Part shown: piece after piece, positions 1 through 64,000 of the stretch | Numbering within the stretch: the first letter of the stretch is position 1 | Layout of the letters: every line of letters starts with the position of its first letter | Origin: a virus | Strand: one strand, 5' to 3' | DNA length: 64,000 nucleotides | Virus record (IMG/VR): IMGVR_UViG_3300023179_000038 | Coordinates: 46,678 to 110,677 of that record | Translations under genes and position numbers: made by a program | Notes under the pieces: generated by a model | Databases searched by the model: none | The model's input: only the letters and a program-made list of their open reading frames with translations | What the model was told of the DNA's origin: nothing

Positions 1-880
1 ATAAATATTTAGAATCATAAACATATCCACAGCCCCATCGATGTTGTAATGGTGTCTTCCAATTCCAACCAAAATCCATTGCTATTGCTTCACTATATGG
101 TTGTATTTTTTTCATATCCATAAAAAATGCTATTGCCGAATCGCAAGGAAGAGAATCTTGTGTATTTACCCACTCTGCATTGTAGTGCTTACCAATAAAC
201 ATTCTTTTAAATCCAGTTGAATCAATTAAAAAATCACACAAGATAGTCTCTCCGTTAGCAATGACATACTCTATCTCATTATTTATATTTGTTGAAAATG
301 AATCAACTACTGCATCAACTACCCTAATGCCACGCAAAACAGCATATTTGTTAAAAAACTGTACTAATTTTTTTGCATCAATATGCCAAGAATGAGCATC
401 AGGAATAACATTACCATATTCGTTTATAACTGTTTGTAAATTAATTTTATCTAAGTTTGTATCTCTATCTATTGCATATGCAATGGTTGATGCAAAATCT
501 TTCCTACTATCTATCTTAAACTGTTTATAATTATAATTTTCTAGAGTTTGTTTTGTCTTAGCCAAATGTTTAAAATATGATAGTGTCGATGTGTCTGTGT
601 AATCACAGAATGGATGAAAATATTTTTCTTTGTCTTTTCCCCAACCAACAAACATTAATCCATTTTTTACAGTTGCCCCAGTGTATTTAACAAACTCCTC
701 AATTGGCAAATCAAGTTTTTTTAATGTCTGGGCAAACACTGGAGTAGTTCCTTCTCCTGCTCCAAGAATACCAATTTTGCTGCTGTCAATAAGTGTGATA
801 TTCCATTCTGGATGTTTATGCTGAATCTGCAAAGCACTCATGTACCCTGCAGACCCACCACCGACAACAACTATTTTCAT
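1..880 (-). CDS. Flavin-dependent (tryptophan-type) halogenase, 3' end cut by window edge
   Basis: The first 293 residues read leftward from ATG at 880. Seen: an N-terminal Rossmann FAD motif GGGSAG (residues 7-12), a GAGEGT motif near 40-45, a lysine (K72) in the setting of the catalytic Lys of PrnA-type halogenases, and GWNWKTPLQHRWG near the visible end, a variant of the family GWxWxIP motif. Known: these enzymes use FADH2, oxygen and halide to make a hypohalous species that halogenates an aromatic substrate; a cyanophage halogenase (VirX1) is described. The catalytic Glu region lies beyond the window. The start overlaps the stop of the AhpD-like gene (TAATG), so the pair is translationally coupled. 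Substrate cannot be inferred. Confidence 0.88.
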   Translation of the reverse strand, partial: MKIVVVGGGSAGYMSALQIQHKHPEWNITLIDSSKIGILGAGEGTTPVFAQTLKKLDLPIEEFVKYTGATVKNGLMFVGWGKDKEKYFHPFCDYTDTSTLSYFKHLAKTKQTLENYNYKQFKIDSRKDFASTIAYAIDRDTNLDKINLQTVINEYGNVIPDAHSWHIDAKKLVQFFNKYAVLRGIRVVDAVVDSFSTNINNEIEYVIANGETILCDFLIDSTGFKRMFIGKHYNAEWVNTQDSLPCDSAIAFFMDMKKIQPYSEAIAMDFGWNWKTPLQHRWGCGYVYDSKYL

Positions 881-1407
881 TATTGATTAAAACCTCTTCT
901 ATCGTACCCAAATCTATTTATCATCTCAGCGGACTCTGCCCATGTATCAGAATTTTCTTCTACTCCGTGACCTTCTACAATTCTGTTAAACATATTAAAT
1001 GCTGCACAAACAACTATTGCTTCTTTTAACTGATATTCAGAAAATCCAGAATTTAGAACTGCTTCAACATGTGTGCTATTCAGGCTTGATGGCGCAATGG
1101 TCAAAATTTTTACATAATCTAAAATACTCTTTAATTTATTTTCTTCATAGTTTCCACTGACTACATCTTCTAACTCTTTTTCGTCTGCACCAACTGAAAT
1201 TGCAAACATTTTGTGCGATCCAGTACAAAACTTACATGAGTTTAATGATGATGTAAATGCTGCAATCAACTCTCTATCTTTTGGATCTAAATGTCCAGGC
1301 TCTCTTAGTATTTCCTGTGCAAAAGAAAGTAATGGCATAAACTTGTTTGGCTGTTGCATAAATACATCTGATATGGTTTGTCCGCTTGGAACTGATTGCA
1401 ATAACAT
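880..1407 (-). CDS. AhpD-like / carboxymuconolactone decarboxylase family peroxidase
   Basis: 175 aa. Seen: CKFCTGSH with Cys58, Cys61 and His65, preceded by Glu46. The E-x11-C-x2-C-x3-H spacing equals the proton-relay set of AhpD (Glu118, Cys130, Cys133, His137 in the mycobacterial enzyme). Length and all-helical composition suit a peroxidase-related single CMD domain. Known family role: thiol-dependent peroxide reduction. Its TAA overlaps the ATG of the halogenase, which suggests a joint role such as detoxifying peroxide from flavin chemistry; that is inference. It directly follows primase with no gap. Confidence 0.85.
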   Translation of the reverse strand: MLLQSVPSGQTISDVFMQQPNKFMPLLSFAQEILREPGHLDPKDRELIAAFTSSLNSCKFCTGSHKMFAISVGADEKELEDVVSGNYEENKLKSILDYVKILTIAPSSLNSTHVEAVLNSGFSEYQLKEAIVVCAAFNMFNRIVEGHGVEENSDTWAESAEMINRFGYDRRGFNQ

Positions 1408-2355
1408 TTATTTTCCTATCATTAGTTGTATTGAATCTGAAAAGTTTGAACTTAGTTTAGCAATATCAGAATCGTCCATATCACCAATATCCTTGTACTT
1501 GCTATCCAGGTTTATTACAGAAACTCTTGACCCAAGTTTTTCAATAATTTTTGTCTTCATATTTCCACCTGCCTCGTCGTTGTCTGCAATAACAATTATA
1601 TCATTAAAGTATTTTTTTAATAACTCTACCTGACTATTAGATACATTTGCCCCAAGAGTTGCAACCGCTATAAATCCTACTTGATCAAGTCTTATTGCAT
1701 CAAATGACGACTCTACCACGTATACCCTATCTGCAGTCTTAACTCTATGCAGATTAAAAAGAGTTTTACTTTTTGGTAGTCCTGGCGTATTTTTAAATTG
1801 TTTTCCTTCAATAGACCTACCAACAAATCCAATTGGCATGCCGTCTGGACTATGAACTGGTATAGTAATCATATCTTGTTTTTCAGAATATCCTATAATA
1901 AACTTATTTTTAGAATAATTATTTATTTTTCTATGAGAAAGATATTCATTTGCCCTTTTAGAAGAAATCAAATTATTATTTAATTTTTTAATTATTGAAT
2001 CATCAAACTCAATAAATTCTGTTTTTGTTATTAATTTTTTATTTATATCTTTTTCAAAGTTGTTTTCTGTTTGTTTATTTTTAATAAATCTAATTGATTC
2101 AAAATATGTTTTTCCAGATACGTACATTATTAATTCAATAATGTCTACAGTGTGATGACAGGAAAAACAAAAAAATCTACCAGTATTTTTATCTACTTCT
2201 CCAGCAGGAGTTCTATTATTAGAATGAAATGGACAAAATATTATGTAATGAGAATCTACCTCAGACTCAATATTTATTCCTGAATCTGAGAGTACTCTTT
2301 CAATTTGTTCTTTTGAATAGGTATCGGTTTTGATCCATCGACTCCTAGTATCCAC
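1408..2355 (-). CDS. DnaG-like DNA primase (CHC2 zinc finger + TOPRIM)
   Basis: 315 aa. Seen: CHC2-type zinc site CPFH (Cys41, His44) and CFSC (Cys63, Cys66); TOPRIM signatures YVVESSFDA with the acidic Glu and IVIADNDEAGG with the Asp pair. It synthesises RNA primers at the phage fork with the helicase encoded upstream. The start is GTG at 2355, because no other ATG, GTG or TTG occurs before the zinc site; this makes an 82-base overlap with the upstream gene. It is shorter than bacterial DnaG and lacks the C-terminal helicase-interaction region. Confidence 0.92.
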   Translation of the reverse strand: MDTRSRWIKTDTYSKEQIERVLSDSGINIESEVDSHYIIFCPFHSNNRTPAGEVDKNTGRFFCFSCHHTVDIIELIMYVSGKTYFESIRFIKNKQTENNFEKDINKKLITKTEFIEFDDSIIKKLNNNLISSKRANEYLSHRKINNYSKNKFIIGYSEKQDMITIPVHSPDGMPIGFVGRSIEGKQFKNTPGLPKSKTLFNLHRVKTADRVYVVESSFDAIRLDQVGFIAVATLGANVSNSQVELLKKYFNDIIVIADNDEAGGNMKTKIIEKLGSRVSVINLDSKYKDIGDMDDSDIAKLSSNFSDSIQLMIGK

Positions 2356-2600
2356 TCAGCGCTCTTCTTTCCTGTATATACTCCATAAACTGTTAAACAA
2401 AAATTAAATATTTGCTTTGATTCATTATATTGTACTGTAAAATCTGGTTCAATGTCAAGTCTTGGAACATATCCAAAAGCCCTCATCTCTAAAATTAAAA
2501 ATCTAATATATTCTTGTTTTAATCTACTAATTGCAGATTCATCGTAAATAGAGCCATCTAGGCTGAATGACTTTATCTTTTTGTGATGATAAGTTTTCAC
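2274..2600 (-). CDS. Hypothetical protein in replication operon
   Basis: 108 aa, not recognised. Basic N-terminus (KTYHHKKIK), mixed alpha/beta composition, no membrane segment. The start is GTG at 2600, 7 bases downstream of a TATAAT box, so it may be leaderless. Its 3' end overlaps the 5' end of the primase gene, and it lies between helicase and primase, so a replication accessory role is possible but unproven. Confidence 0.7.
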   Translation of the reverse strand: MKTYHHKKIKSFSLDGSIYDESAISRLKQEYIRFLILEMRAFGYVPRLDIEPDFTVQYNESKQIFNFCLTVYGVYTGKKSAEWILGVDGSKPIPIQKNKLKEYSQIQE

Positions 2601-2607
2601 AAAACAT

Positions 2608-2613
2608 ATTATA
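2608..2613 (-). promoter_or_regulatory. -10 box TATAAT, 7 bases before GTG start
   Basis: Perfect TATAAT on the minus strand with 7 bases to the GTG at 2600. No Shine-Dalgarno fits in between. The -35 region is poor. Consistent with a leaderless start. Confidence 0.45.
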
Positions 2614-2623
2614 ACTAACTATA

Positions 2624-3841
2624 TTAATTTTCATAATCTTTGTATCTATAGTATCCTTTGTCAAAATCTACCTGCACTAAAAAGTCTCCCATAAAGCCGT
2701 TCCTGTTTTTTCTGAATACACACTCAATAATATCACTATTGGTTGCACGACCCAAAGCCATAACCCAGTCAGCATCATATGCAATCTGTCTGGACCAAGC
2801 AGTTTGTCCAAGTGTTGGGGCAGTGCTTAGATCTTTTACATCATCAGGAGTTGCAGAAGAAATTGCAATTATAGGAACCTCTTCACTAATAGCCATCAGT
2901 TTAAGTTCTCTTGAAAGATTTTTCATTCTTACAGTTTCATTATCTGATTTTTGATTTGGAGCCATAAGTTGTAAATAATCAACAATCACAAAATCTGGTT
3001 TGTATTGATTTATTTTTCCACGAATAACTGATGGACTTACTTCTCCACCACTATCATTTGAAATTATATGAAATTCTGGCTTTCCTGATAATTTATTTTT
3101 ATGCCAATTTTTTAGCATGTCTAATTCTATTTCGCCATTACTTAATTTTCTATGAGACCAAAGCCCCTCACCCATAATTGCAAATACACGATTACGAACT
3201 TCAGTTTCAGACATTTCAAGACTTATCACCATTGGGGTTTTACCCTGCTTCCAGGCTTGTACAGCAAAGTAAAGAGCCAGCCAAGATTTTCCAATACCTG
3301 GATATGCTAAAAACACTCCAAGTTGTCCTGCAGTTATTCCAGATGGGAGATAGTTGTCAAATCCTGGTAATCCAGTTTTAATACCAAATTGACCATTCAT
3401 CTTTTGTTGTTTAATATTTTCAAAATATGCTATAGCAGATTCTAGATCTGTGGCATCAATATCACGAATTGCAGAAACATTTTTCTTTAATTCAGATGTC
3501 TTTGTAATTAATGAAGTTAATGCGTTAGCACTATTTCCTAACTGAACTTCACTTGCTGCAGATCGCAAAATATTCTTTAAACTATCATTTAAATATTCTG
3601 ATTGTAATTCTTGAAGGTGATGCTTTGTTGCCCCAACTTCATCTATTAAGATAAAGTCTTTAAATTTTTCTGAAACTAAGGATGGTGGAGGAACAGATCC
3701 GTTATTATTAAAATATAAATTGATAAAATTCCATATATCGTTATGAGTGTGAAGCATGCTCTCTATATTAGATTGCAACAAAACGCCAATTTGTTTATCT
3801 TTTAATACCGCCGAAATTAATCTTGCCTCTACGTTATTCAT
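2624..3841 (-). CDS. DnaB-type replicative helicase
   Basis: 405 aa from ATG at 3841 (a TTG codon lies directly upstream). Seen: small N-terminal helical domain, then a RecA-like SF4 core with Walker A YPGIGKSW (about 180-187), ISLEMSE motif (about 207-213), Walker B FVIVDYLQLM (about 284-293) and a C-terminal arginine-containing AYDADWVMALGR segment. Known: hexameric 5'-3' helicase at the replication fork, partner of DnaG primase, here two genes downstream. The start overlaps the upstream small gene by 8 bases. Confidence 0.93.
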   Translation of the reverse strand: MNNVEARLISAVLKDKQIGVLLQSNIESMLHTHNDIWNFINLYFNNNGSVPPPSLVSEKFKDFILIDEVGATKHHLQELQSEYLNDSLKNILRSAASEVQLGNSANALTSLITKTSELKKNVSAIRDIDATDLESAIAYFENIKQQKMNGQFGIKTGLPGFDNYLPSGITAGQLGVFLAYPGIGKSWLALYFAVQAWKQGKTPMVISLEMSETEVRNRVFAIMGEGLWSHRKLSNGEIELDMLKNWHKNKLSGKPEFHIISNDSGGEVSPSVIRGKINQYKPDFVIVDYLQLMAPNQKSDNETVRMKNLSRELKLMAISEEVPIIAISSATPDDVKDLSTAPTLGQTAWSRQIAYDADWVMALGRATNSDIIECVFRKNRNGFMGDFLVQVDFDKGYYRYKDYEN

Positions 3842-4142
3842 CAATCCACTTCTTTGCTAGTTTTCTACGTTGTAGTCTTTCTTCAATATCCTGCTCTACT
3901 TCTATTTTTGCCTGAAATATTCTCTCTGTATTGTATGAAAAGTAATTCCAAGATGGGTTGCTAGAAACAGAAAAATAATAATCAAGTAAGTCATAACAAG
4001 TTTCCAATCCATAAGATTCAATTATAGCATCTGAAGACCACTGCTCTGCATTAATATTAAATAAATTTTTAGTATTATATCTTTGAAAATGAAGTTTATT
4101 ATAACGACTAAGCAAAGACATTCTATCCTTGCGGGTAGCCAT
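3834..4142 (-). CDS. Hypothetical protein upstream of helicase
   Basis: 102 aa, not recognised. Rich in aromatic residues and Arg/Lys with a charged helical C-terminus (EVEQDIEERLQRRKLAKK). Overlaps the helicase start. A helicase-loader role would suit the position, but no loader motif or Walker motif is visible. Confidence 0.75.
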   Translation of the reverse strand: MATRKDRMSLLSRYNKLHFQRYNTKNLFNINAEQWSSDAIIESYGLETCYDLLDYYFSVSSNPSWNYFSYNTERIFQAKIEVEQDIEERLQRRKLAKKWIDE

Positions 4143-4354
4143 TATTTTTCTTCTATCTCATACTTTGCTTCTTGAATTTTAGTTGTTAACTTATCTTCAA
4201 CAAACTTATAAACTCGTTCAAAAGCCTGATCAATGTTTTCTCCATTACGTCTAGAGTCAACAATCCCTAAATCAATTCTTAATGATTGAAAGTTTCCTAA
4301 ATTAAGCGTATATCCCAATGTTATATTAATTTTTGTATTTTCATTTTCTGTCAT
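4142..4354 (-). CDS. Small conserved-looking phage protein of unknown function
   Basis: 70 aa. The start was set at ATG 4354 because GGAGG lies 5 bases upstream (4360-4364); the longer frame from 4399 would begin inside the promoter. The core TLNLGNFQSLRIDLGI looks like a beta-strand pair followed by a helix (FERVYKFVEDKL). Function unknown. ATG/TAA overlap with the downstream gene. Confidence 0.75.
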   Translation of the reverse strand: MTENENTKINITLGYTLNLGNFQSLRIDLGIVDSRRNGENIDQAFERVYKFVEDKLTTKIQEAKYEIEEK

Positions 4355-4370
4355 TTTATCCTCCACTAAT

Positions 4371-4399
4371 AGAATATCATTATTCATGATATATGTCAA
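4371..4399 (-). promoter_or_regulatory. SigmaA-type promoter TTGACA-N17-TATTCT
   Basis: Minus-strand TTGACA (4394-4399) and TATTCT (4371-4376) with an optimal 17-base spacer. Predicted transcription start is near 4364, immediately before the GGAGG of the gene at 4354. It would drive the helicase/primase/halogenase operon. Confidence 0.55.
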
Positions 4400-4411
4400 A
4401 CATTTTTATAA

Positions 4412-4954
4412 TTATAAACTTTCTGCCCAAATTGGTATAAACCTTCCATCTTCCGTTTTTGTATATGTAATCATACCATCCCCCATTCTTCTTGTCAACT
4501 CAGCCCTACTTGGAGTTATATCGTTAGTAATTAATTTATCGGCTCTTGGACGACCAATATGATACGTTGCTAAGATATCTCTAATTTCAAATACTTGTGA
4601 TTCAGAATAATACGACCTAACCTGCCAGCCAGTTTTTCCCCCAACCTGAGAGCCAGTTGGAAATGGAATTATTCTTCGTTTCATAAGGGATGGCATATAC
4701 TTTTTGTGTCGATTTATCAAATCAGCAGTTTGTCCCACAGTGTATGCTCTTTCTCTATTTCTTTTAAAATCTGAAATAAGACAACTTTCAATTCTATCCT
4801 TATTAATATTATAAAGAGAAATAATATTATTTGATCTATTTATATGATGTATCCTAACCAAATCTTTATTTAAAAACCAAACTTTTTTATTTCCAGGAAT
4901 TACAGGTAGGACATTGTAATCTTCGCTCGAAACTTTTCCTTTTCTAGTAGCCAT
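4412..4954 (-). CDS. MerR/excisionase-like winged helix DNA-binding protein
   Basis: 180 aa. Seen: residues about 70-130 hold YTVGQTADLINRHKKYM..., a MerR/Xis-type helix-turn-helix, and a second helix YYSESQVFEIRDIL as in winged MerR-like regulators that read a position within a basic wing (MKRRIIPFPTG). The N-terminal about 65 residues form another, unrecognised domain. Likely a regulator or replication accessory protein; target unknown. Starts 55 bases inside the 3' end of the upstream gene. Confidence 0.75.
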   Translation of the reverse strand: MATRKGKVSSEDYNVLPVIPGNKKVWFLNKDLVRIHHINRSNNIISLYNINKDRIESCLISDFKRNRERAYTVGQTADLINRHKKYMPSLMKRRIIPFPTGSQVGGKTGWQVRSYYSESQVFEIRDILATYHIGRPRADKLITNDITPSRAELTRRMGDGMITYTKTEDGRFIPIWAESL

Positions 4955-5091
4955 TGTCCTTCTGTCGATTCGTTAGGTGGATGAAAAAATCTTCTAGATC
5001 CACAATATAAACAGTAAATTTCAATATGCTCTACTGTAGTGTATTGCCGATCTATAAACATTTTTTTTTTACATTTTTTACATAAAATCAT
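4900..5091 (-). CDS. Small zinc-ribbon protein
   Basis: 63 aa with two CxxC knuckles, CKKC (4-7) and CLYC (27-30), separated by about 19 residues, the layout of a zinc ribbon. Start overlaps the stop of the upstream virion gene (TAATG). Could bind nucleic acid or protein; function unknown. It forms part of an unusual set of zinc-ribbon microproteins in this genome. Confidence 0.75.
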   Translation of the reverse strand: MILCKKCKKKMFIDRQYTTVEHIEIYCLYCGSRRFFHPPNESTEGQWLLEKEKFRAKITMSYL

Positions 5092-5534
5092 TAGTTTGGT
5101 ACACCAACAACTATTAAATTTACAGCAACAGAAACATCTCCAGTATTGTTAAATCTAATTACACCCTCTACCTTTGAAGTTGTTATTGATTTTAAAACAA
5201 CTGTAACATCTTTACCAGCATCAGTACCGCCAACGTTTATTGGTGTAGCAGTTACTACTGGCGTATACTTAAAATCTGTCGGAAAGTCATAAGTAAATGG
5301 AGATTCTTGTCCTTTTGTTCTTGTTGAACTAATTACAACATCTATATATCCGCCAATAATTCTAGCCTCTGAAGCCTTAAGATTTTGACGTCCAATTCCT
5401 GGAGCATCAACAGAAACATACTTATTATTTGAAAAAGATGTTTGAGACGATATATCGTTAATTGCATTTGCAAGTTCGTAGATGTATGATACATCCAGTG
5501 GCTGGCCTCTTTCTGGTAACGGTATTTTTGCCAT
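5091..5534 (-). CDS. Putative virion (minor tail) protein
   Basis: 147 aa, beta-rich. The C-terminal half (YTPVVTATPIN...FNNTGDVSVAVNLIVVG) reads like a receptor-tip or baseplate-type beta-sandwich of tail proteins. Last gene of the tail module; tail origin inferred from position and composition. Confidence 0.65.
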   Translation of the reverse strand: MAKIPLPERGQPLDVSYIYELANAINDISSQTSFSNNKYVSVDAPGIGRQNLKASEARIIGGYIDVVISSTRTKGQESPFTYDFPTDFKYTPVVTATPINVGGTDAGKDVTVVLKSITTSKVEGVIRFNNTGDVSVAVNLIVVGVPN

Positions 5535-5543
5535 GATTAATCT

Positions 5544-5552
5544 ATTATACCA
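5544..5552 (-). promoter_or_regulatory. Extended -10 promoter TGG-TATAAT
   Basis: Minus-strand TGGTATAAT with TATAAT at 5544-5549, 9 bases before the ATG at 5534. No Shine-Dalgarno precedes the ATG, so a leaderless or nearly leaderless mRNA is likely. Confidence 0.55.
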
Positions 5553-5987
5553 CTAAACATTTACTTGATTTGATTCAAATAATGTAGCCCCTGAAAATCT
5601 TTCCTTGGGAAAGGTTGGTACTTGTACGGCAATTCTAAAATGATTTGCCCCCTCTTTAATAATTGTTGAATAACTAGTAGTAAACACGGTAGAAACAAAT
5701 TCCCAAGGATCACTATTCCATTTAAGATAAATATCAAATTCAGACCTTATGTTATTTGATGGATTCCAAACAACATTAATCATGTCATGAGATTGTTCAA
5801 CAGCAACACGATAATCTATCGTATCTGGGCTTGATGCTGCAATTTTATAGTTTGGTGACCAATGAGAAGTTCTGTTTTTATCTTCTGTAATAACTCTATA
5901 TTTGACAATATATTCTTGATCTGTTCCATAAAATTCTGGAAGGTCTTTTTTAACTATGACTATCTTTTTAATATTTGAATCTGACAT
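5553..5987 (-). CDS. Fibronectin type III-like minor tail protein
   Basis: 144 aa. Pattern IDYRVAVEQSHDMINVVWNP...FDIYLKWNS...ANHFRIAVQVP matches the strand order of an FN3 beta-sandwich (aromatic core, Tyr/Trp spacing). FN3 modules are common in tail tips and assist surface attachment. The start overlaps the stop of the gene upstream. Confidence 0.65.
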   Translation of the reverse strand: MSDSNIKKIVIVKKDLPEFYGTDQEYIVKYRVITEDKNRTSHWSPNYKIAASSPDTIDYRVAVEQSHDMINVVWNPSNNIRSEFDIYLKWNSDPWEFVSTVFTTSYSTIIKEGANHFRIAVQVPTFPKERFSGATLFESNQVNV

Positions 5988-7126
5988 TATTGAACATCCA
6001 AAGCAAACCTAAACTCAATATAGTTTGTTGTGTTTGCAGATTTAATAATAGTTTCGGCATTGTTATTTTTAATAACGGAATACCCAGTTAAACCATATAA
6101 AGGATTATTTGTGCTATTATTTTCTAATCTAATAGCATCTAAACATACATAAAAATTATCTGTTGGAGAACCATTATCAGTTATACAAGCATAAATCTTT
6201 ACAACATCAACGCTGCTCCAAGTAAATCCAGTGCTTTTATAAAGTTCTTGTAACTGTTTTGTTGCAACAACATATCTACTATTTGAAAAATTGTGTTGAT
6301 TTGTATCTGTTCCATTATTAAGATTAACTTCAAACCTTGCCCATTGCCCATTAGGATCATTATGAATATCAGATGATGCAAATTCTAGCATAATTCTTAC
6401 ATTGTCTGGAACCGCAGTTGAACTTCCATTTTTATTTATTACTGTAAAAGAAAGCCTGATGTCATCTGTTGGAGAATTTCTATTAAAATCTAATATCGCT
6501 CCAGTTAAATGAATGTGTTCAGAATTTTGACCAACAACAATATGGTTATTAGAGTCAATTGTTAACTCAGAAGAATCTCCACTCATTACTATTGTGTTAT
6601 TAAAAAAACGACATCTTTCATATCTTTGAATTCTTTCTGTATTTGTAAAAATTCTATTATCTGAGTTTGTTTGAAATACACTGTATGGTTGATTAATAAT
6701 ATTATTGTTGTCTGATCCATCTAGCGGAGAGTAAACAATTGGAATTTCTGTTGCAGCAGTATTTGTGTGATGTTCCCAATTTTCATCTTGTGTAAATGCA
6801 TAAATAGATTTACTATCATATGCGCCAGCCTGAGAGTTTGCGCCTGCTGAAAAAACTCCGACTTCACTAATTTCATATCTTTCTTCGCTTGGTAGTTCTG
6901 CCGTTAAAACAATTTTTGATATACCATCTTCTGTTACATATCCACGAGACGTAATTGGGACACGAAACATTTCAAAATCTAACCTATCTTTGCCTGAATA
7001 GTCTCCCAGGATAGCATCAGACGTTAGTGGCTTTGCTCCACAACCAACTGCAATATAAGAGGCATATGCTGGTGCTTGACCAATCAAGTATTTTGCTAAA
7101 ATATTTTTACCAGTATTAGTTATCAT
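5987..7126 (-). CDS. Minor tail / fibre protein
   Basis: 379 aa. N-terminus (GKNILAKYLIGQAPAYASYI, then CGAKPL and SEVGVFSA motifs) is typical of tail-fibre base domains attached to a tail tip; the rest is a beta-rich, Asn/Ser-rich carbohydrate-binding-like domain ending in a sandwich (WSSVDVVKIYAC...FYVCLDAIRL). Likely part of the host-recognition tip. Confidence 0.75.
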   Translation of the reverse strand: MITNTGKNILAKYLIGQAPAYASYIAVGCGAKPLTSDAILGDYSGKDRLDFEMFRVPITSRGYVTEDGISKIVLTAELPSEERYEISEVGVFSAGANSQAGAYDSKSIYAFTQDENWEHHTNTAATEIPIVYSPLDGSDNNNIINQPYSVFQTNSDNRIFTNTERIQRYERCRFFNNTIVMSGDSSELTIDSNNHIVVGQNSEHIHLTGAILDFNRNSPTDDIRLSFTVINKNGSSTAVPDNVRIMLEFASSDIHNDPNGQWARFEVNLNNGTDTNQHNFSNSRYVVATKQLQELYKSTGFTWSSVDVVKIYACITDNGSPTDNFYVCLDAIRLENNSTNNPLYGLTGYSVIKNNNAETIIKSANTTNYIEFRFALDVQ

Positions 7127-7128
7127 TA

Positions 7129-7728
7129 TTATTCCACCTCATATATTGTACCATTATAAATTTTTCCACCTACTAAGATTTGAACCTCTATCTGCTCATC
7201 CCCTTGTAAATTTATTATATCAATAATAAGATTTCCTGTAGCCTCATCTATATACACTGTCTTACAATTTGGTCCAGTTCCGCAATTAGGTATTTTTTCT
7301 GATAGTTTTATTGGAAATTTATTAAAATATTCTTCTGATGTATTTTGAAGAGATAAAACATTTTGTGGATTATATTTAAAATATATGCTGCTAAGATTTT
7401 TAATTGGTTGATATATAACATTTTGTCCATTAATAATATCTGTTCTAGCAATATTTATTAATTCTTGACCACCAATATTTTCAAATATTAGGTCTGTCAT
7501 TAATTCAACTGGAACATCTTCTTCTGATATTATTATATCTGGTCTTGCTGTTTTTATACTTTGAGATTGTGCTGAATAATTTGTAGTTTGTCCTTGCATT
7601 CCAGAAGCAGCAAGAAGAGTTGGAGATATTGCTTGAACATTAGAATTAGCAGAGGTTGTACTAATTGATGCTGATTGATTAAATATTACATCTGGCGTTG
7701 TTGGATAATCAGAATAATTAAATACCAT
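7129..7728 (-). CDS. Minor tail protein
   Basis: 199 aa. Low-complexity Ser/Gln-rich N-terminus, then a beta-rich domain ending in short repeats of hydrophobic strands (NLIIDIINLQGDEQIEVQILVGG). Sits between two minor tail genes with 1-2 base gaps, so it belongs to the tail-tip operon. Specific role not recognisable. Confidence 0.7.
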   Translation of the reverse strand: MVFNYSDYPTTPDVIFNQSASISTTSANSNVQAISPTLLAASGMQGQTTNYSAQSQSIKTARPDIIISEEDVPVELMTDLIFENIGGQELINIARTDIINGQNVIYQPIKNLSSIYFKYNPQNVLSLQNTSEEYFNKFPIKLSEKIPNCGTGPNCKTVYIDEATGNLIIDIINLQGDEQIEVQILVGGKIYNGTIYEVE

Positions 7729-7729
7729 C

Positions 7730-10700
7730 TTACACTACCTCACTTAAATATACTCTTGTTTCTGGTCCATTTGTATTTCTAATATATTCAATATTATACA
7801 CTACAAATCTTGAGTCTTTAGCAGATATCTCGTTAGTTTCACTTGAATCTTTATAGTCTATCTCAACTATATCTCCTAATTGTAAGTGTGGCGTTCCAAA
7901 AGTTTGAACCCCAACAGACTTTCTTGGTTTCATAATTTTTGAAATTACCCAAGACATTACTTCCTGTGCATCATCTTGTGTTTGAATATATGGAGCATCT
8001 ATATAAAAATCTTTTTTACCATAAGTCATTCTGCTTGCCTTTATGTCGTCATATTGCTTATTAAATATTAATGGTGATTTTATTAATAAATTATTATTAA
8101 ACTTTGGATTAGAAAAATCGCTATTTTGAGAAAAATATTCATCTACGCTATAATTATGTTCTGATTCTTGAGTAAATGTTACTCCCTGTATTCTTAAATA
8201 ATTTCCACTTGTTGAATCAAGATTAAGAGATGTATCAGTTGAATTAAAAATTAAAAATTCTGCACCATAAGATCCAGCCCTAAATCCAGAAATTGCATAT
8301 CCTTTTAATTTGTTAAATGTTGGAGATATTATTGCATATAGCGCTGGATATGCTTTATCATATCTAATATTAAAATATGCTGCTTCTCTCATAATAGTTC
8401 CAAATTCCTCAAAATAAATATTGTATTTTGGAGTATTGTTTGGATCTATTCCAGATAAATATGTGGACTGCACAATACCACTCATAGAATATTTTCTAAA
8501 AGATTCATTTGCATCAATCTCAGAATCATTGATTGCAGTCATTACTGGAGTATCTAGCGCAAAAACTGTATTTTGACTATAATTGTTTGTTAAAGCATAA
8601 ATATTTTCAAACATACATCTTGCAGATCCACGAACAAAAAGAGCCATATTGTTGTAAATTGGTAGTGGATCTTTATCATCAACTATAGCAATGATCTTAT
8701 TGTTAATATATAAATAAAATCTTCTAATTGTTCCAATATTTTGATATTCTACTGCCAAGTCATATACTGTTGGATTTTCTTCTCCAACCATCCTATACTG
8801 ACCAGTAAAATTACCATCATCCACAATAATGTTTGATAATCCACCCCACAACTTTATTGGAATTGCATCTCCTTGTTTAATGGTAGTTCCCGATACATCA
8901 GAAGCACTTCTCTTTATTTTATAAAAAATAACGTTATGTAAATTTTCTGCAGAAGTATTATAGTTATTAATGTTATTTTCTGTTAATGCTAAAATTTCAA
9001 AATAATATCCTACGTTTGTTGATGGATTTATCATGACGGCCATTCCTCCAGAACCACCGCTAATATTAATATTTTGATCTGGAGTATTTCCAGTAACAAC
9101 GAAATATGTTGTAGAACCAATAGGAGTTTGACCTCTATTTTCGTTGTTTTCAATTTTTCCAACAATTCTCATTCTGGTACCAAAGTGTTTAAATCTATCA
9201 TCTAATGGCTTATTGACATATGAAATAAAATCAATTCCATTTTGAGTTGTAGTAAATGATGGTCCACTAATAACTAATGCAGATGATTGAATAGTTCCAG
9301 ACTGTGTAGATAGTATAGAATTAGATGTAACTTCGTCCTTATATGAAAGTGTTAAAAAGTTTTTAATTGTTCCAGACCTTATTGACTGCTTTGCCAATTC
9401 ATTGCTTACTCCCGCTGCTAAGTTATCAACTGGCATACTTAAAGATTGAGACTGTAAATCTTCTGTTGAAGATAGTGAAAATAATAAATCAGATTTCATG
9501 CTGCAGCCACGAACATTTAAATTATTAGACCAATATTGATTTATACCTGCATTATGAAAAGTAATACTTGTTCCAAATTGTGCACGACCATGTTTTTCAA
9601 CATCGCCATTTTTTAATCTTGTTATTTCATTGATATTTTCATAAAAAGGTTTAGCATAGATTCTTATAAGACCCGTTGGATATATTTTCCCATTATGTCG
9701 TAACTTAGAAAAATAATTTTGATAATCTTGTGTGCTTGTTATCCATACATTGCCATAATCAGTAATGCTGTACTCAACAGCATCATATTTAATTACTTCT
9801 CCATTAGCATAAAAATATCCGTTATACCTTGTAATCCAGTAAACACCTTCTCCTAAATCCATAGTATTATTTATTATTTTATGGTTTGACACAGATGGAA
9901 CTAAATTGTTAAGATCAGAATTTAGGGGTATTGCACTTAAAATATAATCTGATTGCCTGCCACTACTATCATTTATGGATTTTGTATTTTCTGTACCTTC
10001 AACTTCCCAAAGTAATGATGGCTTATATATCCAAGTTTTTTCTTTATCAATTAAACTTGCCTGTCTTATTGAGCCATAAGTTTTTTGAATATACTTTGTT
10101 TTATATTTAATTAATCCATCATTAAAAACTTCTGTATTTTGTGAAGCAATACCAACAATATTTGAAATATTACTTGAAATAGTTTTATTTTTAACAACAC
10201 CGTCTTTTTCAATATCTTTTGATCCATAAAAAACAATATCTGTATTTCTTTGATCTGTTGTTGGCATTATATAGTTTTTGCTCATACACACAAAATTATT
10301 GTATTCATCAAAAAACATAGCAGTTTGAGTTGATCTTGCTAAATCATTTAATATTTCTGCAACTGTTTTATCGGGTGGAATAAAGAAAAATGGAATAATA
10401 CTTTCTTTTTCAAAATTTATTCTTTTAAAAATATAATTAGAAAAACCTATTGAATCTAATAACATAGATATTGCACTACTAACAGAAACGTTTGTTAATA
10501 AAATTTGTGGTGCAATTAATGACTCTAAGTAAAAAAACATATCTCGTAATTGAATAGATACTGTTCGTGATCTATTATCTGTTGCTGGAAACCCTTCAGT
10601 ATACATAGTTTTGATAGGGATAAAATAACTAGATTGTTCCTCATCTGTAATGATTTCATAAAACTTTATTTGAATATTTTTTGTAATAAAATCTTTTATT

Positions 10701-12085
10701 ATGCTATTTAAGTTATTTGTATTAAATGCTTGATCATAATCAAACAACGTAAGTGATCCAGTAGATGCTAAAAGTTGACCGACTGGCAAACCAGATATAC
10801 CAATATCCGATCCAATCTTATTTAAAGCAAAATTAATTGTTTTTTCTGATAGATCTACACATAGTCTTGGAGATAGTTCAATTAAATCAAAAGTTGAATT
10901 TATCTTAGTCATAGTATCAACGACAATACGTAATCCATAAATATAAGAAAATTCACGATATTTTGTTAAACCATCTTGTGTATTAACATAGGATATTGGA
11001 GATGTTGTGTCTGTTACAAAATTAGTTAGCCTATCTATGGTTTCTTCTTGTAAATACCACCCATATGTTGGTGTAAATTTTTCATACAAACTTCCAGTCC
11101 ATATATGATACTCTCCCAAAGAAGTTTCTGAATTTTTTATTAAATAAGCATATCCGTTAATACTTTTTTCAGGCAGTAGGGTCTCTGAAGAAAATTCATC
11201 TGCTTTTATAAAAATGTTTTTATATTTTTCTGGAATTATAAGACCATAAGCAAGTTCAACATAGCCGTCAGATTTTATAATTGGAGTTCCATCATTTCTA
11301 ACTGAAGAGTTGTTAAAATTAATTATATCAACCCAATTATTGTTGCTATCCAAATATTGGATTTTCCATTTTTTAGGAGTACTTTTATTTTCATTTTGAT
11401 AAAATGGATCAGAAAATGTTTTACCCAAACTTGTGAAAGTTCCTAAATTTGTATCTCCAATATGTGTTTGCATTTTTACTATTATTCTATTTGCTGGAAC
11501 TTTTTCTTTATAAACAACAAATGGTGAAGCATCAGAAATATACGAATTTCCATTTAAATTAAAATTTGAAATACCATACTCTAATCCATCTTCTGTTCGA
11601 TAAGATGTCCAATATTTAAATAAATCATTTTTATCAGACATATAATATCTAGGTCGATTAAACATGCTCGGATTTGAATGATGAAAATATTTTCCTGAAA
11701 TAAAAGTTGCCTTATTAATTCCAGATCTTGGTCTAAACCTATTAAAACAATCCTCTAAAGAATATAACAACTTTTGTTTTTCTTTTTTAGATATTAAAAA
11801 CATAGGAGTTGAATTATCTTCTGGACTTATACCGCCATCTATTTTAACGTCAGCATCTGTTGCATTAGTATAAAAATTTCCAATATCATTAATATCAAAT
11901 GTTAAAGATGGTAGTCTATATTTTGAATCAGGGTCTGAGTCTATTGCTAATGGCCTATATCTATAATTTCCAACCTTTAATATGTTATTTGGAATGTTCA
12001 TATTCCACTCTGCAATAACTGCAGATTGAGTCCTAATAACTTCAGAGTTATCTAAATATTCTTTTAATTTTTCGTCTTGAAACAA
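7730..12085 (-). CDS. Very large minor tail protein (tail-tip/LamG-like)
   Basis: 1451 aa. Residues about 430-560 resemble the tail-associated protein core that follows a distal tail protein. Around 1060-1190 a LamG/concanavalin-like jelly roll is suggested by GTIRRFYLYINNKIIAIVD and NMALFVRGSARCMFENIYAL. The C-terminus returns to a tail-core motif (LGDIVEIDYKD). The start is TTG at 12085 with GAAGAGG upstream; no nearby ATG exists. Likely the hub and adhesion protein of the tail tip. Confidence 0.8.
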   Translation of the reverse strand: MFQDEKLKEYLDNSEVIRTQSAVIAEWNMNIPNNILKVGNYRYRPLAIDSDPDSKYRLPSLTFDINDIGNFYTNATDADVKIDGGISPEDNSTPMFLISKKEKQKLLYSLEDCFNRFRPRSGINKATFISGKYFHHSNPSMFNRPRYYMSDKNDLFKYWTSYRTEDGLEYGISNFNLNGNSYISDASPFVVYKEKVPANRIIVKMQTHIGDTNLGTFTSLGKTFSDPFYQNENKSTPKKWKIQYLDSNNNWVDIINFNNSSVRNDGTPIIKSDGYVELAYGLIIPEKYKNIFIKADEFSSETLLPEKSINGYAYLIKNSETSLGEYHIWTGSLYEKFTPTYGWYLQEETIDRLTNFVTDTTSPISYVNTQDGLTKYREFSYIYGLRIVVDTMTKINSTFDLIELSPRLCVDLSEKTINFALNKIGSDIGISGLPVGQLLASTGSLTLFDYDQAFNTNNLNSIIKDFITKNIQIKFYEIITDEEQSSYFIPIKTMYTEGFPATDNRSRTVSIQLRDMFFYLESLIAPQILLTNVSVSSAISMLLDSIGFSNYIFKRINFEKESIIPFFFIPPDKTVAEILNDLARSTQTAMFFDEYNNFVCMSKNYIMPTTDQRNTDIVFYGSKDIEKDGVVKNKTISSNISNIVGIASQNTEVFNDGLIKYKTKYIQKTYGSIRQASLIDKEKTWIYKPSLLWEVEGTENTKSINDSSGRQSDYILSAIPLNSDLNNLVPSVSNHKIINNTMDLGEGVYWITRYNGYFYANGEVIKYDAVEYSITDYGNVWITSTQDYQNYFSKLRHNGKIYPTGLIRIYAKPFYENINEITRLKNGDVEKHGRAQFGTSITFHNAGINQYWSNNLNVRGCSMKSDLLFSLSSTEDLQSQSLSMPVDNLAAGVSNELAKQSIRSGTIKNFLTLSYKDEVTSNSILSTQSGTIQSSALVISGPSFTTTQNGIDFISYVNKPLDDRFKHFGTRMRIVGKIENNENRGQTPIGSTTYFVVTGNTPDQNINISGGSGGMAVMINPSTNVGYYFEILALTENNINNYNTSAENLHNVIFYKIKRSASDVSGTTIKQGDAIPIKLWGGLSNIIVDDGNFTGQYRMVGEENPTVYDLAVEYQNIGTIRRFYLYINNKIIAIVDDKDPLPIYNNMALFVRGSARCMFENIYALTNNYSQNTVFALDTPVMTAINDSEIDANESFRKYSMSGIVQSTYLSGIDPNNTPKYNIYFEEFGTIMREAAYFNIRYDKAYPALYAIISPTFNKLKGYAISGFRAGSYGAEFLIFNSTDTSLNLDSTSGNYLRIQGVTFTQESEHNYSVDEYFSQNSDFSNPKFNNNLLIKSPLIFNKQYDDIKASRMTYGKKDFYIDAPYIQTQDDAQEVMSWVISKIMKPRKSVGVQTFGTPHLQLGDIVEIDYKDSSETNEISAKDSRFVVYNIEYIRNTNGPETRVYLSEVV

Positions 12086-12086
12086 A

Positions 12087-12743
12087 TTAAACCTCTTCCA
12101 AGGTTAATGATATGTTCCAAAAATCATGATTATTTCCGCCACGTTTTACTACCGTATATTGAAAATTTGTAAAAAACATTTCTATTAATTCATTATATTT
12201 TGATAAATGAGTAAAGGCATCTTCATCTTTGCCAAAATTTGCATAATTATCATAAGATAAATAAACCCAAAATGAACCAGTGTTGTTTTGATACCAATCT
12301 AAAAGTTCTACTCCACCAGCACCGCCGTCAGTTGTATATTGTTCATCTGGTGAGTTAGGTCTTCCATATCCAGAAACTGACGGTATGCCAGTTGTAGAGT
12401 TAAAGTCTGGCAAAGTATAAAAAGATCTAGAAGGCAGCATGTTCCAAGATACTTCAATAGTATTTTTATCAGCAATATGATATGATCTCATACGACCATT
12501 TACCATTCTTTCTCTTTTTTCTATTCTCATTGGACGAAAATCTATAGGTGATCTATTATCGTCTGAGAGTATTAAAAATTGATCAAAAAGATTTTCATTA
12601 GTTTCTGACCCAGTATCTGAGCCAATCTCAAGCCCAACTGGAAGATAGTATCCATCAGACAAAGTTCCAGCATTTTTGGACCAAAGCATTGCTTGTGGTC
12701 TTTGATATTTTTTTCTTCCCGATAAATATTCACTTGATGCCAT
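12087..12743 (-). CDS. Minor tail protein, probably distal tail
   Basis: 218 aa immediately downstream of the tape measure gene, the usual place of a distal tail (Dit) protein. Contains beta-strand-rich segments and the motif NTIEVSWNMLPSRSF, seen in actinophage minor tail proteins. Start overlaps the tape measure stop by one base. Exact role inferred from synteny. Confidence 0.7.
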   Translation of the reverse strand: MASSEYLSGRKKYQRPQAMLWSKNAGTLSDGYYLPVGLEIGSDTGSETNENLFDQFLILSDDNRSPIDFRPMRIEKRERMVNGRMRSYHIADKNTIEVSWNMLPSRSFYTLPDFNSTTGIPSVSGYGRPNSPDEQYTTDGGAGGVELLDWYQNNTGSFWVYLSYDNYANFGKDEDAFTHLSKYNELIEMFFTNFQYTVVKRGGNNHDFWNISLTLEEV

Positions 12744-15700
12744 TAAATTCTACCACTCCTTATTCTTAAAGAATCTATCTGCCTTATCTTAGACATTACA
12801 GTGTTTGCAATTTGTTCTGGATTTGCATCAGACCTTACATTAACACTTAAATTATAATTATAAACTGAGTTTCCGTCATATGTTCCGTTATTGATAGCCT
12901 TCATTTTGTCTACACCAAAAGAATCTACAGCATATCTACTCATCACAAATTCTCCTGGTGTTAACATTGCTGGTACTGTATCTGTTCCACGAGCAAATCC
13001 ACCAGAAACAAAATACTTAGGAACTATACCTCCATTTGCTCTTCCAAACCACCCACTAAATGTATTTGTGAGAGCATTTTTTACTGTTGAAACTGGATTA
13101 GTAACTATATTTTTAACTGCCGTCGCAACATTAGATATTCCTGTTGATACAGACTTTGCCACATTTGATACACCAGAAGCCACTGACTTAACTGCATTAG
13201 ATATAGGAGTAGTAACAGTAGAAACAACTTTAGATATTGGATTATTAACACCAAGATTCATTCCAATACTTGAAGGGCTTGTTGTAGGAACTATTTTTGT
13301 TGATGCACTTGTTACTCCCGATAATGGATTATATTTATCTGGACCAGTAAATGTTGGAACTGATGGAACGTTAGTCTGGGTATTTGACATTTGTTGTGTT
13401 TGAGGTCCTGAACCTACTTCTGTTGTTTTAGTTGGAGCATTTCCTGTATTTGTAGTGGTTGACACTACTGGAGGAGTTTCGTCATCTTTTAAAGTTACAA
13501 TTTTATGATAAGTTACATATGTTTTATTGTTAAGATCATTCCAATAATTTTTAATACTTTCTACAATTCCTAATGCAGCAAACATTGAATTTTTATATTC
13601 ATTACTACTTGTTTTTGCTGTATCAATTCCATTTTTAATAGATTCCCATTCAGATCTTGATTTATCAAGAACCCTTAAACTATTAATTAGTTCATTTTTT
13701 TGAATCTCTGCAAGCCTTATAGATTCTCGTGCTGGCTCTAATATTTTTTCTTCTAAAATTAAAATTTGATCTTGAAGGTTTTTTATTTTTTCTTCAATTT
13801 GAATTCTTGTATACCCCTGATCATTTCTAATTTTTGCAATACTATTTTCTTTTGATTGCTCAAGTGCAGATCTTTGTTGATCTATTGCATTTTGGGCTGA
13901 TTGAGATCTTGATTCTTGTACCGCTTTTGCAGCAGCAGCAATATCTCCTTGTGATAAAGCATCAGCAATTGTTAATTGAGATTTTTGTTGTTGAATTATT
14001 CTATTGTTTACTTTTTGAATTTGATCCAATGCTTTAAATTTGTCTTCATAGGAATCGTTTATTGCTTTTTCCTGATTTTCAATATCTTTAAGTCCATACT
14101 CCCAATCATCAATTTGATATTGAATTAATGCAATATTATTTTCAGTTTTTTGTATTAAATCTTTATTGTTTCTGGTATCTATGTCAAATTTTAATTCTAT
14201 AGATTTTTCCTTAGCATCAAAGGCTTCCATGGCTTTACCAAAACCTTCATCAAATAAACCTTGCATAAAGTCTATTGTCTTTATTTGTTGTGCAAGCCTT
14301 ATTGCAAACTGACTACCGCCCTGTTCTCCCGCTTCATACAGTGCTTTTAATATTGGATCTGAAATTATTGCTCTGGCTTCTTTAAATCCAAAACTATTTT
14401 TTATTGACTGCGTAATAATTTCATCTTGATTGGCTTCTTCTATTGCTTTATTTGCATCTTCAATAGCCGTGCTTCTTTTTTCTTGTTTAATAAAATCATT
14501 ATATAGCACTATCATTTTTTGAAGTTCTGCTTTATTTTTACTAGTAGCAATCATTGCCCTAAATGATTTATCGGCAATTAATTCGTATGCTTTACCAACT
14601 GGAACACCCAATTGAGTTAATTTTGCATATGCCTTATTTTGATCAACTAATTCTTGTTTTTGTTGTTGTATTGCAGATTGAAAATCTCCAGCAACAACGG
14701 AATTTAATGCTTCTTGTATATTAGTGGCATCCCTTTTTAAAGCAATTATATTTCCTTTGTTGTCAAATTTAAATAATGAATTTTTACGCTTTTCATATTC
14801 TTTTGGATCCATTCCAACAATTAATTCTATTAGATTTTGTCCAGCACCAATCGATCTTAAATCTTGCTCAATTCCACTGAATGCTGTTATTGTTTTATTA
14901 CCACCAAATAACTTATCTAGCGCTTTACGTGAAGATGCCCATCCTTCTGTAACCTTAATTTGATTTAATCTAACATCTTTTAATTTTTTAATAATATCGT
15001 CTAACGGAGAAGAACTTACTTTAGATCCTTCTACAGGAGGTATATTAGATTTTTTATCTGTAGTTACATCCTTAGAAGCAACAGTTACTTTGTATGCTGA
15101 CTCAGCATAGTAATCTCCTTCGGTTTTTCCAGGATTTGCTTTAAGCCAATTCTGAATTGCTTCCTTGTTGTTACCCTCCATATTGACCATTGTTGTTAAT
15201 GTTTGCAGGTACACCTTTTGTTGCTCTGGAGGTAATGAGTTAAAATATTCTTGATTTGCACGAAGAACCTCTATTTCTTTTGCACCAAGAATTTTTGTTG
15301 CAATTTCTAAATCAATCTTACCTTTTTGAGCGCTAATATAATCTATGGTTTTTTGTAGTTGCGCTGCTGCGATTGGATTATTGCTATAAAAACTTAAGGC
15401 AACCCCTACATCAACTACTTGACCAGACTTGCTTATCTCAGAAAATAATTTTAGATATTTTTCTGCATCAGCAGCAGTTTTTGTACTAATATCGGCAAGG
15501 AATTTAGTTTGTTGCTGCTTTAATGGTTTTCCATTTTTATCAACAAACAAACTTGATATAGCAATAGCCTGGTTTGCAAATGCACCACCAAATTTAGTTA
15601 CAATACTCATAACTTTTTCTAAAGATTTTTTATCATTACTAAATGTTTCCATTAAGTTAATAATTTGCATTGGGTCCATCTGTCCAGAAGCAACTTGCAT

Positions 15701-18700
15701 TTTTAATGTATATTGAAGTTCTTTGGACATACCACTATCATTAATTAAATCTTTAGCCATGGGAACAATGTCTTCCATTGCTGTACCCTTATATTTTTTT
15801 GTAATGGCTTTATCTATACCAGTTTCTAAAGCACCACGAACAGCACTAGAAGATTTTGCATAAGTATTTTGAATATCTGTAATCAATCTTCCGTTTTCAG
15901 CAATTAATGTTGCATTTGCTTTTTCATATTCACCCTGCAATCTAGTTGCTTCCGCAATATCATTTGCTGCCTTTGCATTTTCAATTCTTTTTTCGTATTC
16001 TAATCTTAAAGAATCTTGCATTTCTTGACTTTGTTCTAAAGCCATTTTTTGTATTGCAACATTAGCACCAGATGCTATTCCAAGTTTTTGTTGTTGTCCT
16101 TTTTGTGCAAAGTATAATGCTCCTGCTGAAATAGTTGCACCTATTGCTGCACCTATTGCAGTTCCAACAACTGGCACAACTGATCCTGCTGCTGCTCCTG
16201 TTGCTGCTCCACCGAGTATTCCACCAGCAATTGCCCCACCAATACCATAACCAGCCATACCAACTTTTGTTTGTGTTTGTGTTAATGCCCCTGGTGCTGC
16301 AGCATTCAATATTCCAAATTTTTGTTGTAAATCTTTTCTTGATTCTTCTACCAATCTTAATCTAAGTTGTAATGGATCCTTCATTAAATTTTCTCCATTA
16401 ACACCTACTAATTCAATTAATTTTGCATTAACCTGTATGCCAAAAGAGTAATCGCCCAATTCAGAAGAAATATTTGCTGCAATGCTTCTTGCCTGTGCTG
16501 GATTTATTGCTCCTGATGCAATTCCTGTTGCAAGTTGATTTAACAACTGGTTCTGTGCAGTTTGCCTTCCATTAGTTTTAATAGATTGAGATAGGTTTGA
16601 AAGCATTGCCTTGCCACCTTCAGATTGAACGTAACTTTCACCAAAAGTTGTTTTTCCTGTTTGAATCTGAAATTGAGAAAGCATTTGTGATCTTCTTCTA
16701 TCCATAATTTCGCCAGCACGAGCAGTTCCAGCGAACTCAGAAAGATCCTGAATAGCCTTTTCGCCACTACCCATGGCTTCAGCCATTTTCATTGCGTTGT
16801 CTTGTGCTTTATCAAATGCCATACGTAATGCAAGTGTTGCTGCCACTACAGCAGTTAAACCAACAGCAAATGCTCCAAGTGGACTTGTGATAAGTGGCAA
16901 TAGCATTGTTAATGTAATTAATGGCATCATTAATTTCTGTGCTACCTCGCCAACTTTTCCTGGTGCCATAGACGCAGCCATCATAACCCCAGATGCTGCC
17001 ATCATTCCAGTTCCAGCACTCATTCTATTTCTTCTGACTGAAACATTGTCTTCTTTATTTATACCATTAGCAACCATTCCAGTGATTGTGCTTTGTTTTA
17101 ATAATCTTTTTTCTTTAATAGCATCAAGTCTTTGCTGTTTATCTATTTGTCTACGCAATGATTTTTGCATTGGATCAATAGGACCAGTTCCATAAAGAGC
17201 AGTTCTAGATGCAACTGCTTTTTGTGACTGTGTTCTAGCCCCGTCAACTAGTGCTGTACCTAATTGTTTTCCAGTTATCTTTGCATCATCAATAAATTCT
17301 TTTGCTCCAACTACCAGACCCTTTCCAGATTCCTGTCCAACTTTTTGCATTCTTCTTGATGGAGATTTAATCTGTAACGCTTCTTCTGCTGCAGTTGGCA
17401 TAGAATTTACTATTCTTGCAATACCACGTTTTAAGGTTCCTTCTGTGCGTTTTGTTGCTGCAATAATTTCAGTAGTTTGTTTAGACATTGTTTCTGTTCT
17501 TGCGGTTGCTGCATCTGCCACTGCACCTGCATAAAGTCTAAAGTTTTTAGAAACATCTTTTGCTTTAATAACACCAGTTGACATATCTCTATCTATTGCA
17601 GAAAGAACTCTGCCTTGAATCATTAACTCATCACCAACAAGTGCAGTTCCTTGTGTTACTTTTGCAGTAATTGATTGAATTTGTGATTCTGTTGCACCTG
17701 ATTTAGATAAATATTGTAAATATAGTTCTCTATTTTTTCTTGAAGACTTTAAAGAGTTTGATAGATTATTCTCTGCACCAGTTTGTGTAGTCCAAACATC
17801 TGAATTCCAAGCAGCAAGCAATTTTTTCTGTGAATTATTTAATTCAATGACGTGTGCCCTGTCTAACTGTGTTGCAGCAGTAATTTGTTTAGTAGTAGCA
17901 CCAAGGGCTGTCATTTTCTTTTCAATTGCTTTTGCTGCTGCATTTGCTTGATCTAATTCTGCTTGTGCTGCTGACATACCTCGTTCACTAATTAGTTGTG
18001 TCTGTATTGTTCTTCTTTCTCCAGCGCCACGTGCATTAAATGTTGCAGTTCTTCCAACCCAATCTGATTTAGCAAATGCTGGACCTGCAATCTTGCCTTT
18101 GCTTGCTGCTGCTAAACGAACCTGCTCTTTAAATTGTTCAAGATTAATTTTTGTTTCAGATGCCAATTTTTCTAATGCAATTTTTAGTATGTCGTCAATT
18201 TGACCGAGAGTTCCATCAATAAGACTTTGAATTCTTGCAGTAGTTGCTTGTTGTTTTGTACTTATATTAAAAGATTCTTGTCCAACATTAACAGATCCTC
18301 CTGCAAACTTAGATAATCTGCCACCACCTATCATAAACTTAATTGCTGGTTTATTTGCTGGATCTTGTGCTGGTCCTGCTGGAATTACTGCTTCTCCTGG
18401 TGTAAGCATGGATGGAACGGAATCTGTTCCTCTTGCATAGTATCTTACTCCAATAGTACCTTTGTTAAATTTCTTTGGTCCTTTACTACCTCTACCGCCA
18501 ACAAAACCAGCGGTTGGCATAAACGCTGCTTGAGCACTAATTGCTTTTCTATATACATTAACCAATGCAGTAAGAGCATTGGTTTCAGATGTAAAGGTTT
18601 GTGTGAGTTTGGTATGAACTTGATCTAAAGATGATGCAACTGAGGCAGCCTCTAGTTGTTCTTGTGTCATATACTGTGTTTGATTGCCAAGGGATTGAGA

Positions 18701-20467
18701 TGATTGTCCAACTCTATTAAACAAACCTTTAACACTAGTAAATAATTTAATTATATTTGCTAAACCGTTTGCAAGCAAACCAAAAGTCATAAGCGCTACT
18801 GGTCCAATACCAGCCAAAACTGTAGTTAAAATAACAGCAAAGTTTTTTGCTCCATCACTAAGATTATTGAATCTATCTAATACTTTTGAAATAAAATCTA
18901 CAACTGGTGTTATTGCTTTTAAGAATGACTCTCCAATTGGAGCCAAAGTAAGTTTTAGATCCTCTATTGATTTTTTAAATTTATACATTGGAGATTCTTC
19001 AACACGTTTTAATTCTCGTTCTGCCAAAATAGCCAACTCTTCTGTTGTTGCCTGAGTCAAACTTAGTACACGACTTGCCTGATTTCCTTGTGCAATAACA
19101 TTTTGGAATAAAGTAGAAAGACGTGAAAATTGAAATTTACCAAATAATTGTTCTATAGCACGTGCACGATTTAATGGATCTAGTGTATCTAACGCTTTAG
19201 CAAAATCAATAACAACACCCTTAACATTTCCTTTATTTGCCTCTACAATTCCTTTAATATTTATACCCATTGATCCAAGCATTTTGCTTGCTTTTTCTGT
19301 TGGATTAATTAATGATGCAAGACCAGACTTTAATGCGTTAGCACCTTCTGATGCGTTGATACCGCCTTCTTTCATAGCGGTTAAGAAAAACGCTAAATCT
19401 TCTACATCTCCACCAAGTTGTTGTACAACTGGACCTGCTTTAGGAATTGCAATTGTTAAATCTTCAATAGATACGACAGTTTGGTTTTCAACTGCGTTAA
19501 GAAAATTAATCTTTTTTGTTAGATCTTCTGCAGCAATTCCAAATGCATTTGATAAAGAAATAGTAGTTTCTAAAGCCTGCTCTTGTTCAACTCCACCAAG
19601 TATAGAAAGTCTTGTTGCTTGATTTACCTGTGCTAATAAATCAGCCCCCATTTTACCGCTTGCAGCAGCGGTTGCTGCCATTTCCATAGTTTTTTCAACA
19701 GCAACACCATATTTTGTAAATTCTTTAGCAAGCAACTGAATCTCTTTTAACATTGCGTTTGTTTCTTCGCCAGTTGTAAACATTTCTCCATAAACACGTT
19801 TAAATCTAATTGCTTGCTCTTCAATTTGCATAAATGTTCGTGCTGCCTGAGTTCCAAGCATTGCGAGGGGAATTGTAAAACCAACCATTAACTGACGACC
19901 AGCCCACTGTGTATTTTTACCAAAATTTAAAAGATTTGTAGATCCTTGTTTTAATAATTGATTTAATAATTGCTGTCTTTGTGCTGCAATTTGAGTTTTT
20001 GTTGCCAGGCTTTCCATATCAAGCGCTAAAGGCCTAACTGCAATAGCCTTCATTGCTCCATTAGCATCACGACCCATCTTAATATATTGAGTCTGTAAAG
20101 TTTTTACTCTTTCTCTTGATACCTTTTCGATAGTATCAAACTCTTGTTTAAATAGTCTTCCAAAAGTTTTTGTTGATGCTCCAGCATACCTAAAATATTC
20201 TTTTACTGTAAATTTATTTTTTTCTAAAGCATTAGTAAATGATTCTGTAGACGTACGAATTGTACGCATATCTGCTGCAAATTTTCCAGTTGCATTTAAA
20301 GAGTTAACCAAATTTTGTTGCAAATTTGAAGATACTGCTGCAGCAGCAGCACCACTCTTTGCCATTGAGGTGTGAAAGGCTGATATTTGACGCTGAAGCA
20401 GTTTAATACTTGATAACGCTTCAGAGGTATCAATATTTACTTGTATATTTGACTGAACATCAGCCAT
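12743..20467 (-). CDS. Tail tape measure protein (TP901 family)
   Basis: 2574 aa. Seen: N-terminal coiled coils, a TP901-type core at roughly 170-480 (FMQIEEQAIRFKRVYGEM, then AAASGKMGADL and SLSNAFGI), hydrophobic segments near 540-575, 1150-1210 and a Gly/Ala-rich one near 1400, long coiled coils near 2080-2270, and two copies of a GTDxVPxMLTPGE motif at about 682 and 2494. Known: it sets tail length and is ejected with DNA; at about 1.5 angstrom per residue the tail would be near 385 nm. Start ATG is preceded by GGGGTG. Follows the chaperone pair. Confidence 0.96.
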   Translation of the reverse strand: MADVQSNIQVNIDTSEALSSIKLLQRQISAFHTSMAKSGAAAAAVSSNLQQNLVNSLNATGKFAADMRTIRTSTESFTNALEKNKFTVKEYFRYAGASTKTFGRLFKQEFDTIEKVSRERVKTLQTQYIKMGRDANGAMKAIAVRPLALDMESLATKTQIAAQRQQLLNQLLKQGSTNLLNFGKNTQWAGRQLMVGFTIPLAMLGTQAARTFMQIEEQAIRFKRVYGEMFTTGEETNAMLKEIQLLAKEFTKYGVAVEKTMEMAATAAASGKMGADLLAQVNQATRLSILGGVEQEQALETTISLSNAFGIAAEDLTKKINFLNAVENQTVVSIEDLTIAIPKAGPVVQQLGGDVEDLAFFLTAMKEGGINASEGANALKSGLASLINPTEKASKMLGSMGINIKGIVEANKGNVKGVVIDFAKALDTLDPLNRARAIEQLFGKFQFSRLSTLFQNVIAQGNQASRVLSLTQATTEELAILAERELKRVEESPMYKFKKSIEDLKLTLAPIGESFLKAITPVVDFISKVLDRFNNLSDGAKNFAVILTTVLAGIGPVALMTFGLLANGLANIIKLFTSVKGLFNRVGQSSQSLGNQTQYMTQEQLEAASVASSLDQVHTKLTQTFTSETNALTALVNVYRKAISAQAAFMPTAGFVGGRGSKGPKKFNKGTIGVRYYARGTDSVPSMLTPGEAVIPAGPAQDPANKPAIKFMIGGGRLSKFAGGSVNVGQESFNISTKQQATTARIQSLIDGTLGQIDDILKIALEKLASETKINLEQFKEQVRLAAASKGKIAGPAFAKSDWVGRTATFNARGAGERRTIQTQLISERGMSAAQAELDQANAAAKAIEKKMTALGATTKQITAATQLDRAHVIELNNSQKKLLAAWNSDVWTTQTGAENNLSNSLKSSRKNRELYLQYLSKSGATESQIQSITAKVTQGTALVGDELMIQGRVLSAIDRDMSTGVIKAKDVSKNFRLYAGAVADAATARTETMSKQTTEIIAATKRTEGTLKRGIARIVNSMPTAAEEALQIKSPSRRMQKVGQESGKGLVVGAKEFIDDAKITGKQLGTALVDGARTQSQKAVASRTALYGTGPIDPMQKSLRRQIDKQQRLDAIKEKRLLKQSTITGMVANGINKEDNVSVRRNRMSAGTGMMAASGVMMAASMAPGKVGEVAQKLMMPLITLTMLLPLITSPLGAFAVGLTAVVAATLALRMAFDKAQDNAMKMAEAMGSGEKAIQDLSEFAGTARAGEIMDRRRSQMLSQFQIQTGKTTFGESYVQSEGGKAMLSNLSQSIKTNGRQTAQNQLLNQLATGIASGAINPAQARSIAANISSELGDYSFGIQVNAKLIELVGVNGENLMKDPLQLRLRLVEESRKDLQQKFGILNAAAPGALTQTQTKVGMAGYGIGGAIAGGILGGAATGAAAGSVVPVVGTAIGAAIGATISAGALYFAQKGQQQKLGIASGANVAIQKMALEQSQEMQDSLRLEYEKRIENAKAANDIAEATRLQGEYEKANATLIAENGRLITDIQNTYAKSSSAVRGALETGIDKAITKKYKGTAMEDIVPMAKDLINDSGMSKELQYTLKMQVASGQMDPMQIINLMETFSNDKKSLEKVMSIVTKFGGAFANQAIAISSLFVDKNGKPLKQQQTKFLADISTKTAADAEKYLKLFSEISKSGQVVDVGVALSFYSNNPIAAAQLQKTIDYISAQKGKIDLEIATKILGAKEIEVLRANQEYFNSLPPEQQKVYLQTLTTMVNMEGNNKEAIQNWLKANPGKTEGDYYAESAYKVTVASKDVTTDKKSNIPPVEGSKVSSSPLDDIIKKLKDVRLNQIKVTEGWASSRKALDKLFGGNKTITAFSGIEQDLRSIGAGQNLIELIVGMDPKEYEKRKNSLFKFDNKGNIIALKRDATNIQEALNSVVAGDFQSAIQQQKQELVDQNKAYAKLTQLGVPVGKAYELIADKSFRAMIATSKNKAELQKMIVLYNDFIKQEKRSTAIEDANKAIEEANQDEIITQSIKNSFGFKEARAIISDPILKALYEAGEQGGSQFAIRLAQQIKTIDFMQGLFDEGFGKAMEAFDAKEKSIELKFDIDTRNNKDLIQKTENNIALIQYQIDDWEYGLKDIENQEKAINDSYEDKFKALDQIQKVNNRIIQQQKSQLTIADALSQGDIAAAAKAVQESRSQSAQNAIDQQRSALEQSKENSIAKIRNDQGYTRIQIEEKIKNLQDQILILEEKILEPARESIRLAEIQKNELINSLRVLDKSRSEWESIKNGIDTAKTSSNEYKNSMFAALGIVESIKNYWNDLNNKTYVTYHKIVTLKDDETPPVVSTTTNTGNAPTKTTEVGSGPQTQQMSNTQTNVPSVPTFTGPDKYNPLSGVTSASTKIVPTTSPSSIGMNLGVNNPISKVVSTVTTPISNAVKSVASGVSNVAKSVSTGISNVATAVKNIVTNPVSTVKNALTNTFSGWFGRANGGIVPKYFVSGGFARGTDTVPAMLTPGEFVMSRYAVDSFGVDKMKAINNGTYDGNSVYNYNLSVNVRSDANPEQIANTVMSKIRQIDSLRIRSGRI

Positions 20468-20482
20468 TCACTAGCACCCCAA

Positions 20483-20812
20483 TTAACTATTAGTTACAAG
20501 ACTGCCTACTAGCGATGCATCAGTTAGTTTGATTCCAGATGCTTCTTCGACAATTTTGTACACTGTTGGAAGATCTAGATTTTCTTCTAGAGCCTCCAAG
20601 TCTTCTGATAATTCTGGTTTGTATTGCTTCATAGCGATACTAACGCATTCCATAAGAAGATTCATTGATTTTTCATTATTTTCTGCTACTGCAGCAATTC
20701 CCTCAAACTTAGTCATAAATTGACGAAGTAAAGAAATTTTTAAAGGACGTACTTTTATTTTAGTTCCATCGATTAATGTTACCGTTTTTTCTTCATGTAC
20801 GGTAGTAGTCAT
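20483..20812 (-). CDS. Tail assembly chaperone, short paralogue
   Basis: 109 aa. It aligns along its whole length with the N-terminal half of the next gene upstream: (T/S)L(I/V)DG, PLKI, FM, DLPT(I/V)YK and GIK appear in the same order. Known: tail assembly chaperones (G and GT type) coat the tape measure before tail polymerisation, and usually come from one gene by ribosomal frameshift. Here the short form has its own gene, with promoter and strong ribosome site (AAGGAGGAG). Lies directly before the tape measure gene. Confidence 0.85.
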   Translation of the reverse strand: MTTTVHEEKTVTLIDGTKIKVRPLKISLLRQFMTKFEGIAAVAENNEKSMNLLMECVSIAMKQYKPELSEDLEALEENLDLPTVYKIVEEASGIKLTDASLVGSLVTNS

Positions 20813-20839
20813 TTATCTCCTCCTTATAAGGTTAAATTA

Positions 20840-20848
20840 ATTATACCA
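20840..20848 (-). promoter_or_regulatory. Extended -10 promoter TGG-TATAAT for short chaperone and tape measure
   Basis: TATAAT on the minus strand at 20840-20845 with TGG before it. Predicted leader about 20 bases carrying AAGGAGGAG. Lies in the 46-base gap between the two chaperone genes. Confidence 0.5.
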
Positions 20849-20858
20849 CAGCGGTATT

Positions 20859-21545
20859 TTATTTTTTAGTAAGATCCTCATAGTCTAAACCAAGCCCTAT
20901 GCCAAATCCAGCCTTTGCTGCGTTGCTACCCTGTAAGGCTAAGACATCTTTTGGATTATTAGTTTTTCCTTTACTAAACACCTTTGCCTTTAATTCTTGC
21001 CAAGCATCCTTTTTCCCAGACTGTTTATCTAAGTCTACTCCTTGAATTGCTGCTAAAAATTTTTTTTCAGAATACTCTAATTCTCTTTTTATTTCTAAAG
21101 TTGCCAACATTTCTGGCATAGATAGTGATAACTCTAGTTCTTCATAATCTTTCCAAATTCCAAGCAAAAATGTTTCAGACTCTAGTTTTGCAAGATCTAA
21201 ATTGTCCCAAGTTGATCCACTATCTACTGCTTGTTTTTTTACTGATTCATCGACTTTAGAATTTACCTTAATTCCTGCTGCAATATCTAATACTTTATAT
21301 ATTGTTGGAAGATCAATACTATCTTCTAATTCTTCTATTGTTTTTATATCGGGGAAATATTGTTGCATAGATATTCTGGCACATTCTGCAAGCATAGATA
21401 TTGCTTCAGCATCATCTTTAGCATTTTTTACTAAATCAAACACAGACATAAATTCACGCAAAAATTTTATTTTTAATGGAGTAATGTATATTTCTCTTCC
21501 ATCGACTAATGATATTTTTGCACTATCATATATTTTTGTTGCCAT
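20859..21545 (-). CDS. Tail assembly chaperone, long (GT-like) form
   Basis: 228 aa. Residues 1-105 are the G-like domain shared with the short paralogue. Residues about 112-228 are a T-like extension (FLLGIWKDYEELELSLSMPE, then KKFLAAIQGVDLDK) that in related phages follows a frameshift but here is fused in frame. At the domain junction a slippery A-AAA-AAA (21234-21240) could shift ribosomes -1 to a stop after four codons, giving a 108-aa short form. The start has no Shine-Dalgarno and lies 9 bases after TGG-TATACT. Confidence 0.85.
   Translation of the reverse strand: MATKIYDSAKISLVDGREIYITPLKIKFLREFMSVFDLVKNAKDDAEAISMLAECARISMQQYFPDIKTIEELEDSIDLPTIYKVLDIAAGIKVNSKVDESVKKQAVDSGSTWDNLDLAKLESETFLLGIWKDYEELELSLSMPEMLATLEIKRELEYSEKKFLAAIQGVDLDKQSGKKDAWQELKAKVFSKGKTNNPKDVLALQGSNAAKAGFGIGLGLDYEDLTKK
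21234..21240 (-). promoter_or_regulatory. Slippery heptamer A_AAA_AAA in long chaperone gene
   Basis: In frame the codons are gta aaa aaa caa. A -1 slip reads aca agc agt aga tag and stops after Thr-Ser-Ser-Arg. Predicted product: residues 1-104 plus 4, or 108 aa, almost the length of the separate 109-aa paralogue. Heptamer seen; use is inference, and A-runs are frequent in this AT-rich genome. Confidence 0.35.
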
Positions 21546-21554
21546 AGTAAATAA

Positions 21555-21563
21555 AGTATACCA
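21555..21563 (-). promoter_or_regulatory. Extended -10 promoter TGG-TATACT, leaderless
   Basis: TATACT at 21555-21560 with TGG before it, 9 bases from the ATG at 21545. Placed right after the terminator of the major tail protein gene. Confidence 0.55.
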
Positions 21564-21564
21564 A

Positions 21565-21596
21565 ATAAAAGAAGGCTCAACCTTTATGATTGAGCC
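21565..21596 (-). terminator. Intrinsic terminator after major tail protein gene
   Basis: Perfect 7-bp stem GGCTCAA / TTGAGCC (21574-21596) with a 9-base loop, followed on the minus strand by TTCTTTTATTT. It separates the abundant major tail protein mRNA from the chaperone and tape measure genes. Confidence 0.85.
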
Positions 21597-21615
21597 AACT
21601 TTTTATTAAGTTGTA

Positions 21616-22233
21616 TTATAGGGAACGATCAACGATCTTTCCATATGATGCATTGTCATTTGGAAGTAAACGGAATGAAACTTCAAACATTGTTGCTTCA
21701 TCACGCTTTGCTCCAACAGTTACGCTCTCAATTGAGAGTGCACGATATGCAACATAGATTCTTTCAATACTGTCAGAATCTGCACAATCTCCAGTTCCTG
21801 GACCAACTGCTACCAAACCACGCTCTACTGGACATTCGCCAATATCGCCTGCGGATAAGTTTAATGTTGGATTATTACTTACAGTTTCTAGGTTGCCATC
21901 TTTGCTTGCAAGAGCAAATAATAAGTTTTCCAAAGTTGCTTCAGCAAATGTGGTATTTAGGTTAACCTGCATACCTTGCTTATATAACTTTGCAACGTCA
22001 AGAACTTGGTCTACCTGTACTTCACCGAAGTCTGGTTGAAACTGTAGTTCTATTCCGTTCATTGTATAACCTACGTTACGGAATCCTTCTTCATCTGAGA
22101 GAGTCGTTTTGTAGGATGTACCTGCAATGTATCCTGGAAGGACACCTGTCTCTGGTAAAACACCATCTTCATACGTAAATAGTGCTGCTGCACCTACGAT
22201 GATTTGTGTACTATCACCACGTGTATATGCCAT
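21616..22233 (-). CDS. Major tail (tube) protein
   Basis: 205 aa. Beta-rich, with YTRGDSTQIIVGAAALF at the N-terminus and a conserved-looking C-terminus (KRDEATMFEVSFRLLP), in the standard place between tail completion genes and chaperones. Start set at ATG 22233: AGAGGTG lies 6-7 bases upstream, whereas the alternative GTG at 22242 would sit on top of that site. Own promoter and terminator suggest high expression. Confidence 0.85.
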   Translation of the reverse strand: MAYTRGDSTQIIVGAAALFTYEDGVLPETGVLPGYIAGTSYKTTLSDEEGFRNVGYTMNGIELQFQPDFGEVQVDQVLDVAKLYKQGMQVNLNTTFAEATLENLLFALASKDGNLETVSNNPTLNLSAGDIGECPVERGLVAVGPGTGDCADSDSIERIYVAYRALSIESVTVGAKRDEATMFEVSFRLLPNDNASYGKIVDRSL

Positions 22234-22287
22234 ATATTTCACCTCTTTTTTTTCTATAGAAATAAAAGGCGTGTTTCCTCATTGATA

Positions 22288-22293
22288 AGTATA
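22288..22293 (-). promoter_or_regulatory. -10 box TATACT before major tail protein
   Basis: Minus-strand TATACT 54 bases upstream of the ATG at 22233, in the gap after the upstream gene. The leader carries AGAGGTG. No clear -35 box. Confidence 0.35.
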
Positions 22294-22301
22294 CAGCCTA
22301 T

Positions 22302-22895
22302 TTATGATAAAATGCCTGGTCTATCAATAATGTTTTTATTATATCTTGGTCTATCGTCAGTAGATTCCTCAACCCTTTTATATCTATTGGTTGATTGATG
22401 ATAGTCATAGTCAATAATTATCTTATTGCCCGCATAGGTTCGGGCTGTTCCAAAGTCTACTATATCCCGTGCCTCTTCTAACTGGTATATCTTGAAATCA
22501 TGAAAATAAAACTCACAATTCATACCATCAAAAACTTTACCTGTAGTCCAAACATTTAACTCTTGAGCACTTTCGTCTCCACGATCCATAAGTCTCATGA
22601 TTGCTTCTTGAATTTGAATCATCTTTAAACTTGGACTTTCGCCAGTGGCATAAAAATAATATAAGACCTGTTCGCATTTTATATGTGGGAATGTACCCCT
22701 ACGCATACGAAACATCCTATCCCATACTGCCATAGTGCCACCTTCTGGAAACTGCTTTTGTAAAGTTTCTAAAGTAGAGGGGCCAGTAGGAAAAAATGGA
22801 ATATCTTCTAAATCAGTTAGTAAAGGAATCTTTTCTTTAAGGTACTGATTTATCCATAATACTGGTGTATTTAATACTGATGTAGATTCTGTCAT
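22302..22895 (-). CDS. Tail terminator / tail completion protein (inferred)
   Basis: 197 aa. Position directly upstream of the major tail gene and mixed alpha/beta composition fit a tail terminator. Seen: an N-terminal VLNTPVLWINQYL segment, a long helix MIQIQEAIMRLMDRG, and a strand pair at FYFHDFKIYQLEEARD. No catalytic motif. Start overlaps the upstream stop by 4 bases. Confidence 0.65.
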   Translation of the reverse strand: MTESTSVLNTPVLWINQYLKEKIPLLTDLEDIPFFPTGPSTLETLQKQFPEGGTMAVWDRMFRMRRGTFPHIKCEQVLYYFYATGESPSLKMIQIQEAIMRLMDRGDESAQELNVWTTGKVFDGMNCEFYFHDFKIYQLEEARDIVDFGTARTYAGNKIIIDYDYHQSTNRYKRVEESTDDRPRYNKNIIDRPGILS

Positions 22896-23566
22896 CTTGC
22901 AACTCCTGCGTTTGCTATCCAGCGATATCCTACTTCATAACCTTTAGACTTACCGCCCCTTTTACCAGCACTAAGATTCTTTTTGTATGACACTGGATTA
23001 GATAGATATTGTGCTACACCGCTTGTTCTTAAAAATGCTTGAGTAAAATATCTATTAAAAAATGATTCAAAAGTTTTTTCAAAACCACCCTCAACTTCAT
23101 TTCCTCCAGGATTTAAAACCTTTACTGGTTGTTTTGTAAATATCTCTTCACCGTTTACATCAAATGCTAATGCTTGTGCTTTTACAGGACGAATAGTTAC
23201 TGGAATTCCCTCTTCCATAATTTTTGCTTTATTATAAAATGGAACACGAGAGCCACGCTTTATAGACGTTGATTGTTTAAATGTTGACATAAAAGATAAA
23301 CCAAGGTTGCTTATAGTGTAGTTAATATCAAACAATCTAGCGCTAGGACTTCCAGTTTCATGCCATTCATAAACATGATGAAGCATTTGAGGATTTACTC
23401 TAGCACTTGAATCAATATATTCTTTCATTAACTCTATAGTCTCTAAACCAAGGCTAGAAAGAAACGCCCTTTTTCCACCCTGTATTCCATTTATATATCC
23501 AATTGAATATTCAATTATATTGTTCATATCTCTACGAAATGCTTTATTGTTAAATGTTACTTTCAT
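22892..23566 (-). CDS. Head-tail connector / HK97 gp10-like neck protein
   Basis: 224 aa. An amphipathic N-terminal helix (FRRDMNNIIEYSIGYINGIQ) and a fold order in line with gp10-like tail completion proteins; position between head-closure and tail-terminator genes agrees. A strongly basic stretch (SAGKRGGKSKGYEVGYR) lies at the C-terminus. Role inferred from synteny. Confidence 0.65.
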   Translation of the reverse strand: MKVTFNNKAFRRDMNNIIEYSIGYINGIQGGKRAFLSSLGLETIELMKEYIDSSARVNPQMLHHVYEWHETGSPSARLFDINYTISNLGLSFMSTFKQSTSIKRGSRVPFYNKAKIMEEGIPVTIRPVKAQALAFDVNGEEIFTKQPVKVLNPGGNEVEGGFEKTFESFFNRYFTQAFLRTSGVAQYLSNPVSYKKNLSAGKRGGKSKGYEVGYRWIANAGVAR

Positions 23567-24012
23567 ACATCTACCGCCTGATTTTCAGATCTACGAATAA
23601 TTAATTTGTAATATTCAACATTGCCAAATGGTCCAGTAAAAGGGTCTTGTGTTGCTATTTCAAAGATAGTTGATTTGCCTTCACGAGGTCCTGATGTCTC
23701 TAAATATATCTCATTGCAATTTTTATCACGTATATTAGTTATAATTACATTTGTAATAGAGTTTTTAGCCTCTAAACTAGATATACGAATATCTGTTTTT
23801 GCACGACCTAGCAACAATTTTTCTTGAGTTATATTTATGTTTGGTTGAACTTCTTCTTTAAATGCTGTGCCTGCTGGAGCAAAAGAACATGCAATGGTTC
23901 TATCTAACATCCAAGTTTTTTTAACTTCTCCATATACACCTTGCTCAACTATTGGATGATATACGTCTGCTTGCATTGGAAATGCGAAGTCTGGAGTTTC
24001 GCATATAACCAT
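23563..24012 (-). CDS. Head closure (neck) protein
   Basis: 149 aa. Beta-barrel-like composition (FAFPMQADVYHPIVEQGVYG, then TWMLDRTIACSF) and placement after the connector gene fit a head-closure/stopper protein of the SPP1 gp16 type. Overlaps both neighbours by 1-4 bases. Function inferred from position. Confidence 0.65.
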   Translation of the reverse strand: MVICETPDFAFPMQADVYHPIVEQGVYGEVKKTWMLDRTIACSFAPAGTAFKEEVQPNINITQEKLLLGRAKTDIRISSLEAKNSITNVIITNIRDKNCNEIYLETSGPREGKSTIFEIATQDPFTGPFGNVEYYKLIIRRSENQAVDV

Positions 24013-24887
24013 TATAAAACCCCAACGTGCTTTATTGTTTTTTCATATTTAGATAATATTTTATCTACAATCAAATTTCCTGTTCCGTCAATCATTGATT
24101 TATCAAACTGAATTCTAAATTGATCTGTATTATATGAAGAAATATATCTTTTATAATAATCTAATTTTCCACAATCAATATCGTGTATAAGAATTTCTGC
24201 AGCCCTGACAATGTCAGATGGTATAGATGGATACCCTGTAGCAACAATTATCTTATAATCCCAACCCTTTGGAAACCCTCTAGGCTCATAATTTAATTCT
24301 ACAATATCTGTTGGGGATGATGGAAATAGAATTCTTGTTGATTCATCTCTATTTATTGCATCTGAATAAAACTTTGTAATTGCTGTTTTATCATCTGTTA
24401 ATATATATTCAGAAAAAAAACTTTCTGAATCTTCAATATCCCAAACTAAAATATTATTTTCATAAACTTTTAAAACTTTGTGAACATCTTTCCATACAGG
24501 AATATAATCTAATCCCAAACCAACTGTTTCAATAATTTCTTTTTTATAATAAAATTCATCACTATGAGCATCTATAATTGCTCTTGCTAATTCTTCATTT
24601 AACGAATATGATTCAATTTCTGACAAAGTTGTTCCATGATTTTTTGGGTTTGAATATGGTCGTCTTAATTCAAAAAAATATGAAGAATTATTAATTATTA
24701 ACTCATAATCATTGTCATACGTAGATGGAATTTCAATTAATACTTTAGAAGATGAGTTTGATGTAGCAACACCAATAATTTCTGATGAGTCCGCCAAATC
24801 AATAATTGTATAATTATATACCGTAGATGGATTTTCAACATCAATCAATACGGTAATCGGAAATGGCGGAACTCTCAAAATTTCCAT
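24012..24887 (-). CDS. Head-tail connector (adaptor) protein
   Basis: 291 aa. The N-terminal about 100 residues are a beta domain; the C-terminal half has the helical pattern IPSDIVRAAEILIHDIDCGK...YYKRYI, which resembles gp6/gp15-type adaptor proteins that join the portal to the neck. Ends with a one-base overlap with the closure gene. Confidence 0.7.
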   Translation of the reverse strand: MEILRVPPFPITVLIDVENPSTVYNYTIIDLADSSEIIGVATSNSSSKVLIEIPSTYDNDYELIINNSSYFFELRRPYSNPKNHGTTLSEIESYSLNEELARAIIDAHSDEFYYKKEIIETVGLGLDYIPVWKDVHKVLKVYENNILVWDIEDSESFFSEYILTDDKTAITKFYSDAINRDESTRILFPSSPTDIVELNYEPRGFPKGWDYKIIVATGYPSIPSDIVRAAEILIHDIDCGKLDYYKRYISSYNTDQFRIQFDKSMIDGTGNLIVDKILSKYEKTIKHVGVL

Positions 24888-24891
24888 TTTT

Positions 24892-25368
24892 TTACTTCTT
24901 GAATTCCAATGCTACTTCTTCTGGAGTTGCAATACGAACATGACTTCTAGTTAGCCATTTATCTGCTGCTGTCTTTTCAACAATATTATAGCCACGATAA
25001 ACTTTTCCAACTCCACTCCATGTAACATTTTTTGTAGAATATATAGCAACTGTATCAGCCTTCTTTTCTGACTTTATATTTTCAGATTTTTTAGGCTTTA
25101 GTTCAGATTTTGTTGATCCAATTACCCCTTGCTCTACAACCCCCATTGATGGAACTGTTGAAGCAGGAAATGATGGTGCAGTAATTACATTATTATCTAA
25201 AGCAGATTCTTCTACTTCTGTAATTTTTGCGTCAATATTTAATTCTGATGCCAACTCTTCTACAAGAGTTTCCTCTTTAATAGGTTCTTGCGCTGTTTCT
25301 AATTGTGCTTCTGGAGCAATCAAATCGGAAACATTTTCTATTAATGAATCTTTATTTTCTTCTGACAT
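24892..25368 (-). CDS. Virion-associated protein with disordered acidic N-terminus
   Basis: 158 aa. Residues 1-105 are acidic and low complexity, ending in a Lys-rich stretch. The C-terminal 50 residues form a compact domain (VAIYSTKNVTWSGVGKVYRG...HVRIATPEEVALEF) that recurs in actinophages downstream of the capsid gene. Possibly a head fibre or minor capsid protein. The start is preceded by TAGGAGGT. Confidence 0.65.
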   Translation of the reverse strand: MSEENKDSLIENVSDLIAPEAQLETAQEPIKEETLVEELASELNIDAKITEVEESALDNNVITAPSFPASTVPSMGVVEQGVIGSTKSELKPKKSENIKSEKKADTVAIYSTKNVTWSGVGKVYRGYNIVEKTAADKWLTRSHVRIATPEEVALEFKK

Positions 25369-25388
25369 TATGTACCTCCTAAGTATCT

Positions 25389-25397
25389 ATTATAACA
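25389..25397 (-). promoter_or_regulatory. Extended -10 promoter TGT-TATAAT
   Basis: Minus-strand TGTTATAAT directly after the capsid terminator and before the gene at 25368. It restarts transcription into the connector genes. Confidence 0.5.
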
Positions 25398-25411
25398 GAA
25401 TAATAAAATTA

Positions 25412-25444
25412 AGAGGGGGAGGAGATCTACCCCCTGCCCCCTCT
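25412..25444 (-). terminator. Intrinsic terminator after major capsid gene
   Basis: Eight-bp stem AGAGGGGG / CCCCCTCT (outer arms 25412-25419 and 25437-25444), followed on the minus strand by TAATTTTATTATT. A very GC-rich island in an AT-rich genome. Confidence 0.85.
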
Positions 25445-25462
25445 CAAAGGTATTATTACAGA

Positions 25463-26593
25463 CTATGCATCTGATGCAGCGTCTGCCCACGCAATTGCGT
25501 CTTCTTCTTCCCATTGAATACCAAAGCGGACGAATACTGTGTATTCAATTGTGTCCTTCTTTGCTACGTATTCACGGTTAACAACGATATCACGTTGGAA
25601 GCCCCATACACGGTTCTGTGGGAATGTCAAATCGACATATCCTGCAGGGTAATAAGGAACTTCTTGCACATCAATTCCTAGAACACGAGTTGTACGTGCT
25701 CCACCAAATGTCTGTGCTCCACCATCAAGATATGCTTGACGGTTAGCGGATGTACCAGCAACACGACCTGCGAATGCTTCAGCAACAGCATCTGCTAAAG
25801 TACCGTTATTTTTTACGATACCTGCAAATGCATCTGTACCTGCATAAAACTTAAGATTGTTCTTAAGTGCACGATACTTACGTGGCATTGCTAGAATAAT
25901 GTTTTGCATTACTTCTGGAGTCCATGCATTATCAGCAACTGTTACTACTGATTCATGTGAATCTCCGCCATCTTTGTGCTTCTTTACGAAACCTGTCATG
26001 ATGGACAAGAAGTCACCTGTTGAGCCATCGCCATTAATGGCAAGGTCTTCAAGGTCGTTGGCAAATGCATTAGTCATTAGTCTAACTAAATGATCTTCTA
26101 ATGCAGCCCCCTCGACGTTGTCTTCAAGTGCTTCTGCAGATACTTCCCAATCAAGACGAATCTTCTTGGTTGTAAGTTCTACTTTTGAGAATGTAGCGCC
26201 AGTGTTTGTGTAATTTCCAACTGCTTGAGAAGCAGCACGAATAACACGCTCACCAACGTTAATCTTTTCTAATTCCATGGTGTTTGCTCTCATGGTCACA
26301 CGACGACCATCTTGAGCAAGAACAGTTGCATCCCACACGTAGTCAATAAAACGTTGTGCTTGTTCAGGACGCAAAATTCCGCTTGCTGCATCACCCGAAG
26401 GATCTACGGCATTTGGACCAGATGTAACACCAAAGTTGGCATTAGGAATGTTTCCAAGTGTATCAGCACCTGGATTTGTAACACCACCAATACCACCTGA
26501 AGCGAATGCACCTTGACCTTGGTATAGACCAGGGGCTGTTCCGCCTAGTTCGCCAGTTGTTCCTGGCTGGTTTTTCTTAATCTCTTCCGACAT
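25463..26593 (-). CDS. Major capsid protein (HK97 fold)
   Basis: 376 aa. Seen: Gly/Asn-rich N-terminal arm, then RFIDYVWDATVLAQDGRRV, a spine-helix region (LEDNVEGAALEDHLVRLMTNAFANDLEDLA), and a C-terminal FQRDIVVNREYVAKKDTIEYTVFVRFG strand set typical of HK97-fold capsids. Start set at ATG 26593, 7 bases after a near-perfect AGGAGGTGA. The longer frame from 26680 would run back into the protease gene. Follows protease and scaffold and is followed by a strong terminator. Confidence 0.93.
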   Translation of the reverse strand: MSEEIKKNQPGTTGELGGTAPGLYQGQGAFASGGIGGVTNPGADTLGNIPNANFGVTSGPNAVDPSGDAASGILRPEQAQRFIDYVWDATVLAQDGRRVTMRANTMELEKINVGERVIRAASQAVGNYTNTGATFSKVELTTKKIRLDWEVSAEALEDNVEGAALEDHLVRLMTNAFANDLEDLAINGDGSTGDFLSIMTGFVKKHKDGGDSHESVVTVADNAWTPEVMQNIILAMPRKYRALKNNLKFYAGTDAFAGIVKNNGTLADAVAEAFAGRVAGTSANRQAYLDGGAQTFGGARTTRVLGIDVQEVPYYPAGYVDLTFPQNRVWGFQRDIVVNREYVAKKDTIEYTVFVRFGIQWEEEDAIAWADAASDA

Positions 26594-26615
26594 ATTGTCA
26601 CCTCCTAGTGATTTT

Positions 26616-27206
26616 CTATCTAAATAGATCGGCTGTTTTGAGGAAACGTCCGCCCCATTGGGATTTATCAGATTTTTCAATCTGAAATTCCTGTACGATT
26701 TCGCCTAAATCGCCAGATTTTCGGAAAGCGGTATCTGCCTCTACAGCATCGACTCTCTTTCCAAATTCATTAAAACGATCATTAGTTGCAGCAATATCTT
26801 TGGCGACTGCATCTAAAGAACTCTTTACTTCTGCTGTATCAACTTTTGTAGACTTAAGTATTTCTACTTCTGCCTGCAAAGATTTAACAGTTTCAACTAA
26901 ATCGCTAAAGGCTGATGTAATTGTGTTTTTGATTTCTGCAACTGTATCAACAATTGAGTCATCTGACTTAGATACTTCTGCTGCAGCCTCTGCTGGCAGT
27001 GCGTCAACTGTTTCTTCAGTTTTAGCAACTTGATCATTTGATTGAACAGTCTCTTCAGATTTTTCAACAACTTCTTCAGTTGTTACAACATCTTCAGACT
27101 TTTCAACAATATCAGTAACAGCAGTATCAACTACAGTGATTGCCTCTGGAGCGATCTCTTCTGACTTACTAACTTCGGTATTTTCAACCTTATTATTTTT
27201 TGTCAT
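26616..27206 (-). CDS. Nested in-frame scaffold protein (internal start)
   Basis: 196 aa, same frame and stop as the protease gene. The internal ATG (codon 251) is preceded by the best Shine-Dalgarno of the region, AGGAGG at 27215-27220 with 8-base spacing. Sequence seen: acidic linker then heptad-like helices (DLVETVKSLQAEVEILKS). Known parallel: lambda C and Nu3, where scaffold is made from an internal start within the protease gene. Independent production here is inference. Confidence 0.6.
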   Translation of the reverse strand: MTKNNKVENTEVSKSEEIAPEAITVVDTAVTDIVEKSEDVVTTEEVVEKSEETVQSNDQVAKTEETVDALPAEAAAEVSKSDDSIVDTVAEIKNTITSAFSDLVETVKSLQAEVEILKSTKVDTAEVKSSLDAVAKDIAATNDRFNEFGKRVDAVEADTAFRKSGDLGEIVQEFQIEKSDKSQWGGRFLKTADLFR

Positions 27207-27956
27207 AGGATTTTCCTCCTTAGTGGTCTTAGCATAAATGCCCTTAGCACTGTCTACTAAGAATTTGATTATATCCATTTTTTCGTTGTCTTCTTTTTCA
27301 ACGAAACCTATATTTTTCATTTTATTTCCAGTTGTTGGACTTATAAAAGATTCATCTTGTGAAATTGTAACTATGCCAGATTCTTCATCATAAAAAATAT
27401 TTTCTAAAACAACATCTTGACCTTTAATAACATCAACACCGTCAACTTTTTCTACATGCATAATATTTGCAAATTGATTTGCTGGAGAATCTACTAAAGA
27501 TAATTCTACTAAATCATAATCCTTAATAATTCTAATTGTGGAATCAGTTTTTTCATCATAGCCATCATCCCATTTGTTCATTTTTCCACCAATAGAAAAT
27601 CCAGTTAATGTTCCGTCTAAAACCTTTTCCCACGTATCCTGTGCACCCTTTGAAACATATGCAGAAACAAAAACACCAGAATAAAACTTTTTAGATTCTG
27701 GATCAAAATATTTATCTTCTTTAAAATTAACCATTTTCCCAACAGCAAGTGGTTGATGCATTTCACGAATATTTCCACGAAACTTTGAAAAAGCCTTTAT
27801 AGATGCATCTTGTGTAACTATATCTCCCTGTTTATCAATATTGTCAAGGGATGCAAAACCTGAGACAACACGTCTTTCTTTATCAACCTTCGTAAATGGA
27901 AGTGAAAGTCTTACAGAATCGCCAGAGGTAGCCCAATAGGCTTTAGATATAGTCAT
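26616..27956 (-). CDS. Prohead protease with C-terminal scaffold domain
   Basis: 446 aa. Residues about 10-165 are a capsid maturation serine protease domain (VSGFASLDNIDKQGDIV, REMHQPLAVGKM with a candidate catalytic His, and VELSLVDSPANQ with a candidate Ser). Residues 251-446 are acidic, Ser/Val/Glu-rich and then coiled coil, as in scaffolding proteins. An internal ATG at 27206 with AAGGAGGA 8 bases upstream would make the scaffold part alone. The start lies 10 bases after TATAAT. Confidence 0.85.
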   Translation of the reverse strand: MTISKAYWATSGDSVRLSLPFTKVDKERRVVSGFASLDNIDKQGDIVTQDASIKAFSKFRGNIREMHQPLAVGKMVNFKEDKYFDPESKKFYSGVFVSAYVSKGAQDTWEKVLDGTLTGFSIGGKMNKWDDGYDEKTDSTIRIIKDYDLVELSLVDSPANQFANIMHVEKVDGVDVIKGQDVVLENIFYDEESGIVTISQDESFISPTTGNKMKNIGFVEKEDNEKMDIIKFLVDSAKGIYAKTTKEENPMTKNNKVENTEVSKSEEIAPEAITVVDTAVTDIVEKSEDVVTTEEVVEKSEETVQSNDQVAKTEETVDALPAEAAAEVSKSDDSIVDTVAEIKNTITSAFSDLVETVKSLQAEVEILKSTKVDTAEVKSSLDAVAKDIAATNDRFNEFGKRVDAVEADTAFRKSGDLGEIVQEFQIEKSDKSQWGGRFLKTADLFR

Positions 27957-27995
27957 ACTACCTTATATTATAACGACCTTTTAACAACATCTCAA

Positions 27996-29564
27996 TTATT
28001 GAGACGATCTTCCTTCACCTTTAGGATTTCTACCATCTAATGTTGCTGTACTATCAGACTGATTGTTGACTCTTTCGGCATCTCTTTGACGTCCCTGATT
28101 TAATTGAACTGGAGTATCCCCGCCCGCAATCATTGGAAGTTTCAGTACTTCTCTTGCTTCATTTGGAACCATAATTTGAGTCTTTACAAATCTTTCAAGA
28201 ATCTGAGATTGAGCAATTTCATCTGTTAGGGTTAATTCATTAAACTTTAACTCTAAAATATCTGTCTTTTCTCTTATTATTTTATTTATTATTTTTTCAA
28301 GTTGTCTTTGTGCTGGTCGTGCAACCTGCTCTTTAAATGTACGATCTTGGGCAAGCGCTGATGCGATTGCAGAAGAATCTCCTCCACCAATCTTTGAAAG
28401 AGGAACCTGATGTGCAATTAATATGTCATCACGATTTTGTTTTCTATATCTCTCAAAAGAGCCTTCCTGAACCCCCGTTTCAATTGGATCCATCTTAAAT
28501 TCAACTTTGTTAGAATCGCTATCCCCTGGAAGAGGTATATAAAGAGTTCTGTGAGATTGCCCCTTTAGCCCTGTTTGTAAAAATCTAAACATTTTGTCTT
28601 CTGCATCTGAAGAAAGTTTTGCACCTTTTAAAGTGACTACATAACGTGGAACAGCCTTGTTAGAAAAATAATCTATGTTGTATTGTGATGCTAACTGATC
28701 ACCTTGCAAAGAAGTGATTGCAGACATGATATCTGGAACTCCATAGAAAGTGTTTAATGGAGAATATTGTTTAAAATGAATAATTTCATTTGGTCTGGTG
28801 TCTGATGTTATTGGGTTTGCGTTTTTTGCTGCAAAATTTCTAAAATAAACTACTTTATTTCCAATAATCTGTAAATATCCATCACGCAACCTACGAATAC
28901 GAATCGTTGTTGCTGGGATATGTCCTATGTAACCTATGTCTCCTGCTGTAGTTCTACCAATTTCAAGGTATCCATTGCCAATTGCCTGAACATCAGTAAA
29001 AACCTTTTCCATGGTTGTTGTAAAAGAGTCATCATCATTTAGTGATTCTAACCAATCACGTAATTCTATTTTTGCTCTTTCAATTCTATTACGTGCACGA
29101 CCAACTGAATCTTTGTCTGGAGAAGACTCTAACTTAAGCATTGTTCTTGGAGATATTTCAAAACTATAACCTAGACCAACAATGTTCTCTACTTTGGCAT
29201 CTATTGCTGCATGATTAGCAAATGATGTGTCATAATAATTAGCAAGTTCATAAACATTCCATGGTGGAGTTATGACATCAAACATTCCATAACCATTTCT
29301 ATAAACAGTTCCTGGATTTATTTCCTTTGATTGTGCGCCATTTATTCCAATTTGATTGCTGCGAGCACTATCCAAATACGATGCTGTTGGCTCAACAGAC
29401 TTGTTTATTCTGTTTGTCCTTCTTTTAAAATTATTATCTAATCCAGAAAAATTTTTTAAAACATCCCAATTTTGATTAAACGGATCAGATTTTTTAAAAA
29501 TATCATCTTGTTTAACTAAATCATCTATTTTTGCACCAATTATATATTCATTATCATCTGACAT
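27996..29564 (-). CDS. Portal protein
   Basis: 522 aa. Portal signatures: EIIHFKQYSPLNTFYGVPDI, GDQLASQYNIDYFSNKAVPRYVV, and the wing/stem region that follows, with a helical crown (LEKIINKIIREKTDILELKF). Forms the dodecameric DNA gate. Start overlaps the stop of the upstream gene by one base and the gene lies directly upstream of protease, the usual order. Confidence 0.92.
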   Translation of the reverse strand: MSDDNEYIIGAKIDDLVKQDDIFKKSDPFNQNWDVLKNFSGLDNNFKRRTNRINKSVEPTASYLDSARSNQIGINGAQSKEINPGTVYRNGYGMFDVITPPWNVYELANYYDTSFANHAAIDAKVENIVGLGYSFEISPRTMLKLESSPDKDSVGRARNRIERAKIELRDWLESLNDDDSFTTTMEKVFTDVQAIGNGYLEIGRTTAGDIGYIGHIPATTIRIRRLRDGYLQIIGNKVVYFRNFAAKNANPITSDTRPNEIIHFKQYSPLNTFYGVPDIMSAITSLQGDQLASQYNIDYFSNKAVPRYVVTLKGAKLSSDAEDKMFRFLQTGLKGQSHRTLYIPLPGDSDSNKVEFKMDPIETGVQEGSFERYRKQNRDDILIAHQVPLSKIGGGDSSAIASALAQDRTFKEQVARPAQRQLEKIINKIIREKTDILELKFNELTLTDEIAQSQILERFVKTQIMVPNEAREVLKLPMIAGGDTPVQLNQGRQRDAERVNNQSDSTATLDGRNPKGEGRSSQ

Positions 29565-29941
29565 TAGTCTTGTGCTCCATATTTTTTAATTGTTTGTTGT
29601 GCAGCATGAACAGCACCAAGATCGTTTAAGTTTGGAATTAATCCAGACTTCATTCGATCAACTTGCTCGCTATACTCTTCATCTGTTACACGAGATAGTC
29701 CAGCAAAAAAATATGCCTCTCCGTCTGGCTCTCCATAGTGGGCTGCTGCTTGTTTTAATTCAGAAATCTTCAAAATATCACCCTTCATTGAGGGAATGTT
29801 TAGTATATTTCCTTCTCCGTCAGTAAACCACTTTCCATTTGATTTTTTCCAAACATATATTCCCCAGTCATAATTTTTTTCAACTAAAGATACTTTGGTT
29901 TCACCTATTTGACCAGGCATGCGAAATTTTTTATTTTTCAT
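29564..29941 (-). CDS. Hypothetical protein upstream of portal
   Basis: 125 aa from ATG 29941, chosen because TGG-TATACT ends 7 bases upstream; an earlier ATG at 29947 lies only one base from that box and would not be transcribed from it. Residues about 20-75 look like a compact beta domain (WGIYVWKKSNGKWFTDGEGN), then helices. Lies where a terminase gene often is, but shows no ATPase motif. Confidence 0.7.
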   Translation of the reverse strand: MKNKKFRMPGQIGETKVSLVEKNYDWGIYVWKKSNGKWFTDGEGNILNIPSMKGDILKISELKQAAAHYGEPDGEAYFFAGLSRVTDEEYSEQVDRMKSGLIPNLNDLGAVHAAQQTIKKYGAQD

Positions 29942-29948
29942 AACCATC

Positions 29949-29957
29949 AGTATACCA
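29949..29957 (-). promoter_or_regulatory. Extended -10 promoter TGG-TATACT, leaderless
   Basis: TATACT at 29949-29954, 7 bases before the ATG at 29941. Drives the portal/protease operon. Confidence 0.5.
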
Positions 29958-29959
29958 CA

Positions 29960-32900
29960 TCATATGGCATTTTGAACTGTTGATTGCCATAGTGCGTCGG
30001 CATATATGCGATATTCATAATTATTTAACCTAAATTGTCTTGTATCATCAATAATAAATTTATTTGTACCAACGTAACTCTTATATATATCTGATGGCTT
30101 AACCCCATAATAAGAGGTGTTGGATAAAACTAATACACCTTGCCAAACATATGCAGAATCCCAATACTGCCAATCAAACTCAATGCCACCATCACTTTTT
30201 ACTCTAAACCAAGGTCTTTCTGTAATATTTTGAACTTCTTGTAAATTTGTAGATTTATAGGTAGACACAAGATTTACTAATAAAGGACCATTTATTTTAA
30301 TAGATCCTGTGTAATTATTAAAATCTAATAAACTAGAAAAAGATATTCCAATCATAGACCACTCTTTAATGTTTATTACTGGATCTTTAACAATATTTCC
30401 ATTTAAATAAAATCCAATGCCCTGCTCTATTTGTCCAGTTTTAGTATTAACTGCATAAATTTTTGCTCTTTTGCCATTGGCATTAGAAGCAACCATAAAA
30501 AATTTAATTATTGAGTCTTTAGATTCAACTTCAAATATTTGTGTTGGTGCATATGGAAAAATATCTTCATCAAATCTAATTGCCATTTGCATTGCCATAA
30601 CCTTATAGTTAGAAGATGACTCTGGATTTATGGGAATTAAAACACCACGGTTTATTAGTGGATCAAACTGACCTCTAACTTTAATTCCAGAGTGTCTTGT
30701 TAAATATAAGTATGGGGAACTGTCTTTATAAATTGTGTAAGGATTTCTATCCTTATAATTATAATATAGACCATTCTTTATATACGGATATATCGAAGTT
30801 CCAAATTTTGTGCCAATTGCATTTGGAATAATATCATTAAATGCTTGAGAGGCTAATTGAAGTTTTTTAATTTTAATTTTATTTTTTATAATATCATTGA
30901 CCTTAAATTTTAATTGTACTACTATTGCTAACTTATTGAAATCTATATTTTTAGGTGGATATATAATCATGTCATTTACAACTTCATATTTTGTTTGCAT
31001 CCAACTAGTTCCTGGCTCAATTACTCCATTTTTAGGAGCCATCTCTGTATTAATAAAAAATGAATCTGGTGCATTTGCTCCAGACTCTAAATACTGAAAA
31101 GTAATATAAGATTTAACTAATGCGTTATCCGTATCATATCTATAATTTACCTCTGAATTATTTTTTAAATCATCATAGTTTAAGTATTCAGTAAATAAAT
31201 TATTATCTAAAGATTGATACGTTCTTAATTCTGGTGAAGAATATTTTAGTTGTAACTCATTATAGGTCCATGAACTATTGACACGATCTTCAGTAAAACT
31301 TAATGGTGATGGATAGTTAATATTAAATTGAATTAAATCTAAATCATAGTAGGAATCATTTCTTGAATCCGTAACATATTGAGCAAAATACGATAGTGGA
31401 ACATGGTCTTCCCATGTACCCTCAATATCAACAGTTAGGTAAAAGTTATTAAAATTTTTAACTGATACAAGTGTATAACTTGCAGTATGAGAAATTAAAG
31501 AATCTCCTGGAAAAGAAGATGGTGTTCCTCCATCTAAAAGAAAATCCCAAAAAGATGATGGTAGTTGAACATTTCCAGATAAATCTAACTCATCTTCAAA
31601 ATACTCGTCTCCAGCATCATGATCTATTTCTTCTGTGTAATTATTAAAAACATCTTCAAAGTTTATCGGAATTCCTGAAATTGGATTAAATAAATAAGTT
31701 ATTGGTATAAGGTTTTTACTAGAGCAAAATCCTATCTTATAAACATTTCCATCAAAAGTTTTTTGTAATTCTTTGCATCCTCCTACATACAGTTTTGCAG
31801 AAGATAAATTTCCAAAAAATGATGCAATTCTTTTTCCAAAATAATCTATAAATATAGTTTTATATATTCCGACAACAAATTTTTCATCGATAAATACTGG
31901 AACTGACTGATAAAGAGTATCTATTTGTTCAGTCAAAGAACCATTTTCCATGGTTTCATATTTTAATAAGTATGTTATTTTTCCATCTATTAATTCAATA
32001 CTAAAGTACTCTTTCGTAGAATCATTATCTATTCTCAACAAAATAGTATCATTATTAAAAGATGAAACACTAAATATTCCATAAAAAGCATCTGATGAAG
32101 TAACTAGTCCAACATCATTAAATAGTAAGTATCCCTGTGTATTTTGCCAATTTTGATTTGGCTTTAATTTAAAATATTGATGATTTGTAATTTGAAGATT
32201 TACAGAGTCTGTGTAAAAATCTTCTAAACTTTTATTATTAAAAAATACTTCTGGTAATTCATAATTTTTACTTGTCAAACAATTTTCTCTTACATCTAAA
32301 TTATCTATAGAGGCTTGAGACCAAGATCCTAAATCAGGATACATATAGTTATTTGTATAATTTGCAAAAGAATAATCAATAAAAGTAGAAGTTCCACTGT
32401 ATGAAGCATTAATATTTTCTGGAATCTCTACACCTTGACCATATACAAACCTTCTTTTTGCAACAATAGATGGTATTGGATATGAATATATAGAAATACA
32501 ATCTACTTCTATAGGAAATACATCTTCATAAGAATAAAATCCAAGCCAATCTTGTTGTTTATTTTGATAGTACGGTTCTGGAAAGGACAGAGATGTAGTC
32601 AAAAGATTTAAAGATATAACCTCATCTCCATTAATCATTAATGAAGCAATATTGTTGCTATATCTTATATGTACAAGCATTGGTCTTGCCCATTCTCCAA
32701 CATAATGAGATTCAAAACTGTTTCCAATTTTTAATAAAATAAAAGGACCTTCTACATATAATCCATCATCCGAAGCAATTGGTCCAAAAATTCTTTTCTT
32801 TGTATAAGAATCAGAATTTATTTTTAACCACATTTCTACAGTATATTCTTTAAACTTTCCAGAATTATTTAAAAATCCGTATCCAGGAAATATTAAAGAT

Positions 32901-33697
32901 GGCTTATTGTTATTTGGAGAAATTGATGTTGTGCCTGTTGATCCATAAACCATTGGAATGCCAGAATTTTTTGCAACTAAAGAATTATTTTGTATAAGAT
33001 AATATCCTGGAATATTTTCTAGACCATATGACTTTGCTTCAACTGCATAATCACAATCAACATTAATTATTTCTGGAAACAATATTTTTTCTAAACCAAG
33101 AGAAGTAGAATTAAACTCTTCTGACCATTGTCCAGCAGTTACACCATTAACATAAAATATATAATCATCTTGTGTTCCACCAGAAATATAATTAATCTTT
33201 ATAACAATTTGTATTGAACCCACTTCGGATAAAATAGGAAATGTTTCTGAAACAAAAACCCATTTTCCATAAACAGATGTTCCAAAATTTTTTATTTTTT
33301 CAACAGTATCGCCAATTGTTTCATCATAGTATCGATAACCAATCTCAATTCCAGAAATATAAGAACTATTAGAATAAAAATAAGATCCAATACAAAAGTT
33401 TTGCATATAGTCATTAAGATCTTCTAAATTAAAAACCTCATCACTAATACATACAATCTGACCAGATTCTTCTGTAAAAAGATTTCCAACTATTTTTGTT
33501 ACTGAAGAAGATGGAAATGGCTCATCTGTTATATCATCATCAGAATAAGCAGAGCCTCCGTCTATTGACCAAGAATAAATATTTCTATCATTTTCTGATA
33601 TTAAAGAAATATAGTCTATGTTATCATCTAAAGCCCAAATAGATGTGGGATGTTCAGAAAATATTTTTTCTGCATACAGGTTTGAAGGAATAGACAT
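29960..33697 (-). CDS. Giant minor tail protein with LamG/ConA-like domains
   Basis: 1245 aa. At least two jelly-roll-like regions: about 280-360 (YTVEMWLKINSDS...HIRYSNNIASLMINGDEVI) and about 1040-1170 (YKVMAMQMAIRFDEDIF...IGFYLNGNIVKDP). N-terminal start SNLYAEKIFSEHPTSIWALDD is typical of phage LamG proteins. Probably a carbohydrate-binding tail protein. Odd: it sits upstream of portal, far from the other tail-tip genes. Start lies 9 bases after TGG-TAAAAT. Confidence 0.75.
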   Translation of the reverse strand: MSIPSNLYAEKIFSEHPTSIWALDDNIDYISLISENDRNIYSWSIDGGSAYSDDDITDEPFPSSSVTKIVGNLFTEESGQIVCISDEVFNLEDLNDYMQNFCIGSYFYSNSSYISGIEIGYRYYDETIGDTVEKIKNFGTSVYGKWVFVSETFPILSEVGSIQIVIKINYISGGTQDDYIFYVNGVTAGQWSEEFNSTSLGLEKILFPEIINVDCDYAVEAKSYGLENIPGYYLIQNNSLVAKNSGIPMVYGSTGTTSISPNNNKPSLIFPGYGFLNNSGKFKEYTVEMWLKINSDSYTKKRIFGPIASDDGLYVEGPFILLKIGNSFESHYVGEWARPMLVHIRYSNNIASLMINGDEVISLNLLTTSLSFPEPYYQNKQQDWLGFYSYEDVFPIEVDCISIYSYPIPSIVAKRRFVYGQGVEIPENINASYSGTSTFIDYSFANYTNNYMYPDLGSWSQASIDNLDVRENCLTSKNYELPEVFFNNKSLEDFYTDSVNLQITNHQYFKLKPNQNWQNTQGYLLFNDVGLVTSSDAFYGIFSVSSFNNDTILLRIDNDSTKEYFSIELIDGKITYLLKYETMENGSLTEQIDTLYQSVPVFIDEKFVVGIYKTIFIDYFGKRIASFFGNLSSAKLYVGGCKELQKTFDGNVYKIGFCSSKNLIPITYLFNPISGIPINFEDVFNNYTEEIDHDAGDEYFEDELDLSGNVQLPSSFWDFLLDGGTPSSFPGDSLISHTASYTLVSVKNFNNFYLTVDIEGTWEDHVPLSYFAQYVTDSRNDSYYDLDLIQFNINYPSPLSFTEDRVNSSWTYNELQLKYSSPELRTYQSLDNNLFTEYLNYDDLKNNSEVNYRYDTDNALVKSYITFQYLESGANAPDSFFINTEMAPKNGVIEPGTSWMQTKYEVVNDMIIYPPKNIDFNKLAIVVQLKFKVNDIIKNKIKIKKLQLASQAFNDIIPNAIGTKFGTSIYPYIKNGLYYNYKDRNPYTIYKDSSPYLYLTRHSGIKVRGQFDPLINRGVLIPINPESSSNYKVMAMQMAIRFDEDIFPYAPTQIFEVESKDSIIKFFMVASNANGKRAKIYAVNTKTGQIEQGIGFYLNGNIVKDPVINIKEWSMIGISFSSLLDFNNYTGSIKINGPLLVNLVSTYKSTNLQEVQNITERPWFRVKSDGGIEFDWQYWDSAYVWQGVLVLSNTSYYGVKPSDIYKSYVGTNKFIIDDTRQFRLNNYEYRIYADALWQSTVQNAI

Positions 33698-33706
33698 TAT
33701 GAGTCT

Positions 33707-33715
33707 ATTTTACCA
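33707..33715 (-). promoter_or_regulatory. Extended -10 promoter TGG-TAAAAT, leaderless
   Basis: TAAAAT on the minus strand at 33707-33712, 9 bases before the ATG at 33697; no Shine-Dalgarno. Confidence 0.45.
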
Positions 33716-33733
33716 CAAAGGACTGTTTATTTT

Positions 33734-34228
33734 TTAATTTTTTGGAATCCACAACTTTTCGTTACCTTTATTGTGATACCTTGCCATAACAAACAGTAGG
33801 TCCGAAAGCCTGTTTAAGTATTTTGCAATATTTATGTTTAATCCTTCAACTTTCCAAACCTCACGCTCTGCCCTTCTCACAATAGTTCTTGCGTTATGTA
33901 AGGGACCTGTAGGTAAAACAAAAGAATGAAGCGGCTCTAGGTACTCGTTATAATCATCAATTATATTTTCTAAATGAGTGATTCTTTCTTCTGATATTGT
34001 TATGGTTGGAGCACCAGAAAGTTCTGCACCAAGATCAAATAAATCACTTTGGATTCTGTCTATGATGTCATTATGATATTCCGTCGCCATTCCAATAGCG
34101 GAGTTGGCTTCATCTACTGCACCTATTGCTTCAATTAAAGAACTGCTTTTGTCTATTCTTTCATTTGTAGCGGTAGAGGTTTTTCCATCATCGCCAGTCT
34201 TTGTATAAATACGAGTTAAGTGAACCAT
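33734..34228 (-). CDS. PduO-type cob(I)alamin adenosyltransferase
   Basis: 164 aa. Family signatures all present: IYTKTGDDGKT (ATP-binding N-terminal loop, residues 7-17), AIGAVDEANSAIG, SFVLPTG, ARTIVRRAERE and YLNRLSDLLFVMAR. Reaction: transfer of the adenosyl group of ATP to cob(I)alamin, making the coenzyme needed by class II ribonucleotide reductase, whose gene is three genes upstream in the same operon. ATG overlaps the TAA of the small membrane gene (TAATG). Confidence 0.95.
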   Translation of the reverse strand: MVHLTRIYTKTGDDGKTSTATNERIDKSSSLIEAIGAVDEANSAIGMATEYHNDIIDRIQSDLFDLGAELSGAPTITISEERITHLENIIDDYNEYLEPLHSFVLPTGPLHNARTIVRRAEREVWKVEGLNINIAKYLNRLSDLLFVMARYHNKGNEKLWIPKN

Positions 34229-34392
34229 TAGTGCCCTGTCAAAGAACGCCAGATATCAACTGTAATGCTGTTGGCTATATAAAGTCCAACCAAATTTATA
34301 ACCAATTGAAATGCGTACTCAATTTTAGTAGGTTTCTTTTTTTGTAACGGAAAATCTATAACATTATATAATTCTTTATAGGCTAATCTCAT
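34228..34392 (-). CDS. Small membrane protein of the cobalamin operon
   Basis: 54 aa (begins MRLAYKELYNVIDF). One hydrophobic segment about residues 27-45 (YAFQLVINLVGLYIANSIT). ATGA overlap with the DUF4430 gene upstream and TAATG overlap with the adenosyltransferase gene downstream, so it is locked into the same translation unit. Function unknown; a link to membrane uptake of cobalamin is a guess from context. Confidence 0.7.
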   Translation of the reverse strand: MRLAYKELYNVIDFPLQKKKPTKIEYAFQLVINLVGLYIANSITVDIWRSLTGH

Positions 34393-34844
34393 GGAAATAT
34401 TAACTCTCCTTTAGGACCAGTCCAAACCAATCCAACTGAGTCTCCTGGATTTAAATATTGTTGATCTATGGCAAGTTGTCCCCAACCCCACTCATTGCGT
34501 GGAAATGGAATAACTTGTTTTTCTTTTATTATAATTGCCCAATACGCTTCTGCGGGTGGCATAACTTCACAAGACTCTGCCTTTTCATCTGGCAAACCAT
34601 TAACTCTACAAACTACTCCAAGTCCGTATTTTTTAGTGCCTTCTATTTCAAGGTTGGCTTGTTTTAAAACATCTAAAGCAAGAATGCTACTAGATGATTC
34701 TACACATTTTTCTAACTTTGTTTGATTATCTAAAACTCCATAATCAACATAAAGATTTATACAGTTGTTATCTGGTTTGTTTATAACAAACAGTGTTGCT
34801 CCAACTGCTATAAAAATTGCTAATGATGCTAGTATTTTTTTCAT
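34389..34844 (-). CDS. Secreted/anchored DUF4430 (transcobalamin-like C-terminal) protein
   Basis: 151 aa. N-terminal signal or anchor helix (residues 4-21), no lipobox. The rest follows the DUF4430 pattern: VDYGV, SSILALDVLKQA, VVCRVNGLP, PPAEAYWAIIIK, then NPGDSVGLVWT. Four cysteines (28, 47, 79, 92) could form two disulfides outside the membrane. Known: this fold forms the C-terminal half of transcobalamin-type B12 binders, and actinobacterial versions lie near transporter genes. Between a B12-dependent reductase and a B12 adenosyltransferase, a cobalamin-binding role is a reasonable inference. Confidence 0.75.
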   Translation of the reverse strand: MKKILASLAIFIAVGATLFVINKPDNNCINLYVDYGVLDNQTKLEKCVESSSSILALDVLKQANLEIEGTKKYGLGVVCRVNGLPDEKAESCEVMPPAEAYWAIIIKEKQVIPFPRNEWGWGQLAIDQQYLNPGDSVGLVWTGPKGELIFP

Positions 34845-34854
34845 TTTATCCCAC

Positions 34855-36885
34855 TTAGTATAATTTTATCTCACAAGCGTCTGTACTGCAATAGGCTTCA
34901 CCTTGTGCTTCTAGATTTTCTACTCCATCATAGATGGCAGACCAGTCAATCTTTGCAATTTTGCCTACGTAAGAATTGTACTCTTCTCTTGTAATATTGT
35001 TATATGGTTGTTGTGGAAATGTTTCATTGCCCATTGGCAAAAATGAAACAGCCTTTAATTCGCCCTCATAAAGATGAAGTGCTGGAGCCACATGTTTTTT
35101 TTCTGTTTCTTTATCAAATGATAGAGTTACAGATACTCCATTATCAGACCAGTATTTTTGAGCGGTAGCAGCCAAACCAATCTTTTCAAAAAGACTTACA
35201 TCTTTTTCAGAACGTGGATGTTCAGATGCTACTGGAAAATATACTACTGAAGTATTGGCAGACACTAAGTCTGCTTCTACTTTATACCCTGCTGCTTTGA
35301 ATAAATGAAGCATTGGATCTGTATTTCCAAACCTTATGGCACGTAGATAAAATGCCCCTCCTGGACCCCAGTGAACTCCTGGTGTTGCACCAGAAAGTAG
35401 TGAAACGGATCCTGAAGGTTTGACAGTAGTTACACGAATTGATTCACGTACACACAGCCACTCAGAGTATGAGTGATCGTATGCTTTAATTTTTTTATAC
35501 CCTTCGTCCATCCATTCACGAACTGCTGGCATGCCTTTTGTATCTGCAAAAGATGCAATACCAGTTAAAGATGTTCCAATACGACGATTACGTTGCATAA
35601 TACCATTTGTGGTTTGCCAATGTGTTGGCATCAGGGTTACAGTCTTTCCATATAAATACGCAAACTTTAGTGTACGAAGAAAATCTTCTTTATCTTCATG
35701 ACGGTTTAAGTGAACCTCTACTAACGTACATAGTTCGTATGATTCTAATGGTTGTTCTGCACATGGATTAAAGCCCATTACACGATAATCTTTTCCATCT
35801 GGTGCATCTGCAAGTCTTCCATAGTTACGAGCAACGTCAAGCCAAATAAATCCTGGCTCTCCATTATCTGCAATTAAATCAACATAGTCTTCATAGTTTG
35901 TTCCAACTTCTGCAGCAATAGAGTTATTGGACATCCAAGCCCACCCTGGATTTTTTGGATCATAAGAATTACGTTCTGGAAAAACCTCTGCATTTTTTAA
36001 ATTACTAAAATCTTTGTCATCTGCATCTCCTAAAGCAAGAGTGGCAGAACGACGAACATTTCCTGAAACTACGCAGGTACCAATAAGATTAACAATATCT
36101 ACTATTGCACGAGAGTCAAATTTGTCCCCTGCCCTAGATCCTATAATTTTTGTAATACGGTTGTGTAAGTCCATTAATGGCTCTGGACCACTGGCTACCC
36201 CACCAAAACCCTTAATAGGTGCTCCTAGAGGCCTTATAAAGTCATACGTGAACTGTTGTATAGGTTGGTTTGGACGCAGGTATGAATTAATTAATAATCT
36301 TACAGACTCAACCCAACCCTCTCTAGTATCAGGAATTTCATATATTGAGGGTGGCTCTGTTGGCGCATAGATTAACATTTCTTTCTCTTGTCCAAGGGTA
36401 TCAAACCCTACCCCTATGCCTAGCATTAATGCATCCATTACCCAGGCAAACAATGCCCCTGGATCATTACGATCAATGTCACGAGTAGAAACCATTGCAC
36501 AATTTTGTAAAGCAGCAGAGTTGCGTTTTTCCATTGTCATAGGAGTACCAAAAGCCCATAAGCCACGACCAGGGGGAGTCCATTTTAAATTAAACATTCG
36601 ATCAAATGCTTCTTGTGCAGATTTTTGTGCCTTATAGTCGTTCCAAGGTAAACGATTTTCTTTAGCATGATTTTTTTGAACAGAATACATTCCTTCAATT
36701 ACACGTTTGCAAACTTCATACCATCTTTCTTTAGTATTGTCTTCTTTCATGCGAGAATATGTTCTAATAAAAGTAATCTCTCCCAAAGAATTACTAGCAG
36801 CATCTTTAAATCCGAAGGGCGCTTCAAGTTTTTTATAACTCTCTATAAAATCTAATGATAATTTAAAAGAAAAAAAGTCTGACAT
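34855..36885 (-). CDS. nrdJ: Adenosylcobalamin-dependent (class II) ribonucleoside-triphosphate reductase
   Basis: 676 aa, the size of monomeric Lactobacillus-type enzymes. Catalytic residues visible: Cys129 in LQNCAM, thiyl Cys375 and Glu377 in NPCAEQ, Cys386 in ELCTL (11 residues apart, as in the reference enzyme), and the C-terminal redox pair CSTDAC (666, 671). Makes dNTPs for phage replication without oxygen dependence. Start set at the second ATG (36885), 8 bases after AGGAGA; the first ATG at 36891 is only 2 bases away. First gene of the cobalamin operon; extended -10 promoter upstream. Confidence 0.96.
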   Translation of the reverse strand: MSDFFSFKLSLDFIESYKKLEAPFGFKDAASNSLGEITFIRTYSRMKEDNTKERWYEVCKRVIEGMYSVQKNHAKENRLPWNDYKAQKSAQEAFDRMFNLKWTPPGRGLWAFGTPMTMEKRNSAALQNCAMVSTRDIDRNDPGALFAWVMDALMLGIGVGFDTLGQEKEMLIYAPTEPPSIYEIPDTREGWVESVRLLINSYLRPNQPIQQFTYDFIRPLGAPIKGFGGVASGPEPLMDLHNRITKIIGSRAGDKFDSRAIVDIVNLIGTCVVSGNVRRSATLALGDADDKDFSNLKNAEVFPERNSYDPKNPGWAWMSNNSIAAEVGTNYEDYVDLIADNGEPGFIWLDVARNYGRLADAPDGKDYRVMGFNPCAEQPLESYELCTLVEVHLNRHEDKEDFLRTLKFAYLYGKTVTLMPTHWQTTNGIMQRNRRIGTSLTGIASFADTKGMPAVREWMDEGYKKIKAYDHSYSEWLCVRESIRVTTVKPSGSVSLLSGATPGVHWGPGGAFYLRAIRFGNTDPMLHLFKAAGYKVEADLVSANTSVVYFPVASEHPRSEKDVSLFEKIGLAATAQKYWSDNGVSVTLSFDKETEKKHVAPALHLYEGELKAVSFLPMGNETFPQQPYNNITREEYNSYVGKIAKIDWSAIYDGVENLEAQGEAYCSTDACEIKLY

Positions 36886-36916
36886 ATGCATAATCTCCTA
36901 TTGTTTTGAATAACTA

Positions 36917-36925
36917 ATTATAGCA
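36917..36925 (-). promoter_or_regulatory. Extended -10 promoter TGC-TATAAT before reductase
   Basis: Minus-strand TGCTATAAT, consensus extended -10, 32 bases upstream of the start codon. No recognisable -35, cobalamin riboswitch or NrdR box in the 85-base gap. Confidence 0.55.
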
Positions 36926-36933
36926 GAGTTTTC

Positions 36934-36972
36934 AAAAAAGAAAAACTCTACCTAAAGTTATAGTATAGAGTT
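36934..36972 (-). terminator. Possible AT-rich intrinsic terminator with overlapping alternative hairpin
   Basis: Stem AACTCTA / TAGAGTT (arms 36966-36972 and 36944-36950) followed on the minus strand by TTTCTTTTTT. The AGAGTTTT arm can also pair with AAAACTCT just downstream, an alternative fold that ends at the promoter. The stem overlaps the stop codon of the upstream gene. Confidence 0.45.
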
Positions 36973-37462
36973 ATTTAGATTCTAAAACAATCTGTCTTAA
37001 TTTTGATATTAGGGCTTCAATATTATTAATATGAAGTTTATAAAATTCATATTTTGTGTTTTGAACTTGGTCCAACTCATTTGCATATAAAATTTCTAGT
37101 AAAGATAATTGTTTTTGTGGATCTAAATTCATGGAGTTTTTTAAAATAATTTCATTTCGATCTTTTAATGAAAAATAATATACAAGTTCTTCTGCATCTT
37201 TACCTATATAAAGAATCACATCTTCTTTGTTAATTTTATCCTTTAAATTAAATTTTTCAGTACCATAGCAAGAATGATAAAGTCCAGCCAGACATGTTTT
37301 CTCTGAAGCACCCATACTTTTTAATAAAAAGAAAACATTGTATAGGTGTGCAAAAAGAGAACCCCTTAAGTGAGGAATATGTTTTATTTTATCAAAAAGG
37401 TATTTAACTGCTAATACTTCTTTTTCTGTAAATTTAATTTCTTTTTCTGTAAAGTTAATCAT
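36971..37462 (-). CDS. HD-like DUF6817-type protein (inferred)
   Basis: 163 aa, all-helical. The block HLYNVFFLLKSMGASEKTCL-AGLYHSCYGTE matches my recollection of DUF6817-type proteins, with a conserved-looking His, then LFHS-YGT. A phosphohydrolase or binding role is possible; no metal-site set is complete. Start at ATG 37462; a TTG in frame at 37477 is less likely. Directly upstream of the reductase operon. Confidence 0.6.
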   Translation of the reverse strand: MINFTEKEIKFTEKEVLAVKYLFDKIKHIPHLRGSLFAHLYNVFFLLKSMGASEKTCLAGLYHSCYGTEKFNLKDKINKEDVILYIGKDAEELVYYFSLKDRNEIILKNSMNLDPQKQLSLLEILYANELDQVQNTKYEFYKLHINNIEALISKLRQIVLESK

Positions 37463-37480
37463 TATTAATTTATCCAAAAA

Positions 37481-38227
37481 TTATCTATAAGATTTTTTGT
37501 GCCAAAAAAATCTTTTATACCCAGAGTTAAATACACTTCTTATATTTGCTGTTATATTTTTAACTTGAGAAACTTTTTCTTGTGTTTCTATATATTCTGA
37601 TTCGTATTCTTCTCTCTTAAATGGGATTATTTGCAATAAAGGTGTTCCTTTTGAAACAACGCCTTTAAAATTCTTTTTTACTAAAAAAGACATTAAACCA
37701 TTAGATGGATAGGTATCAGTATCAATTATTGCAGATATTGTAAATAATGGAGAAACTTCTTGATGTTGTGGTTGTATAAAGAGTGTGCTATATCCAGGAT
37801 CGGTTTCAACAGCCCAAATAACATTTACTCTAAATAAATACTCAATGTATTGGTCTTTGTCAAATGGATATCCAGTAACTTGTTTAATATCATGATTTCC
37901 AATTAAAGCCTTGTTTCCAAGACTAACAAACGTTTTCATTACTTCGGGAATATCAAAGTGTGGATTATCTCCAGTTGTATCTATATATATATCAAACGGT
38001 GCCTTTATTATATACCCACTTGAAAGCATATCTAAAAATGCAATACATCTTTTAACAGTTATTTGCTGATGACCATTTACTGGTGTTGTATCGTTATTAT
38101 AAAAACTTTCAAGTTTTTTATACCAAATTGGTATATTTTTTGAAGCAGGTTCTGGAGCAGGAAAAACATTTTTTATTTTTGGAAAAGTGTTAATAAACCT
38201 AACTACTGAAGGCCTGTTTTTTTTCAT
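37481..38227 (-). CDS. DUF6065-like protein
   Basis: 248 aa. Pattern IPIWYKKLE, TVKRCIAFLDMLSSGYII, DPGYSTLFIQP, ISAIIDTDTYP and KGTPLLQIIPFKRE matches a family seen in phages and bacteria, probably a cupin-like beta fold of unknown function. The start lies 6 bases after TGA-TATACT (38234-38239), so it may be leaderless. Confidence 0.6.
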   Translation of the reverse strand: MKKNRPSVVRFINTFPKIKNVFPAPEPASKNIPIWYKKLESFYNNDTTPVNGHQQITVKRCIAFLDMLSSGYIIKAPFDIYIDTTGDNPHFDIPEVMKTFVSLGNKALIGNHDIKQVTGYPFDKDQYIEYLFRVNVIWAVETDPGYSTLFIQPQHQEVSPLFTISAIIDTDTYPSNGLMSFLVKKNFKGVVSKGTPLLQIIPFKREEYESEYIETQEKVSQVKNITANIRSVFNSGYKRFFWHKKSYR

Positions 38228-38233
38228 ATTAAC

Positions 38234-38242
38234 AGTATATCA
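38234..38242 (-). promoter_or_regulatory. Extended -10 promoter TGA-TATACT, leaderless
   Basis: TATACT ends 6 bases before the ATG at 38227. No Shine-Dalgarno. Confidence 0.45.
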
Positions 38243-38271
38243 CAATAACTAAATTGGATAAATATGTTATA

Positions 38272-39441
38272 TTAAGCAGGAGTACTTGGAGTAAAGTCTT
38301 TTACAAGCATTTTCTTAGTAAAGAAGTTATCATATGGCTCGCAGTTTATAGCAACTTTTTGCATATATAATTCTACAGCCTCAACAAGTTCAATATCAAC
38401 AAATGCATTGTCTTCAAATGAATATCTTTGATATGTTGTATCTATTTGTGATGATTGAATAAACTTTACAACGCCATCTTTTTTAGTTAAAATCCAGTGT
38501 GTATTAGAAAACATATCTCCATCAATGTATACGAAGTCTGTTTCTGTTTGAATACCAATCCATGTAATTGTAGTTTCAACAACATTTAAATCTGATACAT
38601 TTACGTTTGAAGGAAGTGTCCAATTTTGCCAATATGCTGCAGAGTTATCATTAGACTCATCTCCAAGATCTAAGGCTAAAAGTTTATCTCCAACTTGAAG
38701 TTGACCAGCAGGCTTTGTTGCTTGTGGTTCACCTGCAACTGTTGATAAAAGAACTTCTGTATTTATGTTTAGTGACCAGTCAAAGCCAAATGCACCAAAA
38801 GCACCAAATGCACCAAAAGCACCGAAAGGTGCAAAGGAAAATGTTGTAGTTACGTTGTTTGAGTTTGAAGATGTTCCAGAGTTTCCATTGGCATTAGTTG
38901 CACGAACGTTATATGACTGTGCAGTTCCTTGCTCTTGTCCAACGTCAACAGATGTTGATGATGTATTTCCAGATTTACCATCTGTTGATTGCCAGAAATA
39001 ATTAGTTATTGCGCTACCACCGTTATTTGGCGCTGACCAAGAAATTCTGTCAACTCCAGCAGATGGTGATGATGCTGAAGGCGCTGAAGGTGTTTGTGGT
39101 ACGGTTGTTGCAGTAATGCTATTAGACGCAGCAGATGCTGGAGAGTTTCCAACTGCATTTGTTGCTACAACTGTAAATGTGTATGCTGTGCCTGATTGTA
39201 GACCAGTTACAGATATAGGAGATGATGCTCCTGAAGCAGTATATGATCCTGGAGAGGATGTTACTGTATAAGATGTAGCAGCAGGGCCTGATGAATCATG
39301 TGTAAAGGTTACATCTGCTCGTCCATTATTAAATGCACGTCCCGATCCAACATTTGTTGCTGATACTGAAGTTGGTGCCTTTGGCTCCAAAAAGTCATTT
39401 GATGCTTGGGACTTTTTACCTGATTTTTTACCTGCTGCCAT
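38272..39441 (-). CDS. Virion protein with FN3 repeats, GAF-repeat hinge and Hint-like C-terminus
   Basis: 389 aa. Residues about 20-115 and 118-205 are two FN3 domains (TSYTVTSSPGSY...LQSGTAYTFTVVATN and the second copy). A short FGAFGAFGAFGAFG hinge follows at about 212-226. Residues about 230-385 resemble a Hint (hedgehog/intein) domain: SLNINTEVLLS in place of CLxxxTxV, LQVGDKLLALD, SNTHWIL and CEPYDNFF. Ser replaces the usual Cys and the terminal HN is missing, so self-cleavage is doubtful. Ribosome site AAGGAGA. Confidence 0.75.
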   Translation of the reverse strand: MAAGKKSGKKSQASNDFLEPKAPTSVSATNVGSGRAFNNGRADVTFTHDSSGPAATSYTVTSSPGSYTASGASSPISVTGLQSGTAYTFTVVATNAVGNSPASAASNSITATTVPQTPSAPSASSPSAGVDRISWSAPNNGGSAITNYFWQSTDGKSGNTSSTSVDVGQEQGTAQSYNVRATNANGNSGTSSNSNNVTTTFSFAPFGAFGAFGAFGAFGFDWSLNINTEVLLSTVAGEPQATKPAGQLQVGDKLLALDLGDESNDNSAAYWQNWTLPSNVNVSDLNVVETTITWIGIQTETDFVYIDGDMFSNTHWILTKKDGVVKFIQSSQIDTTYQRYSFEDNAFVDIELVEAVELYMQKVAINCEPYDNFFTKKMLVKDFTPSTPA

Positions 39442-39473
39442 TTTGAATCTCCTTTTTCCTACTTAGTTTTTTA

Positions 39474-40823
39474 TTAAGCCATTAAGTCGCCGTATACAAC
39501 CCATGTGTTTTCTGCTCTCTTGAAAAGAGTTGCAGATGACCATTGAGTGCGTAACTTTAAGCCTGGTGTAGCATTAACTGTAACTCCAGCAGATGCTGCA
39601 ATTGTAACCTGTCCAGTTGAAGTTTGAAGAATATCAATAGATGTTCCTACTGGATATGCTACTGCAGAGTTTGCAGGAATTGTAATTGTAGTTGCAGATG
39701 ATGAAGCAACTTCAATCAAAGAATCTCTTTCAGTAAGTGATGAAAGTGTATATGAAGCAGATTTTTGAATAATTGGTGTTCTAGATGGTACACCTTCTTT
39801 AGATTGAGTTCCATCTGTAAAGGCTACTCCAGATGCTGCAACTGTTACAAGACCTGTAAATGTTGGAGTATTGATTGGTGCTTTTGCAGCAAGTCCATTA
39901 GTAACTGTTGTTGCAAAGTTTGCATCGTCACCAAGTGCTGCTGCAAGTTCATCAAGAGTATTAAGTGCTGCTGGGGCAGATGCGATTACTGCATTTACCT
40001 GAGATGTTGCATCTGCAATAGCCTCTGACTTAGCAGTTGCGATTGCTGCAGCCTGTGCTGTAGATACTGGCTTGTTTGCATCTGATGTATTGTCAACATT
40101 TCCAAGTCCTACTGAAGACTTTGTAAGTGCTGCTACTGCAGTTGCAATCTTTGAGTCTGCTGCTGTTCCTGCTGCTGTAACTGCATCTGTTTCTGCTGTA
40201 TCTACATAAGACATTGTTGCAAGAAGCGATGTATTTGCAATTCCATGAACATTTGTTGTTTGTGAATTGTGTGTTGAAATCTTTGTATCTGCTGCTGTTC
40301 CTGCTGCTGTAATTGCTGCTGTTTCAGCATCTGAAGCCTTTCCATCAGTATAAACTTTTGTTGCAAGAAGTGCTGTGTCGGCAATTCCATGAACATTTAT
40401 TGTTGCTGCTGTGTGGTCAGATAATTGAGTTAAACTAGCCTTTTGTGATAGGGCAACCAGCATGGTTGATGCAAATGTTGCGTCATCTTCAATTGCTGCT
40501 GCTAACTCATTAAGTGTATCTAATGCTCCTGGAGCACCATCAATTAGGTTTCCTAATTGTGATAAAGGAACTCTTCCTTGTGCGTCAAGTGATGCTACAC
40601 CGTTTACTTGTCCCTTTGTGTCTACTGGAACATAGTCATCTAGGGATCCGCCAAGATCTTCTAAATTTTTAAAATATGATAAATCTTCCCAATGGTTAAT
40701 TCCATCACCAATTTTAAATTGTCCAGTATCAGATTCAAATCCGATTTCTCCTGCTGCCAAAATTGGGTCTGCTGCAGTCCATTGTGCTGCGGTTCCTCTG
40801 CGCTGTTGCATTCTTGTTGCCAT
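39474..40823 (-). CDS. Tail fibre with trimeric coiled-coil shaft
   Basis: 449 aa. N-terminus MATRMQQRRGTAAQW, then GEIGFESDTGQFKIGDG, the common phage fibre/hyaluronidase-type base motif. Middle: Ala/Asp/Thr repeats (DAETAAITAAGTAADTKIS and relatives) that predict a trimeric coiled coil. C-terminal 95 residues are a beta cap (SLIEVASSSATTITIPANSA...WVVYGDL) shared with the protein at 50567-51196. Likely receptor-binding fibre. Confidence 0.85.
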   Translation of the reverse strand: MATRMQQRRGTAAQWTAADPILAAGEIGFESDTGQFKIGDGINHWEDLSYFKNLEDLGGSLDDYVPVDTKGQVNGVASLDAQGRVPLSQLGNLIDGAPGALDTLNELAAAIEDDATFASTMLVALSQKASLTQLSDHTAATINVHGIADTALLATKVYTDGKASDAETAAITAAGTAADTKISTHNSQTTNVHGIANTSLLATMSYVDTAETDAVTAAGTAADSKIATAVAALTKSSVGLGNVDNTSDANKPVSTAQAAAIATAKSEAIADATSQVNAVIASAPAALNTLDELAAALGDDANFATTVTNGLAAKAPINTPTFTGLVTVAASGVAFTDGTQSKEGVPSRTPIIQKSASYTLSSLTERDSLIEVASSSATTITIPANSAVAYPVGTSIDILQTSTGQVTIAASAGVTVNATPGLKLRTQWSSATLFKRAENTWVVYGDLMA

Positions 40824-40872
40824 GTTTTATATCTCCTTGTGGGTTCTTCCCGTTATATTATAACATCAATTT

Positions 40873-41334
40873 TTAATTGAAGTTATCGATTGCAAATCCA
40901 CCATCCCATGTTATTGTCCATGCATTAGTGTTGTAACTTCCAGCATCAACTGGTGTAGAACTTGCGTCATTATAGTAGCCAGCATCTTGATATTGACTTA
41001 CTATAAAACCAGTTCCATCAATTGCAGTATCATGAATGTGCTGTGGTAAATCAATTGTGTCATTCATTGTTGCAAGAGTAACCCATTGATTGTCAGCAAA
41101 AAACGAAATTCTTCCAGTTAACGAATCAAGATATAATTGTCCACTTACTGCAGATTCTGGTGCGCTTTCATATGAAGAAATTGCAAAATTGGCTAAAGAA
41201 TCATCTACGTATAATTTAGTAGCAGCGTGTGTGTCAATTGTTGGAGATCCAACAACTACCGCACCTCCAAAACTACCAGTTCCATTAACCTGTAGTCCAT
41301 TTTTTACTCTAAAGTCTTTGTTGACTGTAGCCAT
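40873..41334 (-). CDS. Tail fibre protein
   Basis: 153 aa. Begins MATVNKDFRVKNGLQVNG, the same base motif as the 549-aa fibre gene upstream, then a GQLYLDSLTGRISFFADNQW segment. Apparently a short fibre or fibre partner that pairs with a downstream or upstream fibre. Ribosome site GGAGA. Confidence 0.75.
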   Translation of the reverse strand: MATVNKDFRVKNGLQVNGTGSFGGAVVVGSPTIDTHAATKLYVDDSLANFAISSYESAPESAVSGQLYLDSLTGRISFFADNQWVTLATMNDTIDLPQHIHDTAIDGTGFIVSQYQDAGYYNDASSTPVDAGSYNTNAWTITWDGGFAIDNFN

Positions 41335-41352
41335 TTAACATCTTCTCCTTTA

Positions 41353-43002
41353 TTAGTCACCGTATGCAAGCAACATGCCAGATACGATAACCTCTGTTGA
41401 ATTATTTTGTGCATTTACCTTTAATGAGTACGATCCATTTGAAAATTCTGCGGTAACATCCCCAAGAATTCCATTTGTATGTACTATTGCATATTCTGTA
41501 ATTGCTACATTACCAGCGTCATCCTTAGTTACTAGAACTTCGGAAACTTGTGAGTGCTGTCCTTCACGAACTCTCACAAGAAACTTTGCTGCAGGGAATG
41601 AATTTCCATTCCAAGTATAAACAGTTGATACACCTGAGTTTGCAATAAATGTGTATGTACCAACTTGCTTTGTTGCCCAGGTAAAATTTATCTCCTGATA
41701 TGTTGGAGAAGCATTTGCGTTACCTGCTGCAATTGCGTCATTGATATTTCCACCTACAGCATCAATTGCTCTTTGATTTGTAAAGTATAAATTTGATCCT
41801 TCAGAAATATCATCTGTATCAAGTGCCTCAATTGTTGAATTAACACCAGATATGGCATTAGCAATATCTGTTGCTACTGCATCTTGTGCACGTTGATCTG
41901 TAAAGTATTTGTTTAAACCTTCTGCAACATCATCTGTATCAAGATCATCAATACGAGTGTTTGTTGCTGAATCAAGACCGTCTGCATAAGACTGTGCTGC
42001 TGCTTGTGCTGCCGAAGCAGAGCCTGCTGCATCGTAATTTACAGCAAGACCGTCAGCGTAATCTTCTGCTGCTGTCTGAGCATTATTTGCTGCAGTTGTA
42101 GCGAATGATTCTGCGTTAGACTGTGCTGTATTTGCATAGCCTTGTGCTGCTGTATCAAGATCAGAAATTTCTGAATCTACATAAGATGTATCAGCCTTTG
42201 TTGCAACCAAGTTAGCAACATCTGTTGCATAGTTTGGATTGTCAGCAATTGCTGCTGCTAACTCATTTAATGTATTAAGAAGATCAGGAGCAGAATCTAC
42301 AAGACCTGCAACTGCGCCATCTGTGTATGTGTTAGAAGAGGCAATGGCTGCTGCTTGTGCAGCGTTAGCCTTTGTAGTGGCATCTGCTGATGCAGTTGCC
42401 TCTGCTGCTGCTTGTGCAGCGTTAGCCTTTGTAGTAGCATCTGCTGATGCAGTTGCCTCTGCTGCTGCTTGTGCAGCGTTAGCCTTTGTAGTGGCATCTG
42501 CTGATGCAGTTGCCTCTGCTGCTGCTTGTGCAGCGTTAGCCTTTGTAGTAGCATCTGTTGCTGCATCTGAAATTGCTTCTGCCTTAGCGGTAGCAACTTC
42601 TGCATCTGTAGCAAAATCTGCATCAAGACTTGTTGAAATTTGTACATTTTGTGTACCATCAAAAGATACAGAACCTGTTATATCTCCTGTTAATTCAATT
42701 GTACGAGCAGTTTGAAGTGCTGTTGCGGTATCTGCATTACCAGTTAAATCACCAGTTACATCACCAGTTACATTTCCACTTAAATTAGCAGTAATGGTTC
42801 CAGCAGAAAAGTTTCCATCTGCATTACGTTTTACAATTGTGCTTGGTGTATTTTGATCTGTTGCTGTTCCACCAATAAGACTTACAATGTAGTCTTGGTC
42901 TGCTTGTTTCTTTGTAAGAATGTCATTACCAGCGACGGTTGCTTCTGCACCTTCAACGATAAGACCTTGCTTTATTTTAAAGTTTTTGGTTATTGTTGCC
43001 AT
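41353..43002 (-). CDS. Long tail fibre with 19-residue repeats
   Basis: 549 aa. Start at ATG 43002 with AAGGAGA upstream; the frame extends back to 43044 but that would overlap the previous gene. N-terminal base MATITKNFKIKQGLIVEG. Residues about 150-215 hold tandem 19-residue repeats (ATTKANAAQAAAEATASAD), then coiled-coil segments and two copies of an ALDTDDISEGSNLYFT-type block (LDTDDVAEGLNKYFT), and a C-terminal beta domain. Receptor-binding shaft and tip. Confidence 0.85.
   Translation of the reverse strand: MATITKNFKIKQGLIVEGAEATVAGNDILTKKQADQDYIVSLIGGTATDQNTPSTIVKRNADGNFSAGTITANLSGNVTGDVTGDLTGNADTATALQTARTIELTGDITGSVSFDGTQNVQISTSLDADFATDAEVATAKAEAISDAATDATTKANAAQAAAEATASADATTKANAAQAAAEATASADATTKANAAQAAAEATASADATTKANAAQAAAIASSNTYTDGAVAGLVDSAPDLLNTLNELAAAIADNPNYATDVANLVATKADTSYVDSEISDLDTAAQGYANTAQSNAESFATTAANNAQTAAEDYADGLAVNYDAAGSASAAQAAAQSYADGLDSATNTRIDDLDTDDVAEGLNKYFTDQRAQDAVATDIANAISGVNSTIEALDTDDISEGSNLYFTNQRAIDAVGGNINDAIAAGNANASPTYQEINFTWATKQVGTYTFIANSGVSTVYTWNGNSFPAAKFLVRVREGQHSQVSEVLVTKDDAGNVAITEYAIVHTNGILGDVTAEFSNGSYSLKVNAQNNSTEVIVSGMLLAYGD
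42359..42550. repeat. 57-bp tandem repeat inside fibre gene
   Basis: Units begin at 42359, 42416, 42473 and 42530, period 57, nearly identical. They encode a 19-residue Ala-rich coiled-coil unit. Repeat number could vary by recombination, altering shaft length. An open frame on the opposite strand here is a by-product. Confidence 0.9.
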
Positions 43003-43018
43003 TTTTTTTATCTCCTTT

Positions 43019-43465
43019 TTATGCCTTAAGTCCAATACGTGCAAAACGTGCTGTGACTGGCGTAATTGCAGGATCTGGAGTGACTGTTAAGGTCACGGTA
43101 TTTCCAGCCCGTGAGACGCTAATGGTGCCAATATTCCCATCGTTGTCTATAGTTCCATATTCGCTGACGTTAATGTTTGATCCGTCAACTAAAATTGTTA
43201 TTTCTGTAGCATAAAACTTATTATTACCTGCCGATGTCATAGACAAAGAAACAATATATTTAATCATGCGCCAATCTGATGCATTGAAATTATCTATTAT
43301 TGTTGCGTTTTCTATTCCATTGACTGTATTTTCGTTATTGCCTGCTGTTCCAAGATCTGTTGCTTGTGAAGTAGCAGAGTCAATTAAATCTTCATAATCT
43401 TCCTGTGTAGGACGATCACCAGTTTGAAATTTTTCTTTTACTAGGGGTATTGATATTCTTGACAT
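43019..43465 (-). CDS. Virion surface protein of fibre cluster
   Basis: 148 aa. N-terminus MSRISIPLVKEKFQTGDRPTQ, a short fibre-foot motif; remainder beta-rich (YGTIDNDGNIGTISVSRAGN) similar in style to the tip of the next fibre. The stop lies inside the leader of the downstream fibre gene. Confidence 0.7.
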   Translation of the reverse strand: MSRISIPLVKEKFQTGDRPTQEDYEDLIDSATSQATDLGTAGNNENTVNGIENATIIDNFNASDWRMIKYIVSLSMTSAGNNKFYATEITILVDGSNINVSEYGTIDNDGNIGTISVSRAGNTVTLTVTPDPAITPVTARFARIGLKA

Positions 43466-43495
43466 GGTTATATTATAACCTCCATTTTTAAATTA

Positions 43496-43720
43496 TTAAA
43501 GAATATAGTTGCTAAACCCAATTATTGCTATACCAATTGGTGCAGGATTTGAACTACTATATCCTTCAATTCTAATGTTTTTAAACTTTACCCTAAAAGG
43601 CAAGGTTTCATTTATTTTAACTTCTCTAGTTTTGTTTTTTAAATTAATTATTGCATACGATTTGGAGTCAATTTTTTTAATTTTATTGGTATTGTTGTAT
43701 AACAAAGTTGCTGATGCCAT
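43496..43720 (-). CDS. Small protein of fibre cluster
   Basis: 74 aa, basic and beta-rich (KIKKIDSKSYAIINLKNKTR). TAATG overlap with the upstream VRGDT gene. Unrecognised; the context suggests a virion component. Confidence 0.6.
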   Translation of the reverse strand: MASATLLYNNTNKIKKIDSKSYAIINLKNKTREVKINETLPFRVKFKNIRIEGYSSSNPAPIGIAIIGFSNYIL

Positions 43721-44124
43721 TAATCAGTTACATCCTCAAGAATTATCATGCTACCTTGTGCAACAGTCCATACATTTGTTTGTCCAGCATTTGTTAGTTG
43801 TATATCAAATATGTCTCCAGTTTCAAGTATTTGAGACTCTGACGAAGTAAGGGATACTGTAAACTCTCCTAAAAGATCATCAGCATCTGCTTCTGGTACT
43901 AGGGTTAAAACTAAAACAGCGTCATCAGAAATAACACCAGGATTAGAATTAGGTCTTTTAATTTTTATTAAAATATCCCAATCAGGAATAACAAGAGGTT
44001 CTTTTTCATCATCTGTAACATATACCTTGAATGATGCTGTATCTCCACGAACTACCGTCCAATTAATTGTTGGAGGTTTGTTTCCTATATCATATGATGA
44101 TGCTGATCCACGCAGAGTTGCCAT
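43720..44124 (-). CDS. VRGDT-motif virion protein (paralogue 1)
   Basis: 134 aa. Core INWTVVRGDTASFKVYV, then a strand-rich region, resembles the N-terminal domain of BppU-type baseplate upper proteins. Two paralogues lie at 53113-53526 and 54399-54779. Each lies at or near the head of a fibre cluster. The ATG is 8 bases after TGG-TATAAT. Confidence 0.7.
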   Translation of the reverse strand: MATLRGSASSYDIGNKPPTINWTVVRGDTASFKVYVTDDEKEPLVIPDWDILIKIKRPNSNPGVISDDAVLVLTLVPEADADDLLGEFTVSLTSSESQILETGDIFDIQLTNAGQTNVWTVAQGSMIILEDVTD

Positions 44125-44132
44125 AATATTAG

Positions 44133-44141
44133 ATTATACCA
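44133..44141 (-). promoter_or_regulatory. Extended -10 promoter TGG-TATAAT, leaderless
   Basis: TATAAT at 44133-44138, 8 bases from the ATG at 44124. Confidence 0.5.
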
Positions 44142-44144
44142 TAA

Positions 44145-44672
44145 TTAAGATAATCCGTTTTTAAGTGCTCCCCAAGTTCCATTACCTTTTGCTTCAACAA
44201 TAATAATTCCAGTTGCTGCACTAACATTAGCAACAATTCCTACAGCACCAGATCCACCAGTAGGTCTGGTGACAGTAAGTCCACCACTTTCTCCAACATA
44301 AACAACCGATCCTGCTGGAGATAAATCACTTGTATTTATATTATCTAAAACTCCAGCCACAATAACCAAACCCTGTTCATTATTTTCTAGTTGTTCTTTT
44401 AATAGTCCAAGTATTGGTTGTGAAGTTGATGCTATTGCTTTATTAACATGTGTAACTCCATTTGCAGAAGTTGTTACATAAACTGGAGTTCTTTTTTCTA
44501 ATGTAATACCACTTACATTTTTAACATTCATTTGAAAAGCAGAGATTCCTAATGATGGAAGAACAACCCTAAGCCTCTCAGCCAATTGCTCAATATCACC
44601 ATGTACATTTACTGGATCTTCTGCTATAGGAAATGGTAAATTAAATCCATATCCTGTATTTCCCGTTGCCAT
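44145..44672 (-). CDS. Putative virion protein with beta-barrel surface domain
   Basis: 175 aa. Segment VKNVSGITLEKRTPVYVTTS, then AGVLDNINTSDLSPAGSVVYVGESGGLTVTRP, reads as the capsid-decoration/fibre 'valence' beta barrel found in many phages. First gene of the leftward fibre operon. The ATG is 8 bases after TGG-TATAAT. Confidence 0.65.
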   Translation of the reverse strand: MATGNTGYGFNLPFPIAEDPVNVHGDIEQLAERLRVVLPSLGISAFQMNVKNVSGITLEKRTPVYVTTSANGVTHVNKAIASTSQPILGLLKEQLENNEQGLVIVAGVLDNINTSDLSPAGSVVYVGESGGLTVTRPTGGSGAVGIVANVSAATGIIIVEAKGNGTWGALKNGLS

Positions 44673-44680
44673 ATTTATTT

Positions 44681-44689
44681 ATTATACCA
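44681..44689 (-). promoter_or_regulatory. Extended -10 promoter TGG-TATAAT, leaderless
   Basis: TATAAT at 44681-44686, 8 bases from the ATG at 44672. Divergent from the lysin promoter at 44701-44730. Confidence 0.5.
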
Positions 44690-44700
44690 CTTTTACGCAC

Positions 44701-44730
44701 TTGACATAATAAATAATATCATGTTATACT
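44701..44730 (+). promoter_or_regulatory. Strong promoter TTGACA-N18-TATACT of the lysin gene
   Basis: Perfect -35 TTGACA (44701-44706), 18-base spacer, TATACT (44725-44730) with the TGT extension. Best promoter match in the window. Predicted start is near 44736-44737. Confidence 0.8.
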
Positions 44731-44735
44731 TATAT

Positions 44736-44774
44736 ATGAATAACACCCTTAAAAAAGGTGTTTTTTGTTTCTAA
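44736..44774 (+). CDS. Putative 12-aa leader peptide before lysin gene
   Basis: Reads MNNTLKKGVFCF. The ATG is 5 bases after the -10 box, i.e. at the expected transcription start, and the TAA touches the GGAGGA ribosome site of the lysin. The codons contain a hairpin and T-run. A leader peptide that couples translation to read-through is inferred. Confidence 0.35.
   Translation: MNNTLKKGVFCF
44742..44766 (+). terminator. Attenuator-like hairpin in lysin leader
   Basis: Stem AACACC (44742-44747) / GGTGTT (44757-44762), A-rich loop, then TTTTTT. Located between the lysin promoter and its ribosome site, so it would cut transcription early unless disrupted. Confidence 0.6.
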
Positions 44775-44784
44775 GGAGGAAACT

Positions 44785-45348
44785 ATGATTACTTTTATGA
44801 ATAATAATAAGAACATCATTGGCATACTCAGCATATTGGTAATGTTTTCCGTTTGGTCAAACATTGCTAATGCTTCTGAAAACCGATTAAACGATAGTAA
44901 AACTATTATGCTTGAAGAGACTATGGAGGCCACGCAAGTGGCCAAAAGTGTTTCTAAGGCTAAAGAAGATCAGTTAGAAAGATATTCTAATGCTACATCT
45001 CTATCTGATGAAGATCTAAAAAACTTGCTTAATTTAGTAGGTTTTAAGGGTCAAAATCTTAAGGAGGCTTGGGCCATTGCTAAAAAAGAGTCTAATGGAA
45101 GACCATTGGCTTTTAACAGCAACCATGAAACTGGTGACTTATCTTATGGTATGTTCCAAATTAATATGATTGATTCTCTTGGTCCAGACCGTAGAGAAAA
45201 GTTTGATCTTGACTCTAATGCTGAACTATTCAATCCCGTAAAAAATGCAGAAATTGCATATTATATGACAAATGGTGGAGATGATTGGTCTTCTTGGAAA
45301 GGCATAACTCCAAAGACCCAAATGTGGATGAATAAATTTCCTAAGTAG
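44785..45348 (+). CDS. Secreted lytic transglycosylase-like lysin
   Basis: 187 aa from ATG 44785 (AAGGAGGA 4-5 bases upstream). Signal peptide: hydrophobic 11-24 with a likely ANA/SE cleavage near residue 34. Catalytic-type core at about 95-165: AWAIAKKESNGRPLAFNSN with the candidate Glu, YGMFQINM, then AEIAYYMTNGGDDWSSW, as in SLT/goose-type lysozyme folds. Expected to cut peptidoglycan glycan strands after export. Only rightward gene in a leftward block; own strong promoter, leader and terminator. No amidase or peptidase domain. Confidence 0.8.
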   Translation: MITFMNNNKNIIGILSILVMFSVWSNIANASENRLNDSKTIMLEETMEATQVAKSVSKAKEDQLERYSNATSLSDEDLKNLLNLVGFKGQNLKEAWAIAKKESNGRPLAFNSNHETGDLSYGMFQINMIDSLGPDRREKFDLDSNAELFNPVKNAEIAYYMTNGGDDWSSWKGITPKTQMWMNKFPK

Positions 45349-45360
45349 TAAAATAAATTA

Positions 45361-45388
45361 GGACCTCTCTTAGGAGGGGTTCTTTTTT
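45361..45388. terminator. Convergent intrinsic terminator
   Basis: Stem GGACCTCTC / GAGGGGTTC (9 pairs including G-T) then TTTTTT on the plus strand. It ends the lysin transcript. The last codons and stop of the leftward epimerase gene lie within it, so it probably serves both directions. Confidence 0.8.
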
Positions 45389-46362
45389 ATTTCTTGAAGT
45401 ATCCAGTTATAAGTTTTTTCAATTCCCTCTTTTAATGTCATAGAATAATCCCAACCTAACTTTTCTTTAACCAGGTTGTTATTAGAATTTCTACCCCTGA
45501 CACCCAAGGGTCCAGTAATATGCATTTTACTTAAAACCTTGCTTTCAACACTACAGGCAATATCTACTAACTGATTTATAGTAACTATTTCTTCAGACCC
45601 AATATTAACTGGTCCAGTAAAATCTGATTGCATGAGTCTTCTTGTTGCTTCTATGCATTCATCAATGTATAGGAATGAGCGGGTTTGTTCTCCGTCCCCC
45701 CAAATTTCTACAGAATCTTTTGCTTGTATAACTTTACGACATATTGCAGCAGGGGCCTTTTCTTTTCCACCATCCCAAGTTCCTTCTGGGCCATAAATAT
45801 TATGATATCTGGCAATGGCTACAGGAATTTTATTGTTTCTATTAAAGGCTAAAAACATTCTCTCGCTAAACAGTTTTTCCCAACCATATTCGCTGTCAGG
45901 ATCTGCAGGGTATGCATCAGACTCTTTAAGGCCAGGATTATTTACATCTAACTGCTTATAGTCAGGATACATGCAAGCAGAACTTGAATAAAATATTTTG
46001 GTTTTATTAATATCGTGTTTTGCGTTTAATCTTGATTGAGCCCTTAAAAGATTAAGATTTATAAGTGCAGAATTTTCCATAATTTGAGAATCATTTATGC
46101 CAGTAAAAATATATCCTGCGCCACCCATATCTGCAGCAAATTGATATATTTCATCAAATGCTATTGTGCCCACGAGATGTATAATGCTTTCAATATTTTC
46201 ATAGACAGATAAATCTTTTTTCATAAATTCATCTGCTTTTGTTTTTGAAAAATCTGGAAACTTTAAATCAACACCACGAACCCAATATCCTTCAGATTTA
46301 AGCCTATTAACCATATGGCTACCTATAAAACCACCTGCACCTAAAACTAATGCTGATTTCAT
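45370..46362 (-). CDS. GDP-mannose 3,5-epimerase-like SDR enzyme
   Basis: 330 aa. Rossmann GAGGFIGSH (8-16), AADMGGAGYI, SSSACMYP with Cys130, YGWEKL with Tyr159 and Lys163, GTWDGGKEKAPAAICRK with Lys202, and WGDGEQTRSFLYIDE. Offsets equal those of the plant enzyme (Cys145, Tyr174, Lys178, Lys217) shifted by 15, so the catalytic set is complete. Product is expected to be GDP-L-galactose or GDP-L-gulose. Followed in the operon order by sugar-related genes upstream; likely donor synthesis for glycosylation. Confidence 0.88.
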   Translation of the reverse strand: MKSALVLGAGGFIGSHMVNRLKSEGYWVRGVDLKFPDFSKTKADEFMKKDLSVYENIESIIHLVGTIAFDEIYQFAADMGGAGYIFTGINDSQIMENSALINLNLLRAQSRLNAKHDINKTKIFYSSSACMYPDYKQLDVNNPGLKESDAYPADPDSEYGWEKLFSERMFLAFNRNNKIPVAIARYHNIYGPEGTWDGGKEKAPAAICRKVIQAKDSVEIWGDGEQTRSFLYIDECIEATRRLMQSDFTGPVNIGSEEIVTINQLVDIACSVESKVLSKMHITGPLGVRGRNSNNNLVKEKLGWDYSMTLKEGIEKTYNWILQEIKKNPS

Positions 46363-46404
46363 TACTTCCTCACAATAATCTTAACTAAAGTATATGGCAA
46401 TATT

Positions 46405-47352
46405 TTAAACTAAAACAGATATTTGTTTTTCCCAAAACTCAGAAATATGTAAATGTCTGTGTAGTCCAGGATGTGGCCAATGTGCTCCAGAACCTTTTAG
46501 CCGTCCATAGTTATAGGGGATTTTATGATAGTCATATGCGTGTTCAAATATGTCTGGATATTTATCTTTATATTCTTTATGGCATCCCTGCCAATTTATC
46601 ATTTCAAAATAAGGAGGCAATCCAGATATATTTTCTGGATTACATCCAAACTCAAAGGCTGTAGGAAATTGTGTTTTTGTTGTGTCTGTAACGTAATGTC
46701 TAAAATTATTTTTTAAAAATTTTTCTTCTTTTTCTGTTAATCTATTTGACCATGTAGTCCAAATTAATTTAATATCATTAGATTCACAAAAAGCCTCTAG
46801 CATTTTAATATGATCTAGATTTTGATAATAGACCCACTCATATGGCAAAATTTCTTCATAGTCCCAAGGAGCCGATGCCTTTGTTTTTTTTTCTTTATGA
46901 TTAATGTACCACATGTGCATTGCATTAGCATCTTGGCTAATAAAATAAAATCTTTCAAAATTAGCAAAATGTGCAAGTACTACTTTTGGTTTATATTTGT
47001 ACTGATGAATCATTCCAAAAAAACTTGACACCAATAGATTTGCAGATGCTCCAGAATAAGATATGTTTCCAATGGGCTTATTAATTTTGTCTGAAAGAAT
47101 ATTAGACCATCTAAGGTTTTCTGGCATTCCCTGTCCTAATGTCAATGAGCATCCTAAAACTACAACTTCTGGATTTGTAGAAAATTCTACAGATCTCAGT
47201 CCATCACTATTCCATACATAATTATATTCTGGTCTTTCTATTTCTGAATGTGATGCCAATACTGCATTAGTAACAGAATAATTTGTATTAGGGTATTTTC
47301 TATTGATTCCACAATAAGGAATAACTCTTGGGTTAAATATATCAAATAGCAT
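46405..47352 (-). CDS. SGNH/GDSL-like hydrolase
   Basis: 315 aa. Block I EVVVLGCSLTLGQGMPENLRW (GCSxTxG with candidate Ser near 70), a GASAN block with the oxyanion Gly/Asn-like residues, and a C-terminal GAHWPHPGLHRH candidate for the D-x-x-H block. Known family role: (de)acylation of sugars or lipids. Context with epimerase and glycosyltransferase suggests sugar O-acyl editing. AAAGGTGGG upstream of ATG. Confidence 0.75.
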   Translation of the reverse strand: MLFDIFNPRVIPYCGINRKYPNTNYSVTNAVLASHSEIERPEYNYVWNSDGLRSVEFSTNPEVVVLGCSLTLGQGMPENLRWSNILSDKINKPIGNISYSGASANLLVSSFFGMIHQYKYKPKVVLAHFANFERFYFISQDANAMHMWYINHKEKKTKASAPWDYEEILPYEWVYYQNLDHIKMLEAFCESNDIKLIWTTWSNRLTEKEEKFLKNNFRHYVTDTTKTQFPTAFEFGCNPENISGLPPYFEMINWQGCHKEYKDKYPDIFEHAYDYHKIPYNYGRLKGSGAHWPHPGLHRHLHISEFWEKQISVLV

Positions 47353-47422
47353 TAGTATGTGTACCCACCTTTTTTAATTTTTCTATATTTTTTCCACATA
47401 ATAAATTTATAAACAATTCTTT

Positions 47423-48454
47423 TTAGCATTTTGACTCTGCCCATTCTCTCCACCACATTTTTCTTCCGTTATCAAGTTCATGGTTATTCCAAGAATATGG
47501 TTGTCCTGTTGCTTTTTGAGGATTGTCAAAAAAGTCCCAGGTTTCATTTCCTTTCTGATTTCTATTTCTATGTATATAGGCAGTGTATGTGCTTCCCGAT
47601 GTACCAACAAAATTTGTAGCATTATGCATTACTAGATTACAAATAAGACCAAACACAACTTCATCTTGAAATGGTAAAGACATAAATTCATTTTTAAAAT
47701 TATTTACAATGTACTCATCTAGCAATATAAACCTATGCTTGTTGTCTTGAATCATTTTGTGTCCTGGTTGACATGTTGTTACAACTATTGGCAAATTGTT
47801 TTGTGCAAACCTATCTAACCATGACTCAAACATTTCTTGTTTTGTTTCAAACATTTTAACATGATCTGAAAGCCTTAAATGCATTCCTTGAAAATGTCCT
47901 ATTGAGTGATATATTTTATTTGCTAAATCAAAATACTCTTGTTTAAATTTAACTGAAGATATTGCTTTATTAAGGCTGTTGCTTCTTTTGTAAAAAAATC
48001 TTGAATACCAACCTAGAGTTAGTTTTAGGTGAAGTATTTTGTCTAGTGGAAGTCTTTTTCTTCCTTCTGCAAAATACTTTTCATCATCAGAAAAATCTTG
48101 ATAATTGCTATAATAAAAATTATTTAAAATATCATCAATAACTAACTCTTCTTGTTTAAAACTATCTATTTTTTCATTAATAAAAACTAAATTTGAATCA
48201 AAATCTATAAGATCTAACAAGTGAGGATACTGATCTGGATTTGTAAAACCCTCTCTTTGTTTATTGTAAAATCTGCTAGGAGTATAAATTGGAATATTGT
48301 CAGTATTATAAAGTTTTTTGTCTGCAGTATATTGTGTATAGTGAATTATTGCTGGCACATTTAATTCATGAGATAATCCAGTTGCTAATTCAAGACTCAT
48401 TACTTGATTTATTAAGCCTGTAGGATTATATAATTGAAAAAATAACTTATTCAT
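47423..48454 (-). CDS. Fucosyltransferase-like (GDP-sugar) glycosyltransferase
   Basis: 343 aa. N-terminus FFQLYNPTGLINQVMSLELA resembles the GGxxNQ start of NodZ/O-fucosyltransferase GT-B folds. A GMHLRLSDH block equals the H-x-R-x-x-D donor region, and VFGLICNLVMHNATNFVGTSGSTYT matches the C-terminal donor-binding segment. These enzymes take GDP-L-fucose-like donors, which fits the neighbouring GDP-L-sugar epimerase. Family call moderate; acceptor unknown. Stop/start adjacent to the oxygenase gene. Confidence 0.65.
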   Translation of the reverse strand: MNKLFFQLYNPTGLINQVMSLELATGLSHELNVPAIIHYTQYTADKKLYNTDNIPIYTPSRFYNKQREGFTNPDQYPHLLDLIDFDSNLVFINEKIDSFKQEELVIDDILNNFYYSNYQDFSDDEKYFAEGRKRLPLDKILHLKLTLGWYSRFFYKRSNSLNKAISSVKFKQEYFDLANKIYHSIGHFQGMHLRLSDHVKMFETKQEMFESWLDRFAQNNLPIVVTTCQPGHKMIQDNKHRFILLDEYIVNNFKNEFMSLPFQDEVVFGLICNLVMHNATNFVGTSGSTYTAYIHRNRNQKGNETWDFFDNPQKATGQPYSWNNHELDNGRKMWWREWAESKC

Positions 48455-49045
48455 TTACATAGTTTCTATTTTGGGTTTTTCTTTAGTATTTGTTTTTCTA
48501 ATGTCTGTGTATAAGTATTGAGCACCATGTTTAAAAAACCAGTGATCTGGCTCTGTATAAAAAAAGAATGCATTGGCAACCAAATTAGTTTTTGGATTTG
48601 GAAAATCTTCTCTCCAATGTTGTTGATCATTGCCATATGATATAACTGCATCATTTTCTTCTGCTTCAAACTTTATACCCTCAACATAAAAATCCCAAGG
48701 TGTTTTATGAAAAATCGTGTAGTTTATATGATATGTACAAGCGTTGTCGTCCTTGTGTTTCCAAAGTTTTGCTTTATCCCCTTCATAAATACTTAGCACA
48801 CACCATGATGGCAATAAAGTTTCTGACTCAAATTCTTCTCTTGCCAAAGGTAATAACATTTCATGAAACTTTCTAAGTGGCTCTATATTTGTACCGTGAG
48901 TATTGTCCCAAATTGTCCATTGGTGTCTACCAAACGATTCATCATAAGTACTCTTGTCTGTTGACCATAAGTTCATTGCTAGATTTTGCAACTCTAAATG
49001 TTCTGCTGGTGGAAATACTGTTTTTAATAAATAAGGAGTTTTCAT
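48455..49045 (-). CDS. 2-oxoglutarate/Fe(II)-dependent oxygenase-like protein
   Basis: 196 aa. Jelly-roll features: LSIYEGDKAKLWKHKDDN gives H97-x-D99, followed by a strand region and QQHWREDF with distal His143, the 2-His-1-carboxylate iron site, and Arg145 as possible 2OG anchor. Typical reaction: hydroxylation of a protein or small substrate. Lies in the sugar-modification cluster. Ribosome site AAGGAG. Confidence 0.7.
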   Translation of the reverse strand: MKTPYLLKTVFPPAEHLELQNLAMNLWSTDKSTYDESFGRHQWTIWDNTHGTNIEPLRKFHEMLLPLAREEFESETLLPSWCVLSIYEGDKAKLWKHKDDNACTYHINYTIFHKTPWDFYVEGIKFEAEENDAVISYGNDQQHWREDFPNPKTNLVANAFFFYTEPDHWFFKHGAQYLYTDIRKTNTKEKPKIETM

Positions 49046-49046
49046 T

Positions 49047-49289
49047 TTACCACTTACTTAATGGACATACTGCTTTTTCTAGTTTTGTTTTTAAATGCAT
49101 TAGACATCCACACTTTTTACACTGCTTTGTTAATTTAATAAGTTCTGGACAAGACTTACATATGGAGTATCTATCTGTTGCTTTTTTTTCGTCTGCCCAT
49201 TCGGCATTAGGATTTGCAAGATCCCAAGGTCTTGTTTCTCCAAGATTTTTTTTCCATTTTTGATACGGGGATAAGTTTTCTTCCAACAT
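49047..49289 (-). CDS. Cys-rich DUF6171-like zinc protein (paralogue A)
   Basis: 80 aa. Ends CKSCPELIKLTKQCKKCGCL followed by MHLKTKL and CPLSKW. This C-terminal 37 residues match the gene at 56054-56254 closely, differing mainly at the N-terminus (here with a PYQKWKKNLGETRPWDLAN extension). Five to six cysteines probably bind one zinc. Widespread small phage protein, function unknown. Confidence 0.8.
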   Translation of the reverse strand: MLEENLSPYQKWKKNLGETRPWDLANPNAEWADEKKATDRYSICKSCPELIKLTKQCKKCGCLMHLKTKLEKAVCPLSKW

Positions 49290-49298
49290 ATCTTACTC

Positions 49299-49691
49299 CT
49301 AAACTATTTCAAAAGTTATTTCAGGATTACTACTTAATGCAGCAATAAGCATATCATTAGTAGCCACTCCTACGCAATATCCTATACCGCCATAATAAAC
49401 ATTATTAACAATAAAAGCAATAGATTCACAACCGTCTACACAAAAATCTAATGGATTGCATGCAGGTTTGTGCTCTTCGCCTTCTGGGGCAATAAAAGAT
49501 GATCCATCCCAAATACTTTTTCTTGCTGGAAAATAATTTAAATGAGTTATATTTAAAGCAGTTGGATTATTTGAAAGTACATAACATTTATCATCTAATA
49601 AAGGATCTACAGAGGTTCCATCAGAATTTATTTCAATAGATAAAAAATTTATTTTATCTCCATCTATATTAGCAAAAAAATCTTTTTTCAT
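49299..49691 (-). CDS. Hypothetical protein
   Basis: 130 aa, acidic, five cysteines (KPACNPLDFCVDGCESIAF), GGIGYCVGVATNDM. Similar-looking proteins occur in phages beside fibre genes, perhaps a small structural or fibre-linked protein. The ATG is 7 bases after TATACT (49699-49704). Confidence 0.6.
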   Translation of the reverse strand: MKKDFFANIDGDKINFLSIEINSDGTSVDPLLDDKCYVLSNNPTALNITHLNYFPARKSIWDGSSFIAPEGEEHKPACNPLDFCVDGCESIAFIVNNVYYGGIGYCVGVATNDMLIAALSSNPEITFEIV

Positions 49692-49698
49692 AGTAATC

Positions 49699-49704
49699 AG
49701 TATA
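49699..49704 (-). promoter_or_regulatory. -10 box TATACT, leaderless spacing
   Basis: TATACT ends 7 bases before the ATG at 49691; no TG extension. Confidence 0.4.
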
Positions 49705-49712
49705 CCTTATCC

Positions 49713-50558
49713 TTAGTCATTACATCCAAGGAATACTCCACAACTATTGTAAATGCTTGCATAACCACCGCACCGTGGCTCACCATAAGTATAGTAGTAT
49801 CCGCTACAATTTTGTGCTACTGGAGTAGGTGCTGGAGTAGGTGCTGGAGTAGGTGCTGGAGTAGGTGAAGGTGTTGGTGCTACATATCCACAGAGTGCAG
49901 AATTAGTTTCTATAAGTCTTGGTGGGCAACTGGTTTGATATGTTGTGTCGTATCTATTTTGATATAAGTTATATCCTATACATGAGGTTGCGTCGTCATC
50001 TACACAATTTGGTGCTACTGGAGTAGGTGCTGGAGTAGGGGTAGGGGCTACTGGTGTTGGTGCAGGAATTCCACAAAAACCTCTTCCCAAATACATGTCT
50101 GGACAACTTGCTGGGAATCCTCGTTGATAAACATCTCCGTATCCTTGAGCATTAACATTTAAACAATAAGTTGAACCATCAAGGTAGTCACATGCTACTG
50201 GAGTAGGTGTAGGTACTGGAGTAGGTGTAGGCGCCACTGGAGTAGGTGTAGGTGCTGGTGTAGGTGCTGGTGTAGGTGTTGGTGTAGGTGTTGGTGCTAC
50301 TGGAGTAACACTGTAAACGTAATACTCAAAATCTAGAACTGACTCATATTTTAATAAACTGTTTGTATCGTTTCTACCTTTAACTTTATTATTGTTAGAA
50401 GATGTTGCACCAGAACTATTACCTAATGGAGTTTCATTACCTAAATTAAATCCTGAATTGGTAATTGCCTGTCTTGCATCATTTAAAGATAAACCTTCAA
50501 GGTCTGGAACTCTTCCCATACCTTTTGATGATGCCCACTTGCCAAGGAATCCTAACAT
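49713..50558 (-). CDS. PASTA-domain virion protein with PT linkers and Cys modules
   Basis: 281 aa. Residues 16-41 (RVPDLEGLSLNDARQAITNS and FNLGN) form one PASTA repeat, a peptidoglycan-interaction motif. Then three four-cysteine modules, at about 123-165, 184-225 and 250-281, joined by APTPTP linkers. The linkers are low-complexity at DNA level (12-base period). Probably a cell-wall-binding extended fibre or spike. Not a known enzyme. Confidence 0.7.
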   Translation of the reverse strand: MLGFLGKWASSKGMGRVPDLEGLSLNDARQAITNSGFNLGNETPLGNSSGATSSNNNKVKGRNDTNSLLKYESVLDFEYYVYSVTPVAPTPTPTPTPAPTPAPTPTPVAPTPTPVPTPTPVACDYLDGSTYCLNVNAQGYGDVYQRGFPASCPDMYLGRGFCGIPAPTPVAPTPTPAPTPVAPNCVDDDATSCIGYNLYQNRYDTTYQTSCPPRLIETNSALCGYVAPTPSPTPAPTPAPTPAPTPVAQNCSGYYYTYGEPRCGGYASIYNSCGVFLGCND

Positions 50559-50566
50559 GGGATTAC

Positions 50567-51196
50567 CTATGCTGTCAAATCGCCAATAAGTATCCAGGTA
50601 TTCGTATCATATTTGATAAGAGTTGCGCCAGAATACCTTGCAGCAATTTTTTTATTAGAATTTTTACTATTAACTGTTACGCCAACGCCTTCAGCAATAG
50701 TTACACCTCCAGTATTTAGTCTTACAATATCCAATCTTTGTCCAGTAGCAAAAGGCATGGAAGAGTTTGGCGGAATAGTAATTGTAATATTGCTATCAGA
50801 ATTTACCAATATTGTTTGACCTGCATCTGAAATATCTAAAGTATAATTATTTGTTTTTACACTTAACGTTGTTGTGTCTAGCATTCCTACCCAAGACGTT
50901 CCATTGTATATTTGAACTTGATTTATATTTGTTCCGCCATTTGTTTGTTCAACAAAACATACTGTTCCCTTTGTTGGAGAGGTTATGATAGAATCTCTTG
51001 TAGATGGATTTTGAAATCTATTAACTCCTGCTTTTGCACGAACAACATCATTAAAGGTTACAACATTTCCAAATGTATGAACTTGTGTCCAGTTATATGG
51101 AACATTAGAATTTGCTACGCCAGCAGCAGCATACCAAGTATCGGTAACTTGATCATACATATATAAAACTTTACTTGTTGAACTAATTGTTGACAT
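50567..51196 (-). CDS. Tail fibre tip protein
   Basis: 209 aa. C-terminal 90 residues (ITITIPPNSSMPFATGQRLD, then VTVNSK and ATLIKYDTNTWILIGDL) are paralogous to the cap of the fibre at 39474-40823. N-terminal part has a fibre-like SKVLYMYDQVTDTWYAAAG segment. Host-recognition tip. Confidence 0.75.
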   Translation of the reverse strand: MSTISSTSKVLYMYDQVTDTWYAAAGVANSNVPYNWTQVHTFGNVVTFNDVVRAKAGVNRFQNPSTRDSIITSPTKGTVCFVEQTNGGTNINQVQIYNGTSWVGMLDTTTLSVKTNNYTLDISDAGQTILVNSDSNITITIPPNSSMPFATGQRLDIVRLNTGGVTIAEGVGVTVNSKNSNKKIAARYSGATLIKYDTNTWILIGDLTA

Positions 51197-51197
51197 T

Positions 51198-51437
51198 TTA
51201 TAGCCCCAACGCCCTTAAATCATCTTCTGTAATTCCAAGTTCAGCAAACTTTGATTTAGCAATTTCTTTTTTAATTTCATTTTCTCTAATCTCTTGTTCT
51301 TTTATTTCGGCTTCGGCTTTTGCATTTGCTATTTTTTCATCTTCTATACGATTTATTTCTATTTCTTCTGGTGTTAAATCTACTTCAAATATTTCACCAG
51401 TTTCACAATTTACAACTGTTTTTTTGTATGTATTCAT
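51198..51437 (-). CDS. Small coiled-coil protein beside fibre gene
   Basis: 79 aa. Short beta start (VVNCETGEIFEVDLTPEE), then a long charged coiled coil (IEDEKIANAKAEAEIKEQEI) and a short helix. Common companion of fibre genes in phages, perhaps a chaperone. One-base overlap with the fibre gene upstream. Confidence 0.65.
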   Translation of the reverse strand: MNTYKKTVVNCETGEIFEVDLTPEEIEINRIEDEKIANAKAEAEIKEQEIRENEIKKEIAKSKFAELGITEDDLRALGL

Positions 51438-52513
51438 TATTTGACTCCATATAACAGAACTTGACCTGAATTATAATTAACATTTTGGTCAAGGTATAAA
51501 GTGATACTTGTAATAGCGTTGGTACTTGCGTAACCTCCCCAAGAACCTACTGCCGTTTTAGTACCGCCAGATTGTTCAAAGTATCCAAAATTAGTAATTG
51601 CTTTAAAATAACTGCTACTTGCATAATTATATATTGTGACAACAAAAGTATTGTTGTTGCTACTATTTGATATATTATATCCAGCCGATAGGTTAAGTGA
51701 ACCAGCAGTTGTAGTATTAGAATTGTTTGAGCCACCACTATTTTGTCTGTTATCGGTCGTTACTTTATCAGTGTCGCCATTTGGTCTTAAAAAAATTTGA
51801 GTATTATAGGTAGGGAAATTGGCGCCGTTAATAACTAATACTAAATTATTATAAGCACCAGGAATTGAAGTTATATCAGTTTGCCTGTTTGATAAAGTGG
51901 TTGTACTAATCAAAGTCATACCACCACTAGAAGCATCAGCCCATTCAGGAGCGGTAGCCCCAGAATTAACTTTCAATACTTGACCAGCAGTTCCAATTGG
52001 TAAAACACTTACAGTATCATTACTAGTACCGTAAAGTATATCGCCAGCATTATTTACTACACTTTGTATATCATCTATAATGTCCCAAGAAGAACTTCCT
52101 TCATTGTAAATATATGCACGACGTGGAGAAGAATCTTTGTCAACCCACACCAAACCATCAACTAAGTCTTCTGTTGGTGCCTCATTTTGATAAATTGCAG
52201 TAGCATATGTGGTTGTGATTGGTGAACCACTTGAATCTGATGCCATTGCAATATATCCATCTTGTGGATTTGTTAATGATCCTATTTGTGCAATGGTTAA
52301 AAAATCAGATCCTATTCCTATGGTTTCTATTGAGGTTACTTGATCTTGTAAATCTTTTAGGTGTCCTGCTAAAGAATCTTCTAAAATATCATCTTCTTGA
52401 GTAGGAACGGTTGTTGTTCCATAATGAAATAATTTTAATGCTGCTTGAATATCCGCTGCTTCAGCATAAGATGGAATTTTTGTCTTATAAATATTACCAA
52501 TATCTTCAGCCAT
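51437..52513 (-). CDS. Tail fibre protein
   Basis: 358 aa. Helical N-terminus (YAEAADIQAALKLFHYG), a stretch DGLVWVDKDSSPRRAYIYNE typical of phage fibre connector domains, AGQVLKVNSGATAPEWADA, and a C-terminal beta sandwich (NLVLVINGANFPTYNTQIFL...GQVLLYGVK). TGG-TATAAT lies 18 bases upstream with a weak GGTGA. Confidence 0.8.
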   Translation of the reverse strand: MAEDIGNIYKTKIPSYAEAADIQAALKLFHYGTTTVPTQEDDILEDSLAGHLKDLQDQVTSIETIGIGSDFLTIAQIGSLTNPQDGYIAMASDSSGSPITTTYATAIYQNEAPTEDLVDGLVWVDKDSSPRRAYIYNEGSSSWDIIDDIQSVVNNAGDILYGTSNDTVSVLPIGTAGQVLKVNSGATAPEWADASSGGMTLISTTTLSNRQTDITSIPGAYNNLVLVINGANFPTYNTQIFLRPNGDTDKVTTDNRQNSGGSNNSNTTTAGSLNLSAGYNISNSSNNNTFVVTIYNYASSSYFKAITNFGYFEQSGGTKTAVGSWGGYASTNAITSITLYLDQNVNYNSGQVLLYGVK

Positions 52514-52532
52514 TATTAATCACCATTTTAGA

Positions 52533-53111
52533 TTATACCATAGAAATGAACAAATGTATGGTTCTTTGACCAGAAGGATTTACCCATTCTCCTTCAATTA
52601 ATTCACTAGCAAATATAGTTATTGGCAAAGTTTCAGATCCTGTTCCTCCAGATATATCGTCAACAGAAATCGAAGATGCTATGGGATTTGTTCCACTAAT
52701 GGAATATTGAACATTAAAGTTGTTAGAAGTGACTGAACCTATAAGTTCAAAAGGTATTAGGTTAATAAGAGGAATGTTTATATCTGTAGAATTAGACACA
52801 AATGCTTTATCTGTATTGAAAGAATATACGTTTGGTAGTAATGAAAGTATTTGTTGCCATTGAGTTCCCCCAGGAATTTGAACCAATTGATATATTGTTG
52901 CAAATCCATCATGAGACTGCTGAACATTTAAATAAAAATCATATACTTGTGCATCTAATTCTATTGTGGTTGTAGATGTTGGTTCTCCGTTTCCAGCAAA
53001 AAATAAACTTCCACGATCACCTTTAGGACCATAATCAACTTCAACGTTTATAGTTTCTGGTCCTCCTAAAACTAAAAGTTCATCCGTAGAAACTAAGACC
53101 TCTGTTGTCAT
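52533..53111 (-). CDS. Fibre/virion protein
   Basis: 192 aa from ATG 53111 (a TTG six codons upstream is in frame but overlaps the previous gene). Contains VDYGPKGDRGSLFFAGNGEP, a short collagen-like motif linking to a beta domain. A virion surface role is inferred from position. Confidence 0.65.
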   Translation of the reverse strand: MTTEVLVSTDELLVLGGPETINVEVDYGPKGDRGSLFFAGNGEPTSTTTIELDAQVYDFYLNVQQSHDGFATIYQLVQIPGGTQWQQILSLLPNVYSFNTDKAFVSNSTDINIPLINLIPFELIGSVTSNNFNVQYSISGTNPIASSISVDDISGGTGSETLPITIFASELIEGEWVNPSGQRTIHLFISMV

Positions 53112-53112
53112 T

Positions 53113-53526
53113 TTATGCCAATCCAACAACGCTTGTAACTTGATCAGTTACAGAAATATTTCCAGTTAATAGTGTTAGTACCATTGGATAGTCTGTTCCT
53201 GGTTTTGTTACTTGAACATCATAAACATAGGTTTTTGTTGGATCTAAATATGAAGAATCTTCTGGCCTAATTGTGCAGGTAACATAATTTCCATTATCAG
53301 AAATTTTTGCTAAACATTTATGATATCCAGTTGCTGAGTTTCCACCTCTTGTTTCTGCAAAAGCAAAAATTGCAGTATCCCATTGATCGGTGTTTGGATT
53401 AGAGTCGTGGTCGTATCTATACTCGGAAAGATCAAAGGTGTTGCCAGAACTGTCTTTAGGGTATATCCTAAACTGATAAGTATCACCCTTATAATAACTA
53501 ATGTTGTATGTGCCTGGAAATGACAT
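53113..53526 (-). CDS. KGDT-motif virion protein (paralogue 2)
   Basis: 137 aa. N-terminus ISYYKGDTYQFRIYPKDSSG matches the VRGDT proteins at 43720 and 54399 (strand, then GDT, then strand). C-terminal beta repeats (YVYDVQVTKPGTDYPMVLTL). BppU-like N-terminal fold suspected. Ribosome site GGAGGA. Confidence 0.65.
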   Translation of the reverse strand: MSFPGTYNISYYKGDTYQFRIYPKDSSGNTFDLSEYRYDHDSNPNTDQWDTAIFAFAETRGGNSATGYHKCLAKISDNGNYVTCTIRPEDSSYLDPTKTYVYDVQVTKPGTDYPMVLTLLTGNISVTDQVTSVVGLA

Positions 53527-53542
53527 AGTTCCTCCTGCTTTA

Positions 53543-54259
53543 TTATATCACAGAGATGTAAATGCTATTCATTCTTACAAGACTATCAAAATCAGTTCTT
53601 ATTTGTGGTACACCAGAAGAATTTTTTATTTTTTCATTTTCTATAAAAAAGTCTTGAGTTACATTAATATTATAGTCGTATTGATACTTTAAAGAAGCCA
53701 CAAACTGAGACATATCTTGTAAATTTTTTGATAAATAGGTTCTTATCCAAACCTCTGTATTATTATTTAAGGTAGTAATGTCAAAATTATATGAAATAAA
53801 AACATGACTTCCTTCTTTTAAACCCTTTAAATTAATTGTTCTAGATTCAGAATTCCAAAAACTAACAGCCCCTTTTGGCAAATATAGTTCATTGGAGGAA
53901 TCTTTATTAGATTCAACAAAGACACTAACCCATCCATCATCACCTTTAGTAATACCAGTTTTTATCTGTTTTTTATTTGTATTGTAATAAGATGCCCAAC
54001 CTGGCTGTTGACCAGAAGAAGACAGTGAACTCTCGCCATCTTTTCCTTTAGGCCCAACACTTCCAGTCTCTCCCTTATCCCCCTTTTCTCCACGCTCACC
54101 TTTTTCCCCCTTATCCCCCTTTGGCCCTTGGGGTCCTTCTGGGCCTTGTGGTCCTAAAACTGGAACATAGTTTGTTGATAAATCTGGATAAGACTGAGCA
54201 ACTTGATCTGCATATTTGTTTTTTTTATTAGGGAAATCCATAGATTTAGAAACAGCCAT
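53543..54259 (-). CDS. Collagen-like tail fibre
   Basis: 238 aa. Gly-X-Y repeats at about 37-75 (GPQGPEGPQGPKGDKGEKGE and on), then a beta-rich tip (VSVFVESNKDSSNELYLPKG, WIRTYLSKNL). Forms a triple helix as in other phage collagens. No Shine-Dalgarno seen in the 53-base gap. Confidence 0.8.
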   Translation of the reverse strand: MAVSKSMDFPNKKNKYADQVAQSYPDLSTNYVPVLGPQGPEGPQGPKGDKGEKGERGEKGDKGETGSVGPKGKDGESSLSSSGQQPGWASYYNTNKKQIKTGITKGDDGWVSVFVESNKDSSNELYLPKGAVSFWNSESRTINLKGLKEGSHVFISYNFDITTLNNNTEVWIRTYLSKNLQDMSQFVASLKYQYDYNINVTQDFFIENEKIKNSSGVPQIRTDFDSLVRMNSIYISVI

Positions 54260-54312
54260 AACTACATTATCTCACGATATTTAGTTTGTTATAGTTGTAA
54301 GTACATGCTGTG

Positions 54313-54399
54313 TCATTTGCTCACCTTAAAAATTTTATTTTTTATTTTAATAACTGATGGTAATTCTGGTCGTGGGGTTGAAACTTTAACTACTGACAT
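54313..54399 (-). CDS. Possible 28-aa peptide
   Basis: Reads MSVVKVSTPRPELPSVIKIK plus 8 residues. ATG overlaps the stop of the gene at 54399-54779 (TAATG), matching the coupling used throughout the window. Too short to assign; may be chance. Confidence 0.3.
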   Translation of the reverse strand: MSVVKVSTPRPELPSVIKIKNKIFKVSK

Positions 54400-54779
54400 T
54401 ATAAACTCCCTGTAACATCACCGATAACAGATATAGTTCCTATTACGGGAGTCCAAATTGTATTTTCATCAATTGCAACCTGAAGATCAAATGTTAACTC
54501 TGTAACAATCGACTTGTAACCAGTGCCCCATAATTCAGTAATAGATGAAGGAGCCAAAATGTCAACATATCCATTGCCTGCGGTAACTTCTAGTTCATCT
54601 AGAGCATCTGACTGAGGATCGTAAGTGGTTGCTTGATATGTCCAATCGGATGTGTTAAAGTAAGTGATTTCATCATCTTCTAAAAACTCTACACGTAGCG
54701 GAGATGTGTCACCTCTAACAATTTGCCATTTAATTCTAACTGGATCTGCTCCAAAAGTCTCGGGTCCGCATAGTGTCAT
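54399..54779 (-). CDS. VRGDT-motif virion protein (paralogue 3)
   Basis: 126 aa from ATG 54779: TGG-TATAAT (54788-54796) ends 8 bases upstream, while the ATG at 54785 lies only 2 bases from it. Core IKWQIVRGDTSPLRVEFL as in the other two paralogues. First gene of the second fibre cluster. Confidence 0.7.
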   Translation of the reverse strand: MTLCGPETFGADPVRIKWQIVRGDTSPLRVEFLEDDEITYFNTSDWTYQATTYDPQSDALDELEVTAGNGYVDILAPSSITELWGTGYKSIVTELTFDLQVAIDENTIWTPVIGTISVIGDVTGSL

Positions 54780-54787
54780 AATCATTG

Positions 54788-54796
54788 ATTATACCA
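54788..54796 (-). promoter_or_regulatory. Extended -10 promoter TGG-TATAAT, leaderless
   Basis: Spacing to the box decides the start of the gene at 54779 (8 bases). Confidence 0.5.
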
Positions 54797-54846
54797 TAAA
54801 ATAAAATTAATAATTAAACAATATTTTATCTTTGTATTTTGTTTTG

Positions 54847-54976
54847 TGGTATAGTAGTTATAGGGTTTGTGGGGACTTTGCACTAGAGATGCATTCTTAC
54901 TTCCACCATTAGATGTAACAAAAAATCTATGGGGGGAGGGGGGGACTTTCCCTCAGAGATACTACTTATAAAATAA
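54847..54976 (+). other. G-rich noncoding element with 70-base-spaced repeat
   Basis: Non-coding gap 54780-54976. Two copies of GGGGACTTT...AGAGAT at 54871-54890 and 54941-54960 match 16 of 20 bases. The second follows GGGGGGAGGGGGGG (54931-54944), striking in this AT-rich genome. An extended -10 TGG-TATAGT (54847-54855) reads toward them. Candidates: non-coding RNA, packaging or end site. No ORF of note. Confidence 0.4.
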
Positions 54977-55258
54977 TTATCTTTTACTAATATAATCTAA
55001 TAATATTTGATACATGCTGTCTATTTTTCTATTAAGTTCATTTTGTTCTTTTTCTTCTCTTATCATGTGATCTTTTAACAATAAAACATCGTTTTCTAAT
55101 CTAGAAATTGCGTCTTTCATCGAGTTTCCGCCATTGGGTTTAAACTCTGCTTTTATTTCATCAAAATAATGTTTTGTTAACCACTTGATTCCGCCAGACA
55201 ACAATGCTATAATAGAAAGTATTGTGAGAATTAAACCTGCAAAATCAAAATATGTCAT
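54977..55258 (-). CDS. Holin-like membrane protein
   Basis: 93 aa. One transmembrane helix at about 7-25 (AGLILTILSIIALLSGGIKW), then a coiled coil (KDAISRLENDVLLLKDHMIR). Layout of small single-span holins or membrane-anchored assembly proteins. No second membrane gene nearby. ATG 9 bases after TGT-TATACT. Role inferred. Confidence 0.5.
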   Translation of the reverse strand: MTYFDFAGLILTILSIIALLSGGIKWLTKHYFDEIKAEFKPNGGNSMKDAISRLENDVLLLKDHMIREEKEQNELNRKIDSMYQILLDYISKR

Positions 55259-55267
55259 TATTGGTTA

Positions 55268-55276
55268 AGTATAACA
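55268..55276 (-). promoter_or_regulatory. Extended -10 promoter TGT-TATACT, leaderless
   Basis: TATACT at 55268-55273, 9 bases from the ATG at 55258, in the divergent gap to the gene at 55290. Confidence 0.5.
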
Positions 55277-55289
55277 GTGTTTTTAAAAA

Positions 55290-56057
55290 ATGAAAACTAA
55301 AATACTTTCAACGTTAGAGCATTCTAAAAAGTTAATAATTTCGCCAGATATGGATGGTTTTATGTCGGCGCAGTTATTAAATAGATATAATGGTTCTAAG
55401 ATAGTTGGGACCTACGATAAAAATATTTTATGTCTTGCAGACAATATTAGTCCTAGGGATTGTCTTTTTGTAGATTGCGATATAAATCATCCAGATTATG
55501 TTTCTATTGGCAATCATATGCGACTACTACAGGACAATATGTCTAACAAAAGTTTTAATCCAAATGTTCATTTCAACATAACAAGATACTTTGACAAATT
55601 CCCATTTGCAACCGCATTTTTGATTGCATTTGCTACAGAGATTGACACATCGACAAATGATATAGAACGCATGGCCTATGCTGATTCCACATTAAGGAAT
55701 ATGGAGTCTTACAGCAACAACATGCGAACATGGTCTAATAGGATGAAATGTCCATCTGTTGACTATATAATAGAAAATACAGATATTGCAAAAGATACAG
55801 ATAATAAAATTAGACAGATATACACAACACAATCTTTTACATCTAAAAAATACGGTAAAAAAAGATATATAGAAACCCTAAACCAACAATTTAAAAAGGA
55901 GGGGATTGAGCATGAAGAGATTACCCACGGATATAAGTATTTATCGGACAAGGTTGGTTTAACCACTATGAAGAAGTATATGTGTGATATTTTCTCATAT
56001 GCTGAGATTTTTTCAGGAGAGTATTCAGTTACATATTATGATACTATAGATTGGTGA
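55290..56057 (+). CDS. DHH-like phosphoesterase, divergent
   Basis: 255 aa. KLIISPDMDGFMSAQLL gives the DxDG metal motif (Asp20, Asp22) of DHH phosphoesterases with the usual Ser-Ala-x-Leu-Leu tail; LFVDCDINHP supplies a second acidic motif; GNHM takes the place of the DHH block. A nuclease or oligonucleotide-hydrolase role is possible. No Shine-Dalgarno. First gene of the rightward early region; its stop overlaps the next gene. Confidence 0.5.
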   Translation: MKTKILSTLEHSKKLIISPDMDGFMSAQLLNRYNGSKIVGTYDKNILCLADNISPRDCLFVDCDINHPDYVSIGNHMRLLQDNMSNKSFNPNVHFNITRYFDKFPFATAFLIAFATEIDTSTNDIERMAYADSTLRNMESYSNNMRTWSNRMKCPSVDYIIENTDIAKDTDNKIRQIYTTQSFTSKKYGKKRYIETLNQQFKKEGIEHEEITHGYKYLSDKVGLTTMKKYMCDIFSYAEIFSGEYSVTYYDTIDW

Positions 56058-56254
56058 TAGATGATGTTAAGTTTTCAGATTTATTTAATCCTTCTCAGCC
56101 AAGAAGTGATAGGGAGTTAATTGAATACCGTCTGAAAATTTGTAATGGTTGTGCAAGTTTTAATAAAAGACTTGCAAAATGTAAAAAATGTGGTTGTTTC
56201 ATGAAATTAAAAACAACATTAAAACTAGCGAAATGTCCAATAGGGAAATGGTGA
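56054..56254 (+). CDS. Cys-rich DUF6171-like zinc protein (paralogue B)
   Basis: 66 aa. GTG start overlapping the previous TGA. Body CNGCASFNKRLAKCKKCGCF, then MKLKTTLKLAKCPIGKW, closely related to 49047-49289. Here on the opposite strand in the early region. Confidence 0.75.
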   Translation: MIDDVKFSDLFNPSQPRSDRELIEYRLKICNGCASFNKRLAKCKKCGCFMKLKTTLKLAKCPIGKW

Positions 56255-56259
56255 GTAAT

Positions 56260-56445
56260 ATGAATAGAGAAGAAGTAATTGAACTAATGACTGAAACAAT
56301 TTTAAATTTAAACATTGGTTTGGCACGTCAAAATAATATGCCTGAAGATCAAATTGATAAAATGGTAGAAAATGCCAAACCTCAATTTAGAGTAGTTAAT
56401 GGTATTTTATATGATGTGCTAAAAGAGAATGGTGCTTTTAATTAA
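56260..56445 (+). CDS. Hypothetical protein
   Basis: 61 aa from ATG 56260 (GGTGAG just upstream); earlier in-frame starts overlap the previous gene. Helical N-terminus (VIELMTETILNLNIGLARQN), then PQFRVVNGILYDVLKENG. Not recognised. Confidence 0.6.
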   Translation: MNREEVIELMTETILNLNIGLARQNNMPEDQIDKMVENAKPQFRVVNGILYDVLKENGAFN

Positions 56446-56597
56446 TTACAAAGACATTGGTCACAGCATTTGTCTTGAAAAATTTTTAATGCCAAACCAT
56501 CATTAATAATAGGTTCGTCTTCTTGTAATCTTGCTATCTCTGTTTCAAAACCTTTAGGGGTTTGTCTACTCCATGATTCTGTATGTCTAGATTCCAT
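56442..56597 (-). CDS. Small Cys-rich C-terminus protein
   Basis: 51 aa, leftward, converging on the previous gene. Ends CCDQCLCN; charged helical start (MESRHTESWSRQTPKG). ATG lies within the 3' end of the upstream leftward gene. Unrecognised. Confidence 0.5.
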   Translation of the reverse strand: MESRHTESWSRQTPKGFETEIARLQEDEPIINDGLALKIFQDKCCDQCLCN

Positions 56598-56793
56598 GTT
56601 CCTCCATGTATTTTAGACGTTCCATTAATTTATGATGTTCTGGATCTTCAAGCATTTCTTTAATAGCGTCTGTAACTTTTTTACTTGGTTTACCGTCGTC
56701 TGGTCTACCTAAATCTTCCCAAAATTTTTCTCTACCTATAGAGTCTGTTTCTTTTATTTGATTTGACTCAAACTCAAAAGATGATGCAATCAT
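56587..56793 (-). CDS. Hypothetical protein
   Basis: 68 aa from ATG 56793, which overlaps the TGA of the zinc-ribbon gene (ATGA). Helical, acidic (KKVTDAIKEMLEDPEHHKLM). Unrecognised. Confidence 0.6.
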   Translation of the reverse strand: MIASSFEFESNQIKETDSIGREKFWEDLGRPDDGKPSKKVTDAIKEMLEDPEHHKLMERLKYMEEHGI

Positions 56794-56930
56794 TTGCAAG
56801 AAGAACAAAAATTATTTGCTCTTAGATTTTCTTTAGTAACCCAAATAACCTTGCCACAGTGGTAGCAAGATTTCATAGAGTAATTTTTTTCTCTACGGTC
56901 TTTACGAATTTCTAGTCCTAGTAAGTGCAT
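56790..56930 (-). CDS. Zinc-ribbon microprotein
   Basis: 46 aa. CYHC and CSSC knuckles 20 residues apart, the rest basic. First gene of a three-gene leftward set inside the rightward region. Confidence 0.65.
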   Translation of the reverse strand: MHLLGLEIRKDRREKNYSMKSCYHCGKVIWVTKENLRANNFCSSCK

Positions 56931-56948
56931 AAATATATTCTAGCATAC

Positions 56949-56977
56949 TTGATCTACTCTGTCAAATAGTGTATACT
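56949..56977 (+). promoter_or_regulatory. Promoter TTGATC-N17-TATACT, leaderless
   Basis: -10 at 56972-56977; the ATG at 56984 coincides with the predicted start site. Confidence 0.55.
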
Positions 56978-56983
56978 GGTTAT

Positions 56984-57205
56984 ATGGAAAATCCTTATAT
57001 GGAAAATAAATTAAGATGGCTTGCTGCAGAAAAAAATATGTCAGACCTAATTGCTGCTTCAGGAGCGTTTAACTTAGATGAGGCTCTTGTTGCTGTTGCC
57101 AAACTACATTTTCCACAAGGCACATCAGGTAACAGATGCAAAGAAGATAAAAAACCTTGGCCTTGTCCAACCATTATGGCCATTGAAAAAGAATTGACAA
57201 AATGA
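56984..57205 (+). CDS. Hypothetical protein
   Basis: 73 aa. Start at ATG 56984, placed at the expected transcription start (leaderless). Helical N-terminus, then HFPQGTSGNRCKEDKKPWPC, with a Cys pair. Overlaps the next gene (ATGA). Function unknown. Confidence 0.65.
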   Translation: MENPYMENKLRWLAAEKNMSDLIAASGAFNLDEALVAVAKLHFPQGTSGNRCKEDKKPWPCPTIMAIEKELTK

Positions 57206-57369
57206 TAACTGATAATTTAACTTGGGAAGAAGAAGACCAAAACCTTTGGAAAGGTTGGACCTACAGCCTTTCAAAAAACAGATATTATTTTGATGATATA
57301 GGAAATGAATCTTTAGCAGAATTCTGGAATGATCCATTTTTAAACCAAGCATATGAGGAGAGATTATGA
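57202..57369 (+). CDS. Small acidic protein
   Basis: 55 aa, MITDNLTWEEEDQNLWKGW start, rich in Trp and acidic residues. ATGA overlaps on both sides. Not recognised. Confidence 0.65.
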   Translation: MITDNLTWEEEDQNLWKGWTYSLSKNRYYFDDIGNESLAEFWNDPFLNQAYEERL

Positions 57370-57755
57370 TATTTCACAAGCATTTACTTATTAACGCTAA
57401 GGTAAAGGATCCAATTAATAGTGAAGATCAAGGTGTTGATTTTCTTACCCGCTTAGTTGATCGTATAGATATGAAGATTATCAAAGGACCTTTTGCGTCT
57501 TATGTTGACAAACCAGGCAATCGTGGACTTACGGCTATAGTAATGATTGAGACTAGTCATATTGCTTTTCATATATGGGATGAGATAGATCCGTCATTAG
57601 TTCAGTTTGATTTATATACCTGCGGAAAATTAAATCTTGCTCAGGTTCTTCTTGCTTTTGGAGAGACCTTTAATATTATAAATATTGACTATCAATTATT
57701 CGATAGAGAAAACGGATTTGTATTAGAAGATAAAGGCTCTTGGCCAGAAATCTGA
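57366..57755 (+). CDS. speD: S-adenosylmethionine decarboxylase-like protein (SpeD family)
   Basis: 129 aa. ETSHIAFHIWDE has Ser64 (site of pyruvoyl-forming cleavage in SpeD), His65, His69 and Glu73; QFDLYTCG supplies Cys86. Order and spacing equal bacterial class 1b enzymes. Product: decarboxylated AdoMet for spermidine synthesis. Some cyanophages carry speD. No other polyamine gene is seen, so the host must supply the partner. Activity is inferred. Confidence 0.8.
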   Translation: MIFHKHLLINAKVKDPINSEDQGVDFLTRLVDRIDMKIIKGPFASYVDKPGNRGLTAIVMIETSHIAFHIWDEIDPSLVQFDLYTCGKLNLAQVLLAFGETFNIINIDYQLFDRENGFVLEDKGSWPEI

Positions 57756-57852
57756 AAAAATTTTTAAAAAGCGTTTTCATAAAAATCTGAATATTTTTCT
57801 CAAATGTATGATACAGGTTTAAAAAAATAAAATAAAAAAAATATAGTGAGCA

Positions 57853-57869
57853 CACTACTTAGAGTAGTG
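57853..57869 (-). terminator. Possible intrinsic terminator of leftward microgene set
   Basis: Perfect 7-bp stem CACTACT / AGTAGTG with TAG loop. A T-rich tract follows on the minus strand about 10 bases on. Overlaps the stop of the 57855 gene. Confidence 0.45.
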
Positions 57870-57950
57870 GGCCCTATCATAATTTGCAAGGGTGCCACCA
57901 TTTTCTAGGTGGGCCTTGCGTCTTAATTGCTCAGCAGAATACTCAGCCAT
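57855..57950 (-). CDS. 31-aa microprotein
   Basis: Starts MAEYSAEQLRRKAHLENGG. TAAATG junction with the upstream gene. Not recognised. Confidence 0.5.
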   Translation of the reverse strand: MAEYSAEQLRRKAHLENGGTLANYDRAHYSK

Positions 57951-58097
57951 TTATTTATATTTTCTCATCACTCTAATAGAATAAATCAATCCTATAGTAG
58001 CAACGAGCAACCATGTAGGCAATTCTATTGCTACACCATTTGGATATAGGTTGTTAATATAAAATGCTATATATTCTAAATCTGCGTAGAACTCCAT
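57951..58097 (-). CDS. Small single-span membrane protein
   Basis: 48 aa. Hydrophobic helix about 28-42 (WLLVATIGLIYSIRV), basic C-terminus. Just downstream of the 30-aa gene. Could be a small lysis or anti-host membrane peptide; unknown. Confidence 0.55.
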   Translation of the reverse strand: MEFYADLEYIAFYINNLYPNGVAIELPTWLLVATIGLIYSIRVMRKYK

Positions 58098-58098
58098 T

Positions 58099-58191
58099 TT
58101 ATTCCTTGTCCTCTCCGAACATTTCTACTAACACCTTGTTAGCATTTTGTAAAGCCTCTATGGCTTCGTTAATCTTATCAGCGTTAGTCAT
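58099..58191 (-). CDS. 30-aa microprotein
   Basis: Reads as one amphipathic helix (MTNADKINEAIEALQNANKV). Member of the leftward set 58406-57855. Confidence 0.5.
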   Translation of the reverse strand: MTNADKINEAIEALQNANKVLVEMFGEDKE

Positions 58192-58193
58192 AG

Positions 58194-58406
58194 TTAGTTT
58201 CCTATCTTAGCAGACATAACCCAACGGCTTTCGTTAGGTGAAAGGTATTTGTGAGAGATAACTCCTTGAGATGATACCAACATCTCTAGGTATGCCTTTC
58301 GGCTCATGTAGTTTCCTACTGTATTGCGAAACAAATTGTTATCGCCTGTATTAGATGAAGCCATAACATGGTTAGGCTCTAGTACTATTGTATTTAGTGA
58401 AGTCAT
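58194..58406 (-). CDS. Hypothetical early protein
   Basis: 70 aa from ATG 58406, preceded by AAAGGAAG. Contains NNLFRNTVGNYMSRKAYLEM and HKYLSPNESRWV. First gene of the leftward microgene set, transcribed from the promoter at 58557-58585. Confidence 0.65.
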   Translation of the reverse strand: MTSLNTIVLEPNHVMASSNTGDNNLFRNTVGNYMSRKAYLEMLVSSQGVISHKYLSPNESRWVMSAKIGN

Positions 58407-58469
58407 TTTAACTTCCTTTCTTTTTTCTATACCCGCTAGTCTAGCAGGGGGGTCTGACATTTTGGGGTC

Positions 58470-58521
58470 TTATTTGCTTAGGCTCACTGTGATTTGTATC
58501 ACATTTATTTGCTAAGGCTCA
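58470..58521. repeat. 17-base direct repeat flanking a palindrome
   Basis: TTATTTGCTTAGGCTCA at 58470-58486 and TTATTTGCTAAGGCTCA at 58505-58521, one mismatch, enclose the palindrome at 58488-58503. Confidence 0.8.
58488..58503. promoter_or_regulatory. CRP/GlxR-like palindrome TGTGA-N6-TCACA
   Basis: Perfect TGTGA TTTGTA TCACA. First of nine copies between 58.5 and 63.1 kb. Lies between the leftward start at 58406 and its promoter. Confidence 0.7.
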
Positions 58522-58556
58522 TACCCTAAACTTTCTATATTTAATTTGATACTGGT

Positions 58557-58585
58557 ATCCTATCATAGATAATCCTAAAAGTCAA
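58557..58585 (-). promoter_or_regulatory. Promoter TTGACT-N17-TAGGAT, TGA extended
   Basis: Minus-strand TTGACT at 58580-58585 and TAGGAT at 58557-58562, with TGA before the -10. Drives the leftward microgene set. Confidence 0.65.
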
Positions 58586-58709
58586 GAGCAGACACGGCGT
58601 GTCGCATGTGATTTATACCACAAGACAATTGGTGCAAATCGGACATGACCTCGGCGCTAACGGCGTGTCGTCCACATGATATAAATCACACCCTTATGTT
58701 ACGCTTAAG

Positions 58710-58718
58710 TTATCCACA
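58710..58718 (+). promoter_or_regulatory. DnaA-box-like TTATCCACA
   Basis: Exact match to the TTATNCACA consensus. Overlaps the palindrome at 58717. Confidence 0.55.
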
Positions 58719-58796
58719 TGACGTACATCACATCAGCGAATTGTCTGCTATGTCCGTTTTGTTATATCTACTGGCTAGTAGAATGTCAGTGGTAGG

Positions 58797-58805
58797 TGTT
58801 AGAAT
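58797..58805 (+). promoter_or_regulatory. Extended -10 promoter TGT-TAGAAT
   Basis: TGTTAGAAT with a poor -35. Upstream of the zinc microprotein set from 58857. Confidence 0.45.
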
Positions 58806-58856
58806 ACTAGTATAAAGATTGAAAAAGAAGTAAATCTCTTAAAGAAAGGAATTCAA

Positions 58857-59033
58857 ATGAATTCACTACTAAATAAAAAGTGTGCTAAACACTTACCAAA
58901 TAAGTTAGCGATATCATTGGTAAATGATATAAAATATACCTTCTGTGAAAATTGTGAGCAGAATATTTATTCTCACTATATTGAGGATAGCGAATTGCTA
59001 TCTTATTGGTCTTCATGGAAGGTAGGTAAGTAA
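58857..59033 (+). CDS. Zinc-type microprotein
   Basis: 58 aa. KKCAKH and CENCEQ motifs, a likely zinc site (Cys-Cys-Cys plus His). Strong GAAAGGA upstream. First of four consecutive zinc-like microgenes. Confidence 0.65.
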   Translation: MNSLLNKKCAKHLPNKLAISLVNDIKYTFCENCEQNIYSHYIEDSELLSYWSSWKVGK

Positions 59034-59034
59034 T

Positions 59035-59163
59035 ATGGAAAAACTTATTTGCTGTTTTTGTGAAAGTGTTTCATCTAGTGAAGCAAAGTTTTGTTTCTCA
59101 TGTAATGAATATAAAGGCTTAATGCCAATATCTAAATTTGATAATCTCTACGGAAGGAGATAA
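59035..59163 (+). CDS. Zinc-ribbon microprotein
   Basis: 42 aa. MEKLICCFCESVSS then CFSC; two CxxC knuckles about 14 apart. Starts one base after the previous stop. Confidence 0.65.
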   Translation: MEKLICCFCESVSSSEAKFCFSCNEYKGLMPISKFDNLYGRR

Positions 59164-59167
59164 ATAA

Positions 59168-59272
59168 ATGATAACTAAAAAATGTATATCATGTAATGGT
59201 ACCGCTATGGTATCTAAAGTTTCTATCCCTGCTATTTGCGATAATTGTATCGCTAAGAATTGGAGTAAATAA
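59168..59272 (+). CDS. Zinc-ribbon microprotein
   Basis: 34 aa. CISC and CDNC knuckles 16 residues apart. GGAAGGAGA precedes ATG at about 5-12 bases. Confidence 0.65.
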   Translation: MITKKCISCNGTAMVSKVSIPAICDNCIAKNWSK

Positions 59273-59368
59273 ATGATAACTCTTAATTGTCGTCTATGTG
59301 ATGAAAAAGTTTCTAGCAATTTATTTGATGAGCAAGATATAATTACTTGCTCAAATTGTTGGGAATAA
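59273..59368 (+). CDS. Zinc-ribbon microprotein
   Basis: 31 aa. CRLC and CSNC knuckles 17 residues apart. Start abuts the previous stop (TAAATG). Confidence 0.6.
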   Translation: MITLNCRLCDEKVSSNLFDEQDIITCSNCWE

Positions 59369-59372
59369 AAAA

Positions 59373-59501
59373 ATGCTTAACGAAATAAAAAATAAAGTAA
59401 TTCGTATTCAAGAGTTGCGTCGTAGTAATGCTGCGACAGCAATTCCAAATAAAAAAAAATATACTAGAAAGGTAAAACATAAAAATGGAAAAACAAAATA
59501 A
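59373..59501 (+). CDS. Basic microprotein
   Basis: 42 aa, highly basic (KKKYTRKVKHKNGKTK tail). A nucleic-acid-binding peptide is possible. Overlaps the next gene by 17 bases. Confidence 0.5.
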   Translation: MLNEIKNKVIRIQELRRSNAATAIPNKKKYTRKVKHKNGKTK

Positions 59502-59595
59502 AGATATTTTTAATTTTGAAAAAGCAATTCAATTAGATCACTTAACAAAAGATGAATTAGAATTAGTAGAAAATATTTTAAAAGATTTTAAATAA
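59485..59595 (+). CDS. Acidic microprotein
   Basis: 36 aa helical, MEKQNKDIFNFEKAIQLDHL start. Not recognised. No obvious ribosome site except coupling. Confidence 0.45.
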   Translation: MEKQNKDIFNFEKAIQLDHLTKDELELVENILKDFK

Positions 59596-59631
59596 ATTCT
59601 GCTAAAAAAATCCCGAGGCGTTTTGTCCCAA

Positions 59632-59688
59632 ATGTCCGTTTACGTACGATGTGTTTAAGATCACAGAAATCTTGTGGCGTAAATCACA
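59632..59688. promoter_or_regulatory. Motif ATGTCCGTT plus two CRP-like palindromes
   Basis: In the 200-base gap 59596-59795: ATGTCCGTT at 59632-59640; palindromes TGTGT-TTAAGA-TCACA (59650-59665) and TGTGG-CGTAAA-TCACA (59673-59688), 23 bases apart. Confidence 0.6.
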
Positions 59689-59728
59689 CCGCTGAGCGTC
59701 TTACTATTTAAGACTACTCGTGGGTAAT

Positions 59729-59757
59729 TTGTAAATGTCTGCTAATTTTGGTAAACT
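59729..59757 (+). promoter_or_regulatory. Promoter TTGTAA-N17-TAAACT
   Basis: Downstream of the two palindromes; serves the gene at 59796. Confidence 0.55.
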
Positions 59758-59795
59758 TACAGAGTAATAAAAATAAAGAAAGGAAGTGGCTATAA

Positions 59796-59996
59796 ATGGC
59801 TAACTTATACACAATAGAAAACCTGCTAGAAGGTAAAGAGTATAATTCACGCTCTCTAAATGGTGAAATAATAAACGCAGAAAAAACAGACCATTGGTTT
59901 GGTAATGGAAAAGAAGCGTATCGTGTTCTAATCAGAACGCCTTATTCTTATAAAGACCACTATCGCATAATAGCGGTAAAAGTAGGTGATGAATAA
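59796..59996 (+). CDS. Hypothetical early protein
   Basis: 66 aa. Beta-rich (YRVLIRTPYSYKDHYRIIAV). AAAGGAAG upstream. TAATG overlap with the next gene. Confidence 0.65.
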   Translation: MANLYTIENLLEGKEYNSRSLNGEIINAEKTDHWFGNGKEAYRVLIRTPYSYKDHYRIIAVKVGDE

Positions 59997-60118
59997 TGGG
60001 ATATATTGAAATCTTTCGCCTTGATGAGCAGGGCGCTGGCTGGGTTGACCTTTCTGAGGCTACCCCTCAAGAATTGCTAGACCTTGAAATAGGCTTATTT
60101 CAGGAAGGGGCTTTGTGA
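59996..60118 (+). CDS. Small acidic protein
   Basis: 40 aa (MGYIEIFRLDEQGAGWVDLS start). Its stop TGA lies in the palindrome at 60114-60129. Confidence 0.5.
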   Translation: MGYIEIFRLDEQGAGWVDLSEATPQELLDLEIGLFQEGAL

Positions 60119-60129
60119 GATAAATCACA
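60114..60129. promoter_or_regulatory. CRP-like palindrome TGTGA-N6-TCACA
   Basis: Exact arms around GATAAA, 45 bases before an extended -10 promoter. Confidence 0.65.
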
Positions 60130-60170
60130 AGGCAACACACCCCTAGCAGGTAGAAAATGTCAGGGGTTTT

Positions 60171-60179
60171 TGATAGGAT
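60171..60179 (+). promoter_or_regulatory. Extended -10 promoter TGA-TAGGAT
   Basis: Upstream of the gene at 60214. Shares GTAGAAAATGTCAGGGG-type flank with the site before 58857. Confidence 0.5.
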
Positions 60180-60213
60180 AGTCTTATCAAACAATAAAGA
60201 AAGGTAATCAGAA

Positions 60214-60399
60214 ATGACTTATACTGTAAAACTAGAAACCTATAATGGTGCTGTAAAAAATATCAACCTACCTTCTAAAGGTGCTGTTGCTCAATTCATA
60301 AACACTTACCCAAACCAACTACCTGTTGGCGTATCTGTTAAATTAAATTGTGATGTGCTTGGTATTAGTGGCACACTACGAGGAAAGGCGTTAGCATAA
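60214..60399 (+). CDS. Hypothetical early protein
   Basis: 61 aa. Starts MTYTVKLETYNGAVKNINLP; beta-rich. AAAGG upstream. TAATG overlap with the next gene. Confidence 0.6.
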   Translation: MTYTVKLETYNGAVKNINLPSKGAVAQFINTYPNQLPVGVSVKLNCDVLGISGTLRGKALA

Positions 60400-60530
60400 T
60401 GATAAATTCTGTAATGTCTTTTGATTGTAATGAGTGTAATGGTAAAGGTTTAATCTTTTGGGGAGATAACCTTGACTACAATGTAGAAAAATGCGAGTGC
60501 GATAATTTTGCGTTAGGAAATTTATTCTAA
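60399..60530 (+). CDS. DnaJ-zinc-like microprotein (paralogue 1)
   Basis: 43 aa. CNECNGKG equals a DnaJ-type CxxCxGxG knuckle, then CECDNF. Paralogous to 61095-61280. Confidence 0.65.
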   Translation: MINSVMSFDCNECNGKGLIFWGDNLDYNVEKCECDNFALGNLF

Positions 60531-60733
60531 TGAAAACAATTAAACACTCTCTACACTTTGTAACTGAGTTAGATGAAACTAATCCAACTGCTAAACAATT
60601 ATTAGACTTACCTGCTGATGAGCAAATAATGCTTTTAGAGGGTATGCTTAAAGAATTAGTTGCCCCTAAGTTATCTAAAACAATTAAAGAGTTAAACGAA
60701 AATAATTCTTTTGCAACTCTAAGGTTGGCTTAA
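60530..60733 (+). CDS. Hypothetical helical protein
   Basis: 67 aa, LLDLPADEQIMLLEGMLKEL, helical, acidic. TAATG overlap with the previous gene. Confidence 0.6.
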   Translation: MKTIKHSLHFVTELDETNPTAKQLLDLPADEQIMLLEGMLKELVAPKLSKTIKELNENNSFATLRLA

Positions 60734-60735
60734 TA

Positions 60736-60927
60736 ATGATGACTAGAAAAGACTATATAAAAACCGCAAATATCTTAAAAGGATTTGTTGATGAAATTCC
60801 ACAAACCACTTATGAGGATTTAGTAAATGAATTTGCTGAGTGGTTCAAATCTGATAATGATAATTTTGATTTTGCAAGATTTGAAAAGGCTTGCGGAATT
60901 GATGAGATTGGTTTAATTCCAGTTTAA
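60736..60927 (+). CDS. Conserved small actinophage-type protein
   Basis: 63 aa. MTRKDYIKTANILKG...FAEWFKSDN...FDFARFEKACGI matches a small family frequent in phages, including those of Actinobacteria. Function unknown. Start ATG or the next ATG two codons on. Confidence 0.7.
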   Translation: MMTRKDYIKTANILKGFVDEIPQTTYEDLVNEFAEWFKSDNDNFDFARFEKACGIDEIGLIPV

Positions 60928-60932
60928 TAAAT

Positions 60933-60977
60933 AAAATCCCCTCTAGAACAAATGTTCGGAGGGGGCCGAGGGGTTTT
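60933..60977 (+). terminator. Terminator hairpin with competing inner stem
   Basis: Outer pairing AAAATCCCCTC with GAGGGGTTTT (one bulge). An inner fold CCCCTC..GAAC / GTTC..GAGGGG (60938-60965) competes. Followed by TTTT then CCACAGG. Confidence 0.6.
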
Positions 60978-60994
60978 CCACAGGTTTATCCACA
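60974..60994 (+). promoter_or_regulatory. Tandem DnaA-box-like sites
   Basis: TTTTCCACA (60974-60982) and TTATCCACA (60986-60994), each followed by GG, immediately before a palindrome at 61005. Confidence 0.5.
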
Positions 60995-61004
60995 GGCCTT
61001 TACG

Positions 61005-61020
61005 TGTGATTAAAAACACA
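61005..61020. promoter_or_regulatory. CRP-like palindrome, TGTGA-N6-ACACA
   Basis: Arms TGTGA and ACACA around TTAAAA; one arm deviates. Confidence 0.5.
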
Positions 61021-61040
61021 CCCTGAATTCCCCAGATTTT

Positions 61041-61069
61041 TTGATTTTGTCAGCCTAATCTGATAGGAT
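61041..61069 (+). promoter_or_regulatory. Promoter TTGATT-N17-TAGGAT, TGA extended
   Basis: Good -35, 17 spacer, TGATAGGAT. Serves the operon from 61095. Confidence 0.65.
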
Positions 61070-61094
61070 AAAGATATAACGAAAGGAAAACTAA

Positions 61095-61280
61095 ATGAGT
61101 AAAATAAAAAATGCTATTGAGCAGATAGTTAATTGTGATTATTGCTATGGCGTAGGTTGGGAATACTACGGAAATAATGAGGATTGGAATATAGACCCTT
61201 GCGAGTGTAATTTGTATTGTATTCCTTCTGATGAGATAATGGAATACCACCAATTATTTAGAACAAAGGAGAACGCATAA
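61095..61280 (+). CDS. DnaJ-zinc-like microprotein (paralogue 2)
   Basis: 61 aa. CDYCYGVGW and CECN knuckles as in 60399-60530, with Trp and Asp conserved between. GAAAGGA upstream. Confidence 0.65.
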   Translation: MSKIKNAIEQIVNCDYCYGVGWEYYGNNEDWNIDPCECNLYCIPSDEIMEYHQLFRTKENA

Positions 61281-61489
61281 TGGAATATAACTATTCACTT
61301 ACTACTTCGTATGACGGAGAGTTAATTCATACCCTGCGAGTTAGCGATATGCTAGAAGCAGTAGACGCATGGAATAAATGTGTAGACTATGGAACAGCCA
61401 AAGAATACGCAACCTATAACTTGTCAGACCCTATGGGCAAAATGTACACTAAAACCTTCTACACTAACGGAGAAGTAAGTGTTAGATAA
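61280..61489 (+). CDS. Hypothetical protein
   Basis: 69 aa. MEYNYSLTTSYDGELIHTL, a helix (MLEAVDAWNKCVDYGTA) then strands. TAATG junction. Confidence 0.6.
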   Translation: MEYNYSLTTSYDGELIHTLRVSDMLEAVDAWNKCVDYGTAKEYATYNLSDPMGKMYTKTFYTNGEVSVR

Positions 61490-61589
61490 TTTAATTGATA
61501 TGGTGGTAGATATGCGGTCTGCCACCCTTGATCAAAATAAGATAATCGCATATAATCAGATATTAGAAATAATTGAGGAGAAACTATAA
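61479..61589 (+). CDS. 36-aa microprotein
   Basis: GTG start inside the previous gene; helical (LDNLIDMVVDMRSATLDQNK). Its stop overlaps the next ATG (TAATG). Confidence 0.45.
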   Translation: MLDNLIDMVVDMRSATLDQNKIIAYNQILEIIEEKL

Positions 61590-61885
61590 TGGGAAGTGTA
61601 ACAGCAATAGGTCTAGCGGATACAACGCTAGACTTAGAAACACAATTACTTTATCACTTACAGGGTAATCACTATCCACCAGTTCCTAAAGAAATGGTTC
61701 AACCTTGTATTGAAGCAATTGACGCATACTATGACGAGGATTACTCACGCATGATAGATATGCCAATGGTTGGTAATTATCAAATTACTTACAAAGGCAA
61801 TAAGCAAGCACCAGCAAGCGCAATAGTAAGCCAGCACCACTTAGAGTGGTTTATTAATCCAGCAGATGAGGACTTGTATGAGTAA
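61589..61885 (+). CDS. Hypothetical early protein
   Basis: 98 aa. MGSVTAIGLADTTLDLETQL and HYPPVPKEMVQPCIEAIDAY. Looks like a compact conserved phage protein; function unknown. GAGGAGA upstream. Confidence 0.65.
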   Translation: MGSVTAIGLADTTLDLETQLLYHLQGNHYPPVPKEMVQPCIEAIDAYYDEDYSRMIDMPMVGNYQITYKGNKQAPASAIVSQHHLEWFINPADEDLYE

Positions 61886-61976
61886 AGAATTGCAAGATAA
61901 ATTAGATAAGGCTTCAAAATTATTGGAGCCTATCTTGTGGGAAACATTGGCAGAAATTGAGGAACAAAATGATTGA
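61878..61976 (+). CDS. 32-aa acidic helical microprotein
   Basis: MSKELQDKLDKASKLLEPIL start. Overlaps both neighbours. Confidence 0.5.
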   Translation: MSKELQDKLDKASKLLEPILWETLAEIEEQND

Positions 61977-62208
61977 TCTAGAAAATGATGATACTATTCA
62001 GATTGTGGACTATGTAAAGGTTGACTTATTAACTTCAGGGCAATTAGAAATTGACGATTGCATTCTAATTGGTGATGAAGTTGTGTCTATTGTAGATATA
62101 GTTTCACTACCTGATGGATACACTTTAAAAGTTGTAAATGATTTTGGTGAAAGAGATATCATTGAAGTTGGTGAATACGACCAATTTGATTTAATGATGT
62201 TGCAATAA
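61969..62208 (+). CDS. Hypothetical beta-rich protein
   Basis: 79 aa from ATG 61969 (GAGG upstream). Strand pattern VKVDLLTSGQLEIDDCILIG, VVSIVDIVSLPDGYTLKVVN, likely a small barrel. Unrecognised. Confidence 0.6.
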   Translation: MIDLENDDTIQIVDYVKVDLLTSGQLEIDDCILIGDEVVSIVDIVSLPDGYTLKVVNDFGERDIIEVGEYDQFDLMMLQ

Positions 62209-62224
62209 AGCGGGGCCCGAGGCG

Positions 62225-62233
62225 ATGTCCGTT
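62225..62233 (+). promoter_or_regulatory. ATGTCCGTT motif
   Basis: In gap 62209-62294, followed by TTGTCCT; 28 bases before the promoter of the gp88-like gene. Confidence 0.4.
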
Positions 62234-62260
62234 TTGTCCTATTTAAGCAATTACGTGCAC

Positions 62261-62289
62261 TTGTATTTTTGTCCTGAAAACGTTATAAT
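62261..62289 (+). promoter_or_regulatory. Promoter TTGTAT-N17-TATAAT, leaderless
   Basis: Perfect TATAAT (62284-62289), 5 bases before ATG at 62295. Confidence 0.65.
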
Positions 62290-62294
62290 TAATT

Positions 62295-63017
62295 ATGACC
62301 CAATTAAAGAGATCTTATGACAGAAAAGTGGCTAACCTTGTATCAAAAAACGGAAAGCAAGCAGCAATTGCAAACACGTTCGGTTTACCCGCTGGAAAGA
62401 ATTATTCATGCCCTGGTGCCACTATGGTTTGTGAGAATGTTTGTTATGCAGGAAAACTCGAAAAACTCTTCAAAGGAGTAAAGACTAATCTCCTGCACAA
62501 TTGGGAGTTGTTAAAAGACGCAGATCAAGAAACTATGGAAAAGTTATTGGGTGCAATGATTGATGATTTTAGAACAGATTGTGAGAAGAAAGACGCAGTT
62601 ATGCTATTTCGTATTCACTGGGATGGTGATTTTTTTAATGATACTTATACCAACGCATGGCGCAATGTAATTAGAAATAATTTTGATATAAAATTTTGGG
62701 TATACACTAGAGTACACTCTGCAGCGCTAATGCTCAAAGGTATACCTAATCTATCTTTATACTATTCAACAGATAGCGAAAATAAAGAGATAGGTGTTAG
62801 TCTTAAAAAAGATCATGGTGTTAGACTTGCATACCTTGCTAAAAATTTTGCAATAGGCCAAGCAGATATGAAAGAATTATTTAATCGTCCTGGCGCTAAG
62901 TGTCCTGAGAACTTAAAGTCAATTCCCCTTATCTCAAATGCTGGAAGCGCTTGCGTATCTTGCGGATTGTGTGTATACTCTAAGAGTGATATCGTATTCT
63001 CATCATCTAAAAAATAG
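62295..63017 (+). CDS. gp88-like Cys-rich protein, Fe-S or radical-SAM-like
   Basis: 240 aa. SCPGATMVCENVCYA gives a C-x7-C-x3-C cluster, RIHWDGDFFN and WVYTR follow, and CVSCGLC lies near the C-terminus. This layout matches phage gp88/gp37-gp68 type proteins, thought to bind a metal or Fe-S centre. Reaction unknown. Own promoter with leaderless start. Confidence 0.7.
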   Translation: MTQLKRSYDRKVANLVSKNGKQAAIANTFGLPAGKNYSCPGATMVCENVCYAGKLEKLFKGVKTNLLHNWELLKDADQETMEKLLGAMIDDFRTDCEKKDAVMLFRIHWDGDFFNDTYTNAWRNVIRNNFDIKFWVYTRVHSAALMLKGIPNLSLYYSTDSENKEIGVSLKKDHGVRLAYLAKNFAIGQADMKELFNRPGAKCPENLKSIPLISNAGSACVSCGLCVYSKSDIVFSSSKK

Positions 63018-63026
63018 GAGAAAAAA

Positions 63027-63083
63027 GTGGATTGGAAATTCTACCTATTTTGCTGGATAATCTTATTTCTTATTTATCAGTAA
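63027..63083 (+). CDS. Possible 18-aa hydrophobic peptide
   Basis: GTG start with TAGGAG upstream (10 bases); reads VDWKFYLFCWIILFLIYQ. A membrane micropeptide is possible, chance also. Confidence 0.3.
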   Translation: MDWKFYLFCWIILFLIYQ

Positions 63084-63084
63084 A

Positions 63085-63130
63085 ATGTCCGTTATGTCCG
63101 TTTCGATATGGTGGTGTGAGATACATCACA
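63085..63130 (+). promoter_or_regulatory. Tandem ATGTCCGTT and palindrome
   Basis: Exact 9-mer twice in tandem (63085-63093, 63094-63102) and TGTGA-GATACA-TCACA at 63115-63130. Confidence 0.6.
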
Positions 63131-63170
63131 GATACCATATCTCAAAATATGAGATTATTAGAAAAATAAC

Positions 63171-63199
63171 TTGTATTTTTAGCCAAAAAATGTTAGACT
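63171..63199 (+). promoter_or_regulatory. Promoter TTGTAT-N17-TAGACT, TGT extended
   Basis: Serves the gene at 63240. The AAAAAATGTTAGACTTAA block is repeated at the right end of the window. Confidence 0.65.
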
Positions 63200-63239
63200 T
63201 AAACAGTAAGTAAAACCAACAAGAAAGAAGGAAAACCAA

Positions 63240-63407
63240 ATGGCAGTATCAACAGCAACCTACAAAGTAGGCGACACTTATACTTCTCAGAAGTCTAAGA
63301 TTACAGGCACAATTCAAGAAATCAAGCCAAACACAGACGGAACTTCCGTTCGTGTAAAACTTGATGTTAATGGTCAAACACGCTGGACAACTTGGACAGC
63401 AAAGTAA
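63240..63407 (+). CDS. Small beta-barrel-like protein
   Basis: 55 aa, MAVSTATYKVGDTYTSQKSK, then strands KITGTIQEIK and VRVKLDVNGQTRWTTW. SH3/OB-like barrel suspected. Strong GAAGGAAA upstream and own promoter suggest abundant expression. Confidence 0.65.
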   Translation: MAVSTATYKVGDTYTSQKSKITGTIQEIKPNTDGTSVRVKLDVNGQTRWTTWTAK

Positions 63408-63455
63408 TTCCTAATACAGGAAAAGACCTGAGCATGTCTGCTAAAACTGCTCAAC

Positions 63456-63484
63456 TTGAAATTATCATAGCAAAATGCTAGGAT
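63456..63484 (+). promoter_or_regulatory. Promoter TTGAAA-N17-TAGGAT, TGC extended
   Basis: Drives the gene at 63520. Confidence 0.65.
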
Positions 63485-63519
63485 AGAAACCCCTAACAAA
63501 GAAAAGGAAAACGACCCAA

Positions 63520-63945
63520 ATGGCAACAAGAGGAAAAGCAATAAATGTAAAAATTGCTACATCTAAGGTTATTACAGCCTTAGAAAATAGATTAGCAGAA
63601 CTAGAGGCTAACTACAAAAAGCAAGATGAAAACGAAGCAAATTATCAAAAAGCACTAGAGGCTTGGAAAAAAGATTTATTTGCTTATGCTATCGCTAACA
63701 TCTCTAAGGCAGAAAATGTTAGAACCAACTATCGCAACTGGACAAAATCTCTAAATATAGATTTTGACTTAACAGCATCAGAAAATGAGTTCCCTGCTGA
63801 ACCAACTAGGGACTTTCAACAACTTCATCAACACTCTTACAATGAGCAAAAAGAGGAAATGGAAAACGCTATTCGTATCCTTAAAATGACGGACGAGGAA
63901 ACAGTTAGCACATCTACATACAACGCTATCGCAAGATACTTGTAA
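63520..63945 (+). CDS. Coiled-coil early protein
   Basis: 141 aa. Charged helix VITALENRLAELEANYKKQD and more helices; no enzyme motif. AAAAGGAAAA upstream. Unrecognised. Confidence 0.65.
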   Translation: MATRGKAINVKIATSKVITALENRLAELEANYKKQDENEANYQKALEAWKKDLFAYAIANISKAENVRTNYRNWTKSLNIDFDLTASENEFPAEPTRDFQQLHQHSYNEQKEEMENAIRILKMTDEETVSTSTYNAIARYL

Positions 63946-63964
63946 TTAGATGGGGGAAGGGTAT

Positions 63965-63993
63965 TTGACTTCCCCCCTAAAAAATGTTAGACT
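63965..63993 (+). promoter_or_regulatory. Promoter TTGACT-N17-TAGACT overlapping a hairpin
   Basis: TTGACT lies inside hairpin GGGGGAAG (63952-63959) / CTTCCCCC (63969-63976), so the same bases may end the upstream message and start the next. The gene it serves is outside the window. Confidence 0.65.
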
Positions 63994-64000
63994 TAATACA

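Follow-up and report, generated by a model that had tools for sequence, protein, structure and literature searches.

A mobile three-gene cassette with a likely role in vitamin B12 capture and activation behind a phage class II ribonucleotide reductase gene

The gene nrdJ, encoding class II ribonucleotide reductase (RNR), is well known in phages. Phages with class II RNR are abundant in water, and the source of their adenosylcobalamin in B12-auxotrophic hosts is an explicit open question (PMC10547690); Wu et al. (2023) raise the possibility that those with a class II RTPR "regulate or enhance B12 uptake or production" (PMC10547690). The window analyzed here covers the final 64 kb of a 110,677-base IMG/VR virus record; in it, nrdJ is followed on the minus strand by genes for a 151-aa protein, a 54-aa protein, and a PduO-type adenosyltransferase.

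Gene layout, ribonucleotide reductase, and adenosyltransferase

The four leftward ORFs and the ATGA and TAATG overlaps described in the original prediction were all confirmed on the minus strand (Table 1). Read from its first ATG, nrdJ encodes 678 aa; the start assumed earlier (36885) is the second ATG (MSDFF). A 10-base gap separates nrdJ from the 151-aa gene, which overlaps the 54-aa gene by 4 bases (ATGA), and the latter shares 1 base with pduO (TAATG). Across relatives, the junction between the 151-aa and 54-aa genes was -4 in 99 loci and -10 in 26 loci, and that between the 54-aa gene and pduO was -1 in 128 of 128 loci. Median dN/dS values of 0.225 (151 aa), 0.261 (54 aa), and 0.054 (PduO) indicated purifying selection on all three genes, with PduO by far the most conserved. 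The preservation of both junctions together with this selection argues that the overlaps are not due to chance. Genes for portal, head protease, and head proteins are located downstream of the locus.

Table 1. Position, strand, and supporting evidence of the features of the locus (coordinates of the window)
Feature	Position	Strand	Evidence
nrdJ, monomeric class II RNR (predicted)	34855..36891	-	TIGR02505, PF17975, PF21995, phrog_367, 1L1L alignment, same site in 35/35 relatives
151-aa protein, probably N-terminally anchored and extracytoplasmic, predicted DUF4430/transcobalamin-beta-like domain	34389..34844	-	AF2 model, Foldseek, host homologues, invariant Cys, dN/dS
54-aa single-helix membrane protein (predicted)	34228..34392	-	hydropathy, alignment, C-terminal His 132/132, host counterpart 6/6, dN/dS
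PduO-type ATP:cob(I)alamin adenosyltransferase (predicted), 164 aa	33734..34228	-	PF01923, TIGR00636, 2g2d/6wgs, motifs
mobile three-gene cassette, nrdJ stop to next phage gene start	33698..34854	-	empty-site comparison; other cargo or nothing in slot elsewhere
1245-aa phage gene, downstream border of the cassette, outside the system	29960..33697	-	directly after nrdJ in cassette-less relatives

The nrdJ product scored 356.2 bits against TIGR02505 (cut-off 340.05) and 52 bits against the B12-binding insertion domain PF21995 (cut-off 27), and it also matched PF17975 and phrog_367. Alignment to the Lactobacillus enzyme (1L1L) revealed that C119, N406, C408, E410, C419, C731, and C736 are all conserved. 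With the curated models passed and every catalytic residue of 1L1L aligned, the earlier assignment to class II RNRs with a full catalytic set held, and the protein is identified from its sequence as a monomeric adenosylcobalamin-dependent ribonucleoside-triphosphate reductase.

The 164-aa protein matched PF01923 with an E-value of 2.8e-47 (161 bits, cut-off 24) and TIGR00636 with 150 bits (cut-off 108), and the ATP/corrinoid-site motifs TKTGD.G.T, DE.NS, F.LP.G, AR..VRRAER, and YLNRLSDLLF were invariant in 19 phage PduO copies. Scores above curated cut-offs and invariant motif residues support its assignment as a PduO-type adenosyltransferase, as originally proposed. The closest solved relative is the Mycobacterium tuberculosis adenosyltransferase (2g2d, 6wgs), with which the motif residues align end to end, whereas several loops are shortened in the phage enzyme; in total, the latter is about 20-25 residues shorter than its bacterial counterparts. 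The closest bacterial relatives in the scan were from freshwater actinobacteria (approximately 50% identity). Two PduO types independently recruited by phages appeared likely on the tree; an AU test kept a single phage clade (p 0.795), and since one clade is not rejected, independent recruitment is not claimed. The 15 GenBank phage records with PduO-like matches were set aside as probably not comparable, most of them being short and unannotated, with identities below 43%.

Conservation and mobility of the cassette

The genes for the 151-aa protein, the 54-aa protein, and PduO were contiguous in 70 of 72 distinct phage loci, and nrdJ adjoined this triplet in 57 of the 72. When relatives were chosen by an unrelated structural gene and had enough flanking sequence for comparison, nrdJ was found at the same site without the cassette in 35 of 35. 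Many of the cassette-less relatives have nrdJ, a gap of approximately 25 bases, and then the gene for the 1245-aa protein; in others, 2OG-Fe(II) oxygenase genes occupy the slot. In a second phage lineage (lineage B, L129-L153), the triplet is located in the replication region between genes for 111-aa and 281-aa proteins. The phage studied here has both of these neighbors too, spaced too closely to accommodate the triplet. Thus, empty sites in relatives and a second genomic site in another lineage indicate that the triplet moves as a unit.

Within this phage group, nrdJ belongs to the core genes and lies outside the mobile set. A class II reductase is present wherever the triplet-bearing records are long enough; in lineage B, each of the two longest records has its own class II RNR elsewhere, which is 30% identical. 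The earlier view of a four-gene B12 set therefore has to be narrowed: the coupled triplet stands as a unit, whereas nrdJ is separable from it, and synteny in related phages is accordingly strong within the triplet and looser toward nrdJ. Exceptions occur in both directions, with pduO lacking the other two genes in some phages (L072, L077-L080) and the 151-aa/54-aa pair kept without pduO in another (L100).

The two membrane proteins and their bacterial homologues

Sequence searches with the 151-aa and 54-aa proteins against Pfam, NCBIfam, PHROG, and the PDB yielded only noise. The DUF4430 model of Pfam (PF14478) matched no member of the 151-aa family at E-values up to 10, neither in a set of 34 from phages nor in a mixed set of 25, and a PF14478 search of 14 genomes reached through PduO returned nothing, as did a BFVD fold search with the 151-aa protein. 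An AlphaFold (AF2) model was built from 34 phage relatives (pLDDT 77.9, pTM 0.70) and compared with 350,542 PDB chains using Foldseek. The top match was a DUF4430 protein (3u7z, E 1.3e-3), followed by transcobalamin (5no0, 7qbe, 2bb5), intrinsic factor, and haptocorrin at probabilities of 0.97-1.00; the remaining folds were mostly at approximately 0.6 or lower. Superposition was modest (query-normalized TM approximately 0.45, rmsd 4-5 Å). The resemblance of the predicted fold to DUF4430 and the transcobalamin beta domain is considered good but not decisive because the E-values were only 1e-3 to 1e-2.

The 151-aa family has four invariant cysteines (28, 47, 79, and 92), and its N-terminal hydrophobic stretch is probably an anchor, so that the protein would be membrane-bound rather than freely secreted. 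Of the original description as a secreted, transcobalamin-like DUF4430 protein, the fold was retained in the structure prediction and gains from the host context described below; the expected profile match failed for every family member, and secretion in free form is improbable. The likeness to the transcobalamin beta domain and to DUF4430 (PF14478; 5no0, 3u7z) would extend to B12 capture outside the cytoplasm. In contrast to these proteins, the family is probably anchored at its N-terminus, occurs in bacteria and phages, and has no alpha6/alpha6 barrel (alpha) domain, either within the protein or encoded beside its gene. We propose the 151-aa protein as the B12-capturing part and the 54-aa protein as its partner.

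The 54-aa protein has a single hydropathy peak at residues 27-45, preceded by a net charge of +3, and its topology is probably N-in/C-out. Its C-terminus, WRSLxGH, is near-invariant, with His as the final residue in 132 of 132 phage loci. The counterparts in bacterial hosts (see below) comprise 53-56 aa with a single helix and end in WGGH, WGGHY, or WGAC. Phage and host forms share only 15-25% identity (hhalign probability 6.6%, P 0.0055); the case for their homology is therefore based chiefly on matching position and length and on the C-terminal WR..GH. All phage copies have His as the last or last-but-one residue, and the hosts have His or Cys there. Histidine serves as axial cobalt ligand in transcobalamin. 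This role is taken by cysteine in BtuM (PMC6072759), and since both residues are known axial ligands, the terminal His/Cys of the mini protein may, by analogy, provide a cobalt ligand in place of the missing alpha domain.

A first scan of genome contigs, made with an alignment of the 151-aa family, was negative. Using an HMM of the phage family on whole genomes, chromosomal homologues were identified in 6 of 121 genomes of the order of Ca. Planktophila (E 1e-40 to 1e-45). Ca. Planktophila itself reportedly relies on other organisms for its B12 (PMC7527133). In all six, an AdoCbl/cobalamin riboswitch scoring above the Rfam gathering threshold lies 53-75 bases upstream of the homologue, and the mini-protein gene starts 8 bases after it. 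Genome-wide, five of the six showed no cobalamin riboswitch besides this one; in the remaining genome, a second lies before nrdH-nrdI-nrdE, which encode a B12-independent reductase. This operon directly behind a cobalamin riboswitch links the 151-aa and 54-aa genes of the phage to B12 and is independent evidence, unused in the original prediction, that ties both proteins to B12 acquisition. An Rfam search of the phage itself found no riboswitch, and control by the B12 level has therefore presumably been lost in the phage module.

All six genomes also encode NrdJ and PduO, the latter not adjacent to the pair; the cassette genes are therefore not passengers of one host operon. Profile searches of these genomes, which are partly drafts and include one near-complete contig that was also examined, detected no FecCD/BtuC, no BacA-like importer, and no S component resembling those encoded close to DUF4430-like genes in other actinobacteria; EcfT exceeded the cut-off in one of the six. 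A weak CbiQ/EcfT-like match in one genome (G032) was rejected as it sits among cell-shape genes. Because BtuC, a matching ECF S component, and a BacA-like importer were not detected, the host pair may be part of an unrecognized uptake route. In the wider Actinomycetes, distant homologues of the 151-aa protein occur beside ECF transporter genes, many of them with cobalamin riboswitches, and one group of them showed no such riboswitch. These clusters (L307-L313) resemble the host loci in combining a DUF4430-like gene with riboswitch control by B12; they differ in having EcfT, EcfA, and S subunits nearby, whereas the six hosts have only the mini membrane partner there and the phage cassette encodes none of these subunits.

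Proposed route of coenzyme supply and alternatives

We consider it likely that the cassette comprises host-derived genes for B12 capture or uptake together with coenzyme activation, added to a phage already needing adenosylcobalamin; B12 binding and import, like host identity and a benefit during infection, are what we infer from these data. In the proposed sequence of events, the adenosylcobalamin-dependent reductase, a core phage gene, would create the need for the coenzyme, and the gain of the translationally coupled cassette downstream of nrdJ would secure it. The anchored 151-aa protein and its 54-aa partner would take up cobalamin on the outside of the host membrane and help it to enter the cell, as the host homologues probably do when the riboswitch permits expression. 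PduO would adenosylate the captured corrinoid, and NrdJ would use the adenosylcobalamin for making dNTPs directly from NTPs. The permease that moves B12 is the weakest link of this scheme: the cassette encodes no translocation machinery, and standard B12 importers were not found in most of the six hosts. Because the closest homologues are found there and one phage tRNA-Glu is identical to that of G032 (74/74), our best guess for the phage host is a Nanopelagicales-type freshwater actinobacterium.

The two membrane proteins might instead serve to hold B12 at the membrane or chaperone it there, or to remodel a different cobamide form for PduO, with a host transporter performing the import. This is possible, if clearly less probable than a direct role in uptake. 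It would agree with a cassette that has single helices only and no transporter-like subunit, and with the wider Actinomycetes, where the DUF4430-like protein accompanies ECF transporter genes as an accessory and so would presumably not suffice by itself. However, the pair is the sole riboswitch-controlled locus found in five of the six hosts, as is typical of uptake genes, and no S component, BtuC, or BacA-like importer was detected in them. At the other extreme, the 151-aa protein and the mini protein could form the core of an unrecognized minimal B12 uptake system that replaces BtuCD, ECF, and BacA in certain bacteria ranking among the most abundant in freshwater and was captured by phages along with PduO; we consider this stronger version doubtful.

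That only PduO matters, by offsetting weak adenosyltransferase activity of the host, and that the other two genes are host passengers is improbable. The stand-alone pduO genes and the low dN/dS of PduO would fit, but purifying selection also acts on the other two genes, which accompany pduO in nearly all loci, the pair persists without pduO in L100, and host pduO is not beside the host pair. Small membrane proteins are common exclusion factors, and unrelated oxygenase genes use the same slot in relatives; the pair could accordingly act in superinfection exclusion or envelope modification, its adjacency to nrdJ and pduO being a by-product of cassette recombination. We regard this as very improbable, given that no defense-system model was matched, that the triplet is kept together at two unrelated genomic sites, that cobalamin riboswitches precede the host homologues, and that a B12 carrier domain is the best fold match.

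The 151-aa protein was found in no GenBank phage among 50,697 records, and no phage cassette for B12 capture and activation was found in the literature searched (open-licence papers). Virioplankton with a class II RTPR (phrog_367; PMC10547690) share the monomeric adenosylcobalamin-dependent RNR, and hence the B12 dependence, with the phage studied here; that study deals with nrdJ alone, whereas the present phage has, in one coupled cassette, an additional activation enzyme and two membrane genes of host type that are linked to B12. The phage cobS/cobT "cobalamin" AMGs (PMC9301287, PMC9599517) are likewise assigned to B12 metabolism but are annotated as late biosynthesis, in contrast to the capture and coenzyme formation proposed for the present cassette.

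The cassette thus offers a testable answer to the question of coenzyme supply, a phage-borne capture-and-activation module whose membrane genes look like a host operon under riboswitch control. It likewise directs attention to a locus for B12 acquisition in those Nanopelagicales genomes that yielded no standard importers. The match to the bacterial riboswitch-controlled pair suggests that phages can steal a vitamin supply line from their hosts. If this is true, viral infection would be a direct lever on the flow of B12 in lakes.

Cargo between nrdJ and the 1245-aa gene

A cargo hot-spot lies between the class II reductase gene nrdJ and the 1245-aa gene. Among the phages compared, this slot is empty, carries 2OG-Fe(II) oxygenase genes, or holds the B12 cassette. 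In relatives of the second phage lineage (L072, L077-L080), pduO was found at the replication site without the 151-aa and 54-aa genes.

Features and example loci
Feature	Position	Strand
nrdJ/1245-aa slot, L418	5171-6290	
nrdJ/1245-aa slot, L442	5750-6268	
nrdJ/1245-aa slot, L447		
nrdJ/1245-aa slot, L446		
nrdJ/1245-aa slot, L461		
DUF6817 protein (PF20680), immediately upstream of nrdJ	window 36971-37477	-
389-aa protein, fibronectin type III domain	window 38272-39441	-
S-adenosylmethionine decarboxylase (PF02675)	window 57366-57755	+
Phage tRNA-Glu(ttc)	G000:C1:10155-10228	
Riboswitch-nrdHIE locus, L248	G032:C1:250883-253811	

Other genes of the window

The decarboxylase gene is possibly a phage polyamine gene. 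Judged from its sequence, the C-terminal half of the 389-aa protein reads like a Hint/intein-type domain, for which no Pfam confirmation was obtained.

Cobalamin riboswitches in the probable host order

The phage tRNA-Glu is identical in 74/74 bases to that of host genome G032; the remaining three phage tRNAs showed no close similarity. At a single conserved chromosomal site in six genomes of the Ca. Planktophila order (L240-L245), a cobalamin riboswitch precedes genes for a DUF4430-like 175-aa protein and then a 53-56-aa membrane protein. No standard B12 importer was detected in most of these six genomes. The operon is a candidate for a so far unrecognised B12 uptake locus. One host, G032, has an additional cobalamin riboswitch 5' of nrdHIE, which suggests a B12-repressed class Ib reductase alongside class II NrdJ.
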